DNA of 64,000 nt. It comes from Microvirga thermotolerans (GTDB lineage Bacteria > Pseudomonadota > Alphaproteobacteria > Rhizobiales > Beijerinckiaceae). The notes beneath the pieces are model-generated. The model was given only the letters and a program-made list of their open reading frames with translations, was not told the DNA's origin and made no database searches. The stretch lies in NCBI RefSeq assembly GCF_009363855.1, contig NZ_CP045423.1, forward strand, positions 2,944,001 to 3,008,000. Reading direction: 5' to 3'. Of this stretch, positions 1-64,000 are shown in pieces. Made by a program: the position numbers and the translations under genes. How positions within the stretch are numbered: position 1 is the stretch's first letter; each line of letters opens with the position of its first letter.

Positions 1-57
1 GCCTGAGCTTGGCCGGAAGAAGGAAGTCTCCGCGACAAAGCGTGTATTGCACAAGTT

Positions 58-120
58 CCCCAAATCGCGTTAACCGGTCGAAAACCATAAAACGCAGACC
101 ATACGAATCGCGATTTGGGG
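58..120. repeat. 12-bp perfect inverted repeat before the first gene
   Basis: CCCCAAATCGCG at 58-69 is repeated in inverted form as CGCGATTTGGGG at 109-120, with 39 bases between. The right arm carries the G-run that would act as ribosome binding site for the gene starting at 130. If both arms are in the transcript the stem would mask that site; if only the DNA matters it could be a split operator. Bases 1-57 hold nothing I recognise. Confidence 0.6.
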
Positions 121-129
121 GTTTCTCCG

Positions 130-504
130 ATGACCATTGACGAAAAGGCGGGCGAATTCACGCGCCTGCACAGCCTGTTCACGTTCCATCTCGGGGTCGC
201 CGTCGCCCTGTCCTGGCTGACCTCCATCTATGCGTCCTTCTACGCTCCCTGGGTGCGCAACATCCGGCCGCTGATCGACCCGTCCTATGCGGGTCAGGTG
301 GAGAGCACCTGGTCGTTCCTGTTCGTCTTCCCCGCGGTGCTGACGGTGGCCTGGATCATGTCCGTGTCCGGCCGCGAGATGTTCCGCCACATGCGTATCT
401 TCAAGAACCAGGTGATCGAGTTCGCCATCGCCGGGGCGCTCGCCTTCGCGGTGTTCTACCTCGCCATCGACCGCGCGGTGACGGCCCTCTCCCTCGGCCT
501 CTGA
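130..504 (+). CDS. Small three-helix membrane protein, unknown function
   Basis: A 124-residue protein with three hydrophobic segments at about residues 18-38, 60-80 and 97-118, joined by short charged loops; no signal peptide and no catalytic motif that I can see. The frame is open from a TTG at 115, but the ATG at 130 follows a G-rich stretch at 116-121 and is the better start. It stands alone: the next gene begins about 140 bases on. The upstream inverted repeat suggests control of translation or transcription. I do not recognise the family. Confidence 0.7.
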   Translation: MTIDEKAGEFTRLHSLFTFHLGVAVALSWLTSIYASFYAPWVRNIRPLIDPSYAGQVESTWSFLFVFPAVLTVAWIMSVSGREMFRHMRIFKNQVIEFAIAGALAFAVFYLAIDRAVTALSLGL

Positions 505-643
505 ACCCTCGACCCGGCGGAGGCCACGGTCTCCGCCGGAAGCGGCCCCCACGTCGGCCCCGAAGGCTCTCTCCCCTGGAAAATGCATCGCCGAGGCTGA
601 AAGGCGGGTCCATTTTTCCGCGCGATGCTTTAGGACTCTCGCC

Positions 644-1336
644 ATGAACTGGCGAGACTACTGGAACCAGGACACGCCGATCTATGCGAGCGAGCGCCAC
701 AAGCTCCTGCATTACCGGCTCGTGTCGAACGACATCATCGGCCTGATCCCCTCGCCCGATGCGCGGGTGCTGGACTACGGCTGCGGCGAGGCCCTGTTCG
801 CGGAGCGCGTCGCGGACAGGTGCGGCCATCTCTATCTCTGCGACGGGGCTCCCCTGGTGCGCGACCGGCTGCGCGAGCGGCTCGGCGCCCATCCCCGGGT
901 CACGGTCCTCTCGCCCGAGGAGCTCGCGGCGGCGGTTCCGGAGGGGTCCCTGGACCTGATCGTGGTCAATTCCCTGCTGCAGTACCTTCCCCTGGAAGAG
1001 CTCCGCGGCCTGCTGCGGGCCTGGCGGAGCCTGCTCAGGCCCGGCGGCAGGCTGGTGATCGCCGACGTGATCCCGCCCGACGTCAGCCCGGCCACCGACG
1101 CGAAGGCGCTTCTCTCCTTCGCCTGGCAGGGGGGCTTCCTCCTCGCGGCCCTGCGCGGCCTTGCCCGCACCGCCCTCTCGGACTACCGCAGGATCCGCGA
1201 CGAGATCGGGCTGTCGCATTACGGGGAGGCGGACATGCTGGACCTCCTCCGGGAGGCGGGCTTCGCCGCCGAGCGCGCGGAGCGGAACCTCGGGCACAAC
1301 CAGGCGCGGATGACCTTCGTGGCGCGTCCCGCCTGA
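644..1336 (+). CDS. Class I SAM-dependent methyltransferase
   Basis: A 230-residue soluble protein. Residues 42-50 read VLDYGCGEA, the SAM-binding motif I of class I methyltransferases; an acidic end of strand 2 (LYLCDGAP) and a motif IV-like LDLIVVNSLLQYLP follow, then a LRPGGRLVIADV strand, so the whole Rossmann core is present. The acceptor cannot be told from the sequence. The next gene, GtrA, converges on it with a 16-base gap. GtrA proteins often sit with glycan or lipid-linked sugar genes, so a surface-polysaccharide role is possible but is only inference. Confidence 0.85.
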   Translation: MNWRDYWNQDTPIYASERHKLLHYRLVSNDIIGLIPSPDARVLDYGCGEALFAERVADRCGHLYLCDGAPLVRDRLRERLGAHPRVTVLSPEELAAAVPEGSLDLIVVNSLLQYLPLEELRGLLRAWRSLLRPGGRLVIADVIPPDVSPATDAKALLSFAWQGGFLLAALRGLARTALSDYRRIRDEIGLSHYGEADMLDLLREAGFAAERAERNLGHNQARMTFVARPA

Positions 1337-1352
1337 GGGGCGGGAAGGCTCT

Positions 1353-1748
1353 TCACGCGAAGGTCCAGGCCTTGTGGGCCAGGAAGCTCCAGAGCATGAC
1401 GATCCCCGTGGTGACGAGCTGGGCGGCGAGATAGGGCGCGCCGAGGCGCACGGTGAAGACGTGCATGAAGCCCCAGGTCAGCAGGAAGCCGACGAGGGCC
1501 ACCGCGGCGAAGCGCCAGGTGGCCTCCCGGTGCGGGCGGCTGCTCGCATAGGTGTGCTTCCGGTTGAGGGCATAGGAGACGAGGCCGCCGGCGACGTAGC
1601 CGGCGAGGGTCGCCGGCACCGGATGGCTTCCGAGGCCCTCCACCAGGCCGATCAGGAGCCCGTAATGGACCACGGCCGCCGCGACGCCGACGCCGAAGAA
1701 GGCGACGAGCTGACGGACGAGACGGCGGAGGGCGGGAAAAGTGCTCAC
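1353..1748 (-). CDS. GtrA family membrane protein
   Basis: A 131-residue protein of four hydrophobic helices with the GtrA/DPMS family pattern: a first helix near FFGVGVAAAVVHYGLL, a YALNRKHTY motif between helices two and three, and a C-terminal FLAHKAWTFA. Family members help flip or place polyprenyl-linked sugars for cell-surface glycans. The start is GTG at 1748 behind a purine-rich AAGGGGAGGG stretch. It converges with the methyltransferase gene. The family call is firm; the substrate is unknown. Confidence 0.88.
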   Translation of the reverse strand: MSTFPALRRLVRQLVAFFGVGVAAAVVHYGLLIGLVEGLGSHPVPATLAGYVAGGLVSYALNRKHTYASSRPHREATWRFAAVALVGFLLTWGFMHVFTVRLGAPYLAAQLVTTGIVMLWSFLAHKAWTFA

Positions 1749-1961
1749 GCCCTCCCCTTAGCGCCTCCCGGCCGCCGGGTCACGCCCGGCGGCGCCATGG
1801 CGCGTCCCGGCCGGAATGCGGCCCGTTCCTCGACCTGACCCCTTCCTTTACGGGGGCAGGCCGTGTAAGAGCCTCTCTCAACCTTCAATTCGACACCATG
1901 CCAGCTGCGCTCGGAGCGCCGTAACTTGCGGCCGCGCGGCTGGATACGCCTGGGTGGCCCA

Positions 1962-5432
<3,471 letters not shown>

Positions 5433-5533
5433 CGTTCGGGCTATAACCGGAACTGCGAAGCTTCACGGAAGTTTTCGTTGATGAGCGAGGGCGTCGGCAA
5501 CGGCGGCCTCGCACCTCTTTTTGAACGAGACGA

Positions 5534-6010
5534 ATGATGGACAAGGTCCCTCTGACGATCAAGGGTTTTGCGGCGCTCGAGGAAGAGCTCAGGCACCGGC
5601 AGCAGGTCGAACGCCCCCGGATCATCCAGGCGATTGCGGAGGCCCGCGCGCTCGGCGACCTGTCGGAGAATGCGGAATATCATGCGGCCAAGGAGGCCCA
5701 GTCCCTCAACGAAGGGCGGATCCTGGAGCTGGAAAGCCTGATTTCCCGGGCCGAGGTGATCGACGTCTCCAAGCTCTCGGGCGACCGGATCAAGTTCGGC
5801 GCCACGGTGAAGCTGGTGGACGAGGACACGGAAGAGGAGAAGACGTACCAGATCGTCGGCGACCCGGAGGCGGACGTGCGCTCGGGCCGGGTCTCGATCT
5901 CCTCGCCCATCGCGCGGGCCCTCATGGGCAAGACCGTGGGCGACACGGTGGAGGTCGTGACCCCCGGAGGCGGCAAGTCCTACGAGGTCGTGGGCGTCCG
6001 CTTCGGCTGA
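5534..6010 (+). CDS. greA: Transcription elongation factor GreA
   Basis: Rescues backtracked RNA polymerase by stimulating cleavage of the nascent RNA. The 158 residues match GreA in length and order: an N-terminal coiled coil with the [13 protein letters not shown] motif that carries the acidic tip residues (about 42-54), then the FKBP-like C-terminal domain ending in [14 protein letters not shown]. Two ATGs lie in tandem at 5534 and 5537; either could be used. It follows carB by 101 bases. A GGAAC-N16-AGTT match lies at 5449-5473, a weak EcfG-type candidate. Confidence 0.96.
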
Positions 6011-6033
6011 CCCATATGAGAGGGGAGCACGAG

Positions 6034-6567
6034 ATGAGAGACCCGACCATGCTCCCCCTCTCCCGCCGGTCCCTCCTGGCCGGAATCGCCGGCGTCGCCC
6101 TGGGCGGCGCCGTTTCGTCTGCGCGGGCGCAGCTCTTCGCCCCGGCGCAGCCCTTCCCGCAATCCTTCTCCTCCTTCGCCGTGGACGTGAGCGTGCTGCG
6201 GGCGAAGGGGCTCGGCGCCTTCGCCGACCTCATCGCCGCCGCGGCCCTGGACCAGCTGCGCGCCTCCTTCGCCGACCGGCTCGACAGGCGGGGCCCGCGC
6301 CTCGTGGTCCGGCTGACCGGCCTCTTCCTGACCCCGTTCCCCGACGGGGGCGGAGAGCGCTGGCGGCACGGCGGCGGAGGCGGAGGCACCGATTCCCTCG
6401 ACGGCGAGGCCCTGGCGGTCGGGCCGAAGGGCGAGATCCTCGCCCGTCACCCCCAGCTCGCCGTGCTCGCGGTCAACAGGAGCATCCTGAACCCGGACGA
6501 GCCGGGCCGGGCGGTCGAACTCGCCCGGAACTACGTGCTGTGGCTGCGGCGGCAGCTCATGACCTGA
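6034..6567 (+). CDS. Tat-type exported protein, unknown function
   Basis: A 177-residue protein whose N-terminus has a twin-arginine signal: LSRRSLLAGIAGVALGG, then a cleavage-like ARAQ at about residue 30. The mature part has no motif I recognise; a glycine-rich stretch (GGGGGGT) lies near residue 115 and the C-terminus ends in a helix with WLRRQLMT. Of the ATGs at 6016 and 6034, the second is better placed after AGGGGAG. It lies 23 bases after greA and may be co-transcribed. Export by Tat is inferred from the motif. Confidence 0.7.
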   Translation: MRDPTMLPLSRRSLLAGIAGVALGGAVSSARAQLFAPAQPFPQSFSSFAVDVSVLRAKGLGAFADLIAAAALDQLRASFADRLDRRGPRLVVRLTGLFLTPFPDGGGERWRHGGGGGGTDSLDGEALAVGPKGEILARHPQLAVLAVNRSILNPDEPGRAVELARNYVLWLRRQLMT

Positions 6568-6653
6568 ACGTGCAACCGCTATTGCGGGCGGGCGAAAGCA
6601 AGGGTCCGGAACCCGCAAATATTGCCGCGCAATGTCGCCCGAAGGCGACCGGG

Positions 6654-7139
6654 TCAGCTGCTCGCCTCGACCTCGTCCTCGATCGGCACCAGCGGCTCGT
6701 CCTTGATCAGGTCGAGGGTCAGCGCCGTGCGGACGTTGCGCACGTTGGGCAGGGACGTGAGTTCGGAGACCAGATTCTGGAAGGCGGCGAGGTTGGGAGC
6801 CACGCACTTCATGATGAAGTCGATGTCCCCGGACAGCGTCCAGCACTCGCGGACCATGGTCCAGTCCTTGATCCGCTGCTCGAACTCCAGGAGCTCCTTC
6901 TTGCCCTGGACCTCGAGCTGCACCATGGCGAAGCACACGATCTCGAACCCGAGGGCCTTCGGGTCTAGCATGGCCCGATAGGCCTTGATGACCCCGGCCG
7001 CCTCCAGCGCGCGCACGCGGCGCAGGCATGGGGGCGCCGACAGACCGACGCGACGGGCCAGCTCCACGTTCGTGATGCTGCCGTCGGCCTGCAGTTCCTT
7101 GAGAATGGCCCAGTCTATGGAATCGAGGCGTCCGCGCAC
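6654..7139 (-). CDS. Lrp/AsnC family transcriptional regulator
   Basis: A 161-residue regulator with the Lrp/AsnC plan: an N-terminal winged helix-turn-helix (LDSIDWAILKELQADGSI, then NVELARRVGLS at about 22-32) and a RAM ligand-binding domain (ALGFEIVCFAMVQLE onward). The GTG start at 7139 follows GGAGG, at rather short spacing. It is divergent from the ELM1-like gene, with trxB and the LysR gene beyond; an Lrp gene near trxB and lsrB is also known in Sinorhizobium. The effector, probably an amino acid, cannot be read from sequence. Confidence 0.93.
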   Translation of the reverse strand: MRGRLDSIDWAILKELQADGSITNVELARRVGLSAPPCLRRVRALEAAGVIKAYRAMLDPKALGFEIVCFAMVQLEVQGKKELLEFEQRIKDWTMVRECWTLSGDIDFIMKCVAPNLAAFQNLVSELTSLPNVRNVRTALTLDLIKDEPLVPIEDEVEASS

Positions 7140-7257
7140 GTGACCTCCGGGAAAGGCTCGTCTCGGCTGAGTAGACGTTGTAAAGGGACTGCACAAGAAG
7201 GGCTGGCGATTAAGTCGCAACGAATCCCATGAACTCCACAGGCAGAAGGACCGAATC

Positions 7258-8265
7258 TTGCGCGAGGCCGGCCTCACCTCCTGGGTCCTGACCGACGGCA
7301 AGGCGGGCGACGAGATGCAGGCGCTCAGCGTCGCGGACGCCCTCGGCCTCGTCCCCGAGATCCGCCGCGTCCGCCCCCGCGCGCCCTTCAGCTGGCTGAT
7401 GCCCTGGGGACCCATCGACCCCCGGGAGCGGCCGGGCGCCCACAACAGCCCGCTCGTGCCCCCCTTCCCGGACCTCCTCATCGGCTCGGGCCGGCGGGCC
7501 GTGCCCTATCTGCGCTTCGTGAAGCGGGCCAGCGGCGGGCGGACCTACACCGTGTTCCTGAAGGACCCCCGCACCGGGCCGGGGACGGCCGATTTCATCT
7601 GGGCGCCGAGCTACGACCGCATCCGCGGCCCGAACGTGCTCACCACCCTCACCCCGCCGCACCGGGTCTCGCCCGGGCGGCTCGCGGCGGCGAGAGCGCA
7701 TCCCGATCCCCGCCTCGCGGGCCTGAAGCGGCCCCGAGTCGCCGTGCTGGTGGGCGGAAGCAGCCGCCACCACCGGTTCGAGGCGGAGGACTGCGCCCGC
7801 TTCGCGGCCCGCCTGGAGGCCCTCGCCGGAAGCGGCGCGGCCCTGATGATCACCGCCTCCCGACGGACGCCCCAGCGCCTCCGGGACGCCCTGGCCGATC
7901 TCGCGGACCGCCACGGCGGGTTCCTCTGGGACGGCAAGGGGGAGAACCCCTTCGTCGCCCTCCTCGCCCTCGCGGACGCGGTGGTGGTGACGGCGGATTC
8001 CTTCAACATGGTGGGCGAGGCTGCGGCCACCGGCGTGCCGCTCCTGGTCTACGAGCCGGCCGGGGGGCACCGGAAGCTCCGGGTCTTCCTCGATGCCCTG
8101 AGGGCGAAGGGAATTGTGCATGCCTTCGAGGGGCGGCTTGAAGGCGCCCCTTACGAACCGTTAGATTCGACACCCCTTGTCGCGCGCGCCATCGCAGAGG
8201 GCCTGGCGCGCCACCGCCATGCGCTCGGCCTGCCGGACGCGGCGCTTCCACTGGAGTTTCCCTGA
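7258..8265 (+). CDS. ELM1/DUF1022-type protein, glycosyltransferase-like
   Basis: A 335-residue protein with the signature opening of the ELM1 family (WVLTDGKAGDEMQALSVADAL) and a conserved RVAVLVGGSSRHHRF strand followed by a C-terminal half resembling GT-B nucleotide-sugar enzymes (DAVVVTADSFNMVGEAAATGVP). In plants ELM1 recruits the fission dynamin; the bacterial role is unknown and a glycosyltransferase activity is only suspected. The TTG start at 7258 follows AGAAGGA. The stop overlaps the trxB start (TGATG), so the two are translationally coupled. Confidence 0.85.
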   Translation: MREAGLTSWVLTDGKAGDEMQALSVADALGLVPEIRRVRPRAPFSWLMPWGPIDPRERPGAHNSPLVPPFPDLLIGSGRRAVPYLRFVKRASGGRTYTVFLKDPRTGPGTADFIWAPSYDRIRGPNVLTTLTPPHRVSPGRLAAARAHPDPRLAGLKRPRVAVLVGGSSRHHRFEAEDCARFAARLEALAGSGAALMITASRRTPQRLRDALADLADRHGGFLWDGKGENPFVALLALADAVVVTADSFNMVGEAAATGVPLLVYEPAGGHRKLRVFLDALRAKGIVHAFEGRLEGAPYEPLDSTPLVARAIAEGLARHRHALGLPDAALPLEFP

Positions 8266-9227
8266 TGGCCCATACCCATGCCAAGCTCGTCATCGTCGGC
8301 TCCGGGCCCGCGGGCTACACGGCGGCGATCTATGCCGCCCGCGCCCTGCTGGAGCCCGTGCTGATCTCCGGGTTCCAGCCCGGCGGGCAGCTCATGATCA
8401 CCACCGACGTGGAGAATTATCCCGGCTTCGCGGACGTGATCCAGGGCCCGTGGCTCATGGAGCAGATGCGCCTGCAGGCCGAGCATGTCGGGACGAAGAT
8501 GGTGTCGGACCACATCGTCAAGGTGGACCTGGGCGCCCGTCCCTTCCGGCTGGAGGGGGATTCCGGCGACGTCTATACCTGCGATGCCCTGGTCATCGCC
8601 ACGGGCGCCCAGGCGAAGTGGCTCGGCCTTCCCTCCGAGGCGCAGTTCCAGGGCTTCGGCGTCTCGGCCTGCGCCACCTGCGACGGCTTCTTCTTCCGGG
8701 GCAAGGAGGTGGTGGTGGTCGGCGGCGGCAACACCGCAGTCGAGGAGGCCCTCTACCTCTCCCATCTCGCCAGGAAGGTGACGGTGGTGCACCGGCGCGA
8801 TTCCTTCCGCGCCGAGCGCATCCTGCAGGACCGCCTGTTCCGGCAGCCCAACGTGGAGGTGATCTGGAACGCGACCGTCGAGGAGATCTGCGGCACGACG
8901 GAGCCTCTCTCCGTCACCCACGTGAAGCTCCGCAACCTGGTCTCCGGCCAGGTGAGCGAGCACAGGACGGACGGGGTGTTCATCGCCATCGGCCACAAGC
9001 CGTCCACGGAGATCTTCGCCGGGCAGCTGGACATGAAGCCGGGCGGCTACCTCCTGACGAGGCCGGGTTCCACGGCGACCAACGTTCCGGGCGTCTTCGC
9101 CGCCGGCGACGTGGCGGACGACGTGTATCGCCAGGCGGTGACGGCGGCCGGGATGGGCTGCATGGCCGCCCTCGAAGCGGAGCGCTACCTCGCGGCCCTG
9201 GAGACGACCCAGCAGGCCGCTGAATGA
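8265..9227 (+). CDS. trxB: Thioredoxin-disulfide reductase
   Basis: Transfers electrons from NADPH through FAD to thioredoxin. The 320-residue protein has the low-molecular-weight TrxR layout: FAD-binding GSGPAG at 12-17, the redox pair C136-ATC-139 in ACATCDGFFF, NADPH-binding GGGNTA near 154-159 and the C-terminal FAD motif GVFAAGDVADD. Its start overlaps the stop of the preceding gene and a GGAG site lies just upstream. The LysR regulator downstream resembles LsrB, a redox-linked regulator in rhizobia, so a redox context is likely. Confidence 0.97.
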   Translation: MAHTHAKLVIVGSGPAGYTAAIYAARALLEPVLISGFQPGGQLMITTDVENYPGFADVIQGPWLMEQMRLQAEHVGTKMVSDHIVKVDLGARPFRLEGDSGDVYTCDALVIATGAQAKWLGLPSEAQFQGFGVSACATCDGFFFRGKEVVVVGGGNTAVEEALYLSHLARKVTVVHRRDSFRAERILQDRLFRQPNVEVIWNATVEEICGTTEPLSVTHVKLRNLVSGQVSEHRTDGVFIAIGHKPSTEIFAGQLDMKPGGYLLTRPGSTATNVPGVFAAGDVADDVYRQAVTAAGMGCMAALEAERYLAALETTQQAAE

Positions 9228-9337
9228 ATTCATAACAAGATTTGGTGAATCGTCGGCCGGAATTCCTATTGCCTCCGGCCGGCGGCGATAAGAGATAAGA
9301 AACCCGGCCGGGAGGGCCGGGACGCCAGGGGAACGCC

Positions 9338-10228
9338 GTGGACTGGGACAAGATCCGGATTTTCTATACGGTCGCCGAAGCGGGGAGCTTCACGCGGGCC
9401 GGCGACGATCTGGGCCTGAGCCAGTCGGCGGTGAGCCGCCAGATCAGCGCCCTGGAACGGGAGCTGAAGGCGCCCCTGTTCCACCGGCACGCCCGCGGCC
9501 TCATCCTCACCGAGCAGGGAGACCTGCTCTTCCGCGCCGCCCGCGACATGCGCATGCGGCTGGAGACCACCAAGGCCCGCCTCGTGGAGACGAGCGAGCG
9601 CCCCTCCGGCGTGCTCAAGGTGACCACCACGGTGGGCCTCGGCTCGATCTGGCTGGCGCAGCGCATCGCGGAATTCCTCGACCTTTACCCGGAGGTCCGG
9701 GTCGAGCTGATCCTCAACAACGAGGAGCTCGACCTCGCCATGCGCGAGGCGGACGTGGCGATCCGCCTGCGCCGCCCCGCCCAGCCGGACCTGATTCAGC
9801 GCCGTCTGTTCACCATCCACTTCCACGTCTATGCGTCGAACGACTACCTGAAGCGCTTCGGGGAGCCCAAGACCCTGGAGGACCTGGACAAGCACCGGAT
9901 CGTCTCCTTCGGCGGGCAGGAGCCGTCCTACCTCATGTCGGTGCACTGGCTGTCCACGGCCGGCCGCGAGGGCAAGGAGCCGCGGCAGTACCACTACGTG
10001 GTCAACAACATCACCGCGCTCCGCTACGCGGTGGAGACGGGCGCCGGCATCGCCGTGCTGCCGGACTACGTGGTGGTCGGCAACCCGCACCTCACCCAGA
10101 TCCTGCGGGACGTGGAGATGCCCTCCCTCGACAGCTACCTCGTCTATGCGGAGGAGATGCGCTCGGTGGCCCGCGTCCAGGCCTTCCGCGACTTCCTCAT
10201 CAGCAAGGCCCAGCGCTGGACGTATTGA
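9338..10228 (+). CDS. lsrB: LysR-type regulator of the LsrB/VtlR group
   Basis: A 296-residue LysR regulator: N-terminal winged helix (MDWDKIRIFYTVAEAGSFTR, with the recognition helix at QSAVSRQISALEREL) and a periplasmic-binding-like effector domain. Length, the DWDKIRIF opening and the trxB neighbour fit LsrB of Sinorhizobium and VtlR of Brucella and Agrobacterium, which control oxidative-stress and surface functions and activate AbcR small RNAs. The start is GTG at 9338 after AGGGGA. An AbcR-like RNA lies just downstream. The LysR assignment is certain; the orthology is inferred. Confidence 0.9.
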   Translation: MDWDKIRIFYTVAEAGSFTRAGDDLGLSQSAVSRQISALERELKAPLFHRHARGLILTEQGDLLFRAARDMRMRLETTKARLVETSERPSGVLKVTTTVGLGSIWLAQRIAEFLDLYPEVRVELILNNEELDLAMREADVAIRLRRPAQPDLIQRRLFTIHFHVYASNDYLKRFGEPKTLEDLDKHRIVSFGGQEPSYLMSVHWLSTAGREGKEPRQYHYVVNNITALRYAVETGAGIAVLPDYVVVGNPHLTQILRDVEMPSLDSYLVYAEEMRSVARVQAFRDFLISKAQRWTY

Positions 10229-10462
10229 GCCCGCCTCCTCGGCGCCGATACAGGCCCGGTCTCCGGAGGATTCCGCCCGCCCAAGGCGGGAGCCGCCACG
10301 GACGCGGCAAAACCGCGGCCGCGGGAACGCCTGCGACCGCAAGGGCTTACGCCGGTTCGGCCCCGCCCGATTCCCGCCAAGCTGGATGGCTTGCCCGATT
10401 CTTGACGGCTTGACGGCAGGAGCCATGCATAGAATGCAGCCCTTTCATGAGGCATGCTGCAT

Positions 10463-10490
10463 TGCAAAAGGGCGCTCTGCGGACGATATG
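10463..10490 (+). promoter_or_regulatory. Candidate promoter of the small RNA
   Basis: TTGCAA at 10463-10468 and GATATG at 10485-10490 lie 16 bases apart, which would start RNA near 10497. The upstream stretch 10425-10462 is rich in ATGCA/TGCAT elements on both strands and is where a LysR activator would be expected to bind. Weak matches, so moderate confidence. Confidence 0.4.
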
Positions 10491-10496
10491 AGCAGC

Positions 10497-10619
10497 GGCT
10501 GATTTCAACGCGGCACCGCTTCTTCCTCCCAGCGCTGCCGTGTCGGCCGTTCCCTCTGGAAGGTTTTCGACATTAGTCGGACCTCACTTTAGCCGGGCTT
10601 CGTGCCCGGCTTTTTTTTG
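10497..10619 (+). ncRNA. AbcR-like (alpha-r15) trans-acting small RNA
   Basis: About 120 nt between the lsrB-like gene and fadD with no ORF. Arms CGGCACCGCT (10511-10520) and AGCGCTGCCG (10531-10540) pair and leave the loop TCTTCCTCCC, an anti-Shine-Dalgarno sequence. A second exposed CCCTCT is held by TTCC/GGAA (10550-10561), a small CGAC-ATTA-GTCG hairpin follows (10568-10579), and a textbook terminator ends it. Two pyrimidine-rich target-binding loops and a 3' terminator are the layout of AbcR RNAs, Hfq-dependent repressors of ABC-transporter mRNAs in rhizobia, Agrobacterium and Brucella. The family assignment rests on layout and neighbours, not on a search. Confidence 0.75.
10591..10618 (+). 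terminator. Rho-independent terminator of the small RNA
   Basis: AGCCGGGC (10591-10598), loop TTCGT, GCCCGGCT (10604-10611), then a run of T to 10618. An 8-bp stem plus a long T-tract makes this one of the clearest terminators in the window. Confidence 0.92.
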
Positions 10620-10633
10620 CCCTCGGCGCCGGC

Positions 10634-12355
10634 TCAACCGGCTTTCGAGACCTCCTCCTTGAGGACGCGGCGCAGCACCTTCCCCACGTTCGACTTCGGC
10701 AGCGTCTCGCGGAATTCGATGCGGCGCGGGACCTTGTAGGCGGTGAGATTCTCCCGGGCGAACTCCCGCAGGGCCTCCGCCGTGAGGGAGGGATCCTTGC
10801 GCACCACGTAGGCCACGACGACCTCGCCGGAATGCTCGTCCGGCAGGCCGATCACCGCCGCCTCCATCACGCCCGGGTGCCGGGCGAGGACGTCCTCGAC
10901 CTCGTTGGGATAGACGTTGAAGCCGGAGACCAGGATCATGTCCTTCATGCGGTCCACGATCTTCACCTGCCCGTCGGGCAGGAGCACGGCGACGTCCCCG
11001 GTGCGGAAGAACCCGTCCGAGGTCATCGCCTTCGCCGTCTCGTCCGGGCGCTTCCAGTAGCCCGCCATGACCTGCGGTCCCTTCACGCACAGCTCGCCCC
11101 GCTCGCCCGTCGGGACAGGCTGCCCCTCGGCGGAGCGGATCGAGACCAGCGTGGACGGCAGCGGATAGCCGATGGTGCCCGTGAACTCCTCGATGTCGAG
11201 CCGGTTGGCGCAGACCACGGGCGAGGTTTCGGAGAGGCCGTAGCCCTCGACGATGGGCTGGCCCGTCACTTCCTTCCACTTCTTCGCCACGGCCGCCTGG
11301 GTGGCCATGCCCCCGGAGACGGCGAAGACGAGCTGCGAGAAGTCCACCTTCTCGATTCCGGGCGCGTGTGCGAGCGCGTTGTAGAGGGTGTTCACGCCCG
11401 ACATGAGGGTGATGCGCCGCGACTGCAGCGTCTTCACGAAACCGGCGATGTCGCGCGGGTTGGCGATGAGGAGCATGCAGCCCCCGATGCGGGCCATCAG
11501 CAGGGCGCAGACCGTCAGGCCGAAGATGTGGTAGAGCGGCAGCGCCGCCACCATGATGTGGTCGTCGCGCTCGCCGAAGAAGGGGCGCATCCACGCCTCG
11601 CATTGCAGCACGTTCGCCGCCACGTTGCGATGGAGCAGCACCGCGCCCTTGGCGACGCCGGTGGTGCCGCCGGTATATTGCAGGAAGGCGATGTCGTCGG
11701 GCGTGACGGCGACCGGCTCGAGCCGGCGCGCGGCGCCCTCGGACAGGACGGACCGGAAGGTCACGGCCTTGGGCAGTGAGAAGGGCTTCACACTCCTCTT
11801 CACGTAGCGCGAGACGAGGTTCACGACCGCGCCCTTCAGTCCGAGCAGATCGCCGGGCGTGACGAGGACGACGCGCTCCAGATGCGTCTCCGGAAGCGCC
11901 TCCTCCACGGTCGCGCCGAAGTTCTCGAGCACGAACAGGAACCGCGCGCCCGCATCGGACACCTGGTGGGCGAATTCGCGGGCGGTATAGAGCGGGTTGA
12001 CGTTCACCACGGTGCCGCCCGCCAGGAGAATGCCGAACAGCACGGCCGGATAGGCCATCACGTTCGGCAGCATGATGGCGACGCGGTCGCCCTTGCGCAG
12101 GCCCTGCCCCTGGAGCCAGGAGGCCACCGCCTCCGCCGTGCGGCCGAGCTCGGCATAGGTCATCCGCTTGCCGAAGCTGTCGGCGGCGTTGCGCGTGCCG
12201 TAACGGGCGACGGCCTCGCGGAAGATGTCCACGAGGGTGCCGACCTTCGCCTCGTCGATGGTGGCCGGGATCTGCGCCGGATAGGCCTGCAGCCAGGGCT
12301 TCGTGAGGGCTGCGTCGGCGCTCGCCGGGGCGGGCGCCGGGGTCGTGGCGTTCAT
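10634..12355 (-). CDS. fadD: Long-chain fatty acid-CoA ligase
   Basis: Activates fatty acids to acyl-CoA through an acyl-adenylate. The 573-residue protein shows the AMP-binding signature YTGGTTGVAKG at 227-237, a YGLSETSPVVC motif near 370, the RTGDVAVL hinge region and the C-terminal PRRIEFRETLPKSNVGK motif with the catalytic lysine. Length fits FadD. ATG at 12355 follows AGGAAACAGGA. It lies 230 bases downstream of the EF-G-like gene on the same strand; those 230 bases hold no clear gene or terminator. Substrate chain length is not visible. Confidence 0.94.
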   Translation of the reverse strand: MNATTPAPAPASADAALTKPWLQAYPAQIPATIDEAKVGTLVDIFREAVARYGTRNAADSFGKRMTYAELGRTAEAVASWLQGQGLRKGDRVAIMLPNVMAYPAVLFGILLAGGTVVNVNPLYTAREFAHQVSDAGARFLFVLENFGATVEEALPETHLERVVLVTPGDLLGLKGAVVNLVSRYVKRSVKPFSLPKAVTFRSVLSEGAARRLEPVAVTPDDIAFLQYTGGTTGVAKGAVLLHRNVAANVLQCEAWMRPFFGERDDHIMVAALPLYHIFGLTVCALLMARIGGCMLLIANPRDIAGFVKTLQSRRITLMSGVNTLYNALAHAPGIEKVDFSQLVFAVSGGMATQAAVAKKWKEVTGQPIVEGYGLSETSPVVCANRLDIEEFTGTIGYPLPSTLVSIRSAEGQPVPTGERGELCVKGPQVMAGYWKRPDETAKAMTSDGFFRTGDVAVLLPDGQVKIVDRMKDMILVSGFNVYPNEVEDVLARHPGVMEAAVIGLPDEHSGEVVVAYVVRKDPSLTAEALREFARENLTAYKVPRRIEFRETLPKSNVGKVLRRVLKEEVSKAG

Positions 12356-12585
12356 TCCTGTTTCCTCCGCTCGATATGCGGTTGCTTATGGGAGATGGCG
12401 TCTCCTCTGGAGGTAACTTGGCGTGGGAGGCGCTCTTTGTCGATGGGGGAACGGCTCCGCCTGGGGGCGGCGGCCCTGCGGCGGGAACGGCGTCCGGGGC
12501 CGTCACCGTCGAACGGGCCGGAGAGGATGGCGGAGAAGGACAGCGGAGGAGGATGGCCGGACGTCCGGCCATCCCTTGGCAGGGC

Positions 12586-14625
12586 TCAATGCGCCTTCTG
12601 CATGACGAGTTCGGCCGGGCGGCCGCTCAGTTCGGCCATGTGGTCGAAGCGGGTCGAGAAGGTGCCGACTCCCGAGGTGGCGGAGCGGAGCTCGACGATG
12701 AGGTCGCCGATCTCCGCCTCCGGGATCGTGGCGCTGATCACGTCCCATCCCGGCCAGCCGGGCTTGGAATCGTAGCCCAGGATCTGCCCCCGGCGGGAGG
12801 TGACGAGGCCGGTCGCCTTGGAGAGCGCCTCGCTCGGGATCGAGATCTCCACCGACAGCACGGGCTCCAGGAGCACGGGCTTGGCCTTCGGAAGGGCCTC
12901 GGCGAGCGCGAGCCTCGTGGCGGCCTGGAAGGCGGCGTCCGAGGAATCGACCGTGTGGTACGACCCGTCCGTCAGGGTCACCGCGAGGTCGACCACCGGG
13001 AAGCCCAGGGGCCCGCACCGGATCGCCTCCCGCGCGCCCGCCTCCACGGAGGGGATGTACTGGCGCGGCACGACCCCGCCGGTGATCTTGTCCTGGAACG
13101 CGAAGCCCTCCCCGCGCGGGAGCGGCCGGACCTCGATCATCACGTCGCCGAACTGGCCGTGGCCGCCGGTCTGCTTGCGGTGGCGGCCCCGCGCCGCAGC
13201 GGGCACGCGGATGGTCTCGCAGTAGGCGATCCGCGGCCTGGCCGTCTCGACGCCCACCTGGAAGCGGGAGGCGAGCTTCTCCACCGCGACGCGCAGATGC
13301 ATCTCGCCCTGGCCGAGCAGGCGGATCTCCCCGATCTCGGGCCGGTTGTCGACGACGAGGGAAGGATCCTCCTCCGCGATCTTCGCGAGCGCGCCGGTGA
13401 GGCGCACGTCGTCCTTGCGGTCCTTCACGCGGATGGCGAGGGCATAGACGGGTTCCGGCGGCGCGATGGACAGGATCGCATCCGGCCGCGACTTGCCGGT
13501 GCTGAAGCAGTCCGCCGTCGCCAGCTCCTCCAGCCGCCCGAAGCCGAGCGTCTCCCCGGCCACCGCCGTGTCCTTGCGGGTCGAGGCGGCGCCGACGAGG
13601 GACAGGAGGCTGCCGATGCGGGACTCGCCGCCCCGGGAGCCGATCACCGTATCGCCCTCGTGAAACGCACCGCGCAGCACGCGGGCGACGGACATCTTGC
13701 CCCCCTGCCCCAGGTGAAGGGTCTTCACGATCTGCGCGAGGGGCGGCCCCTCCTCCGGCACGCCGAGCCGGGCGCGGGTCTCTTCCAGGCCGGGGGCCTC
13801 GTGGCGCAGGGCCTTGAGGAGGCGCGTCACGCCGTTGCCGCGCTCGGCCGAGCCGATGAAGACCGGCACCACGTGCTGCTCCCGCAGCTCCCGGGCCAGG
13901 TCGTCGAAGACCCGGTCGCGCGGAGGCTCGATCTCGGAGATCAGGTCCTCCATCAGGGCGTCGTCGTAATCGGCGAGGCGTTCCAGCATGGCGAAGCGGG
14001 CCTCGCGCTCGCGCAGGGTCTCGCCGTCCGGCATGTCGACGATCTCGCTCGGCGCATGCTCGCGATAGATGAAGGCGCGCTCCAGGGCGAGATCGATGAA
14101 GCCCACGGCGATGCCGTCCTTCCAGATCGGGATCTGGCGCAGCAGCAGCGGCGTGCGCGAGGCGCGCTGGAGCATGGCGAGGGTCTCCCGGACCCGCCGC
14201 GTCGCCGTGTCGATCTTGTTGATGAACAGGAAGCGGGGAATGCCCGCCTCCTCCAGCTCCCGCAGGATGATCTCGAGGGCGGGCACCTTGCGCTCATCCG
14301 CCTCGCAGACGACGACCGCCGCGTCGCAGACGGGGACGGCATTGCGCATCTCGTGCAGGAATTCGGTGGAGCCGGGGCAGTCCACGAAGGTCATGGTCTC
14401 CCCGAGGAACGACGCGGTCGCCACGTTGGGCTCGACGCTCATCGCATGGGCGCGGGCCTCCGGGCTCGCATCGCCGACGCTGTCGCCGGCGGTGACCCGG
14501 CCCGCTCGCCCGATCGTGCCCGTCCGCTCCAGGATCGCTTCGAGGAGGGTGGTCTTGCCGCTCTGGAACGGGCCGACGATGGCGATGCATCGCGGGCCCT
14601 TCGCTTCTCTGCCGTTGGGTGCCAT
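12586..14625 (-). CDS. EF-G-like translation GTPase paralogue
   Basis: A 679-residue translational GTPase with G1 GPFQSGKT (18-25), G3 DCPGS in place of the usual DxPGH, and G4 NKID. Domains II-V of EF-G follow (a GGHGQFGDVMIEVRPL block typical of domain IV is present). The serine where EF-G has the catalytic histidine after PG, and the more divergent G1, mark it as an EF-G-like paralogue rather than the main fusA, which normally sits in the str operon. Its role is unknown; mild GTPase activity or a special translation state is possible. ATG at 14625 follows GGAAGGAGA. Confidence 0.88.
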   Translation of the reverse strand: MAPNGREAKGPRCIAIVGPFQSGKTTLLEAILERTGTIGRAGRVTAGDSVGDASPEARAHAMSVEPNVATASFLGETMTFVDCPGSTEFLHEMRNAVPVCDAAVVVCEADERKVPALEIILRELEEAGIPRFLFINKIDTATRRVRETLAMLQRASRTPLLLRQIPIWKDGIAVGFIDLALERAFIYREHAPSEIVDMPDGETLREREARFAMLERLADYDDALMEDLISEIEPPRDRVFDDLARELREQHVVPVFIGSAERGNGVTRLLKALRHEAPGLEETRARLGVPEEGPPLAQIVKTLHLGQGGKMSVARVLRGAFHEGDTVIGSRGGESRIGSLLSLVGAASTRKDTAVAGETLGFGRLEELATADCFSTGKSRPDAILSIAPPEPVYALAIRVKDRKDDVRLTGALAKIAEEDPSLVVDNRPEIGEIRLLGQGEMHLRVAVEKLASRFQVGVETARPRIAYCETIRVPAAARGRHRKQTGGHGQFGDVMIEVRPLPRGEGFAFQDKITGGVVPRQYIPSVEAGAREAIRCGPLGFPVVDLAVTLTDGSYHTVDSSDAAFQAATRLALAEALPKAKPVLLEPVLSVEISIPSEALSKATGLVTSRRGQILGYDSKPGWPGWDVISATIPEAEIGDLIVELRSATSGVGTFSTRFDHMAELSGRPAELVMQKAH

Positions 14626-14789
14626 GAGAGTCTCCTTCCCGCCCCCGTCAGCGCGCTCTTTCCGGCCGCATCGGCAGCGATGGTCTGCCTGTCGGAAGGA
14701 GTTGGCAAGGGATTTGTCGGAGGAGAGCCCTCACGGGAAAGGCCGGGCACGGGCCCGGCCTCTGAGAAGGAAGCCCGGTCGTTCAGGGG

Positions 14790-15263
14790 TCAGCGTCCCG
14801 GGCGCAGCTCCAGGTCGCCGACGCCGAGGGCGAAGTTGAGGCCGGTCTGGCCGCTCACGGAGAGGGGCTGGAGAGCGATGGAGCGGTTCGAGCCGCCGAC
14901 CAGCACGTTGGCCCCGAGCCCGGCGCCCACCGTCGCCTCGGCGGTCGCCCCGACATAGGATCCCGCGAGCGAGCCCGGCACCGGCCGGCCCTCCGCGAAG
15001 ACCGCCCAGGTGATGACGCCGCGCTGCGTGGCGCCCACGTCGAGCCCGAACTTGCGGATCACGCCCACATAGCGCTCGGCCGGGCCGCGGCGCGGCTTGA
15101 AGGTGCAGGCGGTGGCCTTCTGGGAGCCCAGGATGAGGCCGACCCCGCCCGACACGTTGCAGGTCAGGACTCCCGCGCGGACGCGGTTCTGGGCCTGCGC
15201 CTCCCCGATCCCGGTCGACGCGACCAGCGCCAGGGCAGCGACGGTTGTGGCGGCGCGAAGCAT
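14790..15263 (-). CDS. DUF992 secreted protein
   Basis: A 157-residue exported protein: signal peptide MLRAATTVAALALVASTG ending at AQAQ, then a mature domain starting VRAGVLTCNVSGGVGLILGS, the typical DUF992 opening, with a Cys pair (LTCNV and ATACTF). The DUF992 family is confined largely to Alphaproteobacteria and has no known activity. The start at 15263 has an AAGGAGAT site at good spacing; the open frame runs further upstream but without support. It is downstream of, and on the same strand as, aatA. Confidence 0.82.
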   Translation of the reverse strand: MLRAATTVAALALVASTGIGEAQAQNRVRAGVLTCNVSGGVGLILGSQKATACTFKPRRGPAERYVGVIRKFGLDVGATQRGVITWAVFAEGRPVPGSLAGSYVGATAEATVGAGLGANVLVGGSNRSIALQPLSVSGQTGLNFALGVGDLELRPGR

Positions 15264-15387
15264 GACGATCTCCTTGAAAGCTTGGCTTTGGCAGGCGGTC
15301 AACGGCTCACAAGGAACGATGTTCCATCGCGGAGGAGGGAAATCCTGGGGAATGGGACGCCGACAGGCGTACCTCGCGCGCACGGCA

Positions 15388-16910
<1,523 letters not shown>

Positions 16911-17012
16911 TTAGAAGGGACCGTGTGACGGCGGCGGACCCTAGTCCGCATGAGCCGCCCGATCAAGCGAAACAGCCCGCCTGCCGCGGCTTTTTGAGGA
17001 GACTCCCCGCCG

Positions 17013-18002
17013 ATGAACCTTTCCCTCACCCGCCGCCTGGCGCTCGGCCTGCTTGCCGGCGCCGCGCTCGTGGCCTCTCCCGCCCTGGCCCAGGATTTTC
17101 CCACCCGCGTCATCAAGATGGTCGTCCCCTACCCGGCGGGCGGGCCGACGGATGTGATCGCCCGGATCGTGGCGGAGGAGATGGGCAAGGACCTCGGCCA
17201 GAACGTGATCGTCGAGAACCTGGCGGGCGCCTCCGGCGCCGTCGGCACCCGTGCCGTGGCCCGCGCCGAGCCCGACGGCTACACCATCGTCTTCGGGAAC
17301 AACCAGACCCACGGGAACAACATGTTCCTGCTCAAGGACCCCGGCTACGACGCGGTCAAGGACTTCGCGCCGCTCGCCGGCGCGGGCGCGTTCGAGCATG
17401 TCTTCGTGGTCAGCAACGACCTGCCCGTGAAGACGATCCCCGAGCTGATCGCCCTCGCCAAGAAGGAGCCCGGCAAGCTCAACTACGGCTCCACCGGCGT
17501 CGGCTCGGGGTCGCACCTCGCCACCGAGCTCTTCATGACCCGTACGGGCATCAAGATGACCCATGTGCCCTTCCGCGGCGCGGCGCCCCTGGTGACGGAG
17601 CTGATGGCCGGACGCATCGACGTGTCGAACTCGACCCTGCCGAGCGTCCTCGCCCAGTTCCAGGCCGGCCAGATGCGCGCCATCGGAATCGCGAGCCCGA
17701 AGCGGAACCCCCAGGCGCCGGACGTGCCGACCCTGCGGGAGCAGGGCGTGACCGACGCGGACGCGGAATCCTGGGCCGCCTTCTTCGCGCCCGCGAAAAC
17801 GCCGCAGCCCGTTCTCGACAAGCTGTCGAAGACCATCATCGCGATCCTCAACAAGCCCGACGTGAAGGAGCGCATCACCAAGCTCGGCTTCACCCTCAAC
17901 GTGCGCGATCCGGAGGCCTTCAAGCCCTATCTCGCCAAGGAGATCCAGACCTGGGCCGACGTGATCAAGGCCGCGAACATCAAGACGGTCGAAGGGAACT
18001 GA
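17013..18002 (+). CDS. Tripartite tricarboxylate transporter substrate-binding protein
   Basis: A 329-residue periplasmic protein of the Bug/TctC family. Signal peptide MNLSLTRRLALGLLAGAALV ends at ALAQ; the mature start DFPTRVIKMVVPYPAGGPTD is the family hallmark, and the GSGSHLATELF and VPFRGAAPLVTELMAG motifs follow in order. Such proteins deliver carboxylates to TctAB permeases, but no tctA or tctB is nearby, as is common for this expanded family, so it is an orphan binding protein. ATG at 17013 follows GAGGAGA. Ligand unknown. Confidence 0.92.
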   Translation: MNLSLTRRLALGLLAGAALVASPALAQDFPTRVIKMVVPYPAGGPTDVIARIVAEEMGKDLGQNVIVENLAGASGAVGTRAVARAEPDGYTIVFGNNQTHGNNMFLLKDPGYDAVKDFAPLAGAGAFEHVFVVSNDLPVKTIPELIALAKKEPGKLNYGSTGVGSGSHLATELFMTRTGIKMTHVPFRGAAPLVTELMAGRIDVSNSTLPSVLAQFQAGQMRAIGIASPKRNPQAPDVPTLREQGVTDADAESWAAFFAPAKTPQPVLDKLSKTIIAILNKPDVKERITKLGFTLNVRDPEAFKPYLAKEIQTWADVIKAANIKTVEGN

Positions 18003-18032
18003 CCCTCGAGGCCTCCCACCGCCGAACCGATG

Positions 18033-18058
18033 ATGGCCGGGCCTGCCCGGCCATTTTC
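18033..18058 (+). terminator. Terminator after the binding-protein gene
   Basis: ATGGCCGGG and CCCGGCCAT form a perfect stem (18033-18054) around a short CCTG loop, followed by a TTTT stretch. It lies 30 bases after the stop. The rest of 18003-18363 holds no gene, only the EcfG-like site given separately. Confidence 0.75.
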
Positions 18059-18301
18059 GTCGGGCCGCCGACGAATCTGAAAAGCCCATGACCGCTGGGG
18101 AAGCAGGAGGGAACGCGGCGGCAGCCGTTGCGCCATGTTCCGAACCGCCGGCGTTCATGGGTTCCGGACCCGGCCCAAGGGCCGTTCGGGAATGACGGCG
18201 GAGGGCGCTTCGCACCGACTCGACCAGTGCCCGAAAGGTTAACGATTCGTTAATACTTGCACTTGGCCGACTTCTTGGAAGCGATCTTTCGGGTAATGCC
18301 T

Positions 18302-18326
18302 GGAACTTTCCCGATTTGCACAGGTT
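18302..18326 (+). promoter_or_regulatory. Possible EcfG-type promoter
   Basis: GGAAC at 18302-18306, 16 bases, then GGTT at 18323-18326. EcfG promoters read GGAAC-N16/17-CGTT; one base of the -10 differs. It would start RNA about 30 bases before the small gene at 18364. Confidence 0.4.
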
Positions 18327-18363
18327 TTTCCGGCAACGAGTGTGAAGTACCTGGGGATATGCC

Positions 18364-18558
18364 ATGCATGCCACCCGCCGGACCCATACCTACCACGTCG
18401 CGTCCCGCGCCCCTCGCCTCGACCCGCGGCAGCAGAGCCGGTTCTCCCTCGCCCTCGTGATGCTGATGGGCCTCGCCACGCTCTCGGTTCTCGCGACCAC
18501 GACCCAGGCCCTTTCGGACCATCGCTCGACCGTCGGCGCGGCCTTCGCGCTCCGATGA
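18364..18558 (+). CDS. Small single-helix membrane protein
   Basis: A 64-residue basic peptide with one hydrophobic segment (SLALVMLMGLATLSVLATTT, about 28-47) and a positively charged N-terminus. The ATG at 18364 follows GGGGAT at usable spacing, and an EcfG-like promoter lies just upstream. No family recognised. It may be a stress-induced small membrane peptide, but this rests on the promoter match only. Confidence 0.5.
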   Translation: MHATRRTHTYHVASRAPRLDPRQQSRFSLALVMLMGLATLSVLATTTQALSDHRSTVGAAFALR

Positions 18559-18640
18559 CGCGGGCGTGAACGGCGGGCCGGTTGACGGGCCGCAGCAAAC
18601 GGCTAGCTCTCCGCCCTGTTCGGCCGACGGAGAGATTCCC

Positions 18641-19777
18641 ATGACCCGCCTTCGCCCCCTCCTCGCTCTCGCCCTGGCACTCGCCGCCGCTCCGGCCTCC
18701 GCCCAGGACACCCAGCGCCTGCGCACCGACAAGGCGGAGGTGATCGTCGAGACCGTGGCCCGGCGCCTGGACCATCCGTGGAGCCTCGCCTTCCTGCCGG
18801 ACGGGCGCATGCTGGTGACGGAGCGGCCCGGCCGCCTGCGCATCGTCTCCCAGGACGGAGAGCTCTCCGAGCCGGTCAGGGGGTTGCCGCCCGTCGCCGC
18901 CCGCGGCCAGGGCGGGCTTCTCGACGTGGCCCTCGATCCGGACTTTGCGCGCAACCGCCTGCTCTATCTCAGCTTCGCCGAGGACCGGGGCGAAGGCCGC
19001 GCCGGCACGAGCGTCCTGCGCGCCCGCCTGAACGAGGCGGGAACGGAACTCGCGGATTCCCGGATCGTTTTCCGGCAGGAGCCCGCCCATACCGGCGGCA
19101 ACCATTTCGGCTCGCGCCTCGTCTTCGACCGGAACGGCAATCTCTTCGTGACGGTCGGAGACCGGTTCGACCTGCGCGACCAGGCGCAGAACCCCGGCAA
19201 CCACCTGGGCAAGATCATCCACATCCGCCCGGACGGCGGGCCCGCCCCGGACAACCCCTTCCTCGGCCGCGACGGCACGCGCCCGGAGATCTGGTCCATC
19301 GGCCACCGCAACGTGCAGGGAGCCGCCCTCAACCCGGCCACGGGGGAGCTCTGGACCGCCGAGCACGGCGCCCGCGGGGGCGACGAGATCAACATCCCCC
19401 GGAAGGGAAGAAACTACGGCTGGCCGGTCATCACCTACGGCGTCGACTATTCCGGGGCGAAGATCGGCGAGGGCACGAAGAAGGCCGGCATGGAACAGCC
19501 CGTCTACTACTGGGACCCTTCGATCGCCCCCTCGGGAATGGCTTTCTACACGGGCGACAAGTTCCCGGCCTGGCGCGGCAGCGTCCTCGTCGGGGCGCTC
19601 GCGGGCAAGCTCGTGTCGCGGCTCGAGACGAACGGCGACAGGATCGCGGGCGAGGAACGCATGCTCCGCCAGCTCGGCGAGCGCATCCGCGACGTCCGCC
19701 AGGGCCCGGACGGCTACGTCTACCTGCTGACGGACTCGAGCCAGGGCCGCATCCTGCGGGTGCGGCCGGCCGATTGA
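18641..19777 (+). CDS. Secreted PQQ-type sugar dehydrogenase (YliI/Asd family)
   Basis: A 378-residue periplasmic beta-propeller. A signal peptide ends at PASAQ (about residue 22). Family motifs appear in order: [63 protein letters not shown] and NYGWPV. These match soluble aldose sugar dehydrogenases that oxidise sugars with PQQ or a similar quinone. The His in HTGGNH and the GHRN arginine line the active site in the family. ATG at 18641 follows GGAGAG. No PQQ synthesis gene is in the window, so cofactor use is inferred. Confidence 0.9.
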   Translation: MTRLRPLLALALALAAAPASAQDTQRLRTDKAEVIVETVARRLDHPWSLAFLPDGRMLVTERPGRLRIVSQDGELSEPVRGLPPVAARGQGGLLDVALDPDFARNRLLYLSFAEDRGEGRAGTSVLRARLNEAGTELADSRIVFRQEPAHTGGNHFGSRLVFDRNGNLFVTVGDRFDLRDQAQNPGNHLGKIIHIRPDGGPAPDNPFLGRDGTRPEIWSIGHRNVQGAALNPATGELWTAEHGARGGDEINIPRKGRNYGWPVITYGVDYSGAKIGEGTKKAGMEQPVYYWDPSIAPSGMAFYTGDKFPAWRGSVLVGALAGKLVSRLETNGDRIAGEERMLRQLGERIRDVRQGPDGYVYLLTDSSQGRILRVRPAD

Positions 19778-19991
19778 GAGGCCGGAGCATATCCGGAAAT
19801 CGGGGAAAGCCGTCCGCACCTGCGGCCTGGGCCATGATGCGAGCAAGCAGTTCGGTTTGCGCTCCATTCCAAGTCCTGCCGAATTTCTTCGGTCCATTCC
19901 CTTGAAACGGACATTACTTTATAATGTCTCGCTAAGGCAGCAGCCCTGCCGCATGACCATATCGTAAACGCTGTGGAAGAAATGGGCGGTC

Positions 19992-21770
19992 ATGAGAATA
20001 GCATCGCCCCCAGAAGATCCGCCTGAGAGGCATCTTCTAGTCTCGAAGCACCGCGCGCGCTGGGATGCGGGCAGGTGGCTTCTGCGGGAAGCCGTCACCG
20101 GGATTCCATCTGGAACACGCCTCCGCTTTTTCGCGACGACCGTCCTGGCGCTCACGGTCTCCGGTCTGCTTGTGTTGGCGCCCATCCTGTTCTCGTCTGC
20201 CGTCGATGCCTTGGCCGAGAGGCAAGCGGCTTCGGATGCACTCACCCGCGTCGCTGGATCGATTGTCCTGTTTGGGTGCGCGAAGCTCCTCATTGAGCAG
20301 AGATGGTTCGTCTATCAGCCTGCAGAGAACTGCTTTCTCAATGCGGTTCGGCGCCTGTACTTGCAGCACATCCTATCCCTTCCTGCAGGGTTTCACGCCA
20401 ATCGCTCTATAGGGAAGCTGGACTTGATCGTGGGACGGGGAATTGGAGGCCTGCAAAGCCTTTCGTCGACGATCTTCACGCAGGTCGCCCCCCTCATCTT
20501 TGAAACCCTTGCCACGATCCTTGCTGCCATAGTCTTTTTGTCGCCGGACATGGCTGCCGTGCTCGCAGCCACGGTCGCCACTCATCTACTAATACTTGTT
20601 TATGGCGCAGAGCACGTCAGCCGCAGATTCCGCACGGCGCTCAACACGTCCATTGCAGCACAGGGCGAAGCGGGGGACGCAATCCTGAATGCCGAGGGCG
20701 TAAAGGCTCTGGCGATAGAAGATGTGATCGTCGGGCGCTACGACAAGGCCCTCCAGGCATCGCATGGAGCCTTTCGAGCCTTTTATGAGGCTCGCGGCAA
20801 TTTCGGGCTCTTTCTCTCCGGTATCCTCGTCACAGGCTTTGCCGCCGCTCTTGGGCTCACGACAACGAAAGTTCTGAAAGGAGAACTCTCCGTCGGCGAT
20901 TTGGTGCTGACCAACACCTACCTGCTCCAGCTCTTCCGTTCAATCGAGAGCTTCAGCTTCTCCTACAGGGACGCTCGTCAATCGTTTACCGCCTTTACTC
21001 GCTTCGTCGATCTTTTCACCGAACCGGCAGAAAATGATCGTGGCAAGCTTAAGGTCCCATCTCCCATCGAGCGCATCAGCGTTAAGGAGGTAGGTTTTAC
21101 GTACCCGGATGGCCGCCGCGCCCTGCAACCCACATCCCTGAACATAGAACGTGGAAAAATCACAGCGCTCCTCGGTGAATCGGGAAGCGGAAAATCAACC
21201 CTCGCCCGCCTTCTCTTGAAGCTTTACCCGGTCTCCGAAGGCTCGATCACGATAAACGGCATTCCTCTTTCAGAGATCGACGCACGCGACCTGCGCCGCG
21301 ATACAGCTATCGTGCCGCAGGACGCAATCATGTTCAAGGCAAGCCTCGCCTTCAATATTGCCCTGTCCGACAGGCCGGATCCTGAGCGATTGCGGCAATC
21401 GATCGAAGCCGCACGACTTTCCAACCTCGTGCAGCGCCTTGCCGAAGGCATCGAGACCGAGATCGGCGAAAGAGGCCTCAAGCTCTCCGGCGGCGAGCGC
21501 CAGAGGGTTGCCATTGCCCGGGCGCTTTATCGCAATCCACAGGTCCTCATTCTCGATGAGGCAACGTCGGCTCTGGACGAGATCACACGCGATGAGCTTC
21601 TCGCCACGATAAGCGATTTGGCGCACAGCTATGCGACCCTAGTTGTCACTCACGATCCAGCCGTGGCAGCAATGGCCGATCATGTCGTCCGAATGGCTCC
21701 GCCTGCTTCAAGTGGGTCGAGCCAAGCTAAGTTCTCGATAGCGATTGAGCCTACCCGCCCCGGAAGATGA
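19992..21770 (+). CDS. ABC exporter, fused permease-ATPase, Atm1-like
   Basis: A 592-residue half-transporter: five to six membrane helices in residues 40-320, then an ATPase with Walker A GESGSGKST, signature LSGGERQRVAIARAL, Walker B VLILDEATSALDE and H-loop VVTHD. The VGDLVLTNTYLLQLF and SFSYRDARQSFT segments resemble Atm1/HMT1 exporters, though the H-loop and several Atm1 residues differ. Codon use is plainly more AT-rich than in all neighbours, and an AT-rich leader with TATAAT (19920-19925) precedes it, which suggests acquisition. Its substrate is unknown. Its end overlaps the convergent DMT gene by 20 bases. Confidence 0.88.
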   Translation: MRIASPPEDPPERHLLVSKHRARWDAGRWLLREAVTGIPSGTRLRFFATTVLALTVSGLLVLAPILFSSAVDALAERQAASDALTRVAGSIVLFGCAKLLIEQRWFVYQPAENCFLNAVRRLYLQHILSLPAGFHANRSIGKLDLIVGRGIGGLQSLSSTIFTQVAPLIFETLATILAAIVFLSPDMAAVLAATVATHLLILVYGAEHVSRRFRTALNTSIAAQGEAGDAILNAEGVKALAIEDVIVGRYDKALQASHGAFRAFYEARGNFGLFLSGILVTGFAAALGLTTTKVLKGELSVGDLVLTNTYLLQLFRSIESFSFSYRDARQSFTAFTRFVDLFTEPAENDRGKLKVPSPIERISVKEVGFTYPDGRRALQPTSLNIERGKITALLGESGSGKSTLARLLLKLYPVSEGSITINGIPLSEIDARDLRRDTAIVPQDAIMFKASLAFNIALSDRPDPERLRQSIEAARLSNLVQRLAEGIETEIGERGLKLSGGERQRVAIARALYRNPQVLILDEATSALDEITRDELLATISDLAHSYATLVVTHDPAVAAMADHVVRMAPPASSGSSQAKFSIAIEPTRPGR

Positions 21771-22092
21771 AGGCGGCGCCGGCGGCGATCAGGGCGAAGC
21801 CGACCAGGTGGTTCCAGCCGAGCGGCTCCTTCAGGTAGAGCACGGAGAAGCCGGCGAACACGGCGAGGGTGATCACCTCCTGCATGGTCTTCAGCTCCGC
21901 CGCCGAGTAGACCGTGGAGCCGATCCGGTTCGCCGGCACCGCGAACCAGTATTCGAGGAACGCAATGGCCCAGCTCGCGACCACCGCGAGCCACAGGGGC
22001 GACGCCTTGAACTTCAGGTGGCCGTACCAGGCGAACGTCATGAAGACGTTCGAGGCGCACAGCATCACGACGGGGGCGACATGAGGGTTCAT
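21751..22092 (-). CDS. DMT family protein (DUF486)
   Basis: A 113-residue membrane protein of four helices with the DUF486 pattern: a first helix with CASNVFMTFAWYGHLK, WAIAFLEYWFAVPANRIG in the middle and a last helix LVGFALIAAGAAFIFRGG. The family is a short relative of drug/metabolite transporters and probably works as a dimer; substrate unknown. It converges with, and slightly overlaps, the ABC exporter gene, so the exporter seems to have been inserted right against it. Confidence 0.88.
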   Translation of the reverse strand: MNPHVAPVVMLCASNVFMTFAWYGHLKFKASPLWLAVVASWAIAFLEYWFAVPANRIGSTVYSAAELKTMQEVITLAVFAGFSVLYLKEPLGWNHLVGFALIAAGAAFIFRGG

Positions 22093-22199
22093 GGGCGCTC
22101 GCGGAAAGAATGGACGGAAGGCCCTGCCCTATTCCACCCGCAGGCCCTGTCAAGGGCGGGACAACGGGGCAGGAGAACGGCGACGGGAGAACGGGCGGG

Positions 22200-23000
22200 T
22201 CAGCAGACCCGCCGCGGCTGGGCCAGGGCGCAGCGGGCCGTGAGCCGCGCGAGCACATGCTCGCCGCCAGCGATCTGCGGGCGGGACGGCTCGAACCCTT
22301 CCCGCCTCTCGCGGTCCGAGACGAGGCGCCGCGCCCGGTCGAAGGCCGCGTCGAGACGCGGGTCGCTGCGCAGGGCCCTGTTGAAGAAGGCATCCCCGAA
22401 ATAGGTCCAGGCCGCCCCGTCCCGGCAGCCGAAGGAGGACCGGTCCTCCGCCGCGGCGGTGATGACGAGGGTGCGCTCGTCCGCGAGCGCCTTGGCGAAG
22501 ATGCCGGAATAGCAGGCGGACACGATCACCACGCGGTTGCGGGCCTTCGCCCGTTCCAGGAGGCCCCGGACGAGACCGGGCGTCATCACGCCCTCCACGC
22601 GCCGGGAGACGAGGCCGATGCCCTGCGGCCCGCCATGGGAGGTCAGCACGAGGACGAGGACGTCCTCCTCCGGGTCGAGGGCCCGGCCGACCGCCTCCGC
22701 GGCGGCGAAGAGCGCCTGCGGCGTCGCGTCGGAGCGGCGCTTCGTGTTGGAGAGGACGATGGTGCGCCCCGCCGTGCCGAGCTGCCGCTCGAGGATGCGG
22801 GCCGCGCCCTTCGCCTCGCTCTCGAAGACGCTCTGCGGCCCCCACAGGCCGAAGGACAGGATGTACACGTCCATCTGCCCGGGACGATGGGGCTCGACCC
22901 GGAAGGCCCCGGAGCGCGGGGCCGGCTGGCTCCAGGCGCCTCCGGGAAGGCCGAGGCCCAGCGCCAGGCCGAGCAGGACGAGGGCGAGAATGCGGCGCAT
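22200..23000 (-). CDS. Exported C13 (legumain-like) cysteine peptidase
   Basis: A 266-residue protein with a signal peptide (MRRILALVLLGLALGLGLPG, cut near WSQ). The peptidase C13/caspase fold signature is intact: VLVLTSHGG with catalytic His at 122 and VVIVSACYSG with catalytic Cys at 163, 41 residues apart, as in legumain and GPI8. Bacterial members are little studied; cleavage after Asn or Asp is the family habit but is not shown here. ATG at 23000 follows AGGAGAG. It lies just downstream of the SemiSWEET gene on the same strand. Confidence 0.85.
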   Translation of the reverse strand: MRRILALVLLGLALGLGLPGGAWSQPAPRSGAFRVEPHRPGQMDVYILSFGLWGPQSVFESEAKGAARILERQLGTAGRTIVLSNTKRRSDATPQALFAAAEAVGRALDPEEDVLVLVLTSHGGPQGIGLVSRRVEGVMTPGLVRGLLERAKARNRVVIVSACYSGIFAKALADERTLVITAAAEDRSSFGCRDGAAWTYFGDAFFNRALRSDPRLDAAFDRARRLVSDRERREGFEPSRPQIAGGEHVLARLTARCALAQPRRVC

Positions 23001-23020
23001 GGCGCTCTCCTGGGACGGCC

Positions 23021-23275
23021 CTATCCGTAACGCAGTTTCATGGCCAGGATCAATGCCACCAGCACGAAGGTGACGCTGTTGGCGAAGATGATCGGCGCGT
23101 TTCCGGCGACGATCCCGTAGATCAGCCACAGCCCCACCCCCAGAGTGAAGGCGCTCTGCGTCGCCAGGGACAGGGATTTCGTGTCCTTCGTCCGGATGGT
23201 CCTGAACGCCTGGGGAAGCCAGCACAGGGTGGTGAGAAGCGCGGCGACGAAGCCGAGGATATCTAGGCCGGACAT
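23021..23275 (-). CDS. SemiSWEET sugar transporter
   Basis: An 84-residue protein of three helices with the SemiSWEET/PQ-loop pattern: LGFVAALLTTLCWLPQAFRTIRTKDTKSLSL, in which the LPQ turn is the hinge, then two more helices. SemiSWEETs dimerise to move sugars across the inner membrane. The start at 23275 is chosen because it gives exactly one family unit; the longer open frame has no support. The stop lies 20 bases before the start of the C13 peptidase gene, so they may share a transcript. Confidence 0.9.
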   Translation of the reverse strand: MSGLDILGFVAALLTTLCWLPQAFRTIRTKDTKSLSLATQSAFTLGVGLWLIYGIVAGNAPIIFANSVTFVLVALILAMKLRYG

Positions 23276-23435
23276 GATCGGGCGAATCGCAGGGGCATGA
23301 CGCTCCCTTACCATGCCGCCTTCGAAACGCTGACGGAATTGTGGAAGGGAACCGTTCCTTCCCCTGGATCCCCCCGGCGAGAGGCGATTCCGTGGGGGTG
23401 GCCGAACCGAACGCCTCTTGCCGGGTTTTCTTGTC

Positions 23436-23867
23436 ATGACGAAGAAAAGAGACTTTTCCCAAGCCGTTTCCCTGGACATCGGGGTCGACAAGGTCTGCGA
23501 CCTCATCGCCCGCGTGAAGGCCGTCGACGTCAAGGAAGGCGTGACCGATCCGGATTCCGGCTCCAATCCCATCGACGACGGCAATCTGGATGCCCTCACC
23601 ACCAACCCGGACGACATGACGGAAGAAGAGATCCGAGAGGTGGTGGCGGGGCTCAACGACGACGAGCGCGCCGACCTCATCGCCCTGGTCTATATCGGCC
23701 GCGGCGACATGGAGCCCCAGGAATGGGCGGATGCCGTGCGTCTCGCCCGCGAGCGGGAGGCCTCCAGCGTCCTTTCGACGGCGGACTGGCTGATCGGCAT
23801 CCCCAATCTCGGCGACCTTCTCGACGAGGGGCTGCACCTCCTCGGCCGCAGCTGCGGCGAGGCCTGA
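23436..23867 (+). CDS. DUF3775 protein
   Basis: A 143-residue acidic soluble protein with the DUF3775 motif block (LIALVYIGRGDMEPQEWADAV, about 87-107) and a C-terminal helix pair. The family is common in Alphaproteobacteria and has no assigned role. ATG at 23436 is preferred over a TTG at 23418. It lies 99 bases before the ECF sigma gene, which has its own promoter. Confidence 0.82.
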   Translation: MTKKRDFSQAVSLDIGVDKVCDLIARVKAVDVKEGVTDPDSGSNPIDDGNLDALTTNPDDMTEEEIREVVAGLNDDERADLIALVYIGRGDMEPQEWADAVRLAREREASSVLSTADWLIGIPNLGDLLDEGLHLLGRSCGEA

Positions 23868-23911
23868 TCCGGAATATCCGTCAAGGCGGCGGCTTTTTCC
23901 CGGCCCGGCAT

Positions 23912-23937
23912 GCATCCAGGGAGCGTGCCCTCGTGTA
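23912..23937 (+). promoter_or_regulatory. ECF promoter candidate of the sigma gene
   Basis: GCATCC at 23912-23917, 14 bases, CGTGTA at 23932-23937. The same two hexamers with the same spacing occur before the fasciclin gene (25542-25567), which supports self-control by this sigma factor. RNA would start near 23944, so translation must begin downstream, at 23967. Confidence 0.6.
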
Positions 23938-23966
23938 TAGAAGGCACGTTCGAACGGAGCATTGGC

Positions 23967-24533
23967 GTGAAAGCAGCGCTCGGGAGCGGCGCCTTCCCGG
24001 CCCTCGACCTGAACGACGCCCTCGGCCTCTGCGCCAGGGGCGACCGTGCGGCCCTGCGCGCGATCTACGACCGCGAGGCGTCGCGGATGCTCGGCGTCGC
24101 CATGCGCCTTCTGCGCAGGCGCGCCTTGGCGGAGGAGGTCGTGCACGATACCTTCGTGCAGGTCTGGCAGAAGGCGGGAAGCTTCGACCCCGGCCGGGGC
24201 GACGGGCGCACCTGGCTCTACGCGATCCTGCGCAACCGGGCGCTGAACATCCTGCGCGGGGAATCCCGCACCGAATACGTGGACGACTTCGAGCCCATGA
24301 ACCTCGCGAGCGAAGAGGAGGGTGTGGAGGCCGCCCTGCTCCGCCTGTCGGATGCGGGGCAGCTGCGGCGCTGCCTCGAGCGGCTGGAGCCCGCGCGCCG
24401 TCAGGCCGTCGCGCTGGCCTATCTCCACGGCTTGAGCCATGGCGAACTCGCCGGGCGCCTCGGGGTCCCGCTCGGAACGGTCAAGTCCTGGATCAGGCGT
24501 TCCCTCCTGGCCCTTCGCGAGTGCATGGCATGA
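23967..24533 (+). CDS. ECF sigma factor, SigK-like
   Basis: A 188-residue extracytoplasmic-function sigma factor: region 2 (RAIYDREASRMLGVAMRLL, then ALAEEVVHDTFVQVWQKAGSF, about 21-70) and region 4 (AYLHGLSHGELAGRLGVPLGTVKSWIRRSL) with its helix-turn-helix. The GTG at 23967 follows GGAGC and fits the promoter; the ATG at 23910 lies upstream of the probable transcript start. The gene overlaps the anti-sigma gene by ATGA. Together with the RskA-like partner and fasciclin target it resembles mycobacterial SigK-RskA. Confidence 0.93.
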   Translation: MKAALGSGAFPALDLNDALGLCARGDRAALRAIYDREASRMLGVAMRLLRRRALAEEVVHDTFVQVWQKAGSFDPGRGDGRTWLYAILRNRALNILRGESRTEYVDDFEPMNLASEEEGVEAALLRLSDAGQLRRCLERLEPARRQAVALAYLHGLSHGELAGRLGVPLGTVKSWIRRSLLALRECMA

Positions 24534-25243
24534 CCCGCGACGACCTGGACCGCCTCGCCGCCGAATATGTCCTCGGGCTTCTCGAAGGCGAGGAACGCGC
24601 CGAGGCCGAACGCCGGCTGGCGGAGGATCGCGGCTTCCCCGCCATGGTGGAGACCTGGCGGCGACGGTTCGCGGAGCTCGACGAGACGGCGCCGCAGCTG
24701 CCTCCGGACGAGGGCCTGTGGCGACGCATCGACGCCGCCATCGCCGGGCCCGCCCCGCGCGCCGCAGTGCAGCCCGTCCGCGCGGAGCCCCGGCTCCGGC
24801 TGTGGGACAACCTGTTCTTCTGGCGCGGCCTCGGGCTGGCGGGGGCCTTCGCCGCCCTGCTGCTCGCCCTCGGGCTCGCATACACGCTCTCGCGGACCTC
24901 GCGGCAGCCGGTCATGATCGCCGTGCTGCTGAACGATTCCAACCAGCCGGGCGCGGTGCTCAGCACCTATGCGGACGGGCACGCGGAACTCGTGCCGCTC
25001 GGGGACATGACGATTCCGCACAATCACTCGATCCAGATCTGGACCTTCCCGGATCCCAAGGGCGCACCGGTCTCGGTCGGGGTCATCAGCGTGCCGCGCA
25101 GCACCCGGCTCGACATGGACAAGATGCCCCGGCTGCATTCCGACCAGCTCTTCGCCATCTCGGTCGAGCCCCTGAACGGCTCGCCCACGGGACAGCCGAC
25201 CGGCCCGGTGGTGATGAAGGGAACCGCCTCGACGGCCCTTTGA
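24530..25243 (+). CDS. RskA-like transmembrane anti-sigma factor
   Basis: A 237-residue anti-sigma factor. The N-terminal domain (LDRLAAEYVLGLLEGEERAEAERRL, about 5-30) is the zinc-less sigma-binding fold of RskA; one membrane helix lies at about 96-118 (GLAGAFAALLLALGLAYTL); the outer domain matches the RskA C-terminal fold. It holds the ECF sigma at the membrane until a signal, probably by proteolysis, frees it. The ATGA overlap with the sigma gene ensures balanced synthesis. The signal is unknown. Confidence 0.9.
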   Translation: MTRDDLDRLAAEYVLGLLEGEERAEAERRLAEDRGFPAMVETWRRRFAELDETAPQLPPDEGLWRRIDAAIAGPAPRAAVQPVRAEPRLRLWDNLFFWRGLGLAGAFAALLLALGLAYTLSRTSRQPVMIAVLLNDSNQPGAVLSTYADGHAELVPLGDMTIPHNHSIQIWTFPDPKGAPVSVGVISVPRSTRLDMDKMPRLHSDQLFAISVEPLNGSPTGQPTGPVVMKGTASTAL

Positions 25244-25311
25244 GAGCGCCGCGGCGCCGCAATTGCGACACGGATGGCGTCGAGACTCGCCCGCGATTCA
25301 TGGAGCGTGAC

Positions 25312-25509
25312 ATGACTTCCCATTCCCCCTCGCCTTCTCCGGTCGATGCGGAAGCATCCGCAAAGCCGGACGCGGAAACCGCGCGTCCCGAGCCTGTGCA
25401 GGCCCCCGAGCGTACCGTGAATGACGCCGCCGGCGCCGCCGACGACGAGCGCGCGCGGATGGACCGCACCGCCCGCTACCTGCAGGGCCCCACCGCGTTC
25501 ACCGCCTGA
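25312..25509 (+). CDS. Small acidic disordered protein
   Basis: A 65-residue peptide rich in Pro, Ala, Glu and Asp (MTSHSPSPSPVDAEAS onward), without hydrophobic segments. The ATG at 25312 has GGAGCG at good spacing; an ATG at 25300 is the alternative. It lies between the anti-sigma and fasciclin genes on the same strand. No family recognised; it may be part of the sigma cluster. Confidence 0.5.
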   Translation: MTSHSPSPSPVDAEASAKPDAETARPEPVQAPERTVNDAAGAADDERARMDRTARYLQGPTAFTA

Positions 25510-25541
25510 GCGGCGCTTCACGAAGACGTGAAACGCCGCCC

Positions 25542-25567
25542 GCATCCGCCGCAGGGCACGGCGTGTA
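25542..25567 (+). promoter_or_regulatory. ECF promoter candidate of the fasciclin gene
   Basis: GCATCC (25542-25547), 14 bases, CGTGTA (25562-25567), matching the element before the sigma gene in both hexamers and spacing. The predicted leader of about 70 bases holds a CCCCGGC/GCCGGGG hairpin at 25594-25613. Confidence 0.6.
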
Positions 25568-25593
25568 GATCCCCTCGAAGGTCAGCCTTCGCT

Positions 25594-25617
25594 CCCCGGC
25601 CTTTCTGCCGGGGTTCT
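25594..25617 (+). terminator. Hairpin in the fasciclin leader
   Basis: CCCCGGC, loop CTTTCT, GCCGGGG, then TTCTC. A terminator-like stem with a weak T-tract. It may end the upstream transcript or act as an attenuator or a 5' stabiliser. Confidence 0.4.
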
Positions 25618-25643
25618 CATGTCAACATTGAGGGATCGAACCC

Positions 25644-26210
25644 ATGAACATCCGCATTGCCTGCCTCGGTGCCGCCCTCGCGATCGCCGCACCGGCCGTT
25701 GCACTGACCGTTCCCGCCATTGCGCAGGACATGAAGACGGTCGGCGGCGCGGCGATGTATCCGTCGAAGACCATCGTCGAGAACGCCGCGAACTCGAAGG
25801 ACCACACGACCCTCGTGGCGGCCGTGAAGGCGGCGGGCCTCGTCGACACGCTGCAGGGCAAGGGTCCCTTCACCGTCTTCGCGCCCACCAACGCCGCCTT
25901 CGCGAAGCTGCCCGCCGGCACCGTCGACACGCTGCTGAAGCCCGAGAACAAGGGTTCGCTCACCGGCGTCCTCACCTACCACGTCGTGGCCGGGAAGGTC
26001 ACCGCGGAGGACCTCGTGAAGAGGATCAAGGATGGCGGCGGCAAGGCCACCCTGAAGACCGTCCAGGGCGAGACGCTCACCGCCACCATGGCGGGCAAGG
26101 GCGTCGACATCATGGACAGGAAGGGCCAGACCGCGCGGGTCACGATTCCCGACGTGATGCAGTCGAACGGCGTGATCCACGTGGTGGACACGGTTCTGCT
26201 GCCGGGCTGA
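25644..26210 (+). CDS. Exported fasciclin-domain protein
   Basis: A 188-residue protein with a signal peptide ([20 protein letters not shown], cut near AIAQ) and one FAS1 domain with the H1 and H2 boxes: [16 protein letters not shown] and [13 protein letters not shown], plus YHVVAGK in the middle. FAS1 proteins mediate adhesion; S. meliloti Nex18 and mycobacterial MPT70/83 are relatives. ATG at 25644 follows GAGGGATCGAA. The promoter-like element before it matches that of the ECF sigma gene, so it is probably the main target of that sigma factor. Confidence 0.93.
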
Positions 26211-26243
26211 CCGGAGCGACGGTCGCGGATCTCCGGACGGAGC

Positions 26244-26268
26244 GGCGGCCCTTCGGGGCCGCCGTTCT
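26244..26268 (+). terminator. Terminator-like hairpin after the fasciclin gene
   Basis: GGCGGCCC, loop TTCG, GGGCCGCC, followed by GTTCT. A stable UUCG-capped stem 34 bases after the stop, with a short T-tract. Confidence 0.5.
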
Positions 26269-26340
26269 CGCGCCGGGGCGCAGACGCCGCCGAGGCCTTT
26301 CCACCTTCCCAAGCCCGGCGATCTGTACCATATTCGTTCC

Positions 26341-29061
26341 ATGGCCAAAGCACCCAAGAAGCCGAAGCTTTCCACCGGGAAGGCGTCCAAACCTGAGCTC
26401 AAGCCGCTGGATTCCTATCTGGCCGATCTCCTCAATCCCGCGGTCAACCGGGAGCGGGAGGCGGCGGAGGGATTCGCCGAACGCGCGCAGGAGACCTTCG
26501 CCCACGGCGACGTGGAGGACGTGGACCCGGCGCTCGCCAGGAAGCTCGGCCTCGCCGGACCCGACGACGGGCCGGACGTGGCGCGGGAGCTCGGGGAGGA
26601 CAGCGCGGTGGACGGCGTGTCCGGCGTCTCCGCCACGGTGCAGGCGCTCACCAGACTGCTCACGGAGGGCGACCCGCGCTTCAAGAACGGCAAGCCCTGG
26701 GTGCCCCACCGCCCGCCGCGGCCCGAGAAGTCGGAAGGCGGCATTCCCTTCAAGCTCGTGTCGGAGTTCAAGCCCTCCGGCGACCAGCCCGCCGCCATCG
26801 CGGAACTTGTCGACGGCGTGCGCCGGAGCGAGCGCGACCAGGTGCTCCTCGGCGTCACGGGCTCGGGCAAGACCTTCACCATGGCGAAGGTGATCGAGGA
26901 GACGCAGCGTCCCGCGCTCATCCTCGCCCACAACAAGACCCTCGCCGCGCAGCTCTACGGGGAGTTCAAATCCTTCTTCCCCGACAATGCGGTGGAATAC
27001 TTCGTCTCGTATTACGACTACTACCAGCCCGAGGCCTACGTGCCGCGCTCTGACACGTATATCGAGAAGGAATCCTCCATCAACGAGCAGATCGACCGGA
27101 TGCGCCACGCGGCGACCCGCGCCCTGCTCGAGCGCGACGACGTGATCATCGTCGCCTCCGTGTCGTGCATCTACGGCATCGGCTCGGTGGAGACCTATAC
27201 GGCCATGACCTTCTCCGTGAAGGTGGGCGAGCGCATCGAGCAGCGCCAGCTCATCGCGGATCTCGTGGCCCTGCAGTACAAGCGCATCCAGAGCGATTTC
27301 GCCCGCGGCACGTTCCGCGTGCGCGGCGACGTGATCGAGCTCTTTCCCGCCCACCTGGAGGACCGCGCCTGGCGCATCGGCCTCTTCGGCGACGAGATCG
27401 AGAGCATCGTCGAGTTCGATCCGCTCACCGGCAAGAAGACCGCCGACCTCTCCTTCGTGAAGGTCTATGCGAACTCGCACTACGTCACGCCGCGCCCCAC
27501 CCTGCAGCAGGCGGTGAAGGGCATCCAGGAGGAGCTGCAGCACCGCCTTCAGGAGCTCACCCGCATGGGCCGCCTCCTGGAGGCGCAGCGCCTGGAGCAG
27601 CGCACGCAGTTCGACCTGGAGATGATCGAGGCGACCGGCGTGTGCAACGGCATCGAGAACTATTCGCGGTATCTCACCGGCCGCAAGCCCGGCGAGCCGC
27701 CGCCGACGCTGTTCGAGTATTTGCCCGACAACGCCCTCGTCTTCGTGGACGAGAGCCACGTGACGATCCCGCAGATCGGCGGCATGTACCGCGGCGACTT
27801 CCGCCGCAAGGCGACGCTGGCCGAATACGGCTTCCGCCTGCCCTCGTGCATGGACAACCGCCCCCTGCGCTTCGAGGAGTGGGACGCCATGCGCCCGCAG
27901 TCGATCCATGTCTCGGCGACGCCGGGCAAGTGGGAGATGGAGCAGACCGGCGGCGTGTTCGTGGAGCAGGTCATCCGTCCCACGGGCCTCGTGGACCCGG
28001 TGGTGGAGATACGCCCCGCCCGCAGCCAGGTGGACGATCTCCTCCACGAGGTGAAGGAGCTTTCCGCGAAGGGTTTTCGCGCGCTCGTCACCACGCTCAC
28101 CAAGCGCATGGCCGAGGACCTCACGGAATATCTCCACGAGAACGGCGTGCGCGTGCGCTACATGCACTCCGACATCGACACGCTGGAGCGCATCGAGATC
28201 ATCCGCGACCTCAGGCTCGGCGCCTTCGACGTGCTGGTGGGAATCAACCTCCTGCGCGAGGGCCTGGACATTCCCGAATGCGCACTCGTCGCCATCCTCG
28301 ACGCGGACAAGGAGGGTTTCCTGCGCTCCGAGACCTCGCTCATCCAGACCATCGGCCGCGCCGCCCGCAACGTGGAGGGCAAGGCGATCCTCTACGCCGA
28401 CCAGATGACCGGCTCCATGGAGCGCGCCATCGCGGAGACCAACCGCCGCCGCGAGAAGCAGCTCGCCTACAACGCGGAGCACGGCATCACGCCGCAGAGC
28501 GTGAAGAAGAACATCGCCGACATCCTGGAGAGCGTCTACGAGCGCGACCACGTGTCGGTGGACACCGGCCTCGCCAAGGCCGGCGAGACGGTGGGCCACA
28601 ACCTCAAGGCCGTCATCGCCGACATGGAGAAGCGCATGCGCGAGGCGGCGGCGAACCTGGAGTTCGAGGAAGCCGCGCGCCTGCGCGACGAGCTCAAGCG
28701 CCTGCAGGCCACGGAGCTCGCCATCAGCGACGATCCGCTCGCCCGCCAGTCGGACGTGGAGCGCGAGGCGGGCCGCTATTCCAGCTCCCGCAAGTACGGC
28801 CGGAACGCCAACCTGCCCCCGAAGGGCCTGCCCGCCTCTCCCGAGGGCGCGAGCCCGGGCGACACGGACGCCGACGCCTACGGCCCGCTCGGCAAGGGCC
28901 GCTCCGACGAAGGCACCCGCATCCGCAAGCCCGGCCTCGACGAGATGGGCCCCGGCACCGACCGCGAAATCCCCCTGAACTTCCGCGAACGCCCCCTCCC
29001 CCGCTCGACGCAGGGGCACGGCGGGCAGAAGCCGAAATACAAGGGGCGCAGGGGGCGATGA
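26341..29061 (+). CDS. uvrB: Excinuclease ABC subunit UvrB
   Basis: Damage-verifying helicase of nucleotide excision repair. Walker A GVTGSGKT is at 171-178, the [12 protein letters not shown] hairpin that probes DNA near 220, the DESH box and the [10 protein letters not shown] motif follow, and the C-terminal UVR motif ([18 protein letters not shown]) binds UvrC. At 906 residues it is far longer than the roughly 670 of E. coli: about 135 residues are added before the helicase core and about 110 low-complexity residues after the UVR motif. No GTTC-N7-GTTC box is seen before it. Confidence 0.97.
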
Positions 29062-29498
29062 GGCGTCGCCGTCCCGCGCACCGGGGCGTCCGGCCGGTCG
29101 CAACGTCCTTCCAGCGAGGGATTGCGGACGCTCCCGCCGCGCGCGCCGGCGCTTGCGCCGGTCTCGCCCTCGTCCTGGCCCTCTCTGCAATCCTCGCCGC
29201 CGCGGCGGGCGGGGCGGCTCCGGCCCGGGCGCAGGGGGCGGCCGCCCCGAGCTGGGTCGAGGTGAAATGCGCCCGCTACAGGCAAGCCTGGGGCGAGGCC
29301 CTGGCACGGCGGGGCAGGCAGGGTCTGAGCCGGGACTTCCTCGACAGCCACGAGGCCTTCCTCGCCTCGGGCTGCACGGAGAGCCCGGGCGTGTGCCCCC
29401 GCTCGGCGGAGGAGCTCGACCTCGCCAACATGATGGTGGTCGCGGCCATGAACGCGGGGACCGCCAGCACCTTCCCGCCCTTCCGCTGCCCTCGCTGA
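29058..29498 (+). CDS. Secreted cysteine-containing protein, unknown
   Basis: A 146-residue protein with a long basic N-terminus, one hydrophobic segment ([20 protein letters not shown], about 35-54) ending at ARAQG, and a mature part with four cysteines (VKCARY, SGCTES, GVCPRS, FRCPR), probably in two disulfides. ATG overlaps the uvrB stop (ATGA), so it is translated with uvrB. The late signal segment suggests the true start may lie further in. No family recognised. Confidence 0.65.
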
Positions 29499-29522
29499 GT
29501 CTCGCACGCGGGGCGCCGCGCT

Positions 29523-29828
29523 TCAGCCCGGCAGGCCCGCCAGGATTCCCGCCGCCACGGAGCCCACGAAGGTGAGGACGACGGCGGCGGTGGCAAGCGT
29601 CCGGGGCCAGAGGAGCCCGGCGCGCCGGGCATCCGCGTACCAGCCCCTGAGGGTGCGCCACTGCCAGTAGAGGGAGAGCGTCCAGTCCTGCCGGTAGGGC
29701 CGGTTCTCGCGGCGGCAGACGTCCCAGACGATCCGGTCGTTGATCCGGTAGAAGGCCACCGACGCGGCCCCGAACAGCACGATCCCGATCAGCCCCAGCC
29801 CGCCCATCGTCCCGCGGCGCTCCGGCAT
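29523..29828 (-). CDS. Small two-helix membrane protein
   Basis: A 101-residue protein with helices at about 9-26 (GLGLIGIVLFGAASVAFY) and 79-98 (TLATAAVVLTFVGSVAAGIL) and a Trp/Arg-rich loop between (QDWTLSLYWQWRTLRGWY). It converges with the preceding gene and follows the histidine kinase on the same strand after a 52-base gap. Function unknown. Confidence 0.6.
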   Translation of the reverse strand: MPERRGTMGGLGLIGIVLFGAASVAFYRINDRIVWDVCRRENRPYRQDWTLSLYWQWRTLRGWYADARRAGLLWPRTLATAAVVLTFVGSVAAGILAGLPG

Positions 29829-29880
29829 TCCGACTCATCCGCCGATGATCGCTCCCGCTCGGGACGCCTTTATGGCAGGC

Positions 29881-31209
29881 TCAGAGCGGCAGGCTCATGA
29901 AGCAGCGCAGGCCCTCGGGGGCGAAGCGCATCTCCAAGAGGCCGTCGAGCTCGTCGCGGATGCTGCGCTCGATCAGGCGCGAGCCGAAGCCGAGGCGCCT
30001 CGGGGGCTCGACGGGCGGGCCGTCCCGCTCCACCCAGTCCACCGCGAGCCGCGTCCGGCCCGCCTCGTCGGGCTCCGCGCGCCAGGAGATGTCGAGCCGC
30101 CCGTGCGGCACCGAGAGCGCGCCGTACTTGGCCGCGTTGGTGGCGAGCTCGTGCAGGGCGAGCCCGAAGCAGAGCGCCTGCTGCGGCTTGAGCCGCACCG
30201 GCTCGCCGGACGCACGGACGCGGTTCTGGTCGAGACCGCCGAAGGGGATCATCTCGGCGTCCAGGATGTCCTCGAGGGAGGCGCTCTCCCACAGCTCGCG
30301 GGTCAGGATGTTGTGGGTGGCGGAGAGCGCCAGGAGCCGCGCCTCGAAGGTGCGGTGGTACGTCTCGGGATCGCCGCTGCCCCGGCGCGTGTGGAGGGCG
30401 AGGGACTGGACCACGGAGAGCGTGTTCTTCACCCGATGGTTCAGCTCCTGCACCAGAAGGGCCTGCCGCTCCTGCGCCCGCTTGCGCTCCGTGATGTCGA
30501 GACAGGCGCCGATCATGAGCGTGGGCTGCCCCTTGGAGTCGCGCATCACCCGGCTGCGGGCATACATCCATCGTACGGTTCCGTCGGGATGGATGGCGCG
30601 GAACTCGTAGTCGGCCGTGTTCCCGGTCTCCACCGCCTCGGTCATGCTGCGGCTGATGAGTTCCTGGTCCTCCGGGTGGACATGGCGGCGGAAGTCCCCG
30701 CGCCGGCGGGGCGCCTCGGCGGGTGCGAGGCCGAAGAGCCTCACGAGGGCCGGGTCCCAATCCACCGCGTCGGTGCGGATGTTCCACCGCCAGGTGCCCG
30801 CTCCGGACGCCTCGAGAGCCGCAACGAGCTTCTCCTGCGCCACGGCGAGCCGCGCGGCCGTGCCGCGCAGGTAGGTCGCCGCCGCCACGGACAGCCCGCC
30901 GCCGAGAAGGTAGAGAGCCAGTTCGGTGAGGGTCGCAGGGCTCGAGGGCGCCAGGTCGTGAACCTGCATCAGGAAGAAGAGCGCGGCCGCAGCGCCCAGG
31001 ACGAGCGCCGTGGCCCCGGCCAAACCTCCTCCGAGCATCGCGGCGACGAGGACGGCCGGATAGAGGATGACGCAGGGAAACTCGCTGCCGAGGAGCGGAT
31101 CCAGGGCGTAGCGCACGCCCATCGCCGCGCCGACCGCCACCAGGGCAACCAGGACGGCGTTCCGGCGCGAAACGGGCTGGAGCGGAGTGAAGTGCGCAAA
31201 CGCAAACAC
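29881..31209 (-). CDS. HWE-family membrane histidine kinase with PAS domain
   Basis: A 442-residue sensor kinase: an N-terminal membrane region of three to four helices (residues 18-115), a PAS domain (about 128-240, ending in CLDITERKRA), then the HWE kinase core with phospho-acceptor H258 in ELNHRVKN, N-box LHELATNAAKYGALS and the DWVERDGP motif (the W and E of the name). Kinases of this type phosphorylate PhyR in the alphaproteobacterial stress response. The GTG start at 31209 follows GAGGG. It lies close to nepR-ecfG, so a role in that pathway is probable. Confidence 0.92.
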   Translation of the reverse strand: MFAFAHFTPLQPVSRRNAVLVALVAVGAAMGVRYALDPLLGSEFPCVILYPAVLVAAMLGGGLAGATALVLGAAAALFFLMQVHDLAPSSPATLTELALYLLGGGLSVAAATYLRGTAARLAVAQEKLVAALEASGAGTWRWNIRTDAVDWDPALVRLFGLAPAEAPRRRGDFRRHVHPEDQELISRSMTEAVETGNTADYEFRAIHPDGTVRWMYARSRVMRDSKGQPTLMIGACLDITERKRAQERQALLVQELNHRVKNTLSVVQSLALHTRRGSGDPETYHRTFEARLLALSATHNILTRELWESASLEDILDAEMIPFGGLDQNRVRASGEPVRLKPQQALCFGLALHELATNAAKYGALSVPHGRLDISWRAEPDEAGRTRLAVDWVERDGPPVEPPRRLGFGSRLIERSIRDELDGLLEMRFAPEGLRCFMSLPL

Positions 31210-31318
31210 GGGACGGCCCTCGGCAATGGGCCGCTATAGCATTGTGGTCTGCGAATTCAATCTGCCCAAACGGAGGGACGGGGGCGGTTACCTTTTCCTG
31301 GAAACCGCCCCGTTCGCG

Positions 31319-31477
31319 TCAGATCCGCCCCATCAACAGCAGGATGATGAAGATGACGAGGATGACCCCGAGAATGCCGCTCGGGCCGTAGCCCCAGTTC
31401 CGGCTGTAGGGCCAGGCGGGCACTGCGCCGATGAGGAGCAGGATGACGATGATGAGGAGAATGGTGCTGGTAGCCAT
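31319..31477 (-). CDS. DUF3309 small membrane peptide
   Basis: A 52-residue peptide, MATSTILLIIVILLLIGAVP at its start, then PAWPYSRNWGYGPSGILG and a second helix ending LLLMGRI. This two-helix layout with an aromatic turn is DUF3309. Related genes are often under general stress control, and an EcfG-like element lies upstream on this strand. Role unknown, probably in the envelope. Confidence 0.85.
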   Translation of the reverse strand: MATSTILLIIVILLLIGAVPAWPYSRNWGYGPSGILGVILVIFIILLLMGRI

Positions 31478-31569
31478 GTGCGGTGTCCTTCACGCTAAGC
31501 CTCGCGCCTTCATGCGTGAGCATTGGGCGCCGAAATTCCCCGTCCGCTCGGCGGGGCCTCCGCGAAGGA

Positions 31570-31594
31570 AACTTGGCGGTAAGGATTAAGTTCC
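31570..31594 (-). promoter_or_regulatory. EcfG-type promoter candidate for the DUF3309 gene
   Basis: On the minus strand GGAAC (31594-31590), 16 bases, AGTT (31573-31570). One base off the CGTT -10 consensus. It faces the DUF3309 gene, about 90 bases away. Confidence 0.5.
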
Positions 31595-31638
31595 CCGCGC
31601 CGTTTTCCACAGGCTTGGAAGGAAATCGCTCCGTGCAG

Positions 31639-31664
31639 GGAACGAAGCGCGCAACAGCGACGTT
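31639..31664 (+). promoter_or_regulatory. EcfG promoter of nepR-ecfG
   Basis: GGAAC at 31639-31643, 17 bases, CGTT at 31661-31664: a full match to the general-stress-response promoter, pointing at nepR. It implies self-amplification of the sigma factor, as known in Methylobacterium and Caulobacter. Confidence 0.8.
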
Positions 31665-31741
31665 GTTCAGCCGGCGATTGGGTGCCGCCATGAGCGCGAC
31701 CCATCTGGGGATCGCTAACCCGCATGGATCAGGATGACCCA

Positions 31742-31966
31742 ATGAATGCAAGAAACCGCAAGGATGACCCATCCGATGAGTTCGAGCCCATCCCGGGCAT
31801 GAAGCGCTCGTCGCCTGCCCTGACCCGCTCCGTCCAGGCCCAGCTCGGCCAGCGCCTGCGCCAGTTCTACGAAACCCTTGCGCTCGGCGAAACGCCCGTT
31901 CCGGAGCGGTTCATCGAGATCATCAATCGCCTCGAACAAAGGATGCCGGAGAAGCAGCAATCATGA
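31742..31966 (+). CDS. nepR: Anti-sigma factor NepR
   Basis: Binds and silences EcfG until phosphorylated PhyR takes it away. The 74-residue protein has the NepR core of two helices: LTRSVQAQLGQRLRQFYETL and VPERFIEIINRLEQ, with a disordered N-terminus. ATG at 31742 has AGGATG upstream; ATG at 31724 would add six residues. The stop overlaps the ecfG start (ATGA). phyR, usually nearby, is not in this window. Confidence 0.92.
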   Translation: MNARNRKDDPSDEFEPIPGMKRSSPALTRSVQAQLGQRLRQFYETLALGETPVPERFIEIINRLEQRMPEKQQS

Positions 31967-32511
31967 GCATTGACGTCACCCTTCGCGATTCCATGCTCAA
32001 GGCGACCCCGAACCTGCGCGCCTTCGCGATCTCCCTCACCAACAACGTGGACCGCGCCGACGATCTGGTGCAGGAGACGCTCATGCGCGCCATCGCGAAC
32101 ATCGACCGGTTCCAGCCGGGGACGAACATGCAGGCGTGGCTCTTCACCATCCTGCGCAACCTGTTCCATTCCGAATACCGCAAGCGCCGGCGGGAGGTGG
32201 AGGACGCTGACGGCAAGTATGCCTCGACGCTCTCGGTCCAGCCGGACCAGATCCCGCACCTCGACTTCGAGGACCTGCAGAAGGCCCTCGCCCGTTTGCC
32301 TCACGACCAGCGCGAGGCGCTGCTTCTGGTCGGCGCGTCGGGCTTCTCCTACGAGCAGGCGGCGGAGATCTGCGGCTGCGCCGTCGGCACCATCAAGAGC
32401 CGCGTCAACCGGGCCCGCAACAGGCTCGCGGAGCTGATGCACTTCACCGACATGGACGAGGATATCGGTCCCGACCGCGTGACCCTCTCGGTCATGGCCG
32501 CGGTCGCCTGA
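31963..32511 (+). CDS. ecfG: General stress response sigma factor EcfG
   Basis: A 182-residue ECF15-type sigma factor. Region 2 includes FAISLTNNVDRADDLVQETL and the RFQPGTNMQAWLFTILRN block (about 50-67), region 4 has the SYEQAAEICGCAVGTIKSRV helix-turn-helix. These match EcfG of Methylobacterium and SigT of Caulobacter. It directs RNA polymerase to GGAAC-N16/17-CGTT promoters, several of which lie in this window, including that of its own operon. Translation is coupled to nepR. Confidence 0.95.
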   Translation: MSIDVTLRDSMLKATPNLRAFAISLTNNVDRADDLVQETLMRAIANIDRFQPGTNMQAWLFTILRNLFHSEYRKRRREVEDADGKYASTLSVQPDQIPHLDFEDLQKALARLPHDQREALLLVGASGFSYEQAAEICGCAVGTIKSRVNRARNRLAELMHFTDMDEDIGPDRVTLSVMAAVA

Positions 32512-32523
32512 CCGGAACGGACC

Positions 32524-32805
32524 TCAGCGGCGGCGGAACTGCTGGCCGCCGCGCTGGGGCGGGCGGGGACCCGTGGGCGCGCTGGAATCCTTGTGACGGA
32601 AGATGAGGCGGCCCTTCTCCAGGTCGTAAGGCGACATCTCGACGGTCACGCGGTCGCCCGCGAGGGTCTTGATGCGGTTCTTCTTCATCTTGCCGGCGGT
32701 GTAGGCAATCACTTCGTGCCCGTTGTCGAGCTGCACGCGATAGCGGGCATCGGGGAGGATTTCGGTCACCAGACCTTCGAATGTGATCAGTTCTTCCTTT
32801 GCCAT
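32524..32805 (-). CDS. infA: Translation initiation factor IF-1
   Basis: Binds the ribosomal A site during initiation. Residues 1-72 are a standard IF-1 OB fold ([20 protein letters not shown], then [16 protein letters not shown] and [13 protein letters not shown]). The protein runs to 93 residues because of a tail rich in Pro, Gln, Gly and Arg ending FRRR, absent from the 72-residue E. coli form. ATG at 32805 follows AAGGA. It lies downstream of cspA on the same strand, behind a terminator. Confidence 0.96.
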
Positions 32806-32825
32806 GCAAAGTCCTTCGTCTCGAA

Positions 32826-32856
32826 AAACAAAAAGCCGCTCCGGAGCGGAACGGCT
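32826..32856 (-). terminator. Terminator of cspA
   Basis: On the minus strand CCGCTCC and GGAGCGG form a 14-base palindrome, extended by flanking pairs, followed by CTTTTTG and TTTTTC. It lies about 45 bases after the cspA stop. Confidence 0.75.
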
Positions 32857-32901
32857 GATACGCAGGAGGGCGCGACGGGCACGCCCTCCGACACCGAACC
32901 C

Positions 32902-33111
32902 TTACGAGTTCTGCAGGTTCACTGCAGACGTACGGCCGGTCCGCTGGTCGGTCTGAAGCTCATACGTGATCTTCTGACCTTCGCGAAGACCCCGCATGCC
33001 GGCCCGCTCGAGCGCCGTCGCATGGACGAACACGTCCTTGCCGCCGGCGTCGGGCTGGATGAAGCCGTAGCCCTTAGTTTCATTATACCACTTTACGGTT
33101 CCCGTTTCCAT
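32902..33111 (-). CDS. cspA: Cold-shock protein, CspA family
   Basis: An RNA-binding chaperone of 69 residues: METGTVKWYNETKGYGFIQP carries RNP1 (KGYGFI), and DVFVHATAL carries RNP2. It is a single cold-shock domain with no extension. ATG at 33111 follows AAGGGAT. About 350 bases separate it from the divergent BON gene, room for a structured 5' leader of the kind that controls cold-shock mRNAs; I cannot prove such a leader. Confidence 0.96.
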   Translation of the reverse strand: METGTVKWYNETKGYGFIQPDAGGKDVFVHATALERAGMRGLREGQKITYELQTDQRTGRTSAVNLQNS

Positions 33112-33458
33112 GGGAAATCCCTTTCACTGTCGTTTGCACGTAGGCGGAACGTGGAAAACAGAACCGCCCGCTAGTCGATATTGGTAGAGAGAAGGAACGT
33201 GCGCCCGGCAGTGCCAAAGCGGTGTAGCCCAGTCGTCCGGCCAAATGTCGATGCCGAAATAAGTAGGGGAAGGATAAGGCAATTGCAAGGCATCCCACCC
33301 CTTTGCAACCCCTTTGCACCGCGCCGCTCCCGGCGTCCGGTCCGGTGCAGGGCGCCCTCGGCCCCAGGGAATCCTCTTCGGAACCCTCTTCCGCCCCTGT
33401 CGTTGGCCTGCAAGACCGCCCGTGGCGGCCGGATTTCCAGCACAGGAGGAGGGTTCCC
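33112..33458. other. Divergent intergenic region cspA / BON gene
   Basis: About 350 bases without a gene. The half next to cspA is comparatively AT-rich (33160-33290) and should hold its promoter and leader. The other half holds the EcfG promoter listed separately. I see no further structure. Confidence 0.6.
33380..33404 (+). promoter_or_regulatory. EcfG promoter of the BON-domain gene
   Basis: GGAAC at 33380-33384, 16 bases, CGTT at 33401-33404: a full match to the general-stress-response promoter, about 55 bases before the start codon. Confidence 0.75.
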
Positions 33459-34382
33459 ATGGCCGACGAACGCTATCGCCAGGATCGCTACCGCTACGAT
33501 CCGGACCGGTACCGCGAACGCAGCGGGAGCTGGCGCGGCAGGGACGAGGGATACGGCCCGCGCCGCTCCCAAGGATACTCCCAAGGCTATGACGAGGGCG
33601 CGGGCTATCGCGACCACTGGCGCGAGGACGACGGCTACATCGCCCGCCGCGGCTTCGGCAACCGCTCGGCCGGCTACGACCCCGAGGACCGCTTCGACAC
33701 GGCGCGAGAGCGGGATTTCGGCGATTCCGCGGGGTACGGCAGCGGCGGCTCGGCCCGCGACTGGCGCGACGTGGTCGGAGACGACCGCCGCCGCGGCCTG
33801 TCGGGCTACGGAATCGACTACGGCCGGGACTGGGACGAGCACGGCTACCGCTCCTCCTACGAGGACCGCGACCGTTACGGTTCCGGCTTCTTCGGGCGGG
33901 GCTCGCGCGACTACGGCGAGGAGCGCGGCTTCCTGGAGCGCGCTGGCGACGAGATCAGGTCCTGGTTCGGCGACGAGGAGGCCGACCGGCGCCGGGACAT
34001 GGACGTGCGGCGGGCGGAGCAGCATTTCCGCGGCCGCGGCCCCAAGGGCTACCAGCGCTCGGACGAGCGCATCCGCGAGGACGTGAACGACCGCCTCACC
34101 GACGATCCGCACATCGATGCCTCCGAGATCGAGGTCGGCGTGTCGAACCGGGAGGTGACCCTCAACGGCACCGTGCAGAGCCGGTTCGAGAAGCGCCACG
34201 CCGAGGACATCGCCGAATCCGTCTCGGGCGTGGTCCATGTCCAGAACAACCTGCGCGTCCGGCAGGGGGTGGAGTCCGGCGGCATGGGCGGCCTGTCCTC
34301 CGGAACGGGAACCGTCGGCGGGACGGCCGGTCCCGGCCAGGAGGCGGGCCGGCGGCGGACCCCGAGCACGTCAGGGACCTGA
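33459..34382 (+). CDS. BON-domain protein with SWFGDEEA motif
   Basis: A 307-residue protein. Residues 1-165 are low complexity, rich in Arg, Tyr, Asp and Gly; SWFGDEEA lies at 168-175; one BON domain covers about 203-268 (IREDVNDRLTDDPHID, then VTLNGTV and VVHVQNNLRV). BON domains bind membranes or each other and occur in osmotic-stress proteins such as OsmY. There is no signal peptide. The start follows AGGAGG and an EcfG promoter stands upstream, so it is likely a general-stress protein. Confidence 0.88.
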   Translation: MADERYRQDRYRYDPDRYRERSGSWRGRDEGYGPRRSQGYSQGYDEGAGYRDHWREDDGYIARRGFGNRSAGYDPEDRFDTARERDFGDSAGYGSGGSARDWRDVVGDDRRRGLSGYGIDYGRDWDEHGYRSSYEDRDRYGSGFFGRGSRDYGEERGFLERAGDEIRSWFGDEEADRRRDMDVRRAEQHFRGRGPKGYQRSDERIREDVNDRLTDDPHIDASEIEVGVSNREVTLNGTVQSRFEKRHAEDIAESVSGVVHVQNNLRVRQGVESGGMGGLSSGTGTVGGTAGPGQEAGRRRTPSTSGT

Positions 34383-34527
34383 GCGCAGTCTCGCGCCGCC
34401 CGGGAGCGCCGGAAGACCGTGGCCGGGGCCGGGCCTGCGCCCGGTCCGCCCCGCTCCCGGCGCACTTCCCGCTTGCCTTTCGCCTCGGGGCCTGCGACCC
34501 CATATGTCCAGGGGAGGCTCGGACCAC

Positions 34528-34902
34528 ATGGCAGGAATTTCCGTCACCCTCGACGGCAACAACATTCAGCTCGCCTTTCAGAAGGGCGAGCAATCGACGG
34601 CCGTCGTCATGGACCCCCATGCCGCGCGCTCGCTCGTGAAGGCGCTCGGGCAGCTCCTCGCCGCCATCGGCGAGGGGCCGGACTCCGTGGACGAGGCCGG
34701 CGAGGAGATCCTCGACGTGACCTCGCCCTCGATCGACATCGGCATGGACGAGAACGGTCAGGCCGTCCTGGCGCTGCAGGCGGGGGCCTTTCCCCCCTTC
34801 ATGCTGCGGCTGAAGGACGGCGAGGCCCGGCACATCGCCAACAGCCTTCTCGAGATCCTCAACAGCCCGCGCGACGTGCGCGTGTCCCTGGGCGGTCACT
34901 AG
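34528..34902 (+). CDS. Hypothetical protein, 124 residues
   Basis: A soluble acidic protein: a beta-rich opening (MAGISVTLDGNNIQLAF), a helix with MDPHAARSLVKALGQLLAAI, then DIGMDENGQAVLALQAGAFP and a last helix. No motif known to me. ATG at 34528 is preceded by GGGGAGG at slightly long spacing; ATG at 34504 is in the same frame and possible. Nothing near suggests a role. Confidence 0.65.
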   Translation: MAGISVTLDGNNIQLAFQKGEQSTAVVMDPHAARSLVKALGQLLAAIGEGPDSVDEAGEEILDVTSPSIDIGMDENGQAVLALQAGAFPPFMLRLKDGEARHIANSLLEILNSPRDVRVSLGGH

Positions 34903-34997
34903 CGCTCTCCGGACGTCCTCCGGCACGGCCAAGGAACTTCGTCATCGCCATTCGGTTGTCGAACGCGGGCGGAATGCGCCCCTTGCGGACGAGGCCG

Positions 34998-35813
34998 ATG
35001 ACGGTTCACAACCCGGATTTCACCCCCACCGCCCATGCCGGCGTCCCCATACACGACGCCAAGGCGGAGCCGACGCTGAAATATCCCGAGGCGGAAGCCT
35101 TCTATGCGGAAGCGCTGCGGGAGCTGAACCAGCTCGGCCTCCCCTTCCTTCTCGCCGGCACCTATGCCCTGTCGGCCTATACGGGCATCACCCGCCCGAC
35201 GAAGGATCTCGACATCTTCTGCAAGGCCGGCGACTACACGCGCGTCCTGTCCCACTTCAAGAACCTGGGCTACGCGGTGGAGATCGAGGACGACCGCTGG
35301 CTCGGCAAGGTCTTCAAGGGCCGCTCCTTCTTCGACGTCATCTTCGCCTCGTCCAACGGCACCATGCCGATCAGCGACCAGTGGTTCGAGCACGCGCGGC
35401 AGATCGAGGTGTTCGGCTCGCCCGTGCGCATCGTCGGCCCGACCGAGCTCGTCTGGTCCAAGTGCTTCATCCAGCTCCGGCACCGTTACGACGGGGCGGA
35501 CGTGGCGCACACCATCCTCAAGGCGCACGACCTGATCGACTGGCACCGCCTGCTCGCCTACATGGAGGTGCACTGGGAGGTCCTGCTCATGCACCTCCTG
35601 AACTTTCGCTGGATCTACCCGACCGAGCGGGACAACGTTCCGCGCTGGGTCATGGACGAGCTGCTCGACCGGCTGTCCAAGCAGCTCGACCTGCCGCCGC
35701 CGCAGATGAAGGTGTGCCGCGGGCGCATGTTCTCCCGGGTGGACTACGAAATCGACGTGAAGGAATGGGGCTTCGCCGATGTCGGCGGCGAAGGCGAATG
35801 GCGGAATGACTGA
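34998..35813 (+). CDS. Nucleotidyltransferase-fold protein
   Basis: A 271-residue protein with the minimal nucleotidyltransferase signature: FLLAGTYALSAYTG (the G-T/S turn, about 50-63), then RPTKDLDIF with the metal-binding D-x-D, and a third acidic site in SFFDVIFAS. The C-terminal half is helical and Trp-rich. It belongs with the wide group of proteins that move NMPs onto RNA, protein or drugs; the acceptor is unknown. Its end overlaps the phosphoesterase gene, so the two form a unit. The alternative ATG at 34974 adds eight residues. Confidence 0.78.
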   Translation: MTVHNPDFTPTAHAGVPIHDAKAEPTLKYPEAEAFYAEALRELNQLGLPFLLAGTYALSAYTGITRPTKDLDIFCKAGDYTRVLSHFKNLGYAVEIEDDRWLGKVFKGRSFFDVIFASSNGTMPISDQWFEHARQIEVFGSPVRIVGPTELVWSKCFIQLRHRYDGADVAHTILKAHDLIDWHRLLAYMEVHWEVLLMHLLNFRWIYPTERDNVPRWVMDELLDRLSKQLDLPPPQMKVCRGRMFSRVDYEIDVKEWGFADVGGEGEWRND

Positions 35814-36528
35814 CGAAACGACTCCCCTGAAGGTCGCCGCGATGGGCGACCTCCACGTGCGCGAAGACAACGCCTCGTCCTACCGGGACCTGTTCGCCGA
35901 GATCGCCAAGGAAGCCGACGTGCTCGTGCTCACGGGCGACCTGACGGACCTGGGCAAGCCGCGCGAGGCCGAGATCCTGGCGCAGGACGTGAAGGCCTGC
36001 GCGATCCCGATCGTCGGCGTCCTGGGCAATCACGACTACGAGTGCGGCGCGCCCGACGAGGTGGCGCGCATCCTGCGCGATGCGGGTATGCGCGTCCTCG
36101 ACGGCCAGTCTTGCGAGATCGGCGGCGTCGGCTTCGTCGGCGTGAAGGGCTTTGCGGGCGGCTTCGGCCGCCGCATGCTCGGCTCCTTCGGCGAGCCCGC
36201 CATCAAGCAGTTCGTGAGCGAGGCGATGAACGAGACGCTCAAGCTGGAGAACGCCATGCGCCAGGTGCGCGCCTCGCGCTCCGTCGTGATCCTGCACTAT
36301 GCGCCGATCGTCGAGACCATCGAGAGCGAGCCCCTGGAGATCTATCCCTTCCTCGGCTCCTCGCGCCTCGCCGAGACCATCGACCGCTTCAAGGTCTCCG
36401 CCATCGTGCACGGGCACGCCCATCGCGGCCGCTTCGAGGGTCGCACGCCGGGCGGACAGCCGGTCTACAACGTGGCGAGGCACATCGAGAAGCCGACCGG
36501 CAAGCCCTACGCGATCCTGGAGATCTGA
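35806..36528 (+). CDS. Calcineurin-type metallophosphoesterase
   Basis: A 240-residue two-metal phosphoesterase with all five motifs: GDLHVRE (D-x-H), LTGDLTD, LGNHDYECG, ILHYAPI and HGHAHRG. The compact form resembles class III cyclic-nucleotide or nucleotide phosphodiesterases. Its start overlaps the nucleotidyltransferase gene; ATG at 35779 would lengthen the overlap. The pairing suggests it may remove, or act on products of, whatever the partner adds, but this is inference. Confidence 0.88.
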   Translation: MTDETTPLKVAAMGDLHVREDNASSYRDLFAEIAKEADVLVLTGDLTDLGKPREAEILAQDVKACAIPIVGVLGNHDYECGAPDEVARILRDAGMRVLDGQSCEIGGVGFVGVKGFAGGFGRRMLGSFGEPAIKQFVSEAMNETLKLENAMRQVRASRSVVILHYAPIVETIESEPLEIYPFLGSSRLAETIDRFKVSAIVHGHAHRGRFEGRTPGGQPVYNVARHIEKPTGKPYAILEI

Positions 36529-36550
36529 GCCGGTCCTGCGCGGAGCGGCT

Positions 36551-36718
36551 TCATCGGTCCCGTTCGAGCGTCGCCCCGGCATACTGCGCGTTGAGGAGGT
36601 CGGCCATCATGGCGACGGCCTGCTGCTCGCTCAGGCCCGCCCCGACGCACCGGCCCGACACATAGACGGCCATGGCGGGGCGACCGTCGACGTCCTGCCT
36701 TCGAATCGCAATTTCCAT
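36551..36718 (-). CDS. Small hypothetical protein, 55 residues
   Basis: Reads MEIAIRRQDVDGRPAMAVYV at its start, a beta-hairpin-like opening, then a helix (LSEQQAVAMMADLLNAQYAG). The start codon follows GAGGGAGGTGA, a near-perfect ribosome site, which makes the gene credible. It lies 16 bases after the proline-rich gene on the same strand. Function unknown. Confidence 0.6.
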   Translation of the reverse strand: MEIAIRRQDVDGRPAMAVYVSGRCVGAGLSEQQAVAMMADLLNAQYAGATLERDR

Positions 36719-36734
36719 CGTCACCTCCCTCGCC

Positions 36735-36953
36735 TCAGAAGCGCGTGCCCGGATCGGTGGGATTGCCGGGCAGGTAGTCCGGCTCAGAGCCGGGGCCGGT
36801 CGGGTCCGAGATGCCCGGATCGTTGACCGGATACGGCGTGCGCGGCCCCGTCGGGCCGGTATCGGGCCGCTCGTCGGGCGGCGGAGGCGGAACCTCGTCC
36901 GGGATCCGGCCGCCCGGCGTCGGCTCGCGGGTCGGAGTGCCTGGATTGACCAT
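36735..36953 (-). CDS. Proline-rich disordered protein
   Basis: A 72-residue protein made mainly of Pro, Gly, Asp, Thr and Arg (MVNPGTPTREPTPGG onward, with PPPPPDERPD in the middle). No hydrophobic segment or domain. ATG at 36953 follows AAGGATGAGAG. Composition alone could reflect a GC-rich random frame, but the start site and the gene that follows support it. Confidence 0.5.
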   Translation of the reverse strand: MVNPGTPTREPTPGGRIPDEVPPPPPDERPDTGPTGPRTPYPVNDPGISDPTGPGSEPDYLPGNPTDPGTRF

Positions 36954-37048
36954 TCTCTCATCCTTCGCGGTTTCGGGGCTCAGGGGGTCAACCGAAGCGC
37001 GCGGAGGCGGTTCCGCGGGATCGCGCGGCGTTCGACCGCCGCGCACAT

Positions 37049-37081
37049 GAAAAAGGCGGCCGATGCAATGCCGGCCGCCTT
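37049..37081 (-). terminator. Terminator of the Tim44-like gene
   Basis: On the minus strand GGCGGCCGG, loop of about 7, CGGCCGCC, then TTTTT. It lies 27 bases after the stop of the Tim44-like gene. Confidence 0.8.
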
Positions 37082-37107
37082 GTCTTTTCTCAGAAGGGCA
37101 ATCGCCT

Positions 37108-38109
37108 TCAGGCCTGCTGGATCGCGGAGAGCTTCCACGGGCCGCCCTGGTCGCGGCGGAAGGTCCAGATCTCCGTCGCCTCCACCGGCCGCGCGGGATC
37201 GCCCTCGATCACGCGGCCCGTCGCCTTCTCGGCGGTCACGTCGACCAGCGAGTAGCGCATCGCGACGGTGGCGTAATCCGTGGCGCCCTCGCGCCAGGCT
37301 TCCGCGAGATCGCCCTGGAGCAGCCGCACGTTGGAGACCGTGTTGACCACGCCGCGGGCGGCATTGTCGTTCAGTTCCTCCTGCATGTAGCCCGCCATCT
37401 CGGGCGTCGCGATGGCCCAGAGCCTCGCCACGTCGCCGCGGGAATAGGCCTCCTGCACGTCGATCAGCGAACGCTCGAAGGCGGCATAGTCCCGGTCGCC
37501 GATGCCGACCTCGTCACGCACGCCGGGACGCGCCGCGCCCGCCGGAGCGCCGCCGAGGCCCGCTCCAAGGCCGCCCAGGGCGCCAAGTCCGCGCGAACCC
37601 GCCGGGGGGACGGAGGAGCCGCCATGGACCGTGCGGTCGTAGCCCTGCGGCCCCGCATAGGCCGGCTGCCGGCGGCGGAACCACTTCATGGCCAGCGAGA
37701 CCAGGAACACCACGAGGCCGATCTGGAGCAGGAGCCCCAGGAAGGAGGCGAGGCCCGAGAGGCCGCCGAAGAACCCGTGGCCCATCAGCAGGCCGAACAG
37801 CCCGGCGCCCAGAAGACCTGCCATGAGGCCGGTGCCGAAGCCGAAGCGGCGCGGCTGCGCGGTCGTGGGAGCAGGCATGCCCGGACGGTTGAGGGCCGGC
37901 CCCTGGTTCGGGACCTGCGAGCGCTGGATCGGAGCGGCGGTGCCCGGCGCCGTGTTGGTGCTCGGGGGCGCGTCCCAGGTGCGGGCGCCGCGGGAGCCGA
38001 AACTGTTGCGTCCCCCGCCGACGCGAGCTTCCGCCGCGCTCCCGGCGAAAACGAGGGCGGCCGCGAGCGCCACCATGATGCGGCTGCGGCGAGAGGCGAT
38101 CTTCATCAT
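37108..38109 (-). CDS. Tim44-domain membrane protein
   Basis: A 333-residue protein: a signal or anchor at residues 1-28 (IMVALAAALVFAGSAAEA), a Pro/Gly-rich linker, a glycine-rich hydrophobic region at about 92-145 (GTGLMAGLLGAGLFGLLMGH, then LLLQIGLVVFLVSLAMKWF), and a C-terminal Tim44-like domain (about 195-333, from GDRDYAAFERSLIDVQEAYS). Bacterial Tim44-like proteins are membrane-linked and of uncertain role. Two ATGs are in tandem at the start. Confidence 0.88.
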   Translation of the reverse strand: MMKIASRRSRIMVALAAALVFAGSAAEARVGGGRNSFGSRGARTWDAPPSTNTAPGTAAPIQRSQVPNQGPALNRPGMPAPTTAQPRRFGFGTGLMAGLLGAGLFGLLMGHGFFGGLSGLASFLGLLLQIGLVVFLVSLAMKWFRRRQPAYAGPQGYDRTVHGGSSVPPAGSRGLGALGGLGAGLGGAPAGAARPGVRDEVGIGDRDYAAFERSLIDVQEAYSRGDVARLWAIATPEMAGYMQEELNDNAARGVVNTVSNVRLLQGDLAEAWREGATDYATVAMRYSLVDVTAEKATGRVIEGDPARPVEATEIWTFRRDQGGPWKLSAIQQA

Positions 38110-38189
38110 CGTCGTGCGTCATCCTTCGAGGGGGCGAGATGCCCCATGCCCCTCATATGGGGAACCCTGCCCGGCCTTGGAAGAGCCCG

Positions 38190-38789
38190 TCAAGGTGCCG
38201 GGCGCTGGCGCACCCTCCGCAGAGCCGCCGCAAGCCGTCCCCGGCCGCCTCCCGCCCGCAGGAGCCGACCCAGGGCACGGCCCGCCTGCGCCAGCGCCGC
38301 CCGGACGGCGCGGACCACCCTCTTCGCCTGCCGCCAGGCCCAGGTCCCTTCGAGCCAGGCATGGACCAGGTCGCGGACGGCGATCGTCTTCGCGAAGCAC
38401 CAGGCGAACCAGCCGATGGTGAGAAGCTTGTCGCGCCCGATGGCGAAGAGCCGCTCCGCGAGGCCGAGCCCCACCACCTTGGCCACGAAGAAGGTCAGGA
38501 GGCCGGAGGCGAAGTGGCCCTGTCCGAACAGGTAGAGCGCGTAGAGCTTGAACGGCTCGATCACGGCGAGGGGGACGAGGAACAGGGTCAGGATGCCGTA
38601 GGGCGGCAGGCGGCCGACGGCGCGCTCGATCCACTGCACCACCGGCAGGCGCGCGAGGGCCCGCACGGCGGGAATGACGAAGGCCCGGAACGCATCGTCC
38701 ACCAGCACCACGACGACGGCGACGGCGAGGAGGACCGGATTCAGGAGCCTCCTCGAAGCGCGGGACAGGCGGCCGGAGGGATTCGGCAT
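38190..38789 (-). CDS. Membrane protein, 199 residues
   Basis: Three to four hydrophobic stretches: NPVLLAVAVVVVLVDDAFRA (17-36), PPYGILTLFLVPLAVIEPFK (63-82), FASGLLTFFVAKVVGLGLAE (about 93-112) and LLTIGWFAWCF. The C-terminal 50 residues are Arg/Ala-rich. No family recognised with certainty. ATG at 38789 gives the first helix near the N-terminus. It is divergent from the Y-polymerase gene across about 500 bases. Confidence 0.65.
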   Translation of the reverse strand: MPNPSGRLSRASRRLLNPVLLAVAVVVVLVDDAFRAFVIPAVRALARLPVVQWIERAVGRLPPYGILTLFLVPLAVIEPFKLYALYLFGQGHFASGLLTFFVAKVVGLGLAERLFAIGRDKLLTIGWFAWCFAKTIAVRDLVHAWLEGTWAWRQAKRVVRAVRAALAQAGRALGRLLRAGGGRGRLAAALRRVRQRPAP

Positions 38790-39128
38790 GGGCGGGCACT
38801 CGCGGGTCGGAGACGGCAGTATCCACATGGAATGTGGAGGACGGAGGGCCTCGCTCCAAGATGAGAAGACGAGGTCGCGGTCGGGACATGCCCCACGGCA
38901 CCGGTCGGCGCAAAGTCTTTCGCACCGGCGCATCGGTTTTTCGGCAGACGACTTCACGTTCTCACGCCCTGCCGGCTTCGCGCGCTCCCGCCCGCCGCCC
39001 TCCGGCGATGTCCGGACCGGCGCCGAAGCGAAAAGACGAAAAATTACTTCGGCGTTCTTTTTTTGCCCCGGGCCACATTCTTGCGCTTCGTCGCGCGAGG
39101 CTCGGAAGCACGACAGAAAACCCCTTTT

Positions 39129-39143
39129 GTTCGCCCTCCGTTC
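39129..39143 (+). promoter_or_regulatory. LexA box, distal
   Basis: GTTC at 39129-39132, seven bases, GTTC at 39140-39143: an exact match to the alphaproteobacterial SOS box. It lies about 155 bases before the Y-polymerase start. Confidence 0.65.
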
Positions 39144-39257
39144 AAAACGAGAACGGGATTCCGCTTCCCTCTGTGACGCAAGGAAAGATCCGTATTCGCC
39201 AGATAAAGCCATCCCCGTTATCCACAGGTTCGCGACTCGACTCGCGAAAATGCCTGT

Positions 39258-39272
39258 GTTCCTGTTTTGTTC
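39258..39272 (+). promoter_or_regulatory. LexA box, proximal
   Basis: GTTC at 39258-39261, seven bases, GTTC at 39269-39272, ending 25 bases before the start codon of the Y-polymerase, the usual place for LexA repression. Confidence 0.75.
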
Positions 39273-39297
39273 GGACACGAGCAAAAGGTGGATCGCG

Positions 39298-40548
39298 ATG
39301 CGCAAACCGGCGGGCGTCGAGCGGCTTTACATCGACTTCGATTCGTTCTTCGCCAGCGCCGAGCAGCACCTCCAGCCGCGCCTGCGCGGCAGGCCCGTCG
39401 GCGTGGTGCCCATCGCCTCCGAGCACACCGGCCTCATCGCCGTCAGCAGGGAGGCGAAAGCCGCCGGGGTGAAGCGCGGCACGAGCGTGCGCGACGCGCG
39501 CCGCCTCTGCCCGGGCATCGTCCTCGTCGCCGCGCGGCACGAGCGCTACGTCGCCCTGCACCGGGCCATCGTCCGCGCCGTCGAGACGGTGCTGCCGGTC
39601 AAGGCCGTCTGCTCCATCGACGAGATGGTCTGCGCCCTCACACCCGCGGAGCAGGCCGATGCCCTCGCCGTGGCGCGGCGGGTGAAGCGGGCGGTCGCCC
39701 GCGAGATCGGCCCTGCCCTCACCTGCTCGGTGGGGCTCGGCCCCAACGAGCTTCTCGCCAAGATCGCCGCGGAGATGGAGAAGCCCGACGGGCTCGTCGT
39801 CCTCCATCCGGACGCCCTGCCCGGCCCCCTGCTCTCCCTCCCCCTCACGGACATCCCGGGCATCGCCAAGGGCAATGCGGCCCGCCTCGCCCGCGCGGGG
39901 ATCGGCGACATGGCGGCCCTGTGGCGGACCCAGCCCAAGGAGCTGCGCCGCCTGTGGGGCAGCGTCGAGGGAGAACGCCTGTGGATGGGGCTGCACGGCT
40001 ACGCGGTGGAGCGCCCGGAGACCCAGCGGCGCATGTTCGGCCACGGGCGGGTCCTCCCGGCGGGCTGGCGGAGCCCGGCGGGAGCCTATGCCTGCGCCCG
40101 GGTCCTGCTCGCCAAGGCGGCGAGCCGCATGCGCCGGAGCGGCTACGCGGCCAAGGCGCTCGCCCTGTGGCTGACGGACCGGCACAGCGCAGGCTGGTAC
40201 GGGGAGGAGCGGTTCCCGCCGACGGCGGACGACCCTTCCCTGCTGGCGAGCCTGGCGCGGCTCTTCCTCCACGCGGAGCGGGAGACCCCCTCCGACGCGC
40301 GCCTGCGCAGTGTCCACGTGACCCTGCACGACCTCGTAGGGGCGCAGGAGCGGGAGGAGGACCTGTTCGCCTTCACGCCGGAGGCGCAGATCAAGCGGCG
40401 CCACGAGTCCCTGTCCCTCCTCGCCGACCGGCTGAACGCCCACTACCGAGGCCCGCTTCTGCACTGGGGCCCCTGGGCCGAGATCCCCGGCGGCTATGCC
40501 GGCGCGAAGATCGCCTTCAACCGCATTCCGGACGCGGAGGACTTCTGA
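39298..40548 (+). CDS. Y-family DNA polymerase, DinB-like
   Basis: A translesion polymerase of 416 residues. Catalytic acids are in YIDFDSFFAS (D13) and CSIDEMVC (D108, E109); the finger region SREAKAAGVKRGTSVRDARR and the helix-hairpin-helix LTDIPGIAKGNAARLARAG follow, with a little-finger-like C-terminus. The SIDEM form and length differ from classic DinB (Pol IV), and such genes are often mislabelled ImpB. No beta-clamp peptide is obvious at the C-terminus. Two LexA boxes upstream show SOS control. ATG follows AAGGTGG. Confidence 0.9.
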   Translation: MRKPAGVERLYIDFDSFFASAEQHLQPRLRGRPVGVVPIASEHTGLIAVSREAKAAGVKRGTSVRDARRLCPGIVLVAARHERYVALHRAIVRAVETVLPVKAVCSIDEMVCALTPAEQADALAVARRVKRAVAREIGPALTCSVGLGPNELLAKIAAEMEKPDGLVVLHPDALPGPLLSLPLTDIPGIAKGNAARLARAGIGDMAALWRTQPKELRRLWGSVEGERLWMGLHGYAVERPETQRRMFGHGRVLPAGWRSPAGAYACARVLLAKAASRMRRSGYAAKALALWLTDRHSAGWYGEERFPPTADDPSLLASLARLFLHAERETPSDARLRSVHVTLHDLVGAQEREEDLFAFTPEAQIKRRHESLSLLADRLNAHYRGPLLHWGPWAEIPGGYAGAKIAFNRIPDAEDF

Positions 40549-40584
40549 GTTCCTGCGGGCCGCTGGGAGGCTCGGGCGAAAACA

Positions 40585-40620
40585 GGACGGCCGCGGCAGG
40601 AACCGCGGCCGTCCCGATGC
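40585..40620 (-). terminator. Terminator between the polymerase and ilvE
   Basis: GGACGGCCGCGG (40585-40596) and CCGCGGCCGTCC (40603-40614) form a 12-bp perfect stem with a 6-base loop. On the minus strand it is followed by TGTTTT, so it serves ilvE best; it could also stop the plus strand. Confidence 0.7.
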
Positions 40621-40665
40621 CGGCAGCCCGAAGGCCGCCGCGACCCGGCTTCGGGCGCCGTTGCC

Positions 40666-41553
40666 TCAGGCGGCGGCGGCCTTGGGCTGAACCTCGGCCT
40701 CGTAGTCCTCCATGAGGGTCTTGGTGAGGGCGCCGGGGGTGAACCTGTATTCGCCGATCTCGGCGACCGGGGTCACCTCGGCGGCGCTGCCGGTGATGAA
40801 GCACTCCGTGAAGCCCGCCATCTCCTCGGGCATGATCCGGCGCTCGGCCACCTCGATGCCGCGCCGCCTGGCCAGCTCGATGACCGTCTGCCGGGTGATG
40901 CCGTCGAGGAAGCAGTCGGCGATGGGGGTGTGCAGCACGCCGTCCTTGACGAAGAACACGTTGGCCCCGGTGCATTCCGCGATGCGGCCCTGCCAGTCGA
41001 GCATGAGCGCATCCGCATAGCCCCGGCGCTCGGCCCGGTGCTTGGAGATGGTACAGATCATGTAGAGGCCGGCGGCCTTGGCCGTGGAGGGCGCGGTCGC
41101 CGGATCGGGACGGCGGTACTCCGCCATATCGACACGGATGCCCTTCATCTTCTGGGCGGGGTCGAAATAGCTCGGCCATTCCCAGCTGGCGATCGCGAGA
41201 TGGATCTTGTTGTGCTGGGCGGAGACGCCCATCATCTCGGAGCCGCGCCAGGCGACGGGACGCAGATACGCGTCCTTCTGCCCGTTCTTCTCCAGGACGA
41301 GGCGCTTCGCGGCATCGATCTCGGCCACGCTGTAGGGGATCTCGAAATCGAGGATCTGGGCGGACTTCTTGAGCCGCTCCGCATGCTGGATCGACTTGAA
41401 GATGGCGCCGCCGTAGGCGCGCTCGCCCTCGAAGACGCTGGAGCCGTAGTGCAGGGCGTGGGTCAGCACGTGAACCTTGGCCTCTTTCCACGGTACCAGC
41501 TGCCCGTCGTACCAGATCCATCCATCACGTTGATCGAAGGGGGTAGCGGACAT
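40666..41553 (-). CDS. ilvE: Branched-chain amino acid aminotransferase
   Basis: Last step of valine, leucine and isoleucine synthesis, PLP-dependent fold IV. The 295 residues carry HALHYGSSVFEGERAY, the catalytic-lysine region near LRPVAWRG, the LDWQGRIAECTGANVFFVKD motif and CFITGSAAEVTPV. Length is typical. ATG at 41553 follows CAGGAGA. It is divergent from petP. This ilvE-marR-response regulator order occurs in other Rhizobiales. Confidence 0.95.
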   Translation of the reverse strand: MSATPFDQRDGWIWYDGQLVPWKEAKVHVLTHALHYGSSVFEGERAYGGAIFKSIQHAERLKKSAQILDFEIPYSVAEIDAAKRLVLEKNGQKDAYLRPVAWRGSEMMGVSAQHNKIHLAIASWEWPSYFDPAQKMKGIRVDMAEYRRPDPATAPSTAKAAGLYMICTISKHRAERRGYADALMLDWQGRIAECTGANVFFVKDGVLHTPIADCFLDGITRQTVIELARRRGIEVAERRIMPEEMAGFTECFITGSAAEVTPVAEIGEYRFTPGALTKTLMEDYEAEVQPKAAAA

Positions 41554-41652
41554 GAGTCTTCTCCTGAAGGGCGACCTTATGGCTCACCGGGGTCGCGTAA
41601 TTTCCGATGCCGTTCCGCGCGGTTTCACGTTCGTTCATTTCGCGGAAGCGCC

Positions 41653-41685
41653 TTGACGAGTAACAATCGACTTGAGATATGTCAA
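41653..41685 (+). promoter_or_regulatory. petP promoter with overlapping palindrome
   Basis: TTGACG (41653-41658), 17 bases, GATATG (41676-41681) form a good sigma-70 promoter. A dyad TTGA-N6-TCAA (41672-41685) covers the -10, where a MarR-type protein could bind and repress its own gene. Confidence 0.55.
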
Positions 41686-41714
41686 CAACGCTGACTTAAT
41701 AATGGACGTGGACG

Positions 41715-42233
41715 GTGCCAGACGCAATCCCGGCTCTCAGAATTCCCAAGCCCGACGGGGACACCCACGCCGGGCAGCCCGCCTATGATCTGATCGAGCT
41801 TCTCTTCTTCGCCTACCGGGACTTCGTCAGCGACCCGGACCGGATCCTCGACGAGTACGGCTTCGGGCGGGCCCATCACCGGGTGCTCCACTTCGTGGAC
41901 CGCCAGCCCGGCCTGACCATCGCGGAACTGCTCGACATCCTGCGCATCACCAAGCAGAGCCTGAACCGCGTCCTCAAGGAGCTGATCGAGAAGCGCTTCG
42001 TCGAAAGCCGGACCGGCACCGCCGACCGGCGCCAGCGCCTGCTCTACGCCACGCCGCAGGGCCATGATTTGGCCCAGAAGCTCGCCAGGCTGCAGACCCG
42101 GCGCATCGCCCGGGCGCTGGCCGACATGGAGCCGGATGCCAAGGATGCCGTCACGCGCTATCTCCTGCGCCTGATCGACCCGGACGACCGGGCGCATGTG
42201 GAGCGCCTCGTGTTCGGGACCGAGAAAGTCTGA
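41715..42233 (+). CDS. petP: MarR family regulator, PetP-like
   Basis: A 172-residue winged-helix regulator: FGRAHHRVLHFVDRQPGLTI, then LLDILRITKQSLNRVLKEL (recognition helix) and the wing ESRTGTADRRQRLLYAT. It precedes an OmpR-type response regulator by 15 bases, the arrangement of petP-petR first described in Rhodobacter capsulatus, where the pair affects cytochrome bc1. The start is GTG at 41715 with a weak ribosome site. Name given by neighbourhood and likeness. Confidence 0.85.
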   Translation: MPDAIPALRIPKPDGDTHAGQPAYDLIELLFFAYRDFVSDPDRILDEYGFGRAHHRVLHFVDRQPGLTIAELLDILRITKQSLNRVLKELIEKRFVESRTGTADRRQRLLYATPQGHDLAQKLARLQTRRIARALADMEPDAKDAVTRYLLRLIDPDDRAHVERLVFGTEKV

Positions 42234-42248
42234 TAGAAGCCCGAGCCG

Positions 42249-42965
42249 ATGGAAGCCGCACGCATCGACATTCCCGACCACGCCCCCCACGTCCTCGTCG
42301 TGGACGACGACCGGCGCCTGCGCGACCTCCTCGCCCGGTTCCTGACCGAGAACGGCTATCGCATCACGACGGCGGCGAGCGCGGCCGAGGCGCGGGCGAA
42401 GGCGGAGAACTTCGTGTTCGACGCCCTGGTGCTCGACGTGATGATGCCGGGCGAGTCGGGCTTCGACTACGCCCGCAGCCTGAGACAGACCTCGCAGATC
42501 CCGATCCTGATGCTGACCGCCCGCGCCGACGCGCAGGACCGGGTCACGGGCCTCGAGATCGGCGCCGACGACTACCTGCCGAAACCCTTCGAGCCGCGCG
42601 AGCTCCTCCTGCGCCTCGGCAACATCCTCAAGCGGGCCGCCCCCGCCGAGGCTCCCGCCCAGGAGATTCCCGAGACGGTGCGCTTCGGCCCCTTCACCTA
42701 CCGGTTCGACCGGGGCGAACTGCGCAAGGGCGAGGAGATCGTGCGCATCACGGAGCGCGAGCGCGAGATCCTGACGATCCTCGGCTCGCGGGCCGGCGAC
42801 AACGTCGCGCGAGAGGAGCTCGCCGGCAGCGGGCTCGCGGCGAACGAGCGCACGGTCGACGTGCAGATCAACCGCCTGCGCCGCAAGATCGAAAGCGATC
42901 CGGCCAATCCCATCTTCCTGCAGACGGTGCGCGGCGTCGGCTACCGCCTCGTGATCGACCGATGA
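42249..42965 (+). CDS. petR: OmpR-type response regulator, PetR-like
   Basis: A 238-residue two-domain regulator. Receiver: acidic pair VVDDDR at 18-23, phospho-acceptor D63 in [11 protein letters not shown] and LTARAD; DNA-binding winged helix at about 145-235 ([20 protein letters not shown] and [14 protein letters not shown]). It is co-transcribed with petP and with the kinase, whose start overlaps its stop (ATGA). Target genes are unknown. Confidence 0.93.
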
Positions 42966-44320
42966 AGCTCGGCGCGGCCCTGAAGCACTCCCCGTTCGAC
43001 ATGGCCATGCGCTGGCTCGGGCGGGTCCTGCCGAAGGGCCTCTACGCGCGCTCGCTCATCATCATCATCGCCCCCATCGTCCTGCTGCAGTCGGTGGTCG
43101 CCTATGTCTTCATGGAGCGCCACTGGCAGCTCGTGACCCGGCGTCTCTCCTCCGCCGTCACCTCCGACATCGCGGCGCTGATCGACATCTACGAGAGCTA
43201 CCCGCAGGACAAGGACGCGACCACCCTCGCCCGGATCGCCTCGGAGCGGCTCCAGCTCGACGTGGACATCCTGCACGACACGGACCTGCCGCCGCCGGGG
43301 CCGAAGCCGTTCTTCTCGATCCTCGACGAGGCGCTCTCCGACGAGCTGCGCCGGCAGATCGACCGGCCCTACTGGATGGATACGGTCGGCCGCTCCAGCT
43401 TCATCGAGATCCGCGTCAAGCTCGATCCCAGGACGGTGATGCGCGTGCTGACGCGGCGCAGCCAGGCCTACGCCTCCAACTCGCACATCTTCCTCGTGTG
43501 GATGGGCGGCTCCTCCCTTGTGCTGATGGGCATCGCCATCCTGTTCCTGCGCAACCAGATCCGGCCGATCCTGCGCCTCGCCGAGGCGGCCGAGGCGCTC
43601 GGCAAGGGCCGCGAGATCGACTTCCGCCCCCGCGGCGCGCGCGAGGTGCGGCAGGCGGGCCATTCGTTCCTGGAGATGAAGCGCAGGATCGAGCGCAACA
43701 TCGAGCAGCGCACCACCATGCTCAACGGCGTGAGCCACGACCTGCGCACCATCCTCACCCGGTTCAAGCTCTCGCTCGCCCTGCTGCGACAGACGCCGGA
43801 GGTGGAGGACCTGAAGCGCGACGTGGACGAGATGAGCCGCATGCTGGAGGGCTATCTCGCCTTCGCCCGGGGCGACACGGGCGAGCAGGCGGTGGAGACG
43901 GACCTGCGCCCCCTCCTCCACGATCTTCAGGCCGATGCGGAGCGGCAGGGCCATTCGACGACCCTCGACATCGTGGGCGACCCGATCGTCACCGTGAGGC
44001 CGGACGCCTTCCGGCGCCTCCTGTTCAACCTCGTCGCCAATGCGGCCCGGCACGGCGAGCGGATCGAGATCAGCGCCAACCACGAGACGCGCTGGCTCGT
44101 GCTCCACGTGGACGACGACGGGCCGGGCATTCCCCCGGAGATGCGCGAGGAGGTCTTCAAGCCGTTCGTGCGGCTGGACGAGGCGCGCAACCAGGACGAG
44201 GGCGGCTCCGGTCTCGGCCTCGCCATCGCCCGCGACATCGCCCGCTCGCACGGCGGCGACATCACCCTCGGCGACAGCCCGCTCGGCGGCCTGCGCGCGA
44301 CGGTGCGCCTGCCGGCGTGA
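42962..44320 (+). CDS. Membrane sensor histidine kinase, EnvZ-like
   Basis: A 452-residue kinase: helix 1 at about 31-51 ([20 protein letters not shown]), a periplasmic domain to about 175, helix 2 at 176-197, a HAMP linker, the dimerisation helix with H259 in [16 protein letters not shown], and an ATPase with N-box [10 protein letters not shown] and G-boxes DDDGPGIP and GGSGLGLAI. EnvZ-type kinases usually read HDLRTPLTR; here the proline is isoleucine. It is the partner of the response regulator just before it. Confidence 0.92.
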
Positions 44321-44345
44321 CGGAAGGCGGCCTCGCGTCAGGGCG

Positions 44346-44705
44346 TCAGTAGAGCCGCCCGCCCGGCGGCACCTCGCGGTCGGGGCGGATGAGCATCACG
44401 TCGCCGTTGGCGTCGGGAACGCCCAGCGTCAGCACCTCCGACATGAAGGGACCGATCTGGCGCGGCGGGAAGTTCACGACCGCAAGGACCTGGCTTCCCA
44501 CGAGGGCGTCGAGGGCGTGGTTGACGGTGATCTGCGCCGAGGAGCGCTTGATGCCGATCTCGGGACCGAAATCGATGGTGAGCTTGAAGGCGGGCTTGCG
44601 CGCCTGCGGGAAGGGCTCCGCCGCGACGATGCGGCCGACGCGGATGTCGACCTTCAGGAAATCGTCGAACGCGATCGTCGCGGGCCGTGTGCTCGCCTGG
44701 TCCAT
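44346..44705 (-). CDS. csaA: tRNA-binding domain protein, CsaA-like
   Basis: A 119-residue single OB-fold protein: FLKVDIRVGRIVAAEPFPQA and the SSAQITVN and VNFPPRQIGPFMSEVLTLG motifs are those of CsaA, a dimeric chaperone-like protein with a tRNA-binding fold. ATG at 44705; G-rich sequence lies upstream. It converges with the kinase gene. Confidence 0.9.
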   Translation of the reverse strand: MDQASTRPATIAFDDFLKVDIRVGRIVAAEPFPQARKPAFKLTIDFGPEIGIKRSSAQITVNHALDALVGSQVLAVVNFPPRQIGPFMSEVLTLGVPDANGDVMLIRPDREVPPGGRLY

Positions 44706-44729
44706 GGATGCCCCCTTCCCCTCTCTTCG

Positions 44730-45428
44730 TCAGATGGCGGCGGCCGGATTGCTCGCCTCGCCATCGTCCTTGCGCTTCGTGTAGCTTCTCGCCGGACGGC
44801 GCCCCTCCAGCAGGGCGCGCCCGACGGCCCGCAGCGGCGCCGTCAGCCGGCGCAGGTCGTCGGCGCGCTCGAGCACCTGCTCGCCCCGGCGCAGTTCGCG
44901 GTCGAGGCGGGCCATGGTCTTGGCCATGGCCGGATCGTCGTCGTCGAGCCATGCCCGCAGCGTGTTCGCATAGACGAGGGCCGCGCCCTGGATCTTCAGC
45001 GTCCCCAGCGCGCCCTCGGTAGGAATGCCGGCGGCGGCGAGCATGAAGCGCTGCGAGTTGAGCGCCTCGCGGTTGAGCGCCGCCAGGGCCAGCGGATCGA
45101 AGCGAAGGTCGTTCACGATGTTGCGGATGGCGTTCTTGTAGGGAGCGAGCGCATCGAAGCGGCGCATCATCACGTCGAAGACGCGCTCCCGGGCCGGCTC
45201 CTGCGCGAGATCGTCCGTCGTGCCCTCCAGGACCTGCCTGTCGATCATGCGGGAGAAGGCACCGAGCACCGCCCCCTTCGAGGGAAAGAGCTCGCGGAAC
45301 TCGGAGAGGGAGAGATGGGCCGCCCGGGCGATGTCGCCGACCTCGATCTCATCCCACCGCCGCCGGGAGGCGAGTTCCATCAGCGCCTCCACCACCGCCT
45401 TGCGCTTGGATGATACGTCCGCAGCCAT
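44730..45428 (-). CDS. TetR family regulator
   Basis: A 232-residue regulator with an N-terminal helix-turn-helix (ALMELASRRRWDEIEVGDIA, then LSLSEFRELFPSKGAVLGAF) and a helical ligand domain (VFDVMMRRFDALAPYKNAIR) similar to COQ9-like TetR proteins. The C-terminus is Arg-rich. ATG at 45428 follows GGAGAG and is preferred to the longer frame. It is 24 bases from csaA, same strand. Confidence 0.85.
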   Translation of the reverse strand: MAADVSSKRKAVVEALMELASRRRWDEIEVGDIARAAHLSLSEFRELFPSKGAVLGAFSRMIDRQVLEGTTDDLAQEPARERVFDVMMRRFDALAPYKNAIRNIVNDLRFDPLALAALNREALNSQRFMLAAAGIPTEGALGTLKIQGAALVYANTLRAWLDDDDPAMAKTMARLDRELRRGEQVLERADDLRRLTAPLRAVGRALLEGRRPARSYTKRKDDGEASNPAAAI

Positions 45429-45486
45429 GTCACTCTCCGACCGTGTGAATCGCTTCACCTGTTATGTAGGCGGCGCGCAGCCTCCG

Positions 45487-46314
45487 TCAGCCCGCCAGCT
45501 CCTCGGCACGCTTCTTTGCCGCAGCAACGGTTTCGCGCATGAGGGCCTTGAGGCCGCCCGGATCGGCCATGAGCACCTGGAGCCCGGCCGCCGTGGTGCC
45601 TCCGGGGGAGGTCACGTTCTGGCGCAGGGTCGCGGCGGAGAGATCGCTCCTGAACAGGAGTTCGCCCGCTCCCGCGACGGTGGCGCGGGCAAGGCGCTGG
45701 GAGAGGTCTGCGGGCAGTCCCGCGGCGATGCCCGCCTCCGCGAGACACTCGACCAGATGGAAAACGTAGGCGGGCCCGGAACCGGAAACGGCGGTGACCG
45801 CGTCGATGAGGCTTTCCGAAGGGAGCCACTCGACCGCTCCGACGCTGCGCAGGAGCGCGTCGGCCACGAGGCGCTGCGCCTCCGTGACCTCGGAGCTCGC
45901 CGCCGCACCCGTCGCGCCGCGCCCGATGCTGGCGGGAAGGTTCGGCATGGCGCGCACCACGGCGCGGGCCGTCGGCAGGCGCTTGCGCAGGTCGCCGATG
46001 GTCTTGCCCGCGAGGATCGACACGAGGAGGGTGCCGGATCCGACCAGGGCGTCGAGGTCCTTCGCGGCCTCGTCGAGCATCTGCGGCTTGATGGCGAGGA
46101 CGAGGACCTCGGGAGCCGCGGGCTCCTTCGGATTGAGCGCGACCCCGCGCTCGCCGCACAGCCGCGCCATCTCCTCCGAGGGGCGCGGCTCGATCACGGC
46201 AATGCCCTGCGGCGGCATGCCTTCGGCGAGCCAGCCCTCCAGCATCGCGCCGCCCATCTTGCCGGCTCCGACGAGGACGAGGGAAGACGGCAGGCGGGAC
46301 GCGGGCTTTGACAT
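45487..46314 (-). CDS. proC: Pyrroline-5-carboxylate reductase
   Basis: Final step of proline synthesis. The 275 residues show the Rossmann start LVLVGAGKMGGAMLEGWL, the VLAIKPQML motif, RAMPNLPASIGRGATG and the P5CR signature near AGAGELLFRSDLSAATLRQN VTSPGGTT. ATG at 46314 after AAGG is better than the upstream ATG. It lies between the TetR gene and a YbjN gene, all on the minus strand. Confidence 0.95.
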   Translation of the reverse strand: MSKPASRLPSSLVLVGAGKMGGAMLEGWLAEGMPPQGIAVIEPRPSEEMARLCGERGVALNPKEPAAPEVLVLAIKPQMLDEAAKDLDALVGSGTLLVSILAGKTIGDLRKRLPTARAVVRAMPNLPASIGRGATGAAASSEVTEAQRLVADALLRSVGAVEWLPSESLIDAVTAVSGSGPAYVFHLVECLAEAGIAAGLPADLSQRLARATVAGAGELLFRSDLSAATLRQNVTSPGGTTAAGLQVLMADPGGLKALMRETVAAAKKRAEELAG

Positions 46315-46384
46315 GACGGACCTTGGACGAGCGTTCACGGGATGCGCAATCTATGCGCCGCGCCCCGTCCCTGTCGAGGCCGGA

Positions 46385-46885
46385 TCAGGCCTCGCCCTCG
46401 GTCTCGAAGAGCACCGCGTCGAGGGCCTCCTTGGGAGACTTGCCGGCCCACATCACGAACTGGAAGGCCTGGAAATAGCGCTCGCACGCCTCCACCGCGA
46501 CGCGCAGCATGGTCTCGCACTGGCCCTGCGTGGGGTCGGCCCCGCCGGCCAGCAGGAGCGCGTGGCGGAACATCACCACGTTCTCGCGGCTCCACAGATC
46601 GAAATGCCCGACCCAGAGCTGCTCGTTGATGCGGGAGATGAGCTGGAGGACCTCCTGGCGGCGCCGGTCGGGCACCTTCAGGTCGAAGGCGCAGGCCACG
46701 TGGAGCGCCTCGACGTCCTCGATCCAAGTGAAGGCGATATGGTAATCCGCCCAGCGCCCGGACACGGAAACGGACATCTCGTCAGCCTCGGCCCGGTCGA
46801 AGATCCAGTCCTTCAGGGAAGCGAGCCGTTCGACCACGTCGAGCGGGTGTTCCAGGCGGTCAATTTCGACGTGCAGCTGAGACAT
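46385..46885 (-). CDS. YbjN domain protein
   Basis: A 166-residue soluble protein of the YbjN family: LASLKDWIFDRAEADEMSVS, HIAFTWIEDVEALHVACAFD and LISRINEQLWVGHFDLW. The fold resembles type III secretion chaperones; the E. coli protein affects motility and stress, and the role here is unknown. It precedes proC by 70 bases and may share its transcript. Upstream 46886-47127 holds no gene that I can see. Confidence 0.9.
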   Translation of the reverse strand: MSQLHVEIDRLEHPLDVVERLASLKDWIFDRAEADEMSVSVSGRWADYHIAFTWIEDVEALHVACAFDLKVPDRRRQEVLQLISRINEQLWVGHFDLWSRENVVMFRHALLLAGGADPTQGQCETMLRVAVEACERYFQAFQFVMWAGKSPKEALDAVLFETEGEA

Positions 46886-47127
46886 ATCGTTCCATGAAAC
46901 TCTTTTGCCCGAACACGCTCAGCACATCCAGGCAATGTCGTAACGTAGATCCGTGGGAAAACCGGGCTCTTCTCCTGAAATACCTTGAGTATTCGGAAGC
47001 TTTTCCCAGTTCCGCAACGAATCAACTCATGGAAGGACAGTCTTAGATTTTGACTCCCGCCACAATGCGTCGGTCTGACCTGTCCACAAAAGCCACCCCC
47101 GCGGCAGCGAGAAGGCTGTGGAAGGCG

Positions 47128-47403
47128 TCAGGGCGCCGGATTCGCAGGGGCCGTTCCGGCGAGCTTCGCCTCGAGCGCCGCGACGCGCCGGGCGAGCCGC
47201 TCGTTCTCCTCGCGGGCCGCCGCCACCATCTCGCGCAGCACCTCGACCTCCTCGCGCCGCGCCACGTCCATGTCCTGGACGAGGCGCTCGATCTGGCTCC
47301 TGACCACCGTCTCCACCTCCCGGCGGAGGCCCTGCGCGGCGCCGGCGGCATCCGTCGCGAGGCGGGCGAGTTCGTCGAAGAGCCGGTTGGAGGTCTGGGT
47401 CAT
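47128..47403 (-). CDS. ubiK: Ubiquinone biosynthesis accessory factor UbiK
   Basis: A 91-residue helical protein of the UbiK/BMFP family: MTQTSNRLFDELARLATDAA, then a coiled coil (EEVEVLREMVAAAREENERL, about 50-70) and a short Ala/Pro tail. In other bacteria UbiK supports aerobic ubiquinone synthesis by binding UbiJ. It is divergent from lgt with about 137 bases between. Confidence 0.88.
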   Translation of the reverse strand: MTQTSNRLFDELARLATDAAGAAQGLRREVETVVRSQIERLVQDMDVARREEVEVLREMVAAAREENERLARRVAALEAKLAGTAPANPAP

Positions 47404-47540
47404 GGGTCTGTCCGTCGGGATGGGGCGGGCGCAGCGCCCGCATGGCCCACATGTGGGCGCTTTTTCCGCCGGCTGCAACAGGGTTGACGATCCCGGCCCC
47501 GCCGGTCCAATGGCAGGAAAAGCGATCAAGGCTCCTCCGA

Positions 47541-48404
47541 ATGCCCTCAGGACTCGCCTTCCCCGTCATCGACCCGGTCGCCTTCTCGATCGGTCCCTTC
47601 GCGATCCGCTGGTATGCCCTCGCCTACGTGGCCGGGCTGCTGGGAGGCTGGTTCTACGCGAAGCGCCTGGCGGCCCGGGCGGACCTGTGGATGCCCTCGC
47701 CCCAGCCGAAGCCCGCGGACATCGACGACCTCATCGTCTGGGTCGCCCTCGGGGTCGTCCTCGGCGGACGCACGGGCTACGTCCTGTTCTACAACCTCAA
47801 GGCCTATCTCGCGCATCCGCTGGAGATCTTCGCCGTCTGGCGGGGCGGCATGTCCTTCCACGGCGGCTTCCTCGGCGCGGCGCTCGCCATCGTCCTGTTC
47901 GCCCGCTCGCGGGGACTCTCGGCCCTGACGATCCTCGACCTCGCCTCCACGGTCGCGCCCATCGGCCTGTTCTTCGGCCGCATCGCCAACTTCATCAACG
48001 GCGAATTGTGGGGCCGCCCGGCGCCGGACTTCCCCTACGCGGTCGTCTTTCCCCATGCGGGTCCGGTGCCGCGGCACCCGAGCCAGCTCTACGAGGCCTT
48101 CGCCGAGGGCCTTCTCCTGTTCCTCGTGATGGCCGTGGCGGTGCGCGCCTTCGGCTTTCGCCGCCCGGGCCTCGTCGGCGGCATCTTCCTGCTGGGCTAT
48201 GCCCTGGCGCGGATCGCCTGCGAGTTCTTCCGCGAGCCGGACGAGCAACTCGGCTTCCTGTTCGGCGGCTCGGTCCCGCTCCTCGGCGGCGGCATCACCA
48301 TGGGGATGCTCCTGTCGGTTCCCATGGCGGTCGCCGGCATCGTCGCCATCTGGCTCGCCGCCCGGGGCGCGACGCGCGCCCAAGCCACAACCGAGCCCGC
48401 GTGA
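47541..48404 (+). CDS. lgt: Prolipoprotein diacylglyceryl transferase
   Basis: Adds diacylglycerol to the lipobox cysteine of prelipoproteins in the inner membrane. The 287-residue protein has seven helices and the conserved motifs: FAIRWYALAYVAG, GGRTGYVLFYN, GGMSFHGGFLG, the Lgt signature GRIANFINGELWGRP (about 150-165) and HPSQLYEA. ATG at 47541. Its stop overlaps the GTG start of the next gene (GTGA). Confidence 0.97.
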   Translation: MPSGLAFPVIDPVAFSIGPFAIRWYALAYVAGLLGGWFYAKRLAARADLWMPSPQPKPADIDDLIVWVALGVVLGGRTGYVLFYNLKAYLAHPLEIFAVWRGGMSFHGGFLGAALAIVLFARSRGLSALTILDLASTVAPIGLFFGRIANFINGELWGRPAPDFPYAVVFPHAGPVPRHPSQLYEAFAEGLLLFLVMAVAVRAFGFRRPGLVGGIFLLGYALARIACEFFREPDEQLGFLFGGSVPLLGGGITMGMLLSVPMAVAGIVAIWLAARGATRAQATTEPA

Positions 48405-49486
48405 GCGCCCTCGCAAGGACCCTGCGCGACCTGATCGCCCTCGAGGGGCCGATCCCGGTCGAGCGCTACATGAGCCTGTGCCTCGCGCATTACTACGCCA
48501 CCCGCGACCCGCTGGGGCAGGCGGGCGACTTCACGACCGCACCCGAGATCGGCCAGATGTTCGGCGAGCTGATCGGCCTGTGGATGCTGGAGGTCTGGAA
48601 CGGGATGGGCCGCCCCGGCGGCCTGCGCCTCGTCGAGCTCGGCCCCGGGCGCGGCACCCTGATGGCCGACCTGCTGCGCGCGGCGCGGCTGATGCCGGAC
48701 TTCCTGGCTGCGGCCTCCGTCCATCTCGTGGAGACGAGCCCGGCGCTCCGCGAACGCCAGGGAGAGACGCTCCGTTCCGCCCCGGTCCCGGTGTCGTGGC
48801 ACGACCGCCTCGAGGAGGTGCCGGAGGGCCCGACGCTCCTCGTCGCCAACGAGTTCTTCGACGCCCTGCCGGTGCGCCAGTACGTCGCAACGGAGCGCGG
48901 CTGGTGCGAGCGGCTCATCGGCCTCGAAGGGGACGCCCTCGCCTTCGGCCTGCGCCCCGAGCCGGAGCCCGCCCTCGGGACCCCGCCACGCCTCGGGGCG
49001 GTGCTGGAATGGCCGGCCGCCGGGATCGCGGCGGCGCAGGGCCTCGCCCGCAGGCTCGCCCGCCAGACCGGCGCGGCGCTCCTCATCGACTACGGCTACT
49101 GGGGCCCGGCCTTCGGGGACACGCTCCAGGCCGTGAAGGGCCACGCCTACGCCGATCCCCTGGCGGATCCCGGAGAGGCCGACCTGACGACCCATGTGGA
49201 CTTCCACCGCATCGCCGCCGCGGCGGCCGGAGAGGGCCTCAGGATCCATGGCATGGCAACCCAGGGAGATTTCCTGCAGGCGCTCGGGATCGCCGCCCGG
49301 ACCGCCGCCCTCAAGCGGCGGGCAACACCCGCCCAGGCCGAGGGACTCGACCGGGCGCTGGAGCGCCTCACGGGCCGCGGGCCCGAGGCCATGGGGGAGC
49401 TCTTTAAGGTTTTGGCGCTAAGCCATCCCAGCCTCGAGGCGGTCCCCGGACTGGCCGCCCGTCCCACCGTTCCGGCAAGGACCTGA
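48401..49486 (+). CDS. MidA/NDUFAF7-type methyltransferase
   Basis: A 361-residue SAM-dependent enzyme of the MidA family (DUF185). Opening LIALEGPIPVERYMSLCLAH, YYATRDPLGQAGDFTTAPEI, motif I VELGPGRGTLMADLL and VANEFFDALPVRQY are all family marks. The mitochondrial form methylates an arginine of complex I subunit NDUFS2; a like role on NADH dehydrogenase is plausible. GTG start coupled to lgt; pgeF follows at once. This lgt-midA-pgeF order is common in Alphaproteobacteria. Confidence 0.93.
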   Translation: MSALARTLRDLIALEGPIPVERYMSLCLAHYYATRDPLGQAGDFTTAPEIGQMFGELIGLWMLEVWNGMGRPGGLRLVELGPGRGTLMADLLRAARLMPDFLAAASVHLVETSPALRERQGETLRSAPVPVSWHDRLEEVPEGPTLLVANEFFDALPVRQYVATERGWCERLIGLEGDALAFGLRPEPEPALGTPPRLGAVLEWPAAGIAAAQGLARRLARQTGAALLIDYGYWGPAFGDTLQAVKGHAYADPLADPGEADLTTHVDFHRIAAAAAGEGLRIHGMATQGDFLQALGIAARTAALKRRATPAQAEGLDRALERLTGRGPEAMGELFKVLALSHPSLEAVPGLAARPTVPART

Positions 49487-49500
49487 CGCAAGGACCTGAC
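49475..49500 (+). repeat. 13-bp tandem repeat at the midA-pgeF junction
   Basis: GCAAGGACCTGAC occurs twice head to tail (49475-49487 and 49488-49500). The first copy holds the midA stop, the second the AAGGA ribosome site of pgeF. It looks like a recent duplication. Confidence 0.85.
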
Positions 49501-49502
49501 GC

Positions 49503-50279
49503 ATGTATGTGGAAGCCCCCGAACTCGCGGCCTATCCCAATATCCGGCACGCCTTCTTCACCCGCGAGGGCGGCGTCTCCGAAGGGCTCTACGCGTCCCT
49601 GAACGGCGGGCTCGGCTCCTCGGACGATCCGGGGAAGGTGCGCGAGAACCGCCGCCGCATGGCGGCGGAGCTGGAGGTCGCGCCCGAGGCCCTGATCAGC
49701 GTCCATCAGGTCCACTCGGCGGATGCCGTGACCGTGGAGGCGCCGTGGAGCGGACAGCGCCCGAAGGCGGACGGCATGGCGACGGCGGTGCCCGGCATCG
49801 CCCTCGGCGTCACGACGGCGGATTGCGGCCCGGTGCTCTTCGCCGATCCGCATGTGAACGTCGTCGGCGCCGCCCATGCGGGCTGGCGCGGCGCGCTGAC
49901 CGGCATCCTGGAATCCACCCTGGAGGCGATGGAGAGGCTCGGAGCGCGGCGCGACAGGATCGTCGCCGTGCTCGGCCCCACCATAAGCCAGGACGCCTAC
50001 GAGGTCGGCGCCGACCTCAAGGCGACCTTCACCGGGCACGACCCCGCCAACGAGGACTTCTTCCGCCCGAGCGAGCGGGCGGGCCACGCCATGTTCGACC
50101 TTCCCGGCTACATCGGGCGCCGGCTGGAGCGGGCGGGAATCGGCGAGTTCGCCAATGTGGGCCTGTGCACCTACACCCACGAGGACCGGTTCTTCAGCTA
50201 CCGCCGGACGACGCACCGGGGCGAGCCGGATTACGGCCGCATGATCTCGGCCATCACCCTCATTCCCTCATACCTGTGA
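49503..50279 (+). CDS. pgeF: Peptidoglycan editing factor PgeF
   Basis: A 258-residue laccase-domain protein (YfiH). Zinc or copper ligands are in HQVHSADAV, TTADCGPVLF and AAHAGWRGAL, all intact; the C-terminus has LCTYTHEDRFFSYRRTT. In E. coli PgeF removes wrongly built muropeptide precursors. It is the third gene of the lgt operon. Its end overlaps the convergent SDR gene by 20 bases. Confidence 0.94.
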   Translation: MYVEAPELAAYPNIRHAFFTREGGVSEGLYASLNGGLGSSDDPGKVRENRRRMAAELEVAPEALISVHQVHSADAVTVEAPWSGQRPKADGMATAVPGIALGVTTADCGPVLFADPHVNVVGAAHAGWRGALTGILESTLEAMERLGARRDRIVAVLGPTISQDAYEVGADLKATFTGHDPANEDFFRPSERAGHAMFDLPGYIGRRLERAGIGEFANVGLCTYTHEDRFFSYRRTTHRGEPDYGRMISAITLIPSYL

Positions 50280-51027
50280 CGTCCGGCGTCTCCCAGGCGA
50301 GGTGCTGTCCCCCGTCCACGGCGATCATCTGACCGGTCACGCTGCGGGCGCGGACGAGATACATCAGCGCGTCGCCGATCTCCTCCGGGCCCGGCCCGCG
50401 CCGCAGGAGGAGCGCGTCGGTCTGCCCCGCGAAATCCTCGGGGGCCTGCCGGGCATTGGCGAGGGTGGGCCCGGGCCCGATCGCGTTCACCCGGATCCGG
50501 GGCGCGAGCGCCTGCGCCATGGTCTTCGTGGCCGTGTAGAGGGCGGCCTTCGTCAGGGTGTAGGAGAAGAACTGCGGCGTCGGCTTCCAGACGCGCTGGT
50601 CGACGATGTTGACGATCAGGCCTTCCCCCGCCTCCGGCACCTGGCGGGCGAAATCCCGCGCCAGGAAGGCCGGCGCACGCAGGTTGACGGCGAAATGCCG
50701 GTCCCAGCGCTCCGGCGACAGGGTGAGCACCTCGTCCGGCTCGAACTCGGAGGCATTGTTGACGAGGAGCGTGAGCGGGCCGACGGCGGCCCGTGCGGCC
50801 TCGACCGTCCCCGCGACCGCCCCGGCATCCGCCAGATCGGCCCGGATCACCGCCGCCGTCCCGCCCGCCCGGCGGACGGCGTCCGCCGCGGCTTCCGCAT
50901 CGGCGACGGAGCGGTTGCAGTGGATCGCGACCGAGAACCCCTCGCGCGCGAGCCTCTCGACGAGGCTGAGCCCGATTCGGCGGGCGCCTCCGGTCACCAG
51001 GGCCGCCCCGGGCATCTTTCCGCTCAT
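50260..51027 (-). CDS. SDR reductase, pteridine reductase-like
   Basis: A 255-residue short-chain reductase. The cofactor loop is TGGARRIG, the arginine-bearing form of pteridine reductases and FolM that selects NADPH; NNASEF, then NIVDQRV and the catalytic YTLTK (Y-x3-K) follow. Dihydropteridine or dihydrofolate reduction is likely, but other SDR substrates are possible. ATG at 51027. Confidence 0.85.
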   Translation of the reverse strand: MSGKMPGAALVTGGARRIGLSLVERLAREGFSVAIHCNRSVADAEAAADAVRRAGGTAAVIRADLADAGAVAGTVEAARAAVGPLTLLVNNASEFEPDEVLTLSPERWDRHFAVNLRAPAFLARDFARQVPEAGEGLIVNIVDQRVWKPTPQFFSYTLTKAALYTATKTMAQALAPRIRVNAIGPGPTLANARQAPEDFAGQTDALLLRRGPGPEEIGDALMYLVRARSVTGQMIAVDGGQHLAWETPDVTGMRE

Positions 51028-51315
51028 GAACTGCTGCCTTTCATCCGTTTCCCGCGTGGTTCATGCGCGCTAACCCATTTTTGCGCAGGCCGGCTCGAAC
51101 CAACTTGGCCGTCAGGCGTTCTAAGGCGCAGGGGATGCCAAAGGGGAATAACACGCAACGTCTGCCACATTCCTGACACAGTGCCCTCGGGGTGCTGTGG
51201 TGGACATGTCACAGATCTCACGAGGCTCTCGCCCTATAAAGCTTCCGTAGTCTGACTCGGCCCTGAGCGTGTGTGTTTGTGTCTCGGGACCGGGATGTCG
51301 AATAGGAAAGTAACC

Positions 51316-52002
51316 ATGAAGAAAATCCTTCTTGCCAGCGTTGCTCTTTTCGGTTTCGCCGGTGCCGCCGCCGCGGCCGATCTTCCGGCCCGCGCCGCCC
51401 CGCCCGCTCCGGTGGTCGCGGCCGTTCCGGTCTTCACCTGGACCGGTTTCTACGTCGGCGTGAACGCCGGCTACGGCTGGAACACCAGCAGCAACAACCC
51501 CTTCTTCTACGATCCGGTGCTCGGCTACTACGGTGGCGACGGCGGCAACGACGGCGGCTTCGTCGGCGGCGCCCAGGTCGGTTACAACTACCAGATCGGT
51601 CAGTTCGTGATCGGCGCCGAGGCGGACGTGCAGTACGCCGACCGCGGCAACCGCGACCGGATCCTCTACAGCCCGGTCTTCGGCTACTACAACGCCGGCA
51701 ACAACTCCGACGACTGGTTCGGCACCGTCCGCGCCCGCGCCGGCTTCGCCTTCGACCGCGCCCTCATCTACGCCACGGGCGGTTTCGCCTTCAACGGCGA
51801 CAACGGCGGCTGGACCGTCGGCGGCGGTCTCGAATACGCCTTCACGAACAACCTGACCGCGAAGATCGAAGGTCTGTACGTGAACATCGACAACGGCAAC
51901 CGCAATGACCTCATCTACGGCGTGGGTTATTACGGCGGCAAGAACAAGGACGAGTTCGGCGTGGTCCGCGCGGGTCTGAACTACAAGTTCTCGACCTACT
52001 GA
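51316..52002 (+). CDS. Outer membrane beta-barrel protein
   Basis: A 228-residue porin-like protein: signal peptide MKKILLASVALFGFAGAAAA, then a Pro/Ala linker and an eight-strand barrel opening TWTGFYVGVNAGYGWN and ending GVVRAGLNYKFSTY with terminal aromatic Tyr, needed for BAM insertion. Similar to Omp25/Omp31-type proteins of Rhizobiales. It sits alone, with an AGGAAAG ribosome site and its own terminator; the 288-base upstream region carries a TATAAA box near 51235. Confidence 0.92.
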   Translation: MKKILLASVALFGFAGAAAAADLPARAAPPAPVVAAVPVFTWTGFYVGVNAGYGWNTSSNNPFFYDPVLGYYGGDGGNDGGFVGGAQVGYNYQIGQFVIGAEADVQYADRGNRDRILYSPVFGYYNAGNNSDDWFGTVRARAGFAFDRALIYATGGFAFNGDNGGWTVGGGLEYAFTNNLTAKIEGLYVNIDNGNRNDLIYGVGYYGGKNKDEFGVVRAGLNYKFSTY

Positions 52003-52029
52003 GACCGACCGAACCTTCCGACGGAAGAA

Positions 52030-52056
52030 GGCCCGGAGCGATCCGGGCCTTTTTCT
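52030..52056 (+). terminator. Terminator of the outer membrane protein gene
   Basis: GGCCCGGA, loop GCGA, TCCGGGCC, then TTTTTCTT. A strong stem with T-tract 28 bases after the stop. Confidence 0.9.
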
Positions 52057-52058
52057 TG

Positions 52059-52664
52059 TCAGGCGGCCACCCGCGTCTTGGCGAAGGCGGGCACGCGGGC
52101 CTCGAAGTCGGCGAGCCAGGCGACCAGCTTCGGATGGGTCTTGCGCCACTCCCCGCCCATGCGCAGGTCGAGATAGCCGAGGGCGCAGGCGAGCGCGATG
52201 TGCCCGATGTGGAGCGCGGCGGCGGGGGTCGAGAGATGCTCCTCGGCGTAGGCCAGCGCCCGCTCCACCTTGCCCGCCTGCAGCTCGAGCCACTTGGGCT
52301 CGTGCCGGTCGGGCGTGCGGAAGCGGCCCTCGTAGACCTGGAGCAGCGCGGCATCCATGATGCCGTCCGCGAGCGCCTGCTGGCGCAGGACCGGGAAGCG
52401 CTCCCCGCCGGAGGGCAGGATCTTCCCGCCGCCGGCGAGGTGATCGAGATATTCCACGATCACCCGCGAATCGTAGAGCACCTCCCCGTTCTCGAGGATC
52501 AGGGCCGGAATCTTGCCGAGGGGATTCTGGCGGCGCAGGCTGTCCGCCGGGTCCGTGGTGTCGGCGGGAACGATCTCGATGCGATCGGACAGGCCCAGGA
52601 GCGAGGCGGCGATCTTCACCTTGCGGCCGAAGGGAGACGCGGGAGAGGTGCGAAGCGTGAGCAT
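52059..52664 (-). CDS. Glutathione S-transferase family protein
   Basis: A 201-residue GST: thioredoxin-like N-domain (TLRTSPASPFGRKVKIAASL, with Ser near 7-9 as likely glutathione-binding residue; NPLGKIPALILENGEVLYDS) and helical C-domain (IGHIALACALGYLDLR). Substrate unknown. The start at 52664 gives the canonical N-terminus; the longer frame lacks support. It converges with the porin gene. Confidence 0.9.
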   Translation of the reverse strand: MLTLRTSPASPFGRKVKIAASLLGLSDRIEIVPADTTDPADSLRRQNPLGKIPALILENGEVLYDSRVIVEYLDHLAGGGKILPSGGERFPVLRQQALADGIMDAALLQVYEGRFRTPDRHEPKWLELQAGKVERALAYAEEHLSTPAAALHIGHIALACALGYLDLRMGGEWRKTHPKLVAWLADFEARVPAFAKTRVAA

Positions 52665-52729
52665 GGGATGACCCGGAGCAGGAAAGGACGCTCCTTCATG
52701 CCGCTCCCGGGCAGCCCCCGCAACGGCTT

Positions 52730-53578
52730 TCACGCCGGCGGGCCGAACGGCTCACAGCGATAACGCGCATAGCTCCCGCGCGACAGGCGCTCGGCGAGGG
52801 CGGGAAGGAGAACCTCCGCCTCCTCGCGCAGGGACCAGGGCGGATTGAAGACGATCAGGCCGCTGCCGTTGAGGCGCGCCGGCTCGCGGGGATCGTCCAC
52901 GAGGATTTCGAGGCGCAGGCCCGGCCGCGGGCTCTCGGCATGGAGCCGCTCCGCGAGCGCGTCCACCGGCCCCAAGGCCTTGATCGGGTACCAGCCGGCA
53001 TAGACCCCGGTCTCCCACTTGCGCAGGGCCAGGAGGATCTCCGTGCCGAGCCGCTCCAGCTCGTTCGGCTGCTCGTAGGGCGGGTCGATGAGCACGAGCC
53101 CCCGCTTCTCCTTCGGCGGAATGAGGGCATGGAGGGCGGTCCATCCGTCGAGATGCAGGACCTTGAGATTCGCCACCGCGTTGAAGGCCGCGTTCAGCAG
53201 GGCATGATCGGCGGGATGCAGCTCCACGAGGACGCCCCGGTCCTGGCGGCGGAGCATCTCGCGCAGGATCCCCGGCGAGCCGGGATAGACGGTCTGTCCG
53301 TGGCGGGCGCGGACCTCCGCGACCGCCCGGCGATAGGGCGCGAGCAGGGCCTCGACCTCGGGCGCGAAGGGCTCGTCGAGCCGGCCGATCCCGTCGACCC
53401 ACTCGCCCGTCCGTCCGGCCTCGTCGCCGGAAAGGTCGTAGAGACCCACCCCCGCATGGGTGTCGATGACCCGCAGGGGCGTTTCCTTGCGCTGGAGATA
53501 GGCGAGGATCCGCACCAGGAGCGCGTGCTTCATGACGTCGGCGAAATTGCCCGCATGGAAGGCATGGCGATAGTTCAT
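52730..53578 (-). CDS. rlmJ: 23S rRNA (adenine(2030)-N6)-methyltransferase RlmJ
   Basis: A 282-residue RNA methyltransferase: MNYRHAFHAGNFADVMKHAL is the family opening, DTHAGVGLYDLSG is motif I, and VLIDPPYEQ is the catalytic DPPY motif. It methylates A2030 of 23S rRNA in E. coli. The start at 53578 has no strong ribosome site. Confidence 0.95.
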   Translation of the reverse strand: MNYRHAFHAGNFADVMKHALLVRILAYLQRKETPLRVIDTHAGVGLYDLSGDEAGRTGEWVDGIGRLDEPFAPEVEALLAPYRRAVAEVRARHGQTVYPGSPGILREMLRRQDRGVLVELHPADHALLNAAFNAVANLKVLHLDGWTALHALIPPKEKRGLVLIDPPYEQPNELERLGTEILLALRKWETGVYAGWYPIKALGPVDALAERLHAESPRPGLRLEILVDDPREPARLNGSGLIVFNPPWSLREEAEVLLPALAERLSRGSYARYRCEPFGPPA

Positions 53579-53646
53579 GGGAGAGCTAAACCACGTTCGG
53601 AAGACGAAGGGAACGGCCCCGGATCGCGGCCGGCCGCGACCCGGCT

Positions 53647-54315
53647 CTATCGCGGCGCGGGAACCGCGATCGCGCCGGCGCGGCAGCCGTCCCGGTCGAC
53701 CTCCGGGCACTGGCGGAAGCCGCGCAGGTCCCTGTCGAGGCAGATGCGGATCTCCTGGAACACCCGCCGCCCGCAGGACACCGCCATCATCTCCGGCCGC
53801 AGACCCGGATTGGCGCCGGCGAAGGCGCGCTCGATCTCGATGGGCATCACCTGGGAATCGGCCTTCAGGAGGGTAAGGCTGTCGGGGATCCTCACCAGCT
53901 CACGCGCCTTGCGGACGAGGGAAAAGTACTCTGCGGGCCCGAGGCCGGAGCAGGTCCCGTGCTTGCGCCACTGGTAGCGGGCGAGGTTGGGATCGGGGAA
54001 GAGCCCCTCGAACCGGTCGAGGACGGTGCGCGGCACGAAGCGCCCGGGCGGTTCGCAGAAGGTGGGGTAGCCGCGCTCCGATTGCGGCCACAGGCCGTGG
54101 ACCACGAAACCGAGCCCGCTGCCCTCCTCGCACTGCCTGCGCTCGCTCCCGCGGGCATCGGCCTCGCAGAAGCCGGGCGACCAGGACAGGGCGAGCACGT
54201 AGAAGTCGAACGCCCCGGCGGGCGCGCCGCGCATCTCCTGCATGGGCTGTGCGGCGGCGGGAAGAACGCTCAGGAGCCAGGCGCCTGCCAGGGCGAGGCA
54301 CCGGGCCAGGTTCAC
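53647..54315 (-). CDS. Secreted ribonuclease T2
   Basis: A 222-residue exported RNase: signal peptide to about residue 23 (LSVLPAAAQ), then both catalytic boxes, CAS I FVVHGLWPQ with H73 and CAS II QWRKHGTCSG with H119, plus cysteines for disulfides. RNase T2 cuts single-stranded RNA outside the cytoplasm, possibly for nutrient use. GTG at 54315 overlaps the previous stop (GTGA), so it is coupled to the small secreted protein upstream. Confidence 0.95.
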   Translation of the reverse strand: MNLARCLALAGAWLLSVLPAAAQPMQEMRGAPAGAFDFYVLALSWSPGFCEADARGSERRQCEEGSGLGFVVHGLWPQSERGYPTFCEPPGRFVPRTVLDRFEGLFPDPNLARYQWRKHGTCSGLGPAEYFSLVRKARELVRIPDSLTLLKADSQVMPIEIERAFAGANPGLRPEMMAVSCGRRVFQEIRICLDRDLRGFRQCPEVDRDGCRAGAIAVPAPR

Positions 54316-54743
54316 GGCTGGGCCTGTTTGCACAGGGGCGCGTAGGCGTAGTTCCGGTCGAGCCCGACCACGCACCAGTCGGCGCTCCAGCCGATGCCGA
54401 TGAAGCCGAGCTTCTCCCGGACCGAATAGTTGATCCGGCGCTTGTAGCCGTCGGACACGATCACGGTGCCGGTGCAGAAGCGGCGCGGGATGTAGTCGAG
54501 CCCCCAGGGCCGCCAGTCGGTCTCGACCACGCGCTCGAACCCCACGATGGTGAGGGAGGACGACCAGAAGCGGCTCTCGCGGGTCGAGAAATCGGACGAG
54601 ATCTGCCCGAGGACGGCGGGGTCCGCGCAGGCCGGGAGCGATGCGCTGTAGGAATGGTCCCGCCGCTCGGCCGGGGTTATTTCGCGGGCGAGCGCCGGAG
54701 CGCTCAACAGCACGCAGGACACCAAAGCCGCCAGCCACTTCAT
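54312..54743 (-). CDS. Secreted protein coupled to RNase T2
   Basis: A 143-residue exported protein: signal peptide MKWLAALVSCVLLSAPALA, mature part with four cysteines (PACADP, RRFCTG, ADWCVVG, PLCKQ). ATG at 54743 has GGAG seven bases upstream; the ATGs at 54749 and 54764 are alternatives. Coupled to the RNase T2 gene by a GTGA overlap. It might be an RNase partner or inhibitor, but that is a guess. Confidence 0.7.
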   Translation of the reverse strand: MKWLAALVSCVLLSAPALAREITPAERRDHSYSASLPACADPAVLGQISSDFSTRESRFWSSSLTIVGFERVVETDWRPWGLDYIPRRFCTGTVIVSDGYKRRINYSVREKLGFIGIGWSADWCVVGLDRNYAYAPLCKQAQP

Positions 54744-54845
54744 CGCCATGCTCCACGGATCCACGATCTTTCTGGACCATGTAAGCGCCGGGCAGGAACG
54801 TCAAGGCTCCGCTTCCGGCATCCGCAGGAAAAGGGCGGCCGGTCC

Positions 54846-55877
54846 TCAGTAGATCGCCGCGCCGTTGAGCACCAGGGGCGCGCCCGGCGCAACGGGACGG
54901 TAGGCAGGCGGGACCGGACCTGTCGCGACCGGGCGCGGAGGCGGAACCTGCGATCCGTAGGCGCCGGGCGCGGGCGGAGGGCCCGCGAACGGCCCCTGCC
55001 CCGCCCCCGGCGGAACGGACGATGCGTGCAGCGGGCCCGGCGGGAGCGGCGTCCGCACCGGCGCGGAGGACGCCGGAGCGGGCCCGGGGTCCGCCGCGTA
55101 GGCAGTCTCGGGCAGGTCCTGCTCCATGTCGACGGGCGCGAGATCCGCCGTCTGCGCCGCCTCGGCCGCGGCCAGCCGGCTGCGTTCCGGATCGATCCTG
55201 GCGGCGAACTTCAGGACCGGCTTGCAGATGCGCCGGGTGCCGCGCGGGTCGTGGCGCGCCAGGTCGATGTGCAGGTGATCGTAATGGAACGCGTCCGAGC
55301 CCGGGGCGAGGACGGTGCTGAAGTAGCGGCAGGCCCCCACGAACACCTCCCGCAGGAAGTCCTGCTCCGCCGGGTCGCCCCTCCACCCCTTCGCCACCGC
55401 GATCTCGCGCCCGTCGGCGAGGATGAAGGCCATGACGTCGAGGGCGTTGCCGAAGGCGTGCTCGGACACCTTGGCGCCCCGCTGGTTGTTGCGCGGCCGG
55501 CAGGAATAGGAGCCCGCCTTCAGGTCGACCACCGGCACTCCGAAATAGAGGACGGCGGCGGGCTTCACGATCTCGTCGATCCAGGTGTCGATCCGGGGAA
55601 TGATCGGGCAGGCCAGGGTCACCTTGGAGGTGAGGCCGACGGAGCCGTTGTTGAAGGCGGAAACCTTGAACGGATAATCCATGCCGCAGACGCCCGGTCC
55701 GTCGATCTTCGCGGACAGGGCCACATAGGCGGAGGGCTGCACGAGCCGCTGGGCCAGGCAGGCCTCCTCGGCCTGCGAGCGCCACGGCTCGCGCTGCTCG
55801 AACCGGAACAGGCCGCACCCCGTCAATCCGAGCCCGACGAGCGATAGGGCAAAGAACGCAACCAACCCACGACGCAT
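54846..55877 (-). CDS. Extensin-like lipoprotein, putative M15-type peptidase
   Basis: A 343-residue protein: lipoprotein signal with LTGC at 18-21, then the extensin-like C-terminal domain (about 50-215) holding HAFGNALDVMAF and HYDHLHIDLARHD, the H-x6-D and H-x-H zinc pattern of LAS/M15 peptidases that trim peptidoglycan. The last 120 residues are Pro-rich and disordered. Peptidoglycan cleavage is inferred from the metal pattern. Confidence 0.88.
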   Translation of the reverse strand: MRRGLVAFFALSLVGLGLTGCGLFRFEQREPWRSQAEEACLAQRLVQPSAYVALSAKIDGPGVCGMDYPFKVSAFNNGSVGLTSKVTLACPIIPRIDTWIDEIVKPAAVLYFGVPVVDLKAGSYSCRPRNNQRGAKVSEHAFGNALDVMAFILADGREIAVAKGWRGDPAEQDFLREVFVGACRYFSTVLAPGSDAFHYDHLHIDLARHDPRGTRRICKPVLKFAARIDPERSRLAAAEAAQTADLAPVDMEQDLPETAYAADPGPAPASSAPVRTPLPPGPLHASSVPPGAGQGPFAGPPPAPGAYGSQVPPPRPVATGPVPPAYRPVAPGAPLVLNGAAIY

Positions 55878-56231
55878 GGGGGAAGGTTAGACCGCCCGGC
55901 GTAAACAGACCGTCAACGGCGAAAGCCCGGGTCCCATTTCAGTCTTTTCTGAGTGGAACCGCCGTGTTTTCTCCGCACATCTCAACGAAATCTGTGGCAC
56001 GTCAGGAAAACACTTGACCGGCCCACGACCGTCTTGTGAAGATTTTCCGAAGTGCGGTGCACAACATCTTTTTTCCACTGCCCCCGGCGAGGGGATTTCG
56101 ACGGCCGGCCAAGCGTTTAACCTGCCTTATACCCGGCACGGCCTGCCAGCGAACCGTTTCGATTGGGTACGGCGGCCTTTCCACCGTGTTAAAGCTTTGT
56201 TAATTTACCCCTCCATTTAGACAGGTGCCCC
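55878..56231. other. Intergenic region before the 33-residue gene
   Basis: About 350 bases without a gene. The last 100 are AT-rich (TTAAAGCTTTGTTAATTTA) and probably hold the promoter of the small gene at 56232. I see no clear hexamers or repeats. Confidence 0.5.
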
Positions 56232-56333
56232 ATGAACCTGACGTCGAAATTGGACAAGGCTTCCAAGCTCAACATCGCAGCGGTGTGCGTGTCGCTCGCC
56301 TTCATCTGCGCCATTGTCGTCGGGGTTTTCTGA
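56232..56333 (+). CDS. 33-residue single-helix membrane peptide
   Basis: Starts MNLTSKLDKASKLN, an amphipathic lead, then one hydrophobic segment (IAAVCVSLAFICAIVVGVF, 15-33) with two cysteines, ending at the membrane. An AT-rich leader and GACAGG before the ATG support expression. No family recognised; it is the size of small stress or regulatory membrane peptides. Confidence 0.55.
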   Translation: MNLTSKLDKASKLNIAAVCVSLAFICAIVVGVF

Positions 56334-56422
56334 ACGGAATCGCCGGTCGGCCGAGGCCGACAGCCCATTCGACCCAACGCCTTTCATGACATGCGCTGCC
56401 GGATCCCCTCCGGCAGCGTTTT

Positions 56423-56677
56423 TCATGAGTCGAGGCAGGGCGTGTCGCTGAGGATCCAGGACGTGACGTTGAGCGCCATGCCGCACTGGGCGAGGCGCGG
56501 CCCGTCCGGCGTCCGGAGGCAGACCTTCTCGCCCACCGCGAAGGTCCGGCCCTGGGCCCGGCACCAGCAATCGGCGGGATCGTGGCCCGGCGCCTGGGCA
56601 AGGGCCGTCTCGGCCCGATAGGCCGGACCTGCGCCTCCGGCGAGCATCAGGCTCAAGGCGACAACGACGTACCGCAT
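56423..56677 (-). CDS. Small secreted cysteine-rich protein
   Basis: An 84-residue protein: signal peptide MRYVVVALSLMLAGGAG, then five cysteines (DCWCRA, KVCLRT, AQCGMA, TPCLDS), suggesting disulfides in the periplasm. ATG at 56677 follows GGAGGT. It lies downstream of moaE on the same strand. Function unknown. Confidence 0.65.
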   Translation of the reverse strand: MRYVVVALSLMLAGGAGPAYRAETALAQAPGHDPADCWCRAQGRTFAVGEKVCLRTPDGPRLAQCGMALNVTSWILSDTPCLDS

Positions 56678-56752
56678 GGCCACCTCCGTCGGTCCCGTCA
56701 CGGGGCCGATGGTCCGCCCCGGGCCTTCGCCCGTCAAGGCTTGCGGCAAGGT

Positions 56753-57223
56753 TCAGGCCGGCACATCCCGAGCCCATCGCCCGGTCGCGGCGTCGTCCTC
56801 CGCCTTGGCCTCCACCCATGCGCCGACCGTGCCGTCCTTGAGGTGCTCGCGCTTCCAGAACGGCGCTTTCGTCTTCAGGTAGTCCATGAGGAAGGAGGCG
56901 GCCTCGAACGCGGCCTGCCGGTGGGCCGATGCGGCCAGGACCAGCACGATCTCCTCGCCGGGGAGGACCTTGCCGTAGCGATGGACGACCGTGAGGCCGA
57001 GGAGCGGCCAGCGTTCCTCGGCCATGCGGGCGATGCGCCGGATCTCGTCCTCCGCCATGCCGGGGTAATGCTCGAGCTCGAGGGCGGCGAGCCGGCCGCC
57101 CTCGTCGCGGCACAGGCCCGTGAAGGAAACGACGGCGCCGATATCGGCGCGCCCCTTCGTGAGCGCCGCGGCCTCCGCGGCCGGGTCGAAACCTTCCCTC
57201 TGGATGCGGACGGTGGCGTTCAC
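56753..57223 (-). CDS. moaE: Molybdopterin synthase catalytic subunit
   Basis: Inserts sulfur carried by MoaD into precursor Z to make molybdopterin. The 156 residues show GAVVSFTGLCRDEG, LELEHYPGMAEDEI, VVHRYGKVLPGE and the catalytic KTKAPFWKRE near 120. GTG start at 57223 after GGAG. moaD ends 18 bases upstream. Confidence 0.95.
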   Translation of the reverse strand: MNATVRIQREGFDPAAEAAALTKGRADIGAVVSFTGLCRDEGGRLAALELEHYPGMAEDEIRRIARMAEERWPLLGLTVVHRYGKVLPGEEIVLVLAASAHRQAAFEAASFLMDYLKTKAPFWKREHLKDGTVGAWVEAKAEDDAATGRWARDVPA

Positions 57224-57241
57224 GGGCGGCTCCGGCGAAAC

Positions 57242-57493
57242 TCAGCCTCCGGTCATGGGCGGGAAGAAGGCGATCTCCCGCGCCCCCGCGATCGGCCGGT
57301 CCGGCCCGGCATGGACCCGGTCGACGGCGGCCCGGACGACCGCCTCGTTCTCGAAGGCGTATTCGTATTCCTCGCCACGGGACTTGAGCCAGCGCACGAG
57401 GTCCGCGACCGTGGCGACGCCCTCCGGCACCTCCACCTCCTCGTCCGTCCGGCCGATGCGCTCGCGCACCCAGGCGAAATAGACGAGCCTCAT
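57242..57493 (-). CDS. moaD: Molybdopterin synthase sulfur carrier
   Basis: An 83-residue ubiquitin-like protein ending in the required double glycine (FFPPMTGG), where sulfur is carried as thiocarboxylate. MRLVYFAWVRERIGR is the standard opening. The start follows GAGGGATAG; pgsA stops five bases upstream, so pgsA-moaD-moaE are one transcript. Confidence 0.95.
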   Translation of the reverse strand: MRLVYFAWVRERIGRTDEEVEVPEGVATVADLVRWLKSRGEEYEYAFENEAVVRAAVDRVHAGPDRPIAGAREIAFFPPMTGG

Positions 57494-57498
57494 GGCGC

Positions 57499-58095
57499 CT
57501 ATCCCTCGTCCATCATGTGGTGGATCCCGGTCTTGAGATAGTCCCAGCCGGTGTAGATCGTCAGGATCGCGGACACCCACAGGAGAATCGTGCCGATCGT
57601 CACGGTGCCGGGCAGGACGGACTCGCCCGCAGGCCCCGCGACGAGGAACCCGACCGCGACGATCTGGGCCGTCGTCTTCCACTTGGCGACCCGGCTCACC
57701 GGGACCCCGACCTTCAGCTCGGCCAGGAACTCCCTGAGGCCGGAGACGAGGATCTCCCGGCACAGGATGACGATGGCGGCCCAGAGGGACCAGCCCTGGA
57801 TCGTCCTGTCGGCCACCAGCATCAGGAGGCAGGCCGCGACGAGGAGCTTGTCGGCGATGGGATCGAGCATCCGGCCGAGGGCCGATTGCTGCGAATAGGT
57901 GCGCGCCACGTAGCCGTCCAGGTAGTCGGTGATCCCGGCAAGGGCGAAGATCGCCAGGGCCGCCCAGCGGGACCAGTGGTCCTCGGGCCAGAAGAGAAGG
58001 CCGACGACCGCGGGCACGGCCGCGAGCCGCCCGTAGGTCAGCAGGTTGGCGAGGTTGAAGGCCTTCGACCGGCGCGTGAAGGGGGCGGAGCTCAT
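57499..58095 (-). CDS. pgsA: Phosphatidylglycerophosphate synthase
   Basis: Makes phosphatidylglycerophosphate from CDP-diacylglycerol and glycerol-3-phosphate. The 198-residue membrane protein carries the CDP-alcohol motif D-G-x2-A-R-x8-G-x3-D-x3-D as DYLDGYVARTYSQ then LGRMLDPIADKLL (about 60-90). Four to five helices follow. uvrC precedes it by 48 bases, the common uvrC-pgsA order. Confidence 0.96.
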   Translation of the reverse strand: MSSAPFTRRSKAFNLANLLTYGRLAAVPAVVGLLFWPEDHWSRWAALAIFALAGITDYLDGYVARTYSQQSALGRMLDPIADKLLVAACLLMLVADRTIQGWSLWAAIVILCREILVSGLREFLAELKVGVPVSRVAKWKTTAQIVAVGFLVAGPAGESVLPGTVTIGTILLWVSAILTIYTGWDYLKTGIHHMMDEG

Positions 58096-58143
58096 GACAA
58101 GGCAGGAAGCATGCCTGAGGGCGATCCGTCAACCGGACCGTCC

Positions 58144-60177
58144 TCAGCCCCTGTCGTGGAAGAAGTCGTACACCGCCCGCGCGGTCGCCGCGTTCACCCC
58201 CGGCGCCTTCATGAGGTCCTCGAGCGCCGCCCGCTGGATCGCCTTGACGGTTCCGAAATGGTGCAGGAGCGCCCGCTTGCGGGTAGGGCCGATGCCGGCG
58301 ATCTCGTCGAGAGGGTTCTTCGTCATCTCCCGCTTGCGCTTCGCCCTGTGCGCGCCGATGGCGAAGCGGTGGGCCTCGTCCCGCAGCCGCTGGACGAAGT
58401 AGAGGGCCGGATCGCGCGGCGGCAGCTTGAAGGGCGGCTGCCCGGGCCTGAAGAAGGTCTCCCGCCCGGCGTCCCGGTCCCGCCCCTTGGCGATCCCGAC
58501 GACGGCCACGTCGTCCTCGCCGACGCCGACCTCCGCGAGAGCCTGCCGGGCCGCCTCCAGCTGGCCCTTGCCGCCGTCGATGAGGATCAGGTCCGGCCAG
58601 GCGGGGAAGCCGTCGTCGTCCGCGCCGTCCGGCTCCCCTGCGCCTTGTGGGGAGGAGCCGGGAGTGCCCGGTGTCCTCGGCTCCTCCTTCACGAGCCGCG
58701 CGAAGCGGCGCTGGAGCATCTCGCGCATCATGCCGTAGTCGTCGCCGGGCTTGAGGTCCTCGGACTTCATGTTGAAGGTCCGGTAGTGCTGCTTCATGAA
58801 CCCGCCCGCGCCCGCGACGATCATGGCCCCGACCGCGTTCGTGCCCATGATGTGCGAGTTGTCGTAGACCTCGACCCGCCGCGGCGCCTTCGGCAAGCCG
58901 AAGGCCTGGGCGAGGGAGACGAGGAGCTTCTGCTGCGAGGTGGTGTCGGCCAGGCGCCGCCCGAGAGCCTCCTTCGCGTTGCGCTGCACGTGCTCGATGA
59001 GCTGGCGCCGCTCGCCGCGCCGCGGCGTGTGGATCTCGACCTTCGCCTCGGCGCGGGTCGAGAGCGCCGCCGCCATGAGCTCCGCGTCCTCGATCTCGTG
59101 GGAGAGGAGGATGAGCCGCGGCGCCGGCTTGTCGTCGTAGAACTGGGCGATGAAGGAGGAGAGCACCTCCTCCGGGCTCATGGACTTGTCCGCCTTCGGA
59201 AAGTAGGCGCGGTTGCCCCAGTTCTGCCAGTTGCGGAAGAAGAACACCTCCACGCAGAACTGCCCGGCCTGCTCGTCGAGGGCGAAGACGTCCGCCTCCT
59301 CCACCGACTGGGTGTTGATGCCCTGCACGCCCTGGATCGCCGAGAGGGCCGCGAGGCGGTCGCGGCAGCGGGCGGCGCGCTCGAACTCGAGCGCCTCCGC
59401 AGCCTCCTGCATCTCCGCCGTGATGCGGGCCTTCACCGCGTTCGACTTGCCCGAAAGGAACGCCCGCGCCTCGTCTGCGAGGCGGGCATAGTCCTCCGGC
59501 GAGATCTCGCCCGTGCAGGGGCCCGAGCAGCGCTTGATCTGGAACAGCAGGCAGGGCCGCGTGCGGTTCTCGTAGTAGCTGTCGTTGCAGGAGCGCAGGA
59601 GGAAGGCGCGCTGCAGGGCGTTGATGGTGCGGTTCACCGCCCAGACGCTGGCGAAGGGCCCGTAATAGTCGCCCTTGCGCTTGCGCGCGCCGCGATGCTT
59701 CACGAGCTGGGGCGCCTCGTGGTCGCCGGTGAGCAGGATGTAGGGGAGCGACTTGTCGTCCCGCATCAGCACGTTGTAGCGGGGGCGAAGCTGCTTGATG
59801 AGATTGGCTTCCAGCAGCAGCGCCTCGGTTTCCGTCGCCGTGGTGACGAACTCCATGGAGGACGTCTCGGCGATCATCCGCGCGATGCGGTTGGAATGCG
59901 CCTGGCCGCGCGCGTAGGCGCCCACCCGGGCCTTCAGGCTCTTGGCCTTGCCCACGTAGAGAACGTCGCCCTTGGCATCGAGCATCCGGTACACGCCCGG
60001 AGACTGGGGCAGCGTCGCCCAGAACCGGCGGATGACCTCGGTCCCGCGCTGGACGGAGCCGGGATGCGCCTCGAGGTCGAACTCGACATCGGACCCGGTC
60101 TCGACCGCGACCGCCTCGTCCTCATCCTCGTTGTCCAGAATGTCCGGCGGAACGTCGTTGGTGGGAATGCGACTCAT
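58144..60177 (-). CDS. uvrC: Excinuclease ABC subunit UvrC
   Basis: The nuclease of excision repair. The 677 residues hold the GIY-YIG domain ([20 protein letters not shown], about 57-76), four cysteines for the iron-sulfur cluster ([20 protein letters not shown] to CSGPC), the UVR motif binding UvrB, the RNase H-like C-terminal nuclease ([20 protein letters not shown]) and the two helix-hairpin-helix motifs at the end. The N-terminus bears an acidic stretch of about 35 residues. ATG at 60177. Confidence 0.97.
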
Positions 60178-60378
60178 GCCGCAGATGTAAGGGCTCGGGA
60201 TTCCCGAGGGAAGGGCCGCGGACCGGAAGCCTCGTGCCGCGGCAACGCCTCGCCCGATCCCGGAGCTGCCCCGGAGCGACGGAAGGGATGCGGCGCCCCT
60301 CCTCCCGCCGGAGATCCGCCGTGACAGGATGGCTCGGACCGCGCTAAACGGCAGCACGCAGCTCCGGAGCGTCTCAAG

Positions 60379-61575
60379 ATGCGCCTGTCGATCGTCTCCT
60401 CTGCCGTCATCGCGGCCCTCGTCGGTTTCGGCAGCACCATCGCTCTGATCGTCGCGGCCGCCCATGCGGTGGGAGCGGATCCGGCGCAGACGACCTCCTG
60501 GGTCGCGGCCCTGTGCCTGAGCATGGCGGCGACGAGCGGCTACCTGAGCGTGCGCTACCGGATGCCCGTCGTCACCGCCTGGTCCACCCCGGGCGCGGCG
60601 CTGATCGCGGCGTCGAGCGGAATCTCCATCCACGCGGCCGTGGGCGCATTCCTGCTCGCCGGGGCGCTGATCGTGCTCGCCGCCGCCGTGAAGCCGTTCG
60701 GGCGGCTGATCGAGCGGATTCCCACGGCCATCGCGGCGGCCATGCTGGCGGGGATCCTCATCCGCTTCGTCATGGCCGTGTTCGAGAGCGCCCAGGGCGC
60801 GCCCCGGCTCGTGCTGCCCCTCGTGGCCGTGTTCCTGCTCGTGCGCCTCGCCAATCCGGCCATGGCCGTTCTCGCCGTGCTCCTCGCCGGCATCGGTCTC
60901 GTCTTCGGAAACGGCTCGGCCCATTTCCCCGCATCCGAGTTCGGCCTCTCGTCCCTGACCTTCGTGGCGCCGTCCTTCGAGCCCACGGCGCTGGTCGGCC
61001 TCGGCCTGCCGCTCTTCCTCGTGACCATGGCGTCGCAGAACCTGCCGGGCTTCGCGGTGCTGCGGGCCTCCGGCTACACGCCGCCTTCCCGGCCCATCCT
61101 GGCGGCGACGGGGCTCGCCTCCCTCGTGAGCGCCCTCTTCGGAGCCCATACGAGCAACCTCGCCGCCATCTCGGCCGCCATCTGCACGGGGCCGGACACC
61201 CACCCGGACCCGGCGCGGCGCTGGCTCGTCGGTCCCTTCTACGCCCTCTCCTATCTTCTCTTCGCCGCCTTCAGCGGCGGCCTGATCGCCCTGGTCGCCG
61301 CCCTGCCGCCCGAACTCATCAGGACCGTGGCGGGCCTGGCGCTGATCGGCTCCTTCACCGGCGCCCTGAGTTCGGCCCTCGCCGAGGAGTTCAAGCGCTT
61401 CCCGGCGGCGCTGACCCTCGCGGTCACCGCCTCCGGCCTGTCCCTCTTCGGAATCGGGTCCGCCTTCTGGGGCCTGGCGGCCGGCCTCCTCGTCCTCGCC
61501 CTGGACGATGCGGCCCTGCGGCTGCGCAGACGCCGCCAGTCCGGCGCGGCCGATCTGGACGGCGCGCCCGGTTAA
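60379..61575 (+). CDS. benE: BenE family transporter
   Basis: A 398-residue inner membrane protein with about twelve helices of the benzoate:H+ symporter BenE type: [20 protein letters not shown] and [20 protein letters not shown] are conserved blocks. No benzoate catabolic gene is nearby, so the true substrate may differ. It lies divergent from uvrC over 200 bases without clear promoter motifs. Confidence 0.9.
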
Positions 61576-61615
61576 GCTTAAGAATCCGTTACCGAAACGG
61601 ATCACGGGAGTGTTC

Positions 61616-62134
61616 ATGGCTGGGATGAAGGGGGCCGGACCCATGGCGGTCCTGGCGATGGCCGTCCTGCTGGGCGCCTGCCAGACCGATTCCTTCTCGA
61701 GCGGCGGATCGCCGGAGGGCGTGCCGATCGCCCTCGAGAGCATCGACGGGGCCCCGCCGCCGATCCGCACCGCCCTGATCGACGAACTCACCACCGCCGC
61801 CGCCAACCGCAAGGTCGAGCTGGTCGGCTCCTCCGCCGAGGCGCGCTACCGGGTGCGGGGCTATCTCTCGACGGAAACCGTGAACGGCGAGACCAAGGTC
61901 GCCTATGTCTGGGACGTGTTCGACGCGGAGAAGCGCCGCGCCAAGCGCCTGACCGGGACCAGCCCGGCCCGGGCGGCCGCGAAGTCGATCTCGGCCCTCG
62001 ACAAGGAGACCCTTTCAAGGCTCGCCAGCGCCAGCATGGACGAGATCGCCGATTTCCTGAGCGCGGCGCGATCCTCCTCCCCCTTCCAGACGGCGGAGGC
62101 CAGCCTGGACGGCGAGGCTGTTGCCGCGCAGTAA
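61616..62134 (+). CDS. Lipoprotein of unknown function
   Basis: A 172-residue lipoprotein: signal with LLGAC at 18-22 (lipid on C22), then a domain with strands [20 protein letters not shown] and [20 protein letters not shown], similar to small YajG-like or DUF lipoproteins. ATG at 61616 follows GGGAG. It lies 41 bases after benE and could share its transcript. Confidence 0.75.
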
Positions 62135-62289
62135 CGGAGACCGATCAAGTGGCAAAACCGTCGATCTGCGGCGTTGCGCGTATTGTGACGGTTTCCTATC
62201 GCTGCTAAGACCCGGACGCCTTGCCGCGCAAGGGCAACAACATCACGCGGAAGGCTCCTCAGGTCACTCTTAGAGCCCAAGAAGCGTTC

Positions 62290-63222
62290 ATGAAGCTCGT
62301 CGCGGGAAATTCCAACCGTCCGCTGGCAGAGGCCATCTCCGCCTATCTCAACGTTCCGCTCGCCAAGTGCCAGGTGAAGCGCTTCGCCGACATGGAAGTG
62401 TTCGTCGAAATCCAGGAAAACGTGCGCGGCGAGGACGTGTTCGTGATCCAGTCGACGTCGTTCCCGGCGAACGACCACCTGATGGAGCTCCTGATCATCA
62501 TCGACGCCCTGCGCCGGTCCTCGGCGCGGCGCATCACGGCGGTGATCCCCTATTTCGGCTATGCCCGCCAGGACCGGAAGCCCGGTCCGCGCACGCCGAT
62601 CTCGGCGAAGCTCGTCGCGAACCTCATCACCCATGCGGGCGCGGACCGCGTGCTCACCCTCGACCTGCACGCCGGGCAGATCCAGGGCTTCTTCGACATC
62701 CCGACGGACAACCTCTTCGCGGCCCCCATCATGGCGCGCGACATCAAGGAGCGGCTCGACGGCGGCGACCGCATGGTGGTCTCCCCGGACGTGGGCGGCG
62801 TGGTGCGCGCCCGGGCGCTCGCCAAGCGCATCGACGCCCCGCTCGCCATCGTCGACAAGCGCCGGGAGCGGCCGGGCGAGTCGGAGGTCATGAACATCAT
62901 CGGCGACGTGCGCGGCCGGTCCTGCATCCTCCTCGACGACATCGTGGATTCCGGCGGCACGCTGGTGAACGCGGCGGATGCCCTCCTCGCCAACGGGGCG
63001 AAGGAGGTCTACGCCTACATCACCCACGGGGTCCTCTCGGGCGGCGCGGTCTCGCGCATTGCCAATTCCCGGCTCAAGGAACTGGTCATCACCGACTCGA
63101 TCATGCCGACCGAGGCGGTGAAGGTCGCCCACAACATCCGCGTCGTCCCCATCGCTCCGCTCATGGGCGAAGCCATCGGCCGCACGGCGACGGAAAGCTC
63201 CGTGTCGAGCCTGTTCGACTGA
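62290..63222 (+). CDS. prs: Ribose-phosphate pyrophosphokinase
   Basis: Makes PRPP from ribose 5-phosphate and ATP. The 310 residues match the family: [17 protein letters not shown], the ATP loop [35 protein letters not shown] and the PRPP loop [16 protein letters not shown] at 62290 gives exactly the usual length; the frame is open from TTG 62221. An 8-bp inverted repeat AAACCGTC/GACGGTTT lies at about 62154-62193 in the leader. Confidence 0.97.
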
Positions 63223-63231
63223 CGATCCGGC

Positions 63232-63279
63232 GATCCGCCGCGAACGCTTCGGCCGCCGCCGAAGCGTTCGCGGCGGATC
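63232..63279. repeat. 22-bp perfect inverted repeat after prs
   Basis: The arms at 63232-63253 and 63258-63279 are exact reverse complements, separated by only CGCC. The resulting hairpin is very stable but has no T-tract, so it is not a standard terminator; it could still stop or stabilise the prs transcript. Confidence 0.9.
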
Positions 63280-63334
63280 CCGCGCCTCCCTTCTGCTAGG
63301 CCTGCCGTCCCGAACCTCATGGAAGGCAGCGCCG

Positions 63335-63985
63335 ATGAACGCCCATTCTCCGAACCCTGTCCCCGTCCACCGGACCATCCGTCCCTCCGTCCTTTACTTC
63401 GGGACCCCGGTGGTCCTCCTCACCACCCTCAATCCGGACGGCACGCCCAACATCTCGCCCCTGTCCTCGGCCTGGGCCCTCGGCGACCGGGTCGTCCTCG
63501 GCCTGTCGAACGGCGGCCAGGGCGGGGAGAACGTGGTGCGGGAAGGGGAATGCGTGATCAACGTGGCGCCGGCGGATCTCTGGGAGCGCGTCGAGCGCCT
63601 GGCCCGGACCACGGGCCGGAGCCCCGTTCCCGCCGACAAGGCCGCGGCAGGATACGTCCACGAACCGCGCAAGTTCGAGGCGGCCGGGCTCACGCCCCTG
63701 GCCTCGGACCTCGTCCGGCCGCCGCGCATCGCCGAATGCCCCCTTCAGCTCGAGGCCCGCGTCGTGGCCGCCCATGCCCCCGGCGGCGGCCCCTGGGCGG
63801 CCGGATCCCGGTCCGGCTTCGCCATCGTCGAGACCCGGGTCGAGCGCGTCCACGCCCACGAGGCGATCGTCGTTCCCGGCACGAACCACGTCGACGTGAG
63901 CCGGTGGCAGCCCCTGCTCTATGTCTTCCGCCACTACGTCGCGGCCGGGGAGGACCTCGGCCGCACCTTCAAGGCGGAGGCCTGA
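63335..63985 (+). CDS. Flavin reductase family protein
   Basis: A 216-residue FMN-binding split-barrel protein: the RPSVLYFGTPVVLLTTLNPD opening, NISPLSSAWALGDRVVLGLS, and ENVVREGECVINVA are flavin reductase-like. It may reduce flavin or act as an oxidoreductase; no partner monooxygenase is present. It ends 15 bases before the window edge; those bases hold nothing that I can read. Confidence 0.88.
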   Translation: MNAHSPNPVPVHRTIRPSVLYFGTPVVLLTTLNPDGTPNISPLSSAWALGDRVVLGLSNGGQGGENVVREGECVINVAPADLWERVERLARTTGRSPVPADKAAAGYVHEPRKFEAAGLTPLASDLVRPPRIAECPLQLEARVVAAHAPGGGPWAAGSRSGFAIVETRVERVHAHEAIVVPGTNHVDVSRWQPLLYVFRHYVAAGEDLGRTFKAEA

Positions 63986-64000
63986 GGCCTGCTCAGGTTG

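Follow-up and report, generated by a model that had tools for sequence, protein, structure and literature searches.

A SigK-RskA-type sigma factor locus of Microvirga thermotolerans with a predicted promoter element shared by its fasciclin gene

The SigK-RskA module is known mainly from mycobacteria. In actinobacteria and Yersinia, according to the excerpted text of PMC7509140, which cites Veyrier 2008 on the subject, the genes form an mpt83-sigK-rskA cassette that carries a conserved SigK site. A different pairing, RpoE-ChrR, controls a fasciclin gene in Azospirillum, as cited in the excerpt of PMC10949492, with ChrR representing a zinc-dependent type of anti-sigma factor (PMC7406223, in part). 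The literature searched contained no mention of DUF4394, a family whose genes recur beside the sigma factors studied here.

In this work, we describe a locus of the soil bacterium Microvirga thermotolerans, lying within a window of 64,000 nucleotides (contig NZ_CP045423.1, positions 2,944,001 to 3,008,000), which very probably constitutes a self-activating SigK-RskA circuit driving fasciclin from a shared promoter, the fasciclin gene most likely having been added in Microvirga. As far as the excerpted PMC7509140 describes the mpt83-sigK-rskA cassette, common traits are the three gene families, a SigK-type site before fasciclin, two sigma cysteines, and an RskA whose C-terminal part is extracytoplasmic. 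In contrast to that cassette, the Microvirga order is sigma-rskA-fasciclin, the fasciclin protein has no lipobox, the sigma factor belongs to a DUF4394-linked clade, and the element has a second copy in front of the sigma gene itself. The Azospirillum system, in the part of PMC10949492 consulted, is likewise an ECF sigma/anti-sigma control of an alphaproteobacterial fasciclin gene, but its anti-sigma factor is ChrR and not RskA.

Table 1. Features of the sigma-rskA-fasciclin locus (positions in the window).
Feature	Position	Strand	Basis
Predicted sigma-gene promoter: -35 TGCATCC, 16-bp spacer, -10 core TGTAT	23911..23938	+	Exact match
ECF sigma factor, SigK type, 188 aa, GTG start	23967..24533	+	Pfam Sigma70_r2 and r4_2
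RskA-type membrane anti-sigma factor, 237 aa	24530..25243	+	RskA_C and NCBIfam NF052375
Small acidic ORF, 69 aa, between rskA and fasciclin promoter	25300..25509	+	C-terminus YLxGPTAFTA conserved
Predicted fasciclin promoter: CGCATCC, 16-bp spacer, -10 core TGTA	25541..25567	+	Exact match
Fasciclin mRNA leader, predicted fold with Shine-Dalgarno GAGGGA in closing stem (tentative)	25568..25643	+	z-score -2.52
Fasciclin-domain protein, 188 aa	25644..26210	+	Pfam Fasciclin

The ECF sigma, RskA-like anti-sigma and fasciclin genes named in a preliminary description of this DNA were all recovered in place by their Pfam domains (Table 1). The genes of the locus share one strand with short gaps between them, and those for sigma and RskA overlap by 4 bases. 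The stress-type sigma factor displays the ECF architecture, with regions 2 and 4 present, and its closest solved structure is M. tuberculosis SigK (4nqw; E 2.8e-23 with the single sequence, 1.8e-34 with alignment A1), followed by RpoE (2q1z), a near tie with the single sequence (E 3.8e-22) and at 1.2e-26 with A1. Its cysteines C136 and C186 align with the cysteines of 4nqw and are equivalent to the pair C133/C183, a pair reported in 94% of ECF18 and 56% of ECF19 factors (PMC7509140, in part); both SigK cysteines were found in 222 of 228 RskA-paired sigmas. With the NCBIfam SigK model NF007228 the sigma scored 136.9 bits, under the cut-off of 226, and two other narrow NCBIfam models outscored that model (213.6 and 200.3), both below their own cut-offs. 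By these comparisons, the factor is SigK-like and falls outside the narrow SigK subfamily.

The anti-sigma gene is the sole RskA_C match of the whole genome (79.9 bits, Pfam cut-off 29.4), and its product reaches 100.2 with NCBIfam NF052375, whose cut-off is 100. Read by eye, this protein is cysteine-free and hydrophobic over roughly residues 98-120, and its segment LAAEYVLGLL...GEERAEAERRL resembles the AS19-1 helix motifs HTLAGAYALDAL / LDDERAAFERHL published in PMC7406223 (excerpt). The fasciclin gene is also the only match to its family in the genome (126.7 bits, Pfam cut-off 22), and encodes a single FAS1 domain behind what reads by eye as a Sec-type signal peptide, whereas inspection by eye of the protein sequence revealed no lipobox cysteine for an MPT83-type lipid anchor. 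Its solved relatives include TGFBI (7asg, E 9.6e-44), 1w7d (E 9.2e-36) and MPT70 (1nyo, E 6.1e-18). The small ORF had no match in NCBIfam and nothing above cut-off in Pfam; a C-terminus like its own occurs at Microvirga loci with a downstream fasciclin gene, bar L048 and L103, and also at L322.

As had been claimed, the pair GCATCC-N14-CGTGTA was located by exact matching at 23912-23937 and 25542-25567, and these occurrences, before the sigma and fasciclin genes, are the only two in the 3.82 Mb genome, where about 0.17 are expected on both strands (first-order Markov, window composition) and the reversed control has 0 matches, so that a chance origin of the exact pair was ruled out. Allowing up to two mismatches yielded 8 matches in the window against 4.4 expected, a count reached in 8 of 100 shuffles; only the exact pair stands out. 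The shared element is thus real, but its earlier framing as two hexamers had to be revised: CGTGTA was rejected as a fixed -10 hexamer, since relatives carry SGKGTA with GTA as the common core. In its broader form, GCATCC-N14-SGKGTA, the element has 3 genome matches against 1.1 expected, corresponding to both promoters and to position 1560515, where the spacer is nearly identical in many genomes, as coding sequence would be. The broader form is not specific genome-wide, with matches also in genomes lacking a sigma orthologue (e.g., 7 in G021).

Across the genus, the locus was analysed in 15 of 37 genomes, its own genome counted. The pattern GC(A/G)TCC-N14-NG(G/T)GTA precedes the sigma gene in 15 of 15 cases, the linked fasciclin gene in 14 of 14 and the divergent DUF4394 gene in 11 of 11; spacings N12 and N13 were admitted too, and the matches share N14. 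Before sigma genes, the element lies 55 to 78 bases from the start in all 15 genomes, with one copy reading GCGTCC. Its form is mostly TGCATCC-N14-SGKGTA, equivalent to a -35 (T/C)GCATCC separated by 16 bp from a -10 core (T/G)GTA. DUF4394 is present in 11 of the 37 genomes, always at the sigma locus, and is absent from the window's genome in a search that was positive in 15 of 61 genomes. One genome (G016) keeps fasciclin without a sigma orthologue, and its element has one mismatch. Among 17 hand-chosen unlinked fasciclin genes, none displayed GCATCC at N14-18 before NGTA, which leaves their membership in a hidden regulon unsupported; near-variants at such genes were CCATCC (L330) and ACATCC (L322).

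The reading of the locus as a SigK-RskA-fasciclin system with a shared promoter element, put forward in the preliminary description, is well supported by the domains, the genome-unique pair, and the conservation before 15 sigma, 14 fasciclin and 11 DUF4394 genes. For promoter function, autoregulation, the signal and the role of fasciclin, we infer the following course of events. The membrane protein RskA would hold the ECF sigma factor at the inner membrane until an envelope or redox signal frees it, probably via the sigma Cys pair and RskA processing; the freed sigma would transcribe its own operon, including sigma, rskA and probably the small ORF. The second promoter copy would drive a secreted fasciclin protein, putatively an adhesion-type surface protein, and a third would drive the divergent DUF4394 gene in most Microvirga relatives with the sigma factor, a gene missing from the window's genome. 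The sigma/anti-sigma pair and its promoter would be old in evolution.

We give little credence to the view that a different regulator binds at the shared element and that the element is not a promoter read by the sigma factor of the locus. Degeneracy of the -10 part among relatives would suit such a site; against it stand the fixed spacing and a -35/-10 arrangement placed about 30 bp ahead of the sigma start, the occurrence of the element before genes of varying order and strand, the lack of the consensus at the 17 chosen unlinked fasciclin genes, and the association of the element type with residue 170 of the sigma helix. Cotranscription of fasciclin from the sigma promoter, with the second copy as a relic, would agree with the single strand and the short gaps throughout, but is highly improbable given that all 14 linked Microvirga fasciclin genes have a copy of the element, and that the fasciclin gene of G032, which is divergent and lies upstream of sigma, still retains its own.

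Realigned as TGCATCC-N16-(T/G)GTA, the element resembles the one before fasciclin in non-alphaproteobacterial fasciclin-sigma-RskA cassettes. Across Pseudomonadota, the sigma/anti-sigma pair turns up repeatedly, as does a TGCATCC-N16/17-NGTA element. RskA_C was found in 125 of 398 sampled genomes of this phylum, and 4 of 140 loci in the phylum sample yielded no sigma-rskA pair. Of 60 DUF4394-linked sigma genes (among the best 80 of 538 relatives), 41 have the form GCATCC-N16-NGTA upstream. At RskA_C-selected loci, this form precedes sigma in only 7 of 91 without a fasciclin or DUF4394 neighbour and in 1 of 34 with fasciclin downstream, low counts that weigh against the circuit as read here; the reversed control had no match in the upstream windows of any group. 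Letter pairs common to the upstream regions of sigma and fasciclin genes were nowhere consistent outside Microvirga. Six fasciclin-sigma-rskA loci from another class of the phylum (f192: L250, L253, L265, L266, L274, L281) have GCATCC and a CGTA-containing -10 before fasciclin in every case, as in the window; they differ in the spacer to CGTA (17 in four, 16 in two), in having fasciclin first, and in a separate sigma clade. Conversely, alphaproteobacterial f24/f47 loci (e.g., L054, L192) share the gene order of the window, but most have the fasciclin promoter TGAAAC-N-CCGT instead of GCATCC, and their helix residue is N170 instead of G170; in this comparison, the fasciclin of G059 is 66% identical to that of the window and its sigma only 38%.

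The nearest-relative set comprised the best 80 of 538 relatives, reduced to 79 pairs because L113 lacks a sigma-rskA pair. DUF4394 partners 66 of these 79, and fasciclin is found only in 6 Microvirga pairs and, as a dubious fragment of 29 aa, in L155, a locus entered in the tree as DUF4394-only. Tree rows included all fasciclin-linked sigmas except long-branch ones, hand-chosen DUF4394 rows, and neither-gene rows of which 14 of 20 were drawn at random; 12 flagged long-branch sigmas were barred. The window's sigma was placed in a 42-row clade (support 100/99) with 23 DUF4394 rows, 9 rows with neither gene and 10 fasciclin-linked rows, all 10 being Microvirga. The fasciclin state changes 11 times over the whole sigma tree, and a single clade of all 58 fasciclin-linked sigma rows was rejected (p-AU 2.9e-51, the group having been named after the trees were seen). 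What is new here is that, within the DUF4394-partnered sigma clade as sampled, fasciclin is linked only in Microvirga; it was most likely added there to a DUF4394-type sigma branch, with the direction of change as we infer it.

That fasciclin, DUF4394 and sigma-rskA once formed a single ancestral regulon, from which Microvirga kept fasciclin while most lineages lost the link, seems rather unlikely to us, although it has to be reckoned with because the closest lineages beyond the DUF4394 clade (L177, L172 and the f192 loci) are fasciclin-linked and G057 (L315) carries sigma-rskA-fasciclin-DUF4394 in one array. The fasciclin tree is also weakly resolved, which leaves room for such retention. Several separate losses would be needed, since only Microvirga rows are fasciclin-linked in the 42-row clade, and the near restriction of fasciclin to six Microvirga loci among the 79 nearest pairs likewise favours its addition in Microvirga. 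As for the earlier choice between deep conservation and convergence, both parts have a share: the promoter and the sigma/anti-sigma pair, recurring across Pseudomonadota, look deeply conserved, and the fasciclin link looks regained. That link was not simply inherited from the arrangement seen in mycobacteria, because the window's sigma lies in a DUF4394-linked clade where fasciclin is, in our sample, limited to Microvirga. Since a cassette of this kind had already been reported, and given this placement, the surprise is therefore smaller than first thought, and other in kind.

Regarding promoter choice, residue 170 of the sigma factor is G in 46 of 46 GCATCC rows and N in 22 of 23 TGAAAC rows of the tree; the named loci are not independent in this respect because the search peptide pattern itself contains G, and at loci picked by RskA_C alone, 30 of 31 with GCATCC have G and 21 of 22 with TGAAAC have N. 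Simple pattern matching assigned neither promoter type to 115 of 228 sigma-rskA loci, which counts against the proposed circuit. The tree contains just two independent pairs, on average one in agreement and the other showing no difference, too few for a sign test to reach significance. These data hint that the recognition helix may track the -35 type.

For the fasciclin leader, an alignment of 14 sequences has the closing stem paired in 96.9% of its cells, with weak covariation (a score reached by 9 of 500 shuffles, and two cells changed on both sides). L047 and L048 were excluded from the alignment because they are unlike the rest; folded singly, they gave z-scores of -2.47 and -1.11, and the stem of L047 is not the same. 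An Rfam search of the leader returned RF01668 only, at 24.3, under the gathering score of 37. A structure controlling fasciclin is faintly suggested by the predicted fold.

We tentatively propose, at somewhat less than even confidence, that SigK-type circuits swap outputs: an old module, in its DUF4394-driving alphaproteobacterial branch, would have captured fasciclin in Microvirga behind a promoter copy, G170/S174 versus N170/T174 would set the reading of GCATCC versus TGAAAC, and the leader may add translational control. If so, DUF4394, apparently exported, would be the functional counterpart of MPT83. The SigK-RskA module appears to have many relatives in Pseudomonadota, where its outputs alternate between fasciclin and DUF4394 and the GCATCC promoter recurs; DUF4394 is thereby placed in a regulatory setting, with a role open to testing, and a two-residue hypothesis is offered for the choice of -35 in one ECF sigma group.

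The ECF sigma gene, the RskA-like anti-sigma gene (rskA) and the fasciclin gene, which the preliminary description had grouped together, do form one cassette, with all genes on a single strand (23967-26210). The genome, a single contig of 3,823,049 bases, contains one fasciclin match and one RskA_C match, both in this locus. Among the 14 other Microvirga loci with a sigma orthologue, 11 (L035-L045) likewise have the DUF3775 gene ahead of the cassette and three (L046-L048) do not. A small ORF ending in YLxGPTAF(T/S)A or a near variant directly precedes the fasciclin promoter at L035-L045, L085-L089 and L322; a search of plasmid records with the small ORF of the window gave no match.

Genes of the cassette and its upstream neighbour (window positions)
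Feature	Position	Remarks
DUF3775 gene	23436-23867	upstream of cassette
Sigma gene	23967-24533	same strand as rskA, small ORF and fasciclin
RskA_C anti-sigma gene	24530-25243	same strand as sigma, small ORF and fasciclin
Small ORF	25300-25509	acidic; C-terminus YLxGPTAF(T/S)A or near variants; same strand as sigma, rskA and fasciclin
Fasciclin gene	25644-26210	same strand as sigma, rskA and small ORF

The best solved match of the sigma protein was Mycobacterium tuberculosis SigK (4nqw), with whose cysteines C136 and C186 align; the cysteines of that chain are reported to affect RskA binding and activity in the available text of PMC7509140, and both occur in 222 of 228 RskA-paired sigmas. As the protein scores under the cut-off of the NCBI SigK model, SigK-like is the proper word for it. 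The anti-sigma protein contains no cysteine anywhere in its sequence, and thus no cysteine-based zinc motif.

The identical motif proposed before the sigma and fasciclin genes, GCATCC-N14-CGTGTA, was found as exact copies at 23912 and 25542; the genome search suggested along with it returned these two matches only, against 0.17 expected under a first-order Markov model, and none for the reversed control, so that the motif is not frequent by chance. With up to two mismatches the window holds 8 matches versus 4.4 expected, hence the exact pair alone stands out. The relaxed form GCATCC-N14-SGKGTA has 3 genome matches versus 1.1 expected, the third of which (1560515) is probably coding, because its spacer is nearly invariant across many genomes. 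Since at least one relaxed match occurs in 47 of 61 genomes, in relatives with the sigma as in those lacking it, on the scale of a genome it is position that gives the element its meaning.

Within Microvirga, 15 of 37 genomes, including that of the window, carry an orthologue of the sigma (E < 1e-70), and the element precedes the sigma gene (15/15), the linked fasciclin gene (14/14) and the divergent gene of the uncharacterised family DUF4394 (11/11). Its form is GCATCC (GCGTCC once), N14 and NGKGTA, with variable spacer letters and constant spacing, under a pattern also able to catch spacers 1-2 bases shorter. In genome G032 the fasciclin gene lies upstream of sigma, divergent, and retains its own copy; G016, which lacks a sigma orthologue, retains fasciclin and the small ORF, and there the element reads ACATCC. 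M. aerophila (G018; L046/L090) has an in-frame TAG within sigma and lacks a linked fasciclin gene, so its cassette is possibly decaying; its sigma and DUF4394 elements match the exact motif. Sigma-rskA is plasmid-borne at L103 (Microvirga sp. VF16, pMVF16-4) and L145 (Agrobacterium vitis); at L103 a third element copy precedes a divergent ORF resembling, by eye, an FAD-dependent monooxygenase.

Realigned as TGCATCC-N16-TGTA, the element can be compared with promoters before fasciclin genes elsewhere: TGCATCC-N16-CGTA at L289, L291 and L298 (genome group f37), GCATCC-N17-CGTA (4/6) or GCATCC-N16-CGTA (2/6) in group f192, and TGAAAC-N-CCGT at many loci of groups f24 and f47. The -35 of mycobacterial SigK is CCATCC. 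Searching 330 bp upstream of genes, we found GCATCC-N16-NGTA at 41 of 60 DUF4394-linked sigma genes and at all 6 Microvirga loci with both partners (named loci, best 80 of 538 relatives). Among loci selected by RskA_C, it precedes 5 of 11 DUF4394-linked sigmas and 7 of 91 with neither partner; where fasciclin lies downstream, it stands before sigma in 1 of 34 and before that fasciclin in 7 of 34. The reversed control was absent from all upstream windows of these groups. When 228 loci were sorted by simple patterns, 115 matched neither type of promoter. The recognition helix is mostly PLGTxKSW-type in sigmas of GCATCC loci and PLNTxRTW-type in those of TGAAAC loci. Helix residue 170 is G in 46/46 GCATCC and N in 22/23 TGAAAC tree rows, the named loci having been chosen with a pattern containing G170; among loci picked by RskA_C alone the counts are 30/31 and 21/22. 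As these represent just two independent pairs, a link between residue 170 and the -35 type is proposed as a hypothesis.

The fasciclin leader (25568-25643) folds better than its shuffled versions (z-score -2.5; 2 in 200 did equally well). Across 14 aligned leaders (L047 and L048 left out as unlike), the predicted stem that contains the Shine-Dalgarno shows pairing in 96.9% of alignment cells, with modest covariation. Translational control of fasciclin through this predicted fold is possible.

Beyond the genus, the best 80 of 538 sigma relatives from named genomes, selected by likeness to the window's sigma, included 79 sigma-rskA pairs, 66 with DUF4394 within 3 kb (64 upstream and divergent); linked fasciclin was limited to 6 Microvirga and one doubtful fragment (Agrobacterium, L155). 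The loci with DUF4394 next to sigma-rskA (within L085-L164) include L137 and L158, of cyanobacterial and betaproteobacterial title. In an even sample of the phylum, RskA_C was present in 125 of 398 genomes, and 136 of 140 loci examined yielded a pair, with fasciclin within 3 kb in 44 (window counted), DUF4394 in 8 and both in none; any fasciclin gene is found in just 33 of 142 genomes of the class, set against those 44 of 136. At L315 (G057, relatives set) sigma, rskA, fasciclin and DUF4394 are arrayed on one strand, with GCTGAAAC...CCCGTCC, the other promoter type, before fasciclin.

A careful phylogeny of 101 sigmas places that of the window in a 42-row clade (100/99) of 23 DUF4394-linked, 10 Microvirga fasciclin-linked and 9 rows with neither. 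From the trees and the tests on them, we read fasciclin as probably regained in Microvirga. The main rival, that the link was retained from an ancestor, may draw on the fasciclin-linked L177, L172 and f192 group adjoining this clade. The 10 Microvirga rows held as one group were not rejected (p-AU 0.143), and in the fasciclin tree, its bootstrap unsettled and one row on a very long branch, 12 Microvirga rows and the unlinked L322 and L332 form one weakly supported group (88/90). A single clade of all 58 fasciclin-linked sigmas was rejected (p-AU 2.9e-51).

The literature searched contained no mention of DUF4394, and the matches listed, with subscription journals mostly outside coverage, no description of this cassette in Microvirga. 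Other alphaproteobacterial fasciclin genes appear in the available portions of three papers: under RpoE-ChrR in Azospirillum (as cited in PMC10949492), among genes rising under photooxidative stress in Rhodobacter (RSP_1409; PMC7074977), and as Rhodobacter fdp, repressed by Prr (PMC7561615). The preliminary observation is real, and fasciclin is very probably under SigK-RskA-type control through the shared putative promoter element. The kind of cassette was already known: as far as the accessible text of PMC7509140 goes, mpt83-sigK-rskA with a conserved SigK site occurs in actinobacteria and Yersinia, the Yersinia pair having been tested, and the circuit of the window differs from it as a variant.
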